Positions 1 to 24,037 of a stretch of 24,037 nt of DNA are shown here, piece after piece. Within the stretch, counting starts at the first letter, position 1, and each line of letters opens with the position of its first letter. Under the pieces are notes generated by a model. That model was given only the letters and a program-made list of their open reading frames with translations. It was not told the origin of the DNA and did not search any database. The stretch spans positions 1-24,037 of IMG/VR virus record IMGVR_UViG_3300035698_007224; one strand, 5' to 3'. The position numbers were made by a program, and so were the translations under genes. The DNA comes from a virus.

Positions 1-766
1 CTGCTGAGTTTGCAATCATCCACAAACCGGCTAGGTTTTTCGTTTGGGATTTCAGTTGCAGTTCCTTATTGAAGTAGGCATAGAAACCCAACCATGAGGC
101 ATCATGTTGTCCATAACCGTAATCCCTCACGGAATCTCTCACGGAATCCCTCACGGAATCCCACACGGAATCTTCCACAGAAGCCCTCACAGAATTCCAC
201 ACGGAAGCCCTCACGGAATCTTCCACGGAATCTCTCACGGGACCCCCCACGGAATCCCTTACAGAATTCCACACGGAATCTCTCACGGAATCTTCCACGG
301 AATCTCTCACGGGACCCCCCACGGAAGCCCATACAGAAGTCCACACGGAATCTTCCACGAAATCCCCCACGGGATCTCTCACAGAATGTAACACGGAAGC
401 CCACACGGAATCTCTCACAGAATCCCACACGGAAGCCCACACAGAATCCCCCACGGAATCTCTCACGGAATCCCCCACGGAAGCCCACACAGAATCCCCC
501 ACGGAATCTCTCACGGAATCCCCCACGGAAATCCTCACGGAATTACAGTTGAGCACCACTGACTTTGTAAGGCTAGAGGACAGCGGAGATCCACACCAGA
601 CGACCCGAGGTGCTTTTAGATTGGCAATACGATAGGCTTCCGCAAGACCGGCTTCAGCGGTCTTTCTGTCTGTTGGATCAGTAGATAATCCTATCGCCAT
701 CCATTTATCTCTGTAGCCAGTCATCGCATCGCGTTGTTTTTGTGTCAGCTTTTCAATTTTATCCAT
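1..766 (-). CDS. DUF6745-like protein with four-residue repeats (C-terminus cut by window edge)
   Basis: The frame opens with ATG at 766 behind GGGAG and stays open to base 2, giving 255 codons with no stop; the C-terminus lies outside the window. Residues 1-70 form a non-repetitive head (MDKIEKLTQKQ, then RVVWCGSP). Residues about 75-215 are tetrapeptides of the form D/A-S-V-R/W/G. A tail with GYGQHDASWLGFYAYF and LAGLWMIANSA follows. From memory, this head-repeat-tail plan matches DUF6745 proteins, which have no known function. The repeat may form a regular beta or coiled structure, but that is inference. Its start overlaps the nuclease stop at 759, so the two are probably co-translated. 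Because the repeat unit is 12 bp and lacks stops, shadow frames are open on both strands; the conserved head and tail identify this frame as the real one. Confidence 0.82.
   Translation of the reverse strand, partial: MDKIEKLTQKQRDAMTGYRDKWMAIGLSTDPTDRKTAEAGLAEAYRIANLKAPRVVWCGSPLSSSLTKSVVLNCNSVRISVGDSVRDSVGDSVWASVGDSVRDSVGDSVWASVWDSVRDSVWASVLHSVRDPVGDFVEDSVWTSVWASVGGPVRDSVEDSVRDSVWNSVRDSVGGPVRDSVEDSVRASVWNSVRASVEDSVWDSVRDSVRDSVRDYGYGQHDASWLGFYAYFNKELQLKSQTKNLAGLWMIANSA
119..543 (-). repeat. 12-bp tandem repeat coding for four-residue units
   Basis: About 35 imperfect 12-bp units read on the plus strand as variants of CACGGAATCCCT. The period is exactly four codons, and variation is concentrated in a few positions that change D/A and R/W/G/E residues while the S-V pair is kept. 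This supports selection at the protein level in the minus-strand gene. Unit number may vary between related phages by slippage. Confidence 0.9.
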
Positions 767-1343
767 TTTGGATCTCCCATCCTTTTTCGGTGAAGTAATT
801 TGGACTGATGATACCAAGAAACTCATCCAGTCTCATGGCTTGCACAATTTCAGGAGACTTGTTCAGCTTCAATGAAAACAATACCTCCACCGTGGTTTTG
901 AGATTGAAATAGTAATCCAGGCTGGAGAAGAGGTGAAGAGGAATGAAGATAATTGCTTGTCGCCTGTCCCTCTTTGTCACAAGCCAATACCAAGGGGTTC
1001 CAGCATTGTCGGAGTCCTGCTTGGCTTGTCCTAACCATTTCTCCCATTCTTGCTCCGCTGCTCCAGATAGTTTGTCAAGAGTGTTGTAGGCTGTGTGGGC
1101 ACTGTACCCACGTTTGAGTTCGATGGTAACATTGTCTATCAGCGGCTGACCAATAGGGTCGGTTGCCTGGACATCCCCGTACTGACCGAAGGTACTCAGT
1201 CCCTTCTTTGATCTGGTCTTCGCTCGTGCTCCACTTCCAGATGTACGCCAGAACACATCTGAAGACTGGTCTTCCGTCCACCAAAGTGAGAGGATTCGGC
1301 AGAACTCCCGCTCAAAACAAGAACCCTTTTGACTCTTTGTCAT
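759..1343 (-). CDS. Putative PD-(D/E)XK nuclease (resolvase-like)
   Basis: This 194-residue protein starts at ATG 1343 behind AGAGG; an upstream ATG at 1400 has no good ribosome site and would add a basic segment. Near the N-terminus are GSCFEREFCRILSLWW and FWRTSGSGARAKTR. A YGDVQA segment is followed by VTIELKRGY, the D...ExK layout of PD-(D/E)XK nucleases. In that superfamily these acidic residues and the lysine bind metal and cut DNA. I recall similar phage and bacterial proteins annotated only as PDDEXK nucleases. Position at the end of the recombination block suggests cleavage of branched DNA or processing of replication intermediates, but the substrate is inference. It overlaps the gene upstream by 32 bases. 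Confidence 0.62.
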   Translation of the reverse strand: MTKSQKGSCFEREFCRILSLWWTEDQSSDVFWRTSGSGARAKTRSKKGLSTFGQYGDVQATDPIGQPLIDNVTIELKRGYSAHTAYNTLDKLSGAAEQEWEKWLGQAKQDSDNAGTPWYWLVTKRDRRQAIIFIPLHLFSSLDYYFNLKTTVEVLFSLKLNKSPEIVQAMRLDEFLGIISPNYFTEKGWEIQNG

Positions 1344-1611
1344 CTGTGAGCCTCTCTTTCTTCCGTGTCTTTTCCGCTCTGGTAGTTGGTTTGTATTCAT
1401 CCAGCAGCATACTATTTACCTCTATGAATGCCACGAATGCTCTTGTATCCATTCCCAAGATGCAGTTTTTCTTTATGAGCCTCTTGACTTCGTCTTCCTC
1501 CAAAGACAGGGCAAGGCCAAGACACCTCTCGGGACCGTCGATGTAGAATGCTATTCGCACACCTTCTTTGAAAGTTCCCTCTATTTCGAGGGTTCCTTTT
1601 AGCTGTTTCAT
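1312..1611 (-). CDS. Hypothetical protein, 99 aa, basic C-terminus
   Basis: The ATG at 1611 overlaps the TGA of the preceding gene as ATGA, which fixes the start; an upstream in-frame extension to 1692 has no such support. The first half is beta-rich in appearance (MKQLKGTLEIEG, RIAFYIDG) and contains GLALSLEEDEVKRLIKK. The last 25 residues are strongly charged (KPTTRAEKTRKKERL). No catalytic motif is visible and I do not recognise a family. Its place between the recombinase block and the nuclease suggests an accessory DNA-metabolism role, without direct evidence. Confidence 0.7.
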   Translation of the reverse strand: MKQLKGTLEIEGTFKEGVRIAFYIDGPERCLGLALSLEEDEVKRLIKKNCILGMDTRAFVAFIEVNSMLLDEYKPTTRAEKTRKKERLTDDKESKGFLF

Positions 1612-2078
1612 TCTTTGTCTTTCTGTTCGGTATCGATTATGTCGCTCTTGTGATTTTCGCCGATGTTCCGAAGATACCCACCAGACTCCCATCTAGGCAA
1701 GCTGGTTTGGATACCTCTTTTCACTTTGTCCGTCCTGATTACTGCGGGTATGATCTTCCCAATTTCAGAGAGGACAATCGACGGGAATTTCTTATGGAAT
1801 TCATCAATGGAAAGACTAGATACCACTTTGGAAGGGATCCCTTTAAGCCAAGTACAGAATCCCCCCTCTGTAGGAGCCCACGTTTCTACATCCTTGCTGT
1901 CACCAAAACCAAAATACATGTCACCCGGATGGCTCTGGACATGATTGTACATGATTCGCTCGGGGTGGAGTTCTGTGAAGAATACATGATTGGGACAGCA
2001 CTCAGGACGAAAGAGAAACCCCTTAACGAGTTCTCTGGGAGGGTTCTTTGGATGAGGGTCATTCAAGTATGTGGTCAT
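1608..2078 (-). CDS. Hypothetical protein, 156 aa
   Basis: The ATG at 2078 follows GAGGAGATACGA, a strong ribosome site. The protein is soluble, with an aromatic and proline-rich first half (ECCPNHVFFTELHPERIMYNHV; GDMYFGFGDSKDVETWAP) and a charged C-terminal end that overlaps the next gene. Neither the cysteines nor the histidines form a standard zinc pattern. I do not recognise the family. Codon structure, ribosome site and the ATGA junction with the next gene make it a real gene. Confidence 0.72.
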   Translation of the reverse strand: MTTYLNDPHPKNPPRELVKGFLFRPECCPNHVFFTELHPERIMYNHVQSHPGDMYFGFGDSKDVETWAPTEGGFCTWLKGIPSKVVSSLSIDEFHKKFPSIVLSEIGKIIPAVIRTDKVKRGIQTSLPRWESGGYLRNIGENHKSDIIDTEQKDKE

Positions 2079-2115
2079 TCGTATCTCCTCTGTGGCTCCT
2101 TTGTCTTCTTTGATA

Positions 2116-2298
2116 CTACTTCATATGTTCTTCGAGCCTCTGTTTGAATTCCCTCACTGCTCGAAGTATAGCTTCCTCTGCTAATTCATCTTCTTTGATA
2201 TGGATGAGTACAGATTCAATATGTCTCCAAGAGCCTAAAGCATCGTCACCTGTTTCCCGTTCTTCTGCTTTAAGAAAGATTCGTATCCTTTTACCCAT
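2116..2298 (-). CDS. Hypothetical small protein, 60 aa, downstream of the recombinase
   Basis: The start ATG at 2298 overlaps the TAA of the recombinase gene (TAATG), and GAGGT lies just upstream inside that gene, so translation is probably coupled. The product begins MGKRIRIFLKAEERE and ends in a helical charged segment (DELAEEAILRAVREFKQRLEEHMK). It may be a recombinase accessory factor by position only. No family is recognised. Confidence 0.65.
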   Translation of the reverse strand: MGKRIRIFLKAEERETGDDALGSWRHIESVLIHIKEDELAEEAILRAVREFKQRLEEHMK

Positions 2299-3389
2299 TA
2301 CTCGTACCTCTTCTTTCGTTTCAGAGCACAGGCTTCTTCGATATCGTTCCAAGTCCTGCCAACCAACTTCTGAAGTTGTTTTTCCAGCCCCTTCTCTTCA
2401 ATCTCATCCACCAGCTTCTTGATTGTTCCTTTGAATTTGAATTCAGGTGCGTCGATTTTGTTCCCATTCTTGACCAATATCCCCTCTGAGATCAGATAAT
2501 TGATGCAGCTCTCAATGTCATCAATCCCGTAGGAAGGATAGATTGGCATCAGGACTTCGGGTTCTTTTCCCGTGATACGGTTCTTCTTTATTTTGACCTT
2601 GATCTCCGTACCGATCTTGCGGGGCTTCCCTTTTACTGTTTTCTTGATAGCTCCTTCTACAGAGCTCCACATTTCCACAGTGCAGTAGAATCGGAGAGCA
2701 TGACCACCACTGCGGGTCTTCTTCTCGAATCCGAATCCAATGTTGTCCCGCGTCTGATTGATGATGATCAGAATGGATCCCGACCTGGACAGAGGACCGA
2801 GAAGCTTCCGGATGCCCGAGGAGTTCTTCTTGGCTTTGCCATCGGTGAAGCTCCCAGAAGCGTCTTTCCCAGCTCTGGAAGCTTTCTTGTGTTCGTCAAA
2901 CTTGTCGATCTCTTCCTCTGAGGTCAAGGCGTCCATAGAATCCAGGACATAGATGAAGGGTCTGCCGTCTTGAATTGCGTCATCCACATGGTAGTAGAAG
3001 TCCTCAATTTGCTCACTGAAGACCGGATCTCCAGAGTCTTTGTTTACGGAGGGAGGTTCGATCTTGTCCACTGTCTTTTTTCCGAACAGCTTCTCGATGT
3101 CTATCAAGCATCCCTTCTCCGAATTATCGTAGATGAGCCGGTGGTCTTTGAAGTTGGGATTTCGTGCCGCCTCGGCAAAGCAGGTGATTGACAAGAAAGT
3201 CTTGCCACTCTTGCTGTCACCGATCAGAATGTAGTAGTGACCTTTCAGGAATCCTCCAGCGGGGTTCTGACTACATGCCAGGTTGAGCAGAGTGGACCCC
3301 GTGCTGAGGAGTTCGTTGGGGTCAATTTCTTTGGCTTCGGGTGTCTTCTCTTCCGCTGCCTCTTTGATCTCATCCGTTTTCTTGGACAT
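2298..3389 (-). CDS. RecA/UvsX-like recombinase
   Basis: This 363-residue protein starts at ATG 3389 behind AAGGAG; the longer frame to 3455 has only a GTG and no ribosome site. Walker A is GDSKSGKT at residues 57-64. Walker B is FIYVLDSMD near residue 135. LIIINQTRDNIG followed by RSGGHALRFY resembles the loop 2 and DNA-binding region of RecA and UvsX. RecA-family proteins form ATP-dependent filaments on single-stranded DNA and drive strand exchange. The length is close to RecA and shorter than T4 UvsX. The gene follows the SSB and mediator-like genes, the usual recombination neighbourhood. A Lys/Glu-rich N-terminal stretch precedes the core and a basic tail ends the protein (KRKKRYE). Confidence 0.85.
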   Translation of the reverse strand: MSKKTDEIKEAAEEKTPEAKEIDPNELLSTGSTLLNLACSQNPAGGFLKGHYYILIGDSKSGKTFLSITCFAEAARNPNFKDHRLIYDNSEKGCLIDIEKLFGKKTVDKIEPPSVNKDSGDPVFSEQIEDFYYHVDDAIQDGRPFIYVLDSMDALTSEEEIDKFDEHKKASRAGKDASGSFTDGKAKKNSSGIRKLLGPLSRSGSILIIINQTRDNIGFGFEKKTRSGGHALRFYCTVEMWSSVEGAIKKTVKGKPRKIGTEIKVKIKKNRITGKEPEVLMPIYPSYGIDDIESCINYLISEGILVKNGNKIDAPEFKFKGTIKKLVDEIEEKGLEKQLQKLVGRTWNDIEEACALKRKKRYE

Positions 3390-3665
3390 TTGGGTCTCCT
3401 TCAAAACTACCACCAGAAGCGACGGGCCATCTTGCCTACATCCTCCACATTCCACACAGGAACATTTAATTGGAGGCTCGCTCTACCTTTTTGGCTTCAG
3501 CATTCCAGCACAACGGTATTCAGAACGGTTCCTATTGTCAGCATAGGTTGTCTCTGAGTGGCCTATGCCCTTCCGGTCTATTGGTTCCTTTTTCGCTCGT
3601 CGCTACTTAGAACCTCACCTTGCGTCTGACCTCCTACCGCCGCCGCTCCCAGTGAATACAATCAG
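3390..3665 (-). other. 276-base gene-free leader upstream of the recombinase
   Basis: No convincing gene is present: the longest ATG frames on the minus strand are 15, 9 and 6 codons. The region contains a perfect 7-base inverted repeat (3541-3547 with 3562-3568), a second weaker pair GGTTC/GAACC further upstream, and GGAGG/CCTCC that could pair over distance. It may act as a structured 5' leader for the recombinase or be the remains of a lost gene. No consensus sigma-70 promoter was seen. Confidence 0.55.
3541..3568 (-). other. Stem-loop in the recombinase leader
   Basis: On the minus strand GCATAGG is followed by 14 bases and then CCTATGC, a perfect 7-bp stem. There is no run of T after it, so it is not a typical intrinsic terminator. 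A role in mRNA stability or translation control is inference. Confidence 0.5.
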
Positions 3666-4742
3666 TTACCCGCTTGCGTCATCACAAGCGTCCCATATAT
3701 CAAAGTGCTTCTTCTCACAGGTTTTGCAATCATCTGTCTTGTCGTTGTCCTTGCCAAAGGTGTGATCAAAGGGGCATTTGTTGTCACCATCATCATCCCC
3801 CTTCTTGTCATCCTTATCCTCGTCGTCTGTTTTGTCCTCATCATCGTCGCCTGTCTTGTCATCAGAGGACTCATCATCGTATCCACTAGAATAGACGAAC
3901 TCGTCTTCTTTGTCGTCCTTCTCAACCTTCTTAGCATCCTTTTTTCTTTCCTTGGTCCCCTTCTTGCCGTCCTCATCATCATCGTCATCTTCGAGCTGAA
4001 GGAATATCTTCCTCAGTTCGTTATACGGAAGGATTCGAAGGATTTCGTCCAGGTGGGCGACCTCTTCCAAGATATCCTCACCATAGTCCTTCTTGCGGGG
4101 CTTGAAGTGGATGCTCTCGACATCATAGAACTTGTTTTTGTCAAAGCTCTTTTCCTCAAAGCCAATCTTGAGAGTGGAGCCACCCTTCAGTTCCATGAAC
4201 CCATCGTAGTCTTCATCCTCATCGATGTTCCGCACCTGAGCGTCCAGCTTCTTTCCGAAGAGATAGAAGCTCACGTCCCAAATTTGGATACCCTTATCTG
4301 GGTCCGTCATGTCGATGACGTTGAAGATCTGCCGCTCCTTGGGCCTCAAGTCACTGATCTGCTTCTTTCTGACCTCGACCTCTTTCTCTGTATCACAATC
4401 ATCAAAGCCAGCAGCAGACAGTTTCGCTTTGGCCTCGCAGATGGGACACTTCTTCCCAATTGTTTTTTGCGGACAGATATAGGTGTTGGGCTCCGTTCCG
4501 ATTGAACGATGCGTGTAGAATGTGCGTTCGTAGTGAAGAGTGTCCTTGTCCGCGTAAGGGTTGTGGTCCACAGTGACCATATACGGGAGGAAGTCAAGAC
4601 GCTTGACCCCTTCCTTCTTGACCTTGAGCATACTCATGCCCTCGGGGAGAGCCAGATACCCAAACTCACTCTCCTTCTGCCGCTTCTCTGCACGACGACG
4701 TGCATTTTCCCGCGCTGTCCTACGTTCCTTCTTTTTCGCCAT
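3666..4742 (-). CDS. gp32-like single-stranded DNA-binding protein
   Basis: This 358-residue protein starts at ATG 4742 behind AAGGAG; the longer frame to 4820 covers the upstream membrane-protein gene. The basic N-terminus (MAKKKERRTARENARRR) is followed by a core with YICPQKT and KKCPICEAK, a zinc-type cysteine set seen in gp32-like proteins. SLKIGFEEKSFDKNKFYD lies in the core. The C-terminal third is very acidic, mixing long D/E runs with lysines, and ends in a second cysteine cluster (CPFDHTFG, CKTCEKKHFDIWDAC). Acidic SSB tails recruit replication and recombination partners. It sits between the mediator candidate and the recombinase. Confidence 0.82.
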   Translation of the reverse strand: MAKKKERRTARENARRRAEKRQKESEFGYLALPEGMSMLKVKKEGVKRLDFLPYMVTVDHNPYADKDTLHYERTFYTHRSIGTEPNTYICPQKTIGKKCPICEAKAKLSAAGFDDCDTEKEVEVRKKQISDLRPKERQIFNVIDMTDPDKGIQIWDVSFYLFGKKLDAQVRNIDEDEDYDGFMELKGGSTLKIGFEEKSFDKNKFYDVESIHFKPRKKDYGEDILEEVAHLDEILRILPYNELRKIFLQLEDDDDDEDGKKGTKERKKDAKKVEKDDKEDEFVYSSGYDDESSDDKTGDDDEDKTDDEDKDDKKGDDDGDNKCPFDHTFGKDNDKTDDCKTCEKKHFDIWDACDDASG

Positions 4743-4872
4743 GGTTCTTCTCCTTTTCAAACTGAGACTTGGTTTTAAAATAGGCATACGTTGCCAACTT
4801 GACAAACAAAAATACAGCAAATGGACTCACCAGGAAGGTGAAGACAATGAGAATGATCAGGTCATTGCTCAT
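4720..4872 (-). CDS. Small single-pass membrane protein, 50 aa
   Basis: The ATG at 4872 overlaps the TGA of the gene upstream (ATGA) and follows GGGAGGGAAAGA. Residues 4-27 are almost entirely hydrophobic (DLIILIVFTFLVSPFAVFLF), a clear membrane helix. A basic, charged tail (KTKSQFEKEKNHGEKEGT) runs over the start of the SSB gene and ends at TAG 4720. The positive tail suggests it faces the cytoplasm. A membrane peptide inside a recombination operon is unusual; tethering of replication complexes is one possibility, with no direct support. Confidence 0.72.
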   Translation of the reverse strand: MSNDLIILIVFTFLVSPFAVFLFVKLATYAYFKTKSQFEKEKNHGEKEGT

Positions 4873-5372
4873 TCTTTCCCTCCCCTCCCATCATTCAATC
4901 GCTTGCTCACACGTCCTCTGGCTTCTCTTTTTTCAGAGTCTGAGATGAACTCGGCACCGATATCTCTTGGCACCTTCGGACCAGCGAAGTAAGACTGTCC
5001 ATGTAGGTAGACCAGATTCTCCAGTGCCTTTTTCTTCTGGTCACTCAGTGCCGACACCCCCGCGTCCAGAACAGCCGATTCGTGCCTGGCTTCAATGTGT
5101 GCCTCTCTTGCCTCCTGATACTTTTTCTGAAGCTTCACTTCTGCTGTAACAGCCGCTTCGGTCACCTTCTCCAAACCAAAGGACTTCGGATCGTTTTTGA
5201 TGGCTTTGTAAAGTTCGGCCTCAAGAACGTCCAGAGCTAGTTTGCACTTCTCAACTTTTCTCTTGGCGTCAGCCGCTTCCTTTGCTATGCCCACAACCAA
5301 CTCTGCCTGTTTCAGCCACTCAACATCCAAGGCATTCGGGTCGATGGTACAGTCTTCTTGAAAGCTTCCCAT
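4869..5372 (-). CDS. Putative recombination mediator (UvsY-like candidate)
   Basis: This 167-residue protein starts at ATG 5372 behind GGAGG with 8-base spacing. The in-frame TTG at 5450 would translate through the promoter-like motif and is rejected. It is mostly helical. LAL...EAELYKAIKNDPKSFGLEKVTEAAV, then ALENLVYLHGQSYFAGPKVPRD, recall a phage family usually coded beside SSB and described as UvsY-like recombination mediators. Such proteins load the recombinase on SSB-coated DNA. Placement directly ahead of the SSB and recombinase supports this, but sequence identity to T4 UvsY is not evident by eye. It is the first gene after promoter motif copy A. Confidence 0.5.
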   Translation of the reverse strand: MGSFQEDCTIDPNALDVEWLKQAELVVGIAKEAADAKRKVEKCKLALDVLEAELYKAIKNDPKSFGLEKVTEAAVTAEVKLQKKYQEAREAHIEARHESAVLDAGVSALSDQKKKALENLVYLHGQSYFAGPKVPRDIGAEFISDSEKREARGRVSKRLNDGRGGKE

Positions 5373-5389
5373 GGCAAAATCCTCCATAA

Positions 5390-5421
5390 GTATATCGAAA
5401 TATCTGAAGTCATTCTCAAGG
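5390..5421 (-). promoter_or_regulatory. Promoter-like motif, copy A
   Basis: This 32-base segment matches copies B and C except for one base. Read on the minus strand it has TTGAGA (5414-5419), a 17-base spacer and GATATA (5391-5396); TATACT (5389-5394) is an alternative -10 with 19-base spacing. It lies between the clamp-loader stop and the mediator start, so it could drive the mediator, SSB and recombinase genes. Confidence 0.6.
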
Positions 5422-5446
5422 CAAATCGTCTTTTTCTTGAAAAAAC

Positions 5447-6370
5447 TCAACTTTCTCGCGTTGCTGCCTCATAACAAGCCAGTACCAAACCTGGCATTTT
5501 GGAGTCGAAGAAATTGTCTCGGAAGGCATCAGCCACCAAATAGGCTGATGACACCTGTTTTCCTCCTTTCAGCATGACACTCTTGCAGTAGCCCAAGACT
5601 ATGTACCTGATGGATTCAGGCTCTCCTTTGATGTTCTTCAGAATAGGGGCGACTTCTGTCCAAGGGGCTTTCTTCATCAAGGCCCGACACAACTCGATAG
5701 CCTCGTTCTCTTCGGTTGCTTTGCTCTGAGCGGCCTCCAGCATCTTGTCCTGTTCCATGTTGATGATCTTGTCCAGGATCACCAGAGCCATCCTGGCACT
5801 CCCTGCGGAGTCTCTCACGATCTGTTCCAGGACCTCTTCGGGGATGGTTTTCTTCTCCTTCCTCGCCACCTTTTCTAGGAGTTTGGTGAGGTCATCTTCC
5901 GAAAGGGCCTTCATGGGCATTTCTGTACATCTGGTTTTGATCGTCTTCAGGAGCTTTTGTGGGTCCGTTGTACAGAGAAAAAAGTATACGTGTGAGGGCG
6001 TGTCCTCCAAGATCTTCAGGAAGGCACTCATTGCGTCCTTCGATAATTTATGGCTTTCATCGATCAACCAGATGCGGCATTTCCCTCCGATGGGGGCGTA
6101 GCCGATTTTCCTAGCTATGTCCCGAATGGTATCAATCCCCCGGAAGTCAGCACAGTTGATCTCATTAAAATCGTTGTCTGAACACCCCAGCCTTTCTTTA
6201 AGAATCCTTCCGGCTGTGGTCTTGCCACATCCTGACGGCCCCGTAATCAGTAGAGCATGGGGGAGCCGGTTGTTCTCTAGGAGATTCTCAAACGCTGCTA
6301 CGGTGTCCTCCTGACCGATGAGTTTACTGAATGTTGCTGGTCGGTGTTTCTTATAGAGTTCTTCAGTCAT
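5447..6370 (-). CDS. Clamp-loader ATPase (RFC small subunit/DnaX-like)
   Basis: This 307-residue AAA+ protein starts at ATG 6370 behind GGAGTATAGA. The N-terminus YKKHRPATFSKLIGQE is the classic clamp-loader opening. Walker A is GPSGCGKT (44-51), Walker B is LIDE followed by SH (102-107), sensor 1 is CTTDPQKL, and TRC at 146-148 takes the place of the SRC arginine-finger motif. SAGSARMAL matches sensor 2. Family members open a sliding clamp with ATP and place it on primed DNA. Only one loader gene is visible, unlike the T4 pair gp44/gp62, so it may form a homo-oligomer or use host subunits. It would serve the clamp coded at 12559-13563. Confidence 0.88.
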   Translation of the reverse strand: MTEELYKKHRPATFSKLIGQEDTVAAFENLLENNRLPHALLITGPSGCGKTTAGRILKERLGCSDNDFNEINCADFRGIDTIRDIARKIGYAPIGGKCRIWLIDESHKLSKDAMSAFLKILEDTPSHVYFFLCTTDPQKLLKTIKTRCTEMPMKALSEDDLTKLLEKVARKEKKTIPEEVLEQIVRDSAGSARMALVILDKIINMEQDKMLEAAQSKATEENEAIELCRALMKKAPWTEVAPILKNIKGEPESIRYIVLGYCKSVMLKGGKQVSSAYLVADAFRDNFFDSKMPGLVLACYEAATRES

Positions 6371-6371
6371 T

Positions 6372-6611
6372 CTATACTCCTTCTGCTTGGTACCCTGCTG
6401 CTTTTAGAATGTCTTCAATGTCTCCGTATCCGTTACCACAAAACAAACCTTCTGCATAATCAGAAGCATCATCTTCATCTATGTCATCACCGATGTAGTT
6501 CAAACAGATGTGATCGTTATCAATCATAAATACGAATTTGCTTTTGTCTAGTTCACCAGATTCAAAAGCAGCAAACAGTTCTGCATAGTTTTTATATTTA
6601 CATTGACTCAT
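6372..6611 (-). CDS. Hypothetical acidic protein, 79 aa
   Basis: ATG 6611 overlaps the methyltransferase stop (ATGA) and follows AAGGAG, so the start is secure. The first third is mixed (MSQCKYKNYAELFAAFESGEL) and the middle is strongly acidic (IGDDIDEDDASDYAEG). The net negative charge could suit a DNA mimic, but nothing specific is visible. No family recognised. It is tightly linked to the clamp-loader gene, one base away. Confidence 0.7.
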   Translation of the reverse strand: MSQCKYKNYAELFAAFESGELDKSKFVFMIDNDHICLNYIGDDIDEDDASDYAEGLFCGNGYGDIEDILKAAGYQAEGV

Positions 6612-7177
6612 TCTATCTCCTTTTTTAATGAGTTGATATCAACAACAGCACCATACTCATTGAATATATTGTAGAATTTGGTTCTGTTTTTCCCCCAGTG
6701 AACCATTGCACAGGCCATAGGAGCCCCTTTTCCTGTACTTGCCCCGTTTTCAAGAAATTTCAGCCTTGTGTCATACAAAAAGCAAAGAGTTGCTGCTTGC
6801 CCAAATACGTATTGTTTCCAGTGGGTCGTATTAGTTGCTACTGGAATCAAAGCCAGTATTTCGGAATCAAACCTCTTAGAAGACTCAACACATTTGTGTA
6901 ACCAGTCTTTGATCGTTGTTCCTCTTTCTCTGTCAGCTCCATACGGAGGATTTACAAAAATAGTGGGGTAGTCCCATTCTTTTTTAAGTCCATCCTCTTT
7001 GGGGAGCATAAATTCTGTTTCGGCACTTACAATGGAATACTTATTTGAACAAGGATCCAATGTAATCAAACCATCGAAAAAAAGACGGACGAGTTTTACA
7101 TACTTCTGTGGAGTGCCCCACGCTTTGCTTTTTACGTGTATTTGTCTTCCCGCACTCTTTCGATTTCCCTCACTCAT
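6608..7177 (-). CDS. Phage DNA N-6-adenine methyltransferase (Dam-like)
   Basis: The 189-residue protein has WGTPQKYV near the N-terminus, then LDPCSNK and VNPPYG, the order typical of the short phage adenine methyltransferase family (Pfam Dam, PF05869). NPPY is the catalytic motif IV that positions adenine; SAM supplies the methyl group. GKGAPMACAMVHWG near the C-terminus is also typical. Phages use such enzymes to mask sites from host restriction or to mark their own DNA. Start at ATG 7177 has AAGGA upstream, and an 18-base repeat spans the start. Target sequence cannot be read from the protein. Confidence 0.82.
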   Translation of the reverse strand: MSEGNRKSAGRQIHVKSKAWGTPQKYVKLVRLFFDGLITLDPCSNKYSIVSAETEFMLPKEDGLKKEWDYPTIFVNPPYGADRERGTTIKDWLHKCVESSKRFDSEILALIPVATNTTHWKQYVFGQAATLCFLYDTRLKFLENGASTGKGAPMACAMVHWGKNRTKFYNIFNEYGAVVDINSLKKEIE

Positions 7178-7232
7178 TCGATTTCCTTTTTCTCCTTCTT
7201 GATTTTTCCATAGATTACCCCAGCAACAAAGC

Positions 7233-7460
7233 TTATGCTTGTAGATCCCTTCTTCTTCGTTCTTCTGGTTTATCCTTTTCTCTTATTCTTCTCTCTTGTT
7301 CTTCTTCCAAACATTCCAAACACCATAACTTTTTAGCTTTAGTAAGTGCATGACAGTCAGTACATGTGCCCCTATTCCATTCTTTTTCATTTCGCTCGGC
7401 ATTTAGTAGGTATGCCAAAACCCCGCTACTCAGATATTTGATGTCGTCGAATTTACCCAT
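7233..7460 (-). CDS. Small zinc-finger-like protein, 75 aa
   Basis: ATG 7460 overlaps the polymerase TGA and follows AAGGAGG with 7-base spacing. Two CxxC pairs, CTDC and CLEC, are 12 residues apart in the middle of the protein and probably bind one zinc. The C-terminal third is a highly charged helix (EEEQERRIREKDKPEERRRR). Such proteins often bind nucleic acid or another protein. No family recognised. Coupling to the polymerase gene suggests a related role. Confidence 0.7.
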   Translation of the reverse strand: MGKFDDIKYLSSGVLAYLLNAERNEKEWNRGTCTDCHALTKAKKLWCLECLEEEQERRIREKDKPEERRRRDLQA

Positions 7461-8890
7461 CAAATTTCCTCCTTTTCATACCAGGACCCATCAATAGGAG
7501 CCACTTCCACCTCTACCTCGAAGGGGACAATGATCCATCTCCAATGTTCCAGGATCTCTTCGGTCATGATCTTCCGAGCCATCGCAATGTAATCCTCCAA
7601 TTCATCCGGGTGAACATCGGCGACAACAGAGTCATGAATCTGCCCGACGATGCAGGACTTCTTGTCTGCCAGCCATGCATTCAGTCTGATGAGGCACCAA
7701 AGCAGACAGTGGAAAGCTGAACCCTGGACAGCATAGTTGATGACCTCGTTCCGTTTCATGTATCCAGAATAACGGAAGCCTGTCAGAGAATCGAAGGAAC
7801 CGTTTGCCTGATACTTTGCATACCATTTCTTCTTCCAAGCTGTATAAACGGGGAAGCGGTTTTCCCAGAAGTCCTTTTCCACATTCTTGATGTGGTGTTC
7901 AAAAGTCCCTGGGATTGTCTCCTCCTTGGGATTGCAAGCACCCAAAAGACTGATCCCAACACTCTCCAGATGTTCTTTCAGAGGAATGCCTGAGACTGTT
8001 TTCAGATTCATCCCGTCTATGGATGACCAGAGGTTCTTGGCACATGTCAGATAGTAGTCACCATAGAACTGAGGAAAGACGAACTTGTTTTTCCCACAGT
8101 AGCGAATGTCTCGGGTTACTTCTTCAATTGGGAGTTTGTAGCATTGCATAGCCATGTCACGGTGCATGTCTTTGGTTTTGTCTTTGATGTATGAAAGCAT
8201 GTTTGGGTCTTTATGGAAACAGCAAGCTACTGAAACTTCGATGCCAGAAAAATCAATCTCCACCAACTGTTGTCCTTTCCTCGGAATGAAGGCTCTCCGA
8301 ATGAGCTTCTTGATTGTTGGTTCTCTGACAGGAATATTCTGGAAGTTGGGACTGCTGGAACTACTGCGGAAGGAAATTACCAAGTGAAGGTTGAAGAAGG
8401 GGTGGATGAATCCGTTGACCTCTTCCACCACCAGATTTCTGAGGTAGGTGCTCCGAGCTTTGATGAGCCTCTTGATAGGGAAGTATTGCTGCACAAACGG
8501 GATGTCCAAAATTTCCAGGGCTTCTACACTCGTGGCGGGGTCCCCCTTGCCTGTGAAGATCTCAGGGGTGAATCCCCACTCATTGAACAGCATATCTGCC
8601 AACTGTTTTGTGGAAGTCAGGTTGAACTTCTTGCGGTACTTCGCTTTCCACTCCCTCACTTCTTTGGTTTGTTCGATCTCTTCTTTGAGGTAGTTGATCT
8701 TCTTCTTGGTCTTTCGCATAGTTTTGGCGACGTATTCCATGTCGATCTTCATGCCGTTGGCTTCAACCTGAGCTAAGGCCAGACTGCCGTCGTGGAGTAG
8801 CTGATAGGCGTCTTGTCTATTCGGACTGCTCTTCAGCTTCTTTTTGTCGAAGTTTGATTGCTTCTCTGTTTGTGTCAAGACTATCGGCAT
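7460..8890 (-). CDS. Family A DNA polymerase core without exonuclease domain
   Basis: This 476-residue protein starts at ATG 8890 behind AAAGGAAAAAA, with an alternative TTG at 8914. It begins almost at the polymerase fold (AYQLLHDGSLALAQVEANG, residues 28-46). SSPNFQNIP is at 179-187, motif A IDFSGIE at 212-218 (catalytic D213), motif B RYCGKNKFVFPQFYG at 263-277, and motif C QIHDSV at 417-422 (D420). These acidic residues bind the two metal ions for nucleotide addition. The usual 3'-5' exonuclease domain is missing here and is coded separately at 10763-11971, fused to a uracil glycosylase. The protein is therefore one half of a split replicase. It overlaps the previous gene by 74 bases. Confidence 0.92.
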   Translation of the reverse strand: MPIVLTQTEKQSNFDKKKLKSSPNRQDAYQLLHDGSLALAQVEANGMKIDMEYVAKTMRKTKKKINYLKEEIEQTKEVREWKAKYRKKFNLTSTKQLADMLFNEWGFTPEIFTGKGDPATSVEALEILDIPFVQQYFPIKRLIKARSTYLRNLVVEEVNGFIHPFFNLHLVISFRSSSSSPNFQNIPVREPTIKKLIRRAFIPRKGQQLVEIDFSGIEVSVACCFHKDPNMLSYIKDKTKDMHRDMAMQCYKLPIEEVTRDIRYCGKNKFVFPQFYGDYYLTCAKNLWSSIDGMNLKTVSGIPLKEHLESVGISLLGACNPKEETIPGTFEHHIKNVEKDFWENRFPVYTAWKKKWYAKYQANGSFDSLTGFRYSGYMKRNEVINYAVQGSAFHCLLWCLIRLNAWLADKKSCIVGQIHDSVVADVHPDELEDYIAMARKIMTEEILEHWRWIIVPFEVEVEVAPIDGSWYEKEEI

Positions 8891-9128
8891 TTTTTTCCTT
8901 TCCTGCCTTTTCAAAGTCAGTCAAGTCAATGGTCTTCCAATCGTATCGTTTTGCTTCGGTGTCTAGTACTTTTTTGAGTTTCTCTTTGGCTTCTTCTTCT
9001 GACTCACACACAGCTATCAATTCCCAGTATTCAAATGGTTTGCCAGGCCCTTTCCATGTTCTTTTCCATTTTACTTCCCACCTAATGCCATTTGTGCGTA
9101 TTTGGAACTTACTTTTTAGATTGGTCAT
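8817..9128 (-). CDS. Hypothetical charged protein, 103 aa
   Basis: ATG 9128 lies inside the end of the previous gene (20-base overlap) with AAGGA-type sequence upstream. The first half looks like a small beta fold (KFQIRTNGIRWEVKWKR, YWELIAVCESEEEA), a layout seen in many small phage proteins. The second half is charged and helical. Its last 74 bases overlap the polymerase start. No function can be assigned. Confidence 0.65.
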   Translation of the reverse strand: MTNLKSKFQIRTNGIRWEVKWKRTWKGPGKPFEYWELIAVCESEEEAKEKLKKVLDTEAKRYDWKTIDLTDFEKAGKEKNADSLDTNREAIKLRQKEAEEQSE

Positions 9129-9510
9129 TTTCTGCTTTTTCCTTTTCCTTCAGTTGGTTTGCATCAACAAGTTCTTGGTTGAGTCGTTCCAATTTAAGCA
9201 CATAGTCTTTCATATCTTCTAGGGCTGTTACGAGTAAACAAAAATAGAGTGGAGCATACCAAGGTTCTGTTATTTTTGCCAGTAGGTAATCAGATGCCTG
9301 CTTCAACTTCGTCTGGTCAACAGAATCAGCTCCATGATGAACAGCGTCAACCAATATGGACAGAGATTGACAATGTTTGTTGTTTGGTCCAGCGTATTTC
9401 GGGTCCCCTAATATAGACAGCACAATCCATTCAGGATCTAACTTTTCGAGTTGCTGTTTCAGAGAGGTGGGAAGACCCTCTATATTCAAGGTGTCTTTTA
9501 CTTTAAGCAT
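9109..9510 (-). CDS. Hypothetical protein, 133 aa
   Basis: The ATG at 9510 follows AGGAGG; the frame continues upstream to 9663 but that part lies over the lipoprotein gene and has no independent signal. The protein has a globular helical core (PTSLKQQLEKLDPEWIVLSILGDPKYAG, then HCQSLSILVDAVHHGAD) and ends in a probable coiled coil (MKDYVLKLERLNQELVDANQLKEKEKAEN). The histidines and aspartates do not form a recognisable enzyme motif. It is one of the eight small genes separating the two polymerase parts. Confidence 0.68.
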   Translation of the reverse strand: MLKVKDTLNIEGLPTSLKQQLEKLDPEWIVLSILGDPKYAGPNNKHCQSLSILVDAVHHGADSVDQTKLKQASDYLLAKITEPWYAPLYFCLLVTALEDMKDYVLKLERLNQELVDANQLKEKEKAENDQSKK

Positions 9511-9656
9511 TTCTCGTCCTCCTGCTCTTTCTCCTTTTCCATCCGTGCTGCTCGCCTTTGATCCCATCGAATCGCCGCAGCCAGTCCCAGCAGACACCCG
9601 CTGGAGGACAACGCAACAAGGCACACCAAAATCATTATCAGCAAACGTGCTCTCAT
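9498..9656 (-). CDS. Small predicted lipoprotein, 52 aa
   Basis: ATG 9656 overlaps the TGA of the preceding gene (ATGA). MRAR is followed by a hydrophobic segment and a lipobox-like SSSGC (LIMILVCLVALSSSGC), so signal peptidase II could cleave before Cys20. The rest is short and charged (RMEKEKEQEDEKCLK). The size recalls spanin lipoproteins such as Rz1, but no endolysin or holin is nearby and the tail is not proline-rich. An uncleaved membrane anchor is the alternative. Confidence 0.6.
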   Translation of the reverse strand: MRARLLIMILVCLVALSSSGCLLGLAAAIRWDQRRAARMEKEKEQEDEKCLK

Positions 9657-9775
9657 TCCACAATCTCCCACCAACACCAATGCTCAGCCAAGTCCCTGTC
9701 CTCCATGACGAACCAATCTTCGTCGGTCTCCCACACTAGAGATGTGGGCGGGTTCTCTTCTTCCTCATCCGTCAT
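9653..9775 (-). CDS. Hypothetical acidic, tryptophan-rich peptide, 40 aa
   Basis: ATG 9775 lies two bases after the upstream TAG; the frame ends with TGA overlapping the next ATG. The product is very acidic and unusually rich in tryptophan (MTDEEEENPP, LVWETDEDWFVMEDRD, EHWCWWEIVE). There is no strong ribosome site, so translation would depend on reinitiation after the upstream gene. The tight junctions on both sides are the main support. Function unknown. Confidence 0.5.
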   Translation of the reverse strand: MTDEEEENPPTSLVWETDEDWFVMEDRDLAEHWCWWEIVE

Positions 9776-9777
9776 AT

Positions 9778-9933
9778 CTACACCATACCCATCATTTTTC
9801 TCCAAATGGATATCCAAGTTCCCTCATCTGCTGCACAGCCACTCCTGATGTTCCTCATCTTTGACCAATTCCCTTTGCCTAGCTGAAAACATACTTTGTT
9901 TTTGAGGTCAACAGCGTACCATTCAATGCCCAT
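9778..9933 (-). CDS. Hypothetical protein, 51 aa, C-terminus formed from a duplicated exonuclease gene end
   Basis: ATG 9933 follows AAGGAGG and overlaps the TAA of the previous gene. Residues 1-27 (MGIEWYAVDLKNKVCFQLGK) look like a small beta domain. The rest is encoded, out of frame, by a copy of the exonuclease gene 3' end, so its C-terminus was probably replaced when that duplication arose. Function unknown. Confidence 0.55.
   Translation of the reverse strand: MGIEWYAVDLKNKVCFQLGKGNWSKMRNIRSGCAADEGTWISIWRKMMGMV
9792..9843 (-). repeat. Duplicated exonuclease 3' end, copy 3
   Basis: One frame on the minus strand reads VAVQQMRELGYPFGEK then TGA, against VAVQQMREMGYPFKGE at the true end of the exonuclease gene. 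A run of 20 bases covering the CTCATCTGCTGCACAGCCAC part is identical. No start codon or upstream exonuclease sequence accompanies it, so this is a remnant rather than a gene. Confidence 0.75.
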
Positions 9934-10196
9934 TATTTTCCTCCTTGTACTGTTCCTTCGGCTTCGGCAATTACCGTATTGATATTGAATATGAGTAGGC
10001 CTGAAGAGTCTCGGGTGAATTTGTGTTTCAAACACTCGTCCAGATGTCTTGCACCGGCTAGTGTCTTAATTTCTACCCACCCCGCCTTCGATTCGATACC
10101 AGACAAGAATCGTTGCTCCCAACGCACCCCCGAAAGGCGGTAGATAGCAAAAATGTCAGTATCTGTATAAGCCATCAAATACTCTTTAAGCATCAT
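9933..10196 (-). CDS. Hypothetical protein, 87 aa
   Basis: Two adjacent ATG codons (10196 and 10193) follow GGGGGGAGA; either could start. The product (MMLKEYLMAYTDTDIFAIYRL, then GVRWEQRFLSGIE and GLLIFNINTVIAEAEG) looks like a compact alpha/beta protein. The start overlaps the end of a remnant copy of the exonuclease 3' end. No family recognised. Confidence 0.65.
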   Translation of the reverse strand: MMLKEYLMAYTDTDIFAIYRLSGVRWEQRFLSGIESKAGWVEIKTLAGARHLDECLKHKFTRDSSGLLIFNINTVIAEAEGTVQGGK

Positions 10197-10230
10197 TCTC
10201 CCCCCAATGGGTATCCCATTTCCCTCATCT
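10193..10230 (-). repeat. Duplicated exonuclease 3' end, copy 2
   Basis: The minus strand reads MREMGYPLGGE then TGA in one frame, matching the exonuclease ending MREMGYPFKGE. It sits between two small genes, and its stop overlaps the start of the next gene. It is a scar-like remnant with no support as a gene of its own. Confidence 0.7.
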
Positions 10231-10466
10231 TACGAATTTAGTAACTCCCATCTTCGTTCAGTTTCTTTCTCTACAGAATTAAGACAACGCTTGTCATAAT
10301 CCCACCCACTTTCACCAACGGTCCCGGTCAGCTTTGCATCTTGCGGCCTCATCGTGACTCGATTTTCACAAGCGCATTTGATTGATACAAATGCACCAGC
10401 CCCGCTTCCATCTGGGTGTTGGATTGTCTTCTCTGGAGTGCCGCCGCATATTTTGCATTGAATCAT
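10230..10466 (-). CDS. Small zinc-binding protein, Lar-like
   Basis: The 78-residue product begins MIQCKICGG and continues to VSIKCACENRV, giving two cysteine pairs (C4/C7 and C31/C33). The C-terminus is charged (KRCLNSVEKETERRWELLNS). This spacing and the closing Trp resemble the Lar restriction-alleviation family, which has CPxCG near the start, a second cysteine pair, and a final tryptophan-containing motif; the match is weak. Ribosome site GGGGA precedes ATG 10466. Confidence 0.55.
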   Translation of the reverse strand: MIQCKICGGTPEKTIQHPDGSGAGAFVSIKCACENRVTMRPQDAKLTGTVGESGWDYDKRCLNSVEKETERRWELLNS

Positions 10467-10480
10467 AACGTGTCCCCTAC

Positions 10481-10684
10481 TCAGAATATCCCTGGAATAA
10501 ATAATGAGGTATCACGACTCATTCTTGCCGCGCGTTCTGCATCACTTTTAGCAACATAGGCATCCCAACTGGCTGCTTTAGCCCTCCGATTTATCTGTGC
10601 CTGCTCCTTCTCGATTTTGGAAAGTCTACCACTAAGTTCTGAGTTTGATTGTTCCAGTTCTTTTATTCTTTGTTTGTCATCCAT
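10481..10684 (-). CDS. Hypothetical coiled-coil protein, 67 aa
   Basis: MDDKQRIKELEQSNSELSG begins a heptad-like helix continuing through IEKEQAQINRRAKAASWDAYVA. The ATG at 10684 follows AGGAA; the frame is open further upstream to the exonuclease TAG stop, with an unsupported TTG/ATG pair at 10750/10747. The first gene after the exonuclease, it could be an oligomerisation or adaptor protein, but that is a guess. Confidence 0.55.
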   Translation of the reverse strand: MDDKQRIKELEQSNSELSGRLSKIEKEQAQINRRAKAASWDAYVAKSDAERAARMSRDTSLFIPGIF

Positions 10685-10762
10685 TTTATTCCTATTCTTT
10701 TCAAAAGTGAAAAAACTATATCTTGTCCCCCGCTTTCTGAGCGTCATCAAAAACGCAAGACA

Positions 10763-11971
10763 CTATTCCCCTTTGAATGGATAACCCATTTCTCTCATCT
10801 GCTGCACAGCCACACGGTATTCCAACAAGCTATCGAGCCCGTTGTAGAGCAGCAGATCGTCTTCGTCCAGCTCTCGAATTCGGTTGAGTTCGTTTGCCGA
10901 TGGAGCCTCGAAATATGACTTGACATGTTGATTATAGTCCACCACCCCGAATCGAATGTAGCTTTGGAATTTGATCGACGTGATTCGCTTCCGATTGTCC
11001 AAGATGTGAGCAGACAACATTGTGTCCCACCACCACCCCTTGACCTTCATCCCCATCTTAGCCATTGTCCAGCGTTCTTCAAACTTCATGTTGCTTGCAA
11101 TCTTCTTGATCCTTCCTGTCTTGAGAATCGGAATCAGGGCTTCTGTAGTAGCGTCCGTCATCAGAAAGGCTATGGTCTCTTTGCCATTGTGACAGATGGA
11201 ACAGCTCACGATTTCCTGCTTGTCTGAATCAGGCTTCAGTCCAGTGGTTTCATAGTCGAAGGCTATCGTGCCTCCAGCTTTTTTGTAGCCTTCCATCCGG
11301 CTGACAGCATCCTCCTCAGACAGGATTTCGATTTCCTTTTCCTCATCTGGGATTTCTTCGTAAGGCTTGCCCTTGAGTTGCAAAGCTGCTTCCAGATGGG
11401 CGTGGAATATCTTCTCCAGGATGGGGTCTTCTTCACGGTCCAGGTAGGCAGGATGATAGGTGGGACACAGCCACGCATTGAACTTACGGCTTGGGATGTG
11501 CCATCCCACCCATTTGTTGAGAGGCTTGATGTCATCTGTCCATTCACAACCGATTACGCTGGAGACAGCACAGGCTCCGAGCAGCAGAATGATATCAGGC
11601 TGAAAGCTTTTGATCTCCTTCAGGATGTTGGGTCTGCAAGCCTCAATCTTTTCTGGGCTTGGTGTTTCGTTCTTCGGTGGGTGACAGATGATTGCATTGG
11701 TCTTTCGACAGTCCTTGTCCAGATTGATCTTCAGGGATCTGAGATGTTCTCGAAGAAGCTCCCCACATTTCCCGATTAGTTGAGTGCCTTGTCGGTCCTC
11801 TTCTTCACCAGGAGCTTCGGCAATAATCAGGATCTTCTTCTTCCCTTCCCCTGTTGGTCCCATCTTAGGGGAGAGGCATCCCTTATGAAGTCCACAAGCC
11901 CCACACTTCGGTATGTTGGAAGGCTCTCGTTTGGATGTGATTATGCTCTCTTTGAAGAATCCTTTAGCCAT
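10763..11971 (-). CDS. Uracil-DNA glycosylase fused to 3'-5' exonuclease (split polymerase subunit)
   Basis: This 402-residue protein has two domains. Residues 20-195 are a family 4-like uracil-DNA glycosylase: CGAC at 23-26, AEAPGEEED at 51-59, C96 and C112 complete a probable 4Fe-4S site, and HPAYLDR starts at 173. Residues 230-395 are a DnaQ-like proofreading exonuclease: FDYET (D239, E241), SNMKFEE at 293-299, WWDTM (D316) and YNGLD (Y376, D380). Together with the polymerase core at 7460-8890 this rebuilds the UDG-exonuclease-polymerase order I recall from SPO1-type replicases, here split into two genes. The protein could remove uracil and misincorporated bases near the replication fork. 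ATG 11971 overlaps the upstream stop. Confidence 0.88.
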   Translation of the reverse strand: MAKGFFKESIITSKREPSNIPKCGACGLHKGCLSPKMGPTGEGKKKILIIAEAPGEEEDRQGTQLIGKCGELLREHLRSLKINLDKDCRKTNAIICHPPKNETPSPEKIEACRPNILKEIKSFQPDIILLLGACAVSSVIGCEWTDDIKPLNKWVGWHIPSRKFNAWLCPTYHPAYLDREEDPILEKIFHAHLEAALQLKGKPYEEIPDEEKEIEILSEEDAVSRMEGYKKAGGTIAFDYETTGLKPDSDKQEIVSCSICHNGKETIAFLMTDATTEALIPILKTGRIKKIASNMKFEERWTMAKMGMKVKGWWWDTMLSAHILDNRKRITSIKFQSYIRFGVVDYNQHVKSYFEAPSANELNRIRELDEDDLLLYNGLDSLLEYRVAVQQMREMGYPFKGE

Positions 11972-12317
11972 CGTCCCGTTGTCTCCTCAGTTCCTTGAAG
12001 AACGCTTCAGCTCCTGTTTTGATATTGAGGTCAAAGTGAAGGGCGGGCCAGGCTGCAAAAACAACGTGTTCTCGATCCTGTAATGAGATGTATGCGAACA
12101 AACACTTCCAAGAACAGAAATGATGCTCCTTACAGTGAGATATTGCATCTTCATTGTATTCAGGATGGGTGTCCTTCTGTAGCATTCTGTAGGACAGATA
12201 ACGATCTCCTTGTAAATCATCTGCTCCACACTCATCGCAAACGACAATTAGGTCCCCCACACATTTTCTGTTATCACAGGTGGGGCATATCTCCCATTTT
12301 CGTTCTTCTTTGATCAT
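11964..12317 (-). CDS. Zinc-binding hypothetical protein, 117 aa
   Basis: ATG 12317 overlaps the preceding TGA as ATGA. Three cysteine pairs are visible: CPTC and CDEC in the first 32 residues and CSWKC with a nearby HCKEHHFC later, enough for two zinc sites. The C-terminal half carries a helical segment (AEAFFKELRRQRDD). The second cluster, HxxxHHFCSWKC, resembles short metal-binding modules in bacterial and phage proteins of unknown role. It is translationally coupled to the exonuclease subunit. Confidence 0.65.
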   Translation of the reverse strand: MIKEERKWEICPTCDNRKCVGDLIVVCDECGADDLQGDRYLSYRMLQKDTHPEYNEDAISHCKEHHFCSWKCLFAYISLQDREHVVFAAWPALHFDLNIKTGAEAFFKELRRQRDDG

Positions 12318-12535
12318 GACTTCCCCCTAAGACCAATTCGCATTCTTTGTAAAGTTGTGAGAACTTTGAGGACGTTCAGCCTTTTTCTCATAACCTTCTG
12401 TTGTGCTGCTAGTATTTCTTCCTCTCTTGCTATGTGGATGTGACAGTCTTCAATAGAAGGAAGAGCAGCCAATATCTCATCAGTGGTTTCCTTCTTTAGG
12501 GCTTCATAAACAATCTCTTCGATTTTGTTGCCCAT
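12314..12535 (-). CDS. Hypothetical helical protein, 73 aa
   Basis: ATG 12535 follows AGGAG at good spacing; the frame to 12640 overlaps the clamp gene and is not used. The protein is almost wholly helical (KIEEIVYEALKKETTDEILAA, then REEEILAAQQKVMRKRL) and ends in a basic segment (LQRMRIGLRGKS). It may bind a partner or nucleic acid. No family recognised. It follows the clamp gene by 23 bases. Confidence 0.65.
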   Translation of the reverse strand: MGNKIEEIVYEALKKETTDEILAALPSIEDCHIHIAREEEILAAQQKVMRKRLNVLKVLTTLQRMRIGLRGKS

Positions 12536-12558
12536 AGCCTCTCCTATGATTCCCGTTT

Positions 12559-13563
12559 TCACTCCTCGTCCGCCAGAAGGCAAATCACATGGGAGTAATC
12601 GTCTGTTTCGATCTTCATCCGGCCATCCCCAATGGTACACATTCGAGTACGACTGGCGAGGTCCTTTAACAAAGAAGGCTGGATACGGAATCGAAGAGTG
12701 TCCCCTTTGTACTTGCTCTGCTTGGTCTCTTCATACCATCCACAATCCCCTTCACCCTTGAGGGTCATCTCTCCTTCCGCCAGAGTGATTAGAATGTCGC
12801 CACTTGAAGCCGCGTCAGAAGCAAAGATCTCCGCCCGTTCCGTCGCCTCTTTGATTCCAGAGGGGAGCTTTGTCTCTTCTCCACTCACCTCCAGTAGGGT
12901 TGTGATGTCTGGGAACGTCTCGAAGAAAGCCCGACAACTGAAGGAGACCCCATCCGCATCTTGGAAATGAGCCCAGTTGTCAGTCACGCTGATTTTTTCC
13001 AATGGATACTTGAGCAGCACACGAACTGTAGAGGCTGGCAAAAGAAAGCTTCTGTCCACACCAGATTTGATAGGCCATCGTGTGAGTTGGTAATTGTCAC
13101 AGGCCTCCACATGTTCTGGGGCACAGTGGACACAACTGAGTTCGAACTTGGTGTCCTCTCGGCTGCAACTGGATACAACAATAGACAAGGCCTTCTTCCA
13201 GTCTTCCGGGAGGTCTACCCATTCTTCCGCTGAGTCCAGGTCCTCCATGGGGAGTGCAATCTTGGCTTCCATGGTTACTGCTCCTCTTCGCTCACCTCCT
13301 GTGATTCGCAGTTGTCCTCCCTTGGGCTTGATTGTGATCACCTCATCCTCCAATTTGGACAGCAGTTGGATGAGAGGGGAAGCCACGACAGCCCCTTCGA
13401 AGTCCACCTCAAACGGAATCTGAACAGCAATCTCGTCATTGAAGGTGTAGACCTTTCCATCCTTGAAGATGAAGGCATTGGACTGCTCTGTGCTTTCCTT
13501 GGCGTCCAACCCAGGCTGTGCTCTTTGAAGAACACCAAGCAGTGCTTCTCTGTTCACTTTCAT
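12559..13563 (-). CDS. DnaN-like sliding clamp
   Basis: This 334-residue protein starts at ATG 13563 behind AAGGAG; the longer frame to 13644 runs over remnant sequence. Features of the bacterial beta clamp include an opening MKVNREALLGVLQRAQPG, a first domain with SNAFIFKDGKVYTFNDE, WPIKSGVDRSFLLPASTVRVL in the middle, and FRIQPSLLKDLASR near the C-terminus. DYSHVICLLADEE takes the place of the beta-clamp closing motif. Length fits a three-domain clamp subunit forming a dimer ring. Ring-shaped clamps hold the polymerase on DNA. A phage-coded clamp plus loader implies some independence from host processivity factors. Confidence 0.82.
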   Translation of the reverse strand: MKVNREALLGVLQRAQPGLDAKESTEQSNAFIFKDGKVYTFNDEIAVQIPFEVDFEGAVVASPLIQLLSKLEDEVITIKPKGGQLRITGGERRGAVTMEAKIALPMEDLDSAEEWVDLPEDWKKALSIVVSSCSREDTKFELSCVHCAPEHVEACDNYQLTRWPIKSGVDRSFLLPASTVRVLLKYPLEKISVTDNWAHFQDADGVSFSCRAFFETFPDITTLLEVSGEETKLPSGIKEATERAEIFASDAASSGDILITLAEGEMTLKGEGDCGWYEETKQSKYKGDTLRFRIQPSLLKDLASRTRMCTIGDGRMKIETDDYSHVICLLADEE

Positions 13564-13574
13564 TCTTTTTCTCC

Positions 13575-13622
13575 TTATGTCTGGTTGAGGGGAAGTTCCC
13601 CAGGAATATGCATACCAAACGT
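13575..13622 (-). pseudogene. Remnant duplicate of the 149-aa gene 3' end
   Basis: In one minus-strand frame this reads TFGMHIPGELPLNQT then TAA, against TFRVHIPGELPLNTV and stop at the end of the gene at 13896-14345. Seventeen bases are identical (13594-13610 and 13915-13931). No start codon or remaining gene body accompanies it, so it is a scar lying between the membrane-protein gene and the clamp start. Confidence 0.65.
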
Positions 13623-13645
13623 CTATCCATTCTTTTCTGTCCAAT

Positions 13646-13849
13646 TCATTGCTCTATCTCCATGGTCGGGATGGTAAGATATGTGAGAACACAAGACACG
13701 AGCATCCCAGTAATTAGCAAAAACCACGTTGGAACTTCCCACCAACTTTGCCCCTCAACGAACAGTAACTCGTGGTGAAACCAAAAAATCACATAGAGCA
13801 AAGTGATGGTGATCGTGCCCATAATAACCGCCGGAATAAATTTCTTCAT
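13646..13849 (-). CDS. Small membrane protein with two predicted helices, 67 aa
   Basis: ATG 13849 follows AGGAGATAGAGCA. The product starts MKKFIPAVIMGTITITLLYV, a membrane segment, then has a short polar loop with HHELLFVEGQSWWEVP, and a second hydrophobic segment (TWFLLITGMLVSCVLTYLTIP) near the end. The double-pass plan could suit a superinfection or envelope factor, though holin-like roles cannot be excluded. It is flanked by copies of both its own start region and the upstream gene's 3' end. Confidence 0.65.
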   Translation of the reverse strand: MKKFIPAVIMGTITITLLYVIFWFHHELLFVEGQSWWEVPTWFLLITGMLVSCVLTYLTIPTMEIEQ

Positions 13850-13895
13850 TGCTCTATCTCCTGTGTATGGGTTCGTCTGCGTACATCTTTTTTCC

Positions 13896-14345
13896 TCAGA
13901 CTGTATTAAGAGGCAGTTCCCCAGGAATATGAACGCGGAACGTATTACTTTCACAGCCTTGAATTTGTGGAGGAACCTTGTACATCAGCTGAAGGGTTTG
14001 GATGGCATCCAGGATGTGGCTCTCGGCACCAACACGGACAAGTCTTCGGAGGTCCGTTCCTGTGGACTGGAGGAGTCCGAATCCTTTATCCCCGTGGATT
14101 GCTTTCTCATCATACTTCCATCCATTGTCAAAGGCATCTGCCGCCACCCAATTGCATGGAGCAGCAAACAGAAGCTTTCCAGTGGAGGCTTCCAACACGA
14201 TCACATTCCCCAGCTTTTGGACGAGAGCAGGGAAGAAAACGCGATTGGTGAGTAGGATGATCTCCATATCCCCGAAGGGTTTGTTGCGGTCGATAGCGGC
14301 TTGGACTTGGCTTCTTGTGGCAAACCGACGTTCGGTGTTTGGCAT
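13896..14345 (-). CDS. Hypothetical protein, 149 aa
   Basis: ATG 14345 follows AGGAGG, a strong site, and lies 33 bases downstream of promoter-like motif B. The N-terminus (MPNTERRFATRSQVQAAIDR) may be a helical DNA- or protein-binding segment; the middle is beta-rich (EIILLTNRVFFPALVQKLGNVIVLEAS). The end, HIPGELPLNTV, is partly duplicated just upstream of the clamp gene. No family recognised. It is probably the first gene of a transcript running into the clamp and polymerase genes. Confidence 0.68.
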   Translation of the reverse strand: MPNTERRFATRSQVQAAIDRNKPFGDMEIILLTNRVFFPALVQKLGNVIVLEASTGKLLFAAPCNWVAADAFDNGWKYDEKAIHGDKGFGLLQSTGTDLRRLVRVGAESHILDAIQTLQLMYKVPPQIQGCESNTFRVHIPGELPLNTV

Positions 14346-14377
14346 CTTGTCCTCCTAGAATCGTAGAGTCTCTATCT

Positions 14378-14416
14378 GTATATCGAAATATCTGAGGTCA
14401 TTCTCAAGGTTATTTC
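14378..14416 (-). promoter_or_regulatory. Promoter-like motif, copy B
   Basis: All 39 bases are identical to copy C. The minus strand has TTGAGA (14402-14407), 17 bases, then GATATA (14379-14384). It lies in the 107-base gap between the sulfotransferase-like gene and the 149-aa gene, ahead of an AGGAGG ribosome site, the best context of the three copies. Confidence 0.65.
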
Positions 14417-14452
14417 AGATTTTTCTACAGGATTTTTTCACCAGCTTTGGAT

Positions 14453-15124
14453 TTAGGCCTGTTCATATCCTAATTTTGCTAGAAAGTCCAGCATCTCTTT
14501 ATCATCTCTGATCTTGTCTTTCAATTCCTGACTCATCTCTGTCTTCCACCTGCCACCACATTGTTTGAACGGGCTATTGATCTGCCACGTTCTGAAATCC
14601 TCATGACTCGTTCTTGGTGGTTCTTCGTCTTGGATCTCTCCTCTGTTAATCAAAGCCTTTCGCAGATGGTTCTCAGTTACGATCTCTGGAAAAAAGCTCA
14701 ACCCACAAAAACCAAAAACCCTTTTCAAGACCGTGTGCTCAGAATCAAACAAACTCTCGTATCGCACAACGATAACATTGTCTTTCGTTGCAGCGTGTTC
14801 CAGCAATCTTGTGTTCTGTTTGATGTACTCTCTTCTGAACTCTTCATATGTTGTGTCAAGCCCTCGTTCTTCCATACCCAGAAGAATGTCATGAATGTCT
14901 CGATAGACACCAACAATCAAATAGCCCTCTGGCCATGTTTTATACACAGTTGTCACTTTGCACACGAAAGCCTTTTCGTTTGTGAATCCTTTTGGTCTTG
15001 ATCTAATGCAAATACATTCGGTTGAAACATCCCAAACATCAGGATGATTTCCTATGAGCTTTCTGAGGATCGATGTCCCAGAATGAGGAACTCCTGTTAC
15101 CAAGATTCTTGTGGGTTCACTCAT
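14453..15124 (-). CDS. Sulfotransferase-like P-loop protein
   Basis: The 223-residue product begins MSEPTRILVTGVPHSGTSIL; the GVPHSGTS loop matches the PAPS 5'-phosphosulfate loop of sulfotransferases. GVYRDIHDILLGMEERG and VVRYESLFDSE occupy the positions of the 3'-phosphate-binding and following motifs. It lacks a signal peptide, so it would act in the cytoplasm. Family members move sulfate from PAPS to hydroxyl or amino groups of sugars, lipids or proteins. A phage copy could change host surface glycans or a nucleotide-linked sugar; the substrate is unknown. ATG 15124 follows AGGTG; a GTG at 15130 is the alternative start. Confidence 0.68.
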   Translation of the reverse strand: MSEPTRILVTGVPHSGTSILRKLIGNHPDVWDVSTECICIRSRPKGFTNEKAFVCKVTTVYKTWPEGYLIVGVYRDIHDILLGMEERGLDTTYEEFRREYIKQNTRLLEHAATKDNVIVVRYESLFDSEHTVLKRVFGFCGLSFFPEIVTENHLRKALINRGEIQDEEPPRTSHEDFRTWQINSPFKQCGGRWKTEMSQELKDKIRDDKEMLDFLAKLGYEQA

Positions 15125-15130
15125 CTGCAC

Positions 15131-15236
15131 CTACTTTTTCACCAACGGGCATCACTATCCCCAACTCTCATTGCAAATCAACATTCACACACAATATAAC
15201 CCTGCCGATGTTATAGTGCAGCAGAAAGGTTATTTG
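15131..15236 (-). other. 106-base gap with possible promoter and dyad
   Basis: No gene larger than 9 codons is present. The minus strand has GTGACA (15235-15240) and TATAAC (15210-15215), each 5/6 to sigma-70 consensus but 19 bases apart. The TATAAC lies in an inverted repeat with GTTATA (15195-15215, 9-base loop). It may be a regulated promoter for the sulfotransferase-like gene; evidence is moderate. Confidence 0.4.
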
Positions 15237-15506
15237 TCACTCTCCCTCCCCCCCGTACTTCTTCTTCCAGTCGGCGAGAGCGGCTCGCAACCCCCTGAGT
15301 GATAACTCAGCCTTCTGGTAGAGATCCACCGCCGTCACCAACTCCCGCGCCTCGTCTTTGACGCATTGGGTAGTAATCCTAGCAACGTCTGCAATGTCAC
15401 GATCTCTCATTATTGCAAAATCGCCCACACAAACCTCATATGTGTCGTTGTTAAAGATCGCGTATATTTTCCCCGCCGCTTTTATTGGTGTCATCTTGTC
15501 AAGCAT
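15237..15506 (-). CDS. Hypothetical protein, 89 aa
   Basis: ATG 15506 overlaps the TAA of an upstream frame (TAATG) and follows GGGGAAG. The first 40 residues are mixed (MLDKMTPIKAAGKIYAIFNN, YEVCVGDFAIMRDRD) and the rest helical with KAELSLRGLRAALADWKKKYGG at the end. No family or catalytic motif recognised. Confidence 0.65.
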   Translation of the reverse strand: MLDKMTPIKAAGKIYAIFNNDTYEVCVGDFAIMRDRDIADVARITTQCVKDEARELVTAVDLYQKAELSLRGLRAALADWKKKYGGEGE

Positions 15507-15619
15507 TACTTCCCCTTCACGATCTCATCGTCCCATTGAACGCGAAGAAACACAACCCGTTCATCCGCGCAGATGTAGCCTTCGTGTCTCAACTTGATGC
15601 CGTAGTAATCTTTCGATAC
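15506..15619 (-). other. Open frame without clear start, ending TAATG
   Basis: Directly after the TAG of the 102-aa gene, the same frame stays open for 37 codons (VSKDYYGIKLRHEG, then RVVFLRVQWDDEIVKGK) and ends in a TAA that overlaps the next gene's ATG. The composition looks like protein and the stop-start overlap is typical of real genes here. The only near start is a TTG at 15592 overlapping a TGA of another frame. It may be a 28-codon gene, an amber readthrough tail or a frameshifted C-terminus. Confidence 0.4.
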
Positions 15620-15928
15620 CTATCGAGGTGGCGATAGAGACTCTGTATCTTCTCCCACCTGTGTAACTGAGTCACGCCCTGCTCTGTCCGAGTTGACAGA
15701 TGAAGTCCCCTGCGTATCTTCCCGTCCCTCGCAGCCCTTCCCATCCCCTGCAGCACGATCCTCTGTCTCGTCTTCATCTTTCTCCTTCATCTTAGCCAAG
15801 GCCACATTAACCTTCTTGTTCGTTTCGGGATGATCTTCCTCGATGAGCTTAATCAGCTTCTCTGGCTGCGTAGGCGAAATTATGCCCTCAAGCTTCTTGA
15901 TCTGTTCTCCTCGTTCCAGCCAGTACAA
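15620..15928 (-). CDS. Hypothetical protein, 102 aa, TTG start
   Basis: No ATG is available at the N-terminus; TTG 15928 begins MYWLERGEQIKKLEGIISP, and no strong ribosome site is nearby. Residues 1-50 form a likely helical domain (QPEKLIKLIEEDHPETNKKVNVALAKMKEKDE), the rest is acidic and low-complexity, ending at TAG 15620. A second overlapping frame (ATG 15777, behind AAGGAG, to 15589) is also open over its C-terminal half. The first half looks real, but start and end are uncertain. Confidence 0.5.
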   Translation of the reverse strand: MYWLERGEQIKKLEGIISPTQPEKLIKLIEEDHPETNKKVNVALAKMKEKDEDETEDRAAGDGKGCEGREDTQGTSSVNSDRAGRDSVTQVGEDTESLSPPR

Positions 15929-15960
15929 TTTGATAAGTGACCGTAGTGTCCCTTCTATAT

Positions 15961-15999
15961 GTATATCGAAATATCTGAGGTCATTCTCAAGGTTATTTC
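15961..15999 (-). promoter_or_regulatory. Promoter-like motif, copy C
   Basis: This copy overlaps the stop codon of the primase-helicase gene (15993) and is identical to copy B over 39 bases. TTGAGA is at 15985-15990 and GATATA at 15962-15967, 17 bases apart. It would drive the genes from 15928 downward. Confidence 0.62.
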
Positions 16000-17951
16000 T
16001 CTTTTTTTAGGAAAGTTTTTATCTTCGGACCTGTGATAATTCTTCCCATTTCCCTATAGCTGGGTCCCATTTCTCCGAACTGAAAAGCAATTTTTGCCCC
16101 TGTGGCCGTTCCATCTCGGCATTTGTCAATCGTGATAATCCGGTTTGGGGTCATCTCTTCCTCTTCATCCTCCTTGTTCATCACCCGTACTTCTTTGAAA
16201 TTGAAGTCCACTGTCAGGGCAGCGAAGGACAGATCCCCTATCCTTTTAGAGCCTTCCATAGAATAGACACTCCCGTCTTTGGAAGCTGTCTTGGCTTTAT
16301 GAACCACAAGGACGATGGTGCTGTAGGAGCAGTTGGCAATCCCAATCAGTGATCTCACGAAGGATGCCTGAGCTCGCCATTCCTCTTTCCCTTCGAAATC
16401 AATCTGGGCCAGAGGGTCGATGACAATCAATCTACACCCTTCGTCACTTCGGTCCTCTGCCCATTCCAGGACATCATCAGCATGAACAGCCTTAACCTTC
16501 TTCCCCTTGATGGTGGGATTCCGATGAATCCCGCTCCCCCATTCTGTGATGAGATCCCCATATTCAGCCTGGATGCGTTCAAGAATCTTGTGCCTCTTCC
16601 GTCCGGAGAGTCTGTCAAAATGCTGTGCTATTTTCCATTCGGCTGAAACTAGGGCCACCATCCTTCGAATGTGATAGGCTCGGGTATCTTCCATAGGTAG
16701 GTATGCCCATTGGAGTTGGGCATTTGCTGTCGCTTGGCACAGATGGAGGGATAGATAGCTCTTGCTGGTCCCGGGGAGGCCACTTATGGCCACAAGCTTC
16801 CCTGGCATCAGCATGGGGACGGATTCTCTCAGCCCGTCCCACGGGAGCCTGACAAGCCTTTTGGTGCCATCCAACTCCTTGCGGATGTCCTCAATCACAT
16901 CGTCTTGGTCGTCGTGGTCCTCATCATCGTCCTCTTCTGGGTCCTCCTCCTGCTTTCGCTTCTTTCGCCTTTCCCGTCTTTCCCCCTCCTGATTTTCTTC
17001 CTCCTCCCGGACTTTGGAACCTTTCTCTCCACTGGCATATTTTGTTGCACTGTTAAGACATGTTACAAGTTCTGATTCAGAGAGGGCAGGAGAGCAACAG
17101 GATTTATTCCAGGCCACAAGGACATGCGCAGCCTCATTCTCTGAGAGGTCAAAATCGACGAGAGCGAGGCAAGCAACCCTATATGCGGCATTGTTCCGGT
17201 TGCCTTCCTTAGTGGCAATTGTCTCGACATAGGCAGAAGCTTGTTTTAAGGCCTCCGCACGACCCCGTGGTATCTTACCACCTAAATCCAATCGAAACGT
17301 CGTGGTGGCGTCTGGAAGGGCTTCCAGCGGCACTGTAGCACGGAGTTCATCCATGGTATAGACGCGATTTTCGTTATGCTTGACGATCCGGCATTCTGCC
17401 ACAGGTTCCTTCTGGTTCATATATCCGGGAAGTCGGAGTACTCTGGATGGGTTCCGGACTGATTTGTCGAACAGTTCTTCCTCCCGCTCATCGTCCAGAT
17501 TGTTCTTTTCGAGAGCCACAGCCACATCATAGACGATCTGCTTGAGGGACCAGGGATTGACTTTCTCGGTGAGACGCCAGTAGAAGTGGGTGCCATGGCC
17601 AGAATCCACCACCAAGGACGGGGGAGGCAGATTGATGCCATGGGCCATTCTCTTGGCTTCCAGATATTTGATATGGTCGAAATCACACCAGACCACACGT
17701 CCAGGTAGGCATTCGTCATCAGTGCTGCTCCCGTCCTTCTCCCGAGGCAAGACCCCAGCGAATATATTGTAACCCTTTACGTTCATCTTGGTTAGCTTGC
17801 GTTGGATGTCTGGTAGGTCTTCAGCAAACATCCAGAAGGATTTTGGGAATAGATCTTCCACACCTTTCAGCGGAAAGCACCGGACCTCAATCAAATCCTC
17901 CGGATCCCACAGGATTGAGGCATAGATTTGGAGTTCATTCTGGTCTGTCAC
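15993..17951 (-). CDS. Primase-helicase fusion (AEP primase + RecA-like helicase)
   Basis: This 652-residue protein has an archaeo-eukaryotic-type primase domain at residues 60-210: VVWCDFDH with D90 and D92 (metal ligands), SGHGTH at 117-122, and SRVLRLPGYMNQ at 169-180. A PriCT-like helical segment follows (RNNAAYRVACLALVDFDLS, 252-270, then WNKSCCSPALSESEL). A charged linker rich in D, E, K and R spans about 310-355. The C-terminal RepA/DnaB-like ATPase has GLPGTSKS at 391-398, LIVIDPLA with D512, and VLVVHKAK as the sensor histidine. It would prime and unwind DNA at the fork. ATG 17951 overlaps the initiator stop, and the pair recalls lambda O-P order. Confidence 0.85.
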   Translation of the reverse strand: MTDQNELQIYASILWDPEDLIEVRCFPLKGVEDLFPKSFWMFAEDLPDIQRKLTKMNVKGYNIFAGVLPREKDGSSTDDECLPGRVVWCDFDHIKYLEAKRMAHGINLPPPSLVVDSGHGTHFYWRLTEKVNPWSLKQIVYDVAVALEKNNLDDEREEELFDKSVRNPSRVLRLPGYMNQKEPVAECRIVKHNENRVYTMDELRATVPLEALPDATTTFRLDLGGKIPRGRAEALKQASAYVETIATKEGNRNNAAYRVACLALVDFDLSENEAAHVLVAWNKSCCSPALSESELVTCLNSATKYASGEKGSKVREEEENQEGERRERRKKRKQEEDPEEDDDEDHDDQDDVIEDIRKELDGTKRLVRLPWDGLRESVPMLMPGKLVAISGLPGTSKSYLSLHLCQATANAQLQWAYLPMEDTRAYHIRRMVALVSAEWKIAQHFDRLSGRKRHKILERIQAEYGDLITEWGSGIHRNPTIKGKKVKAVHADDVLEWAEDRSDEGCRLIVIDPLAQIDFEGKEEWRAQASFVRSLIGIANCSYSTIVLVVHKAKTASKDGSVYSMEGSKRIGDLSFAALTVDFNFKEVRVMNKEDEEEEMTPNRIITIDKCRDGTATGAKIAFQFGEMGPSYREMGRIITGPKIKTFLKKEK

Positions 17952-18757
17952 AGTTGGGGCTCCTTCGTGTTGAGCATATCATCGTCAAAATTCTCCTTCG
18001 TAAAATCTTCCCAATACCCATCACGACCGAAGAAATTGCCCATTCCTTTGACATATTGGCCATCAGGATCCTCTTCTCCTGCATCAGCCGATTCTGCTTT
18101 CTTGAGACGGAGGTAGTGGTCAGCCGCTATTTTGATATCCATTGGGGGGAGGCCACTCTTCAGTAACTTGGCCACATTCTTCTTTGCTCTGGAAGTAGAT
18201 GGATCTCGGGATTTAATCGTCTTCCACCACTCCCGCATTTCGGCCACCAATTCAGCCGCCAGTTTGTCGAAATCAGGCTTGTTTTTTGTGGGTGTGTTTT
18301 CTGGTAGATCAAAAAAGCCTCTGGACGAACGCGTAGTTTCTACCTTTCTTTTCTTTATTTCATCATATATGTAAGGGGGGGTGGCGCTTTTCCGCGTGGG
18401 TTGTACGCGCTTTTCCGCGTGGGGGGGTGGCGCTTTTCCGCGTGGGGGGGTGGCGCTTTTCCGCGTGGGTACTGGGTCACATTTATCCGCAATGTGTATC
18501 CTTCTCCTATACTCATTTTCAGGGTCTATTTCCATGGTGATATACCCACGGTTTCGTAGGCTTCTCAGCCACTCCGATATCCGTCGTGGTTTTGTTTCCA
18601 TTGCTTCAGCCAACCCCCCGTTGGTGGCCCAGCAATACCCTGATTTTTTTGATAGGGTTATCAGAAATCCCAATAGACACGCTTCAGTATTCGACACTTC
18701 CTTGTCCAGTATTGCTATAGTTGGTACAGCAACAAATGGGATCATTTCAAGTTTCAC
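17948..18757 (-). CDS. Replication initiator with winged-helix N-terminus
   Basis: This 269-residue protein starts at GTG 18757, with ATG 18745 as alternative; neither has a good ribosome site, and the upstream stop is 11 bases away, so coupling is likely. Residues 18-85 look like a winged helix-turn-helix (EACLLGFLITLSKKSGYCWA, then LAEAMETKPRRISEWLRSLRNRGYI), as in lambda O-type initiators. Residues 97-130 are encoded by the iteron array and contain TRKSATPP twice. The C-terminal part (AELVAEMREWWKTIK; ADHYLRLKKAE) would contact the helicase. In lambda the initiator binds iterons inside its own gene, and the same arrangement is seen here. Confidence 0.7.
   Translation of the reverse strand: MKLEMIPFVAVPTIAILDKEVSNTEACLLGFLITLSKKSGYCWATNGGLAEAMETKPRRISEWLRSLRNRGYITMEIDPENEYRRRIHIADKCDPVPTRKSATPPRGKAPPPHAEKRVQPTRKSATPPYIYDEIKKRKVETTRSSRGFFDLPENTPTKNKPDFDKLAAELVAEMREWWKTIKSRDPSTSRAKKNVAKLLKSGLPPMDIKIAADHYLRLKKAESADAGEEDPDGQYVKGMGNFFGRDGYWEDFTKENFDDDMLNTKEPQL
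18338..18374 (-). other. AT-rich stretch beside the iterons
   Basis: Bases 18341-18374 contain only 7 G/C out of 34 and directly flank the iteron array. Such a stretch is the expected position for a DNA-unwinding element. It is also coding (YIYDEIKKRKVE), so codon composition may partly explain it. Confidence 0.5.
18381..18472 (-). repeat. Four 23-bp iterons, candidate replication origin
   Basis: Four direct repeats start at 18381, 18404, 18427 and 18450, each exactly 23 bases apart. They share GCGCTTTTCCGCGTGGG; three begin GTG, the second TAC. Since 23 is not a multiple of three, copies are read in different frames, and only copies 1 and 4 give the same peptide (TRKSATPP). Conservation is therefore at the DNA level. 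Location in the initiator gene next to an AT-rich stretch supports an origin. Confidence 0.75.
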
Positions 18758-18768
18758 GTTTTCGGCCT

Positions 18769-19002
18769 TTAGTCAAGTGGCTTTGTTTGGGTTTTGAAAC
18801 TTTTTATTTTTGGTCTAATTGTTGTGGGATGGGATGATTTTTGTTCTTCCCCATCCTCCTTTGCCTCTTTCATGGCAAGCATTCGCAGATAGGTACTCCT
18901 TTCGAGTCCTATTTGTTCTGCCCTTCGTGTTATCAGGTCAAACTCACTGTTATTTACTTTGACTCTGATCTCTTTGTCCCGCCTTCTATCCTCTTGTTTC
19001 AT
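18769..19002 (-). CDS. Ribbon-helix-helix DNA-binding protein, 77 aa
   Basis: The N-terminal KEIRVKVNNSEFDLITRRAEQIG followed by LERSTYLRMLAMKEA is a ribbon-helix-helix fold like MobC/NikA and Arc-type regulators: a short beta strand followed by two helices. The tail (KSSHPTTIRPKIKSFKTQT) is basic and probably flexible. ATG 19002 follows AAGGGA and sits about 11 bases downstream of the predicted transcription start. It lies directly before the initiator gene and behind a consensus promoter carrying a dyad at -35, so autoregulation of the replication operon is likely; this is inference. Confidence 0.7.
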   Translation of the reverse strand: MKQEDRRRDKEIRVKVNNSEFDLITRRAEQIGLERSTYLRMLAMKEAKEDGEEQKSSHPTTIRPKIKSFKTQTKPLD

Positions 19003-19019
19003 AATGTTCCCTTTTTGTT

Positions 19020-19048
19020 ATTATAATATGCTCCTTTTGTGTTGTCAA
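19020..19048 (-). promoter_or_regulatory. Consensus sigma-70 promoter
   Basis: On the minus strand TTGACA (19043-19048), a 17-base spacer and TATAAT (19020-19025) match the bacterial sigma-70 consensus exactly. Transcription would start near 19013, giving an about 11-base leader before ATG 19002. It would drive the ribbon-helix-helix protein, initiator and primase-helicase genes using unmodified host RNA polymerase. Confidence 0.85.
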
Positions 19049-19062
19049 GTGCCAATGCACTT
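19047..19062. promoter_or_regulatory. Putative operator dyad at -35
   Basis: AAGTGC-CAAT-GCACTT is a perfect inverted repeat with 6-base arms. Two bases overlap the -35 element, so a bound protein would block RNA polymerase. Either ribbon-helix-helix protein coded beside it (18769-19002 or 19113-19295) could be the binder. Confidence 0.5.
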
Positions 19063-19112
19063 TTTCCAACCATTATTGGTCGGTCTTCCCCCGATGAGAT
19101 GCCTGGGGATTG

Positions 19113-19295
19113 CTACTTCTGGCCAAGGATTTCCTCAGCATGGGTCACGAAGAAATCCGTGACAACCTTGTACATGGACTTCCCCTCCACGGCACAGGCT
19201 GCCTTGAATCGGTCCTTGACCTTTTTCTGGACCCTGTGGATCATGAATGTGGTTCCTTTCGGTGCCCTTTTTCTCTGTGTCTTTTTCTTAGCCAT
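19113..19295 (-). CDS. Small ribbon-helix-helix-like protein, 60 aa
   Basis: ATG 19295 follows AAGGAG. A basic N-terminus (MAKKKTQRKRAPKG) is followed by TTFMIHRVQKKVKDRFKAAC and KSMYKVVTDFFVTHAEEI, a strand plus two helices typical of CopG/Arc-type regulators or antitoxins. No toxin gene is adjacent. It lies just upstream of the consensus promoter and may regulate it. The frame stays open after its TAG, which I judge to be chance. Confidence 0.6.
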   Translation of the reverse strand: MAKKKTQRKRAPKGTTFMIHRVQKKVKDRFKAACAVEGKSMYKVVTDFFVTHAEEILGQK

Positions 19296-19310
19296 ATGAT
19301 CTCCTTTGCT

Positions 19311-20237
19311 TTAAATGTTAAATCCTGTATTTTTCTTTTTCTTGATTGCCATTTTTATGTTTTTGACTGTTTGTTGATAATAGCTATCTTTCAACTCTAT
19401 ACATACGGCTCGCCTCCCATTCTTGACTGCAACGTATCCCTCTGATCCAATGCCAGAGAATGGTGTTAGGAATGTATCATTCTTACGACTCCATAGTATC
19501 ATTGCTCGTTCGATTACATCAAGCTGTAGTGGGCATATATGTTTTTCGTCTTTCTCGTCTCTAGCTGCTTTCTTGTTTAGTGTGAGGGTTTGTCTTACAT
19601 CCATCCACACTGGTGATGCATATGCCCTCCAGATGAAGTGACTACGTTTCTCTCCCTTGCCACCGGGATCAATTGATCCATGATATTCTGTTAGTCCTTC
19701 TGGATGTGTTATTGGTAATATGTTCTCTCCTTTCTTGCGGAATGTTAGTAAGTAGTCTGGGAGTCCTGCCCTACAAATTGCCGAGTCTTTACATAGTTGC
19801 TTATGCATTAGTCCGAGTGCTTTTGTTCTTGTGGCTTCTATCAATGGATCTTTCCATATTATTGTTCGGCTATGGTAAATGAATCCTTCTTTTTGGAATG
19901 CTCGGATGATGTCTCCTGGGAAATCCTTCAGACCAATGTATCCATCGCGTTCTTTCATAGCTGGTATGTCTATACAATGAACTGCAACAGATCTCCCAGG
20001 CATTACGACACGATGGAGTTGCTTGATTAGAAAAGCAAATCCATTGAAAAATTGTGTGTAGTTAAGGCAGTTTCCCATGTCATACTCACTGTCTGTATAA
20101 CAATACAGGTCTGCAAATGGTGGGGAAAACAAAGAGAATCCTATTGATTCATCCGGTAACCCCTTAATCACATGTACACAATCCCCTTGATATGCAACCC
20201 AATTTTCGCCTTGTTCTTGATCAATTACTTTAGCCAT
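19311..20237 (-). CDS. Site-specific DNA methyltransferase (N4/N6 type)
   Basis: The 308-residue protein begins with a GDCVHVIKGLPDESIGF segment leading to SPPF at 38-41 (motif IV), and ends with TFLTPFSGIGSEGY and RRAVCIELKDSYY, the SAM-binding motif I region. Motif IV before motif I is the beta-class order. SPPF/SPPY forms are common in N4-cytosine enzymes but N6-adenine activity cannot be excluded. The long middle section is the likely target-recognition region. ATG 20237, behind AGGAG, lies inside the end of the SNF2 gene (13-base overlap), so the two are co-expressed. It could protect phage DNA from restriction. Confidence 0.8.
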   Translation of the reverse strand: MAKVIDQEQGENWVAYQGDCVHVIKGLPDESIGFSLFSPPFADLYCYTDSEYDMGNCLNYTQFFNGFAFLIKQLHRVVMPGRSVAVHCIDIPAMKERDGYIGLKDFPGDIIRAFQKEGFIYHSRTIIWKDPLIEATRTKALGLMHKQLCKDSAICRAGLPDYLLTFRKKGENILPITHPEGLTEYHGSIDPGGKGEKRSHFIWRAYASPVWMDVRQTLTLNKKAARDEKDEKHICPLQLDVIERAMILWSRKNDTFLTPFSGIGSEGYVAVKNGRRAVCIELKDSYYQQTVKNIKMAIKKKKNTGFNI

Positions 20238-21574
20238 GATGGGATCTCCTGTTTGATGTTTGCTAAGTATTCTGCACGATTTGTTTCGTTTACTTGGAAC
20301 TTCCTCATGTGTCTCACAAGTCCCTTGAACATCTCAATAGCAATCGCCTCTTTTCTCTGCATGTTAGCGAGAACATTTGTTTCTGCTTCGCTTGTTACCA
20401 TGTGGCAGTTGACTTCGCGTTTTTGCCCAAACCTCCAAATCCGACGTGACGACTGATAGAACGCCTCATGGCTGTGAGATGGGAAATAGGACATATCGGA
20501 GCAATGTTGCCAATTCATTCCATGCCCTGCGATTTTTGCCTTGGTTACAAGTACGCGTATATTGCCATCGGAGAAATCTATCATCGTTCGTTCTTTGTAA
20601 TCATCCGTTTGGCTACCTCGCACTTCCACCGCATCAGGTATAGCCTTGGCGAGAGCTGTGCTTTCGTCATTAAGATCACACCACGCGATAAATGGTCGCG
20701 TTGAATTGTTTGCTAGTTCTGCCACAACCTCTACTCGTTGTGCTATACTCGCTCGTCGTGCGGCTCGTTGCTCGTTCAATCCTATGGCCTCTGTTACAAG
20801 TAGATTCCCTGGCATTGGTGTTGATTTGACTGTGTGTTGGGTCATGTGCATCTTAGGAAGAATGAACATTGTATCGTCAAATCCAAGATCGCTGGGCTTT
20901 CGAAATGCGCGGCACCATCCTGCCATCCATTCCCAGAATTTATCAATGGCATGTTTTTTCAATCTCCATTGCTGTGTTTTTGCCGCGTCGTGGATAAAGA
21001 ACATGGAAAGCATTTCTACCCTACGCAATTCTCCAAGCGCCTCAGACGATGTGCCTAATTCCATGTGATCGTTCGGTGCAGGCGTGGCTGTACATAGCAG
21101 TCTGAATTCTGTGCTGTTCATAAACTCTGTGATCTGTTGTCGTACCTTTCCTGCGAAGTTCTTCAAGATCCCAGATTCATCTAGGATTACACCTCCGAAA
21201 TCGTCTGGATTGTAGTAGTGTAGCCTGTGGTAGTTCGTGACGTTGATCCCTGCGTGAACGTCGCCCGTCTTTGTCACACGACATTCAATTCCGAACTTCT
21301 CCCCCTCTCGAACCGTCTGGTGAGATACGGCAAGTGGTGTGATGGACAGTATGGGTTTGTTCGTTTTTTTCAGAACCTTGTCCGCCCACGCGAGAGCCAT
21401 GGGGGTTTTACCCAGCCCACAGTCCGCAAAAATTGCACCGCGTCCCTTCTCTAATTCCCATCGCGTGACCTTCTCTTGAAAGTCGTATAAGAAGCTTGGT
21501 AGTTCCCCAGGATCAAATCCATTCATTGTTGTTTGTCTTCTTTTTGATTTTATGTATGTTCCATATTTTTCCAT
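20225..21574 (-). CDS. SNF2-like SF2 helicase
   Basis: This 449-residue protein has DCGLGKT at 51-57 (motif I), ILSITPLAVSHQ (Ia), VILDESG (motif II, D132), CTATPAPN at 161-168 (motif III) and YQSSRRIWRFGQKREV near residue 390 (motif VI). Such SNF2-type proteins translocate on double-stranded DNA. In phages they are often coded beside a methyltransferase, as here. Start ATG 21574 has a GGGA upstream at long distance; an internal ATG at 21526 behind AAGAAGA is possible and would keep all motifs. Roles may include replication-fork or recombination remodelling, or displacement of proteins from DNA; the sequence does not decide. Confidence 0.82.
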   Translation of the reverse strand: MEKYGTYIKSKRRQTTMNGFDPGELPSFLYDFQEKVTRWELEKGRGAIFADCGLGKTPMALAWADKVLKKTNKPILSITPLAVSHQTVREGEKFGIECRVTKTGDVHAGINVTNYHRLHYYNPDDFGGVILDESGILKNFAGKVRQQITEFMNSTEFRLLCTATPAPNDHMELGTSSEALGELRRVEMLSMFFIHDAAKTQQWRLKKHAIDKFWEWMAGWCRAFRKPSDLGFDDTMFILPKMHMTQHTVKSTPMPGNLLVTEAIGLNEQRAARRASIAQRVEVVAELANNSTRPFIAWCDLNDESTALAKAIPDAVEVRGSQTDDYKERTMIDFSDGNIRVLVTKAKIAGHGMNWQHCSDMSYFPSHSHEAFYQSSRRIWRFGQKREVNCHMVTSEAETNVLANMQRKEAIAIEMFKGLVRHMRKFQVNETNRAEYLANIKQEIPSWLK

Positions 21575-21581
21575 AATCTTT

Positions 21582-22976
21582 TTAGTCCCTTTCTCGACAG
21601 CGAGCTCTATCTCTCACTGCTTTTCCTTCAGCTATTTTCCTACCTTCTCGGACAACGAGCCCGAGTTTCTTGTAGACGCTCCACCGTTTGTACCAGAGTC
21701 CAGCAATCATTCCGTCGCCACGGTCACGGTAGTCATACACCACAGCGTCCTCTTTGCCATCATCTGGTCTCATAACCCGACCAACGCATTGCTCCACCAA
21801 TGGTTTTGATCCAAATGGAGCTGCCAGGAAGAGGCGGTTCAGTGTGGGGCAGTCAAAACCTTCCCCGAGAAGCTTGGTGGTGGCAACCAGAGTGGAGATC
21901 TTCCCTTCTTCCATCTGTCGGTATCGCTTTGTTCTTTCTGTCGGTTGTGTGCTCCCTGTAATTAGGGCCACAGTGATTCCTCTCCCTTTCAGACGTTGGC
22001 TCAGGTCCTTCAGATGATTGATCCTATTGCCCAGGACAACACATCTGCCCCCGCTTTCAGCTTCCCGTTCCACGTCATCTACGATCATGGTATTTCGGTA
22101 TTCGTCCTCCATAATCCTTTTCTGAAGCTTGTTGTGGTCACTTGTGGTCACCAGGAGTTCGGTATCCTGGACGACAAGCTCCGGTTGAATCAGATGGGCA
22201 GAAGCGGCCTCCCGATCCACTTCGCAGATGATGGGTCCGAGCAGCCAGTGGATGACTGCTGTCAAACCATCCCCCCGCGTGGGCGTAGCCGTCAACCCGA
22301 TGCGGTACTTGGCAGGGAGGCACTCCAGAACCTCTGTAATGGTGTCACAGGGGGCGTGGTGCCCTTCGTCGCTGACTACGAGCCCAACTTCCTTGCCAAA
22401 ATCTGCCAGCATTTTCTTGTCAGAAATGAGGGTCTGCATGGTGGCGATTACCACGGGGCTGTTGGTGTCCCAGCTTCCCCCACCAATTCTACCTACCCTG
22501 ATCCCGAGGAATTCTTTGGCCCTCTCCCCCCACTGGTCGAATAGAGTCTGGGTGTTGACTATGACCAGTGACTTCTGTTTCCGTTCAGCCATGGCGGCAA
22601 GCCCGATGGTGGTTTTTCCACTCCCTGCCGGGGCAACAACAACACCAGAGTCGTTGGACAGAATCGCGTTATAGGGATCGATCTGATAGTCCCGGAGTTT
22701 CCCTTGAAAATCTGGGAAGTCGATGGGGGCTGTAATGCGATTGTCCAGAACATCGGCAATACCCGTTTGTGGATACCAGCCAAACTCACGCGGGACAATG
22801 ATGGTGTCACCCCGTTCTTCGTAGAATGATAGGGTCTTCGGTTCGATGGTCCACTTTCCCATTTGCTTGAGCATGTGGTACTTTGGGTTGTTGAGGGTCA
22901 ACTCTTTTATGATGGATTGTTTCTCAGACATGCTCAGGTCCGAGAGGATCTTCACTCCCGTGAGTTCGATTTTCAT
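21582..22976 (-). CDS. DEAD/DEAH-type SF2 helicase (UvsW/XPB-like)
   Basis: The 464-residue protein starts at ATG 22976 behind GGGGGA. An N-terminal region of about 90 residues leads to LRDYQID (Q-like motif), APAGSGKT at 115-122, VVIATMQTL, SDEGHH (motif II, 202-207), LTATPTRGD at 228-236, and VATTKLLGEGFDCP plus EQCVGRVMRP in the second RecA fold. This is the layout of the XPB/RAD25 and T4 UvsW group, which unwind branched DNA, reverse forks and support recombination-dependent replication. A basic tail (GRKIAEGKAVRDRARCRERD) may aid DNA binding. Confidence 0.87.
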   Translation of the reverse strand: MKIELTGVKILSDLSMSEKQSIIKELTLNNPKYHMLKQMGKWTIEPKTLSFYEERGDTIIVPREFGWYPQTGIADVLDNRITAPIDFPDFQGKLRDYQIDPYNAILSNDSGVVVAPAGSGKTTIGLAAMAERKQKSLVIVNTQTLFDQWGERAKEFLGIRVGRIGGGSWDTNSPVVIATMQTLISDKKMLADFGKEVGLVVSDEGHHAPCDTITEVLECLPAKYRIGLTATPTRGDGLTAVIHWLLGPIICEVDREAASAHLIQPELVVQDTELLVTTSDHNKLQKRIMEDEYRNTMIVDDVEREAESGGRCVVLGNRINHLKDLSQRLKGRGITVALITGSTQPTERTKRYRQMEEGKISTLVATTKLLGEGFDCPTLNRLFLAAPFGSKPLVEQCVGRVMRPDDGKEDAVVYDYRDRGDGMIAGLWYKRWSVYKKLGLVVREGRKIAEGKAVRDRARCRERD

Positions 22977-22992
22977 TTCATTCCCCCTTGAC

Positions 22993-23496
22993 TTACCATC
23001 CCTTCAAGGCTTCGCGGATTTCCTTCCACACTCTCCAGATTTTGGGGCAGGACCATCCCTGACTTCGGAGATCCTCTTTGATGAAGGTGCCAAGACGCCT
23101 TTTGTTTCCACTCAGTCGAGAGGCTTCCAGCATTTCAAGGGGAGCTTTCAGGACCATCTCGACGACTTTCTTGGCGTCTCTCCCGAGGTCGTCTGTGAGT
23201 TCCGTTATTTTTGGGTGAGTCCAGTCTTGTCTCCAGCAGGTCTCTTTGATGAAGTCAAACTCTTCCTGCTTTTTTTGTGCGTTTCTTCTGTTCCAGGAGG
23301 TCAAGTCCCATTTCACACGCCTGGCGATCCATGTTCTGAATGAGATATCCCCCGGTCGGTACGATTCCACGGTGTCCACATAGATCGCATAGGATTCACT
23401 TTCGACTTCTTCCATGTCCAGTGCGTTTTGGATGGCAAATCCTCGTGCGATGGTTTGGATGAGCGGTTGGTGTTCTTCAAATAGTTGAGCGGTCAT
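22993..23496 (-). CDS. Sigma-70 region 2-like protein
   Basis: The 167-residue protein contains LIQTIARGFAIQNALDMEEV, SESYAIYVDTVESYRPGD and SFRTWIARRVKWDL, the helical pattern of sigma region 2 (core binding and -10 recognition). The C-terminal end GWSCPKIWRVWKEIREAL could be a helix-turn-helix like region 4, though weak. Phage proteins of this type are commonly annotated as sigma-like factors. It could redirect host RNA polymerase to the three-copy promoter motif, but this link is inference. ATG 23496 overlaps the upstream TGA. Confidence 0.62.
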   Translation of the reverse strand: MTAQLFEEHQPLIQTIARGFAIQNALDMEEVESESYAIYVDTVESYRPGDISFRTWIARRVKWDLTSWNRRNAQKKQEEFDFIKETCWRQDWTHPKITELTDDLGRDAKKVVEMVLKAPLEMLEASRLSGNKRRLGTFIKEDLRSQGWSCPKIWRVWKEIREALKGW

Positions 23497-23672
23497 GTGT
23501 TACTCTCCTTTTGGTTTTCGAGACTGATGATTTCGATCAACTCCCCTTTGCGGAACTCATGTCCACATTCGCTGCACTTGTCCCCATTGTTGCCCTTTGC
23601 GCGACGGCTCCTTTCTCTGGCATTCCGAGGGATGAATTCGGCACATTCTTTGCATACTTGTAACGCACTCAT
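23493..23672 (-). CDS. Zinc-ribbon protein, 59 aa
   Basis: ATG 23672 follows AAGGAAACGGA and overlaps the preceding TGA; TGA 23493 overlaps the next ATG. Two cysteine pairs, CKEC (residues 7-10) and CSEC, are separated by 23 residues rich in arginine (RNARERSRRAKGNNG), and HEFRKGELIEI follows. This is a classic zinc-ribbon plan, often seen in nucleic-acid or transcription proteins. Coupling to the sigma-like gene suggests a shared role. Confidence 0.75.
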   Translation of the reverse strand: MSALQVCKECAEFIPRNARERSRRAKGNNGDKCSECGHEFRKGELIEIISLENQKESNT

Positions 23673-24037
23673 TCCGTTTCCTTTCTTTCTGTTTTTTCAG
23701 AATTCAAACACCCATTCTCAAACCAATACCAAGTATCTGTGGTAATAGTCTCACCGTTGATTTTTTGTCCTGGACAGACAGACCAGATTTTCTTGATGTA
23801 GCTGTTGTTGTTATTATCCAGTCTCCAATCGACTATGACAATCCATGATTTTTTGTTACGGGTCATGGCTTTTGCTTTATAGCCAAGAGCACATGCAATG
23901 CTCTGTTCCCCAGATACGCTGGCCGCTGATCGGTCGCCCGTGTTGCTGGCCGCTGAATAGTCACCCGTGTTGCTGGCCTCTGATTGGTAGCCCGTGTTGC
24001 TGGCCGCTGAATAGTTGCCTGTGTTGCTGGCCGCTGA
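23669..24037 (-). CDS. DUF7666-like repeat protein (N-terminus cut by window edge)
   Basis: The frame is open to the right edge, giving 122 visible residues; the start is outside. It begins with nine-residue repeats of the SAASNTGDY type, then SIACALGYKAKA, and a globular end with SWIVIVDWR, IKKIWSVCPGQKINGET and TDTWYWFENG. From memory this repeat-plus-WIVxxxW plan is the DUF7666 family, common in phages and bacterial genomes and without known function. The repeats may stack as a beta helix. An internal ATG at 23866 would yield only the C-terminal domain. TGA 23669 overlaps the next start. Confidence 0.72.
   Translation of the reverse strand, partial: SAASNTGNYSAASNTGYQSEASNTGDYSAASNTGDRSAASVSGEQSIACALGYKAKAMTRNKKSWIVIVDWRLDNNNNSYIKKIWSVCPGQKINGETITTDTWYWFENGCLNSEKTERKETE
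23918..24037 (-). repeat. 27-bp tandem repeat coding nine-residue units
   Basis: At least four units with a 27-base period are visible, each coding S-A-A-S-N-T-G-x-x variants. The period is a multiple of three and the frame is kept, so the repeat is protein-level. It continues past the window edge. Confidence 0.85.

Follow-up and report, generated by a model that had tools for sequence, protein, structure and literature searches.

An iteron array inside a winged-helix initiator gene as a likely replication origin of an uncultivated virus

Four copies of a short sequence recur inside the apparent replication initiator gene of an uncultivated virus, and the question they raise is whether they mark the place where that virus begins to copy its DNA. 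The window, i.e., the whole stretch of DNA analyzed here, comprises all 24,037 bases of IMG/VR record IMGVR_UViG_3300035698_007224 and is probably a fragment of a viral genome. The rest of the record has genes for, among others, a family A polymerase, a UDG-exonuclease, a sliding clamp, a clamp loader, a RecA-like protein, and helicases. We consider it highly likely that these repeats form the part of a replication origin to which the initiator binds, and that this origin lies within the gene of the initiator itself (Table 1).

Table 1. Features of the initiator locus (window coordinates)
Feature	Position	Strand	Basis or description
Replication initiator gene, 269 aa, with the proposed origin embedded	17948..18757	-	ORF; HTH_36 and PHROG matches
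Winged-helix DNA-binding domain, aa 9-90	18488..18733	-	AlphaFold2, Foldseek
Disordered linker, aa 91-160, encoded by the array and AT-rich element	18278..18487	-	pLDDT 44-58
Iteron array	18384..18469	-	Four copies of CCCACGCGGAAAAGCGC, 23-bp period; 23-bp unit ACGCGGAAAAGCGCCACCCCCCC (gene strand)
AT-rich element, proposed DNA unwinding element	18335..18374	-	TTACATATATGATGAAATAAAGAAAAGAAAGGTAG on gene strand; adjoins last iteron
C-terminal helical region, aa 163-224	18086..18271	-	Predicted helices, moderate to low confidence
Primase-helicase gene	15993..17951	-	PriCT_1, AAA_25, DnaB_C (Pfam); phrog_19 DnaB-like helicase

Several other properties of the record were noted. The DNA polymerase is divided between two genes, with the UDG and 3'-5' exonuclease part at 7460-8914 and the polymerase part at 10763-11971; both align to neighbouring stretches of a single PHROG profile (phrog_17), and the parts are also separately encoded in related viruses (L008-L010 and L012). 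A sulfotransferase-like gene (14453-15130) lies within the replication gene cluster. Near one contig end, about 18 copies of a 24-bp tandem repeat (94-552) are open in frames of both strands, giving Asn/Pro/Arg-rich or Gly/Phe/Arg-rich repeat peptides, and at the other a 27-bp tandem repeat (23918-24037) reaches past the contig end, where the assembly may have broken. GC skew, suggested by a sequence-only reading of this DNA as a check on the origin, did not change sign near the array; in a 24-kb fragment with its main genes on one strand it carries no information.

The repeat search placed the four copies at start-to-start spacings of 23, 23, and 23, and TRF reported 4.1 copies of period 23 at 18375-18469 (score 155). 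The invariant 17-mer CCCACGCGGAAAAGCGC is found on the minus strand at 18384-18400, 18407-18423, 18430-18446, and 18453-18469. The sequence-only reading was thus right about four 23-base repeats at 23-base spacing, but its span of 18381-18472 was a few bases off, the true extent being 18375 (or, for the 17-mers, 18384) to 18469. The array scored 42, whereas none of 40 dinucleotide shuffles of the gene scored above 12, and no further copy of the core with fewer than three mismatches was observed elsewhere in the window. As expected of an in-gene iteron origin, at least three directly repeated sites are present inside the initiator's own gene. Units 1, 2, and 4 (gene order) are identical across 23 bp, while unit 3 has five changed positions, all inside a 6-bp stretch of the spacer; the probability of such clustering by chance is about 0.003, and one single event could also explain it. 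When A-tract-centred inverted repeats with perfect 4-bp arms were looked for, the outcome was mixed, many iterons being imperfect palindromes; as the window iteron, moreover, has arms of just 3 bp (GCG/CGC), a palindromic character is suggested only weakly.

Translation passes through the four units in frames 0, 2, 1, and 0 and gives PTRKSATP, PPRGKAPP, PHAEKRVQ, and PTRKSATP, i.e., three different peptides. It had been argued from this that conservation must be for the DNA. The peptides do differ, but the 23-bp period alone is insufficient to prove selection at the DNA level, since the same pattern would result from a recent tandem duplication, and comparative data are needed for that reason. 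Duplication is also the basis of a rival explanation, namely, that a 23-bp unit was recently multiplied by slippage in a disordered linker and forms a neutral minisatellite with no role in replication. The long C run in the unit and the disorder of the linker would suit such an origin, as would the identity of three of the four units over 23 bp, which we counted against the origin reading since recent duplication would give it equally; the confinement of the changes in unit 3 to the spacer, on the other hand, argues against it.

We then consider the protein. Its match to Pfam HTH_36 (PF13730; E 1.5e-7) scored 31.5 bits, above the curated cut-off of 25, and a PHROG of replication initiation (phrog_270) matched with E 1.6e-14. 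O-like PHROG matches were weak (phrog_678, E 1.3e-9); both kinds of PHROG match span most of the protein. The window protein had no Pfam match to the lambda O family (PF04492, Phage_rep_O) at E 0.1 or to RepA_N (PF06970). By family, the window initiator is an HTH_36 initiator, which bears out the earlier assignment of the gene. In the AlphaFold2 model, residues 11-90 have a pLDDT of 93-97, with helices at 13-17, 23-36, 46-53, and 57-69 and strands at 73-77 and 85-89, and further helices are predicted at 163-182, 186-200, and 205-224. The array corresponds to approximately aa 97-126, inside the disordered stretch, so in this model the sites lie in the linker after the DNA-binding domain, as they should in an in-gene iteron origin. 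A PDB sequence search gave no match; Foldseek returned MarR-type winged helices and the plasmid initiator chains 4pql, 4pt7, and 5kbj. The C-terminal region may be the part that interacts with the helicase.

Directly upstream of the initiator, at 18769-19295, are two small ribbon-helix-helix proteins (one NikA-like, the other RHH/ParG-like). These genes could form a regulatory module, and plasmid iteron arrays can also control copy number, so the array might bind the initiator for autoregulation, as a transcription roadblock, or for incompatibility control, instead of or beside the start of replication. We regard this as quite unlikely, given that the array is located within the gene rather than at a promoter and, like the repeats of the lambda and SPP1 origins (PMC7466680, PMC6316719), has an AT-rich tract coupled to it.

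An AT-rich flank had also been proposed from the letters, and it is present on one side of the array only, downstream with respect to the gene. AT content reaches 83% over the 30 bp at 18345-18374, a value that some other 30-mers in the window equal and none exceeds. By composition, this is the adjacent AT-rich element of an in-gene iteron origin, with a putative role in melting. A primase-helicase gene does follow, as had been read, and its GTG start overlaps the TGA stop of the initiator (GTGA). Direct repeats occur at packaging or partition sites of some phages and plasmids, and a site for another process of this kind is a further alternative. It is the least probable one, barely credible in our view, since the gene bearing the array is a replication initiator with a primase-helicase next to it, and neither a terminase nor a ParA/ParB family was detected among the window genes scanned.

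Comparative evidence had to come from more distant genes: in the viral contigs searched, no close homologues of the initiator or of the primase-helicase were found. A long pattern, ACGCGGAAAAGCGCNACNC, matched three contigs, all without arrays, and these matches were taken as chance. A search with the paired core GCGGAAAAGC recovered other initiator genes that have this core at 23-bp spacing, among them one in L034 (GTGCGGAAAAGCGCAC, with AT-rich DNA behind it) and one, present in several viral contigs, for a replication-type protein of 328 aa. Three CGGAAAA motifs at 21-24-bp spacing occurred in at least 120 stretches. Among the matches listed, about 100 other phage contigs had CGGAAAA at 22/23-bp spacing, almost always in an initiator-like ORF and on its sense strand. 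The 17-base core had been described as unlike any known iteron; it does differ from that of lambda, but it is not unique. Separately, arrays of a 22-bp unit (GGTAAGTTACTGGCGGAAAAGC) were observed in two contigs of one metagenome (L025, 11-174; L033, 11868-11965), with no ORF >100 aa across either.

Spacing was analyzed for 117 CGGAAAA arrays among the matches listed. In 104 it was not divisible by three (13 were divisible), and 91 of these 104 had the sense orientation of the longest ORF that overlaps them. Conversely, 59 of 75 arrays of a reversed-core control had spacings divisible by three, as coding repeats should. The reversed core keeps AAAA and itself recovers several initiator arrays, so it is not a clean negative control; many of its 16 exceptions lie in proteins resembling winged-helix initiators by eye. 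Ordinary coding minisatellites keep frame, and the difference between 59/75 and 13/117 argues against that explanation for the window array.

We also analyzed homologues picked without regard to repeats. Protein similarity to the window initiator gave 17 phage and plasmid records, some of them near-duplicates, of which 13 contained at least three in-gene repeats at aa 89-108, spaced 19-26 bp and usually followed by AT-rich DNA; 15 scored above every shuffle. The iteron arms vary in this set (e.g., GACAAAAATGTC and CACGAAAAATCGTG), and the A-tract centre recurs. Lambda O, the positive control for the repeat detector, was found with spacings of 20, 24, and 23. A second set of 23 was fetched from bacterial genomes with the winged-helix domain alone, using a query alignment built from the winged-helix part of iteron-bearing genes. 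With a similar detector, 17 of the 23 had at least three copies, four more had two strict copies, and two had none.

The sequence-only reading had asked whether the repeats stay conserved at synonymous sites, and in homologous families they do, with differences per codon of about 0.05 across the array and AT tract versus 0.31-0.44 in the flanks. Within the second set, the values in Pseudomonas were 0.437 for the domain, 0.053 for the array and AT tract, and 0.306 for the C-terminus, and in Halomonadaceae 0.366, 0.052, and 0.442, respectively (rank-test p ~1e-6 or smaller, a guide only since the sequences are related). Judged by these comparisons, the in-gene array and AT tract are conserved at the DNA level in homologous families. 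A neutral minisatellite is hard to reconcile with homologous initiators that carry arrays at the same place with low synonymous change, or with an AT-rich element positioned as in the class, and we consider it improbable, if less so than the other alternatives.

To describe that class, we compared 44 genes, consisting of the window initiator and 43 that were pattern-fetched. Pfam assigned 22 to HTH_36, five to Phage_rep_O, and one to RepA_N, and 34 matched phrog_428 (replication initiation); the window protein aligned with many members over the winged helix at 25-31% identity. Across the 42 distinct genes, AT content climbs to about 0.7 over the 40 bp that directly follow the last iteron, beyond which it falls back to the gene average; 93-95% of these genes have the peak at this place. 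The AT-rich element of the window occupies the matching position. It is conceivable, though we would stop short of calling it probable, that a single layout is common to several families of winged-helix phage initiators, with A-tract-centred iterons, very often CGGAAAA, phased at 22/23 bp in the DNA that encodes the linker and some 40 bp of AT-rich DNA after them. The origins of hundreds of uncultivated phages could then be read from sequence, and one example would be the window array, whose initiator is coupled to a primase-helicase in a virus that encodes its own polymerase, clamp, and clamp loader. No description of this shared layout was found in the open-licence papers searched.

Also counted against the origin reading were three viruses with the same clamp loader and polymerase (L015, L017, and L018), in which a winged-helix protein is present and such an array is not. 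The objection is tempered by the two of these winged-helix proteins that were compared with the window initiator: where their domains align, identity is only 20-32%, and their gene context is different. In L015 and L017 a separate primase-like gene lies beside the winged-helix gene. Because these viruses carry another winged-helix protein without the repeats, the initiation module appears exchangeable among viruses sharing the replisome. In L017, where in-gene iterons are absent, about ten copies of a 33-bp repeat (2837-3162) just after the winged-helix gene are a candidate alternative origin.

We propose the following mechanism for the embedded origin. The N-terminal winged-helix domain (aa 9-90) would bind the four A-tract-centred iterons, whose cores (GCG-GAAAAG-CGC) stand about two helical turns apart, and the bound proteins would assemble into a compact nucleoprotein complex. 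Melting would follow in the AT-rich tract on the 18335-18374 side, and the C-terminal part would recruit the virus's own primase-helicase, encoded by the next gene, to begin copying. The linker DNA is free to serve as an origin, since the peptide it encodes, being disordered, accepts any of the three reading frames. For the window virus, we infer each of these steps (binding, melting, and helicase recruitment) and the use of the origin; binding of the iterons by the winged-helix domain is supported by homology and conservation, and melting and recruitment are drawn from lambda and SPP1 (PMC7466680, PMC6316719).

Together, these results point to a likely origin and initiator for an uncultivated virus encoding much of its own replisome. 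Phage lambda and some plasmids were already known to have the in-gene iteron layout, and the comparison here shows it to be common among phages. Out-of-frame 22/23-bp repeats with an AT-rich tract inside a winged-helix gene mark candidate origins across many phages and would allow origin annotation in metagenomic viruses, where experiments are impossible.

Among known systems, the lambda-like character proposed from the sequence was right for the layout: iterons in the linker, an adjoining AT-rich element, and a helicase gene downstream. In lambda, ori lies in gene O, with four 18-bp repeats (spaced 20, 24, and 23) in mid gene after the DNA-binding domain, an AT-rich tract on the 3' side, as in the window, and a helicase-related gene next (PMC7466680). 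However, the lambda iteron (TCCCTCAAAACGAGGGA) differs in sequence, the next gene encodes a loader of the host helicase rather than a primase-helicase, and the window protein, compared with lambda O, is without a Phage_rep_O match. SPP1 carries the oriL repeats and an AT-rich unwinding element inside gene 38, which encodes gp38 (PMC6316719); it differs in having a second origin and a separate helicase loader. In staphylococcal phage 80alpha, ORF20 cannot be complemented in trans, which suggests that an ori is embedded in it (PMC5499656). The pSK41-type RepA_N plasmid initiator has an N-terminal DNA-binding domain and four binding boxes centrally inside rep, and the linker peptide encoded by ori is dispensable (PMC5703833). 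The likeness extends to the single RepA_N match among the 44 genes and to the plasmid initiator structures among the Foldseek matches, although pSK41 is a plasmid whose RepA_N C-terminus interacts with DnaG primase, whereas the window protein is viral and assigned by Pfam to HTH_36. Also comparable are HTH_36 initiators of other phages, such as those of Leuconostoc phage LLC-1, Lactobacillus phage PMBT4, Cellulophaga phage phi39:1, and Pseudomonas prophage-type loci, which have a homologous winged helix and, like the window, in-gene iterons at aa 89-108 spaced 21-24 and followed by an AT-rich tract; their iteron arms differ, and the next gene, where annotated, is usually a DnaB-like helicase or loader instead of a fused primase-helicase. 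By analogy, the window array very probably works like lambda ori, SPP1 oriL, and pSK41 ori.
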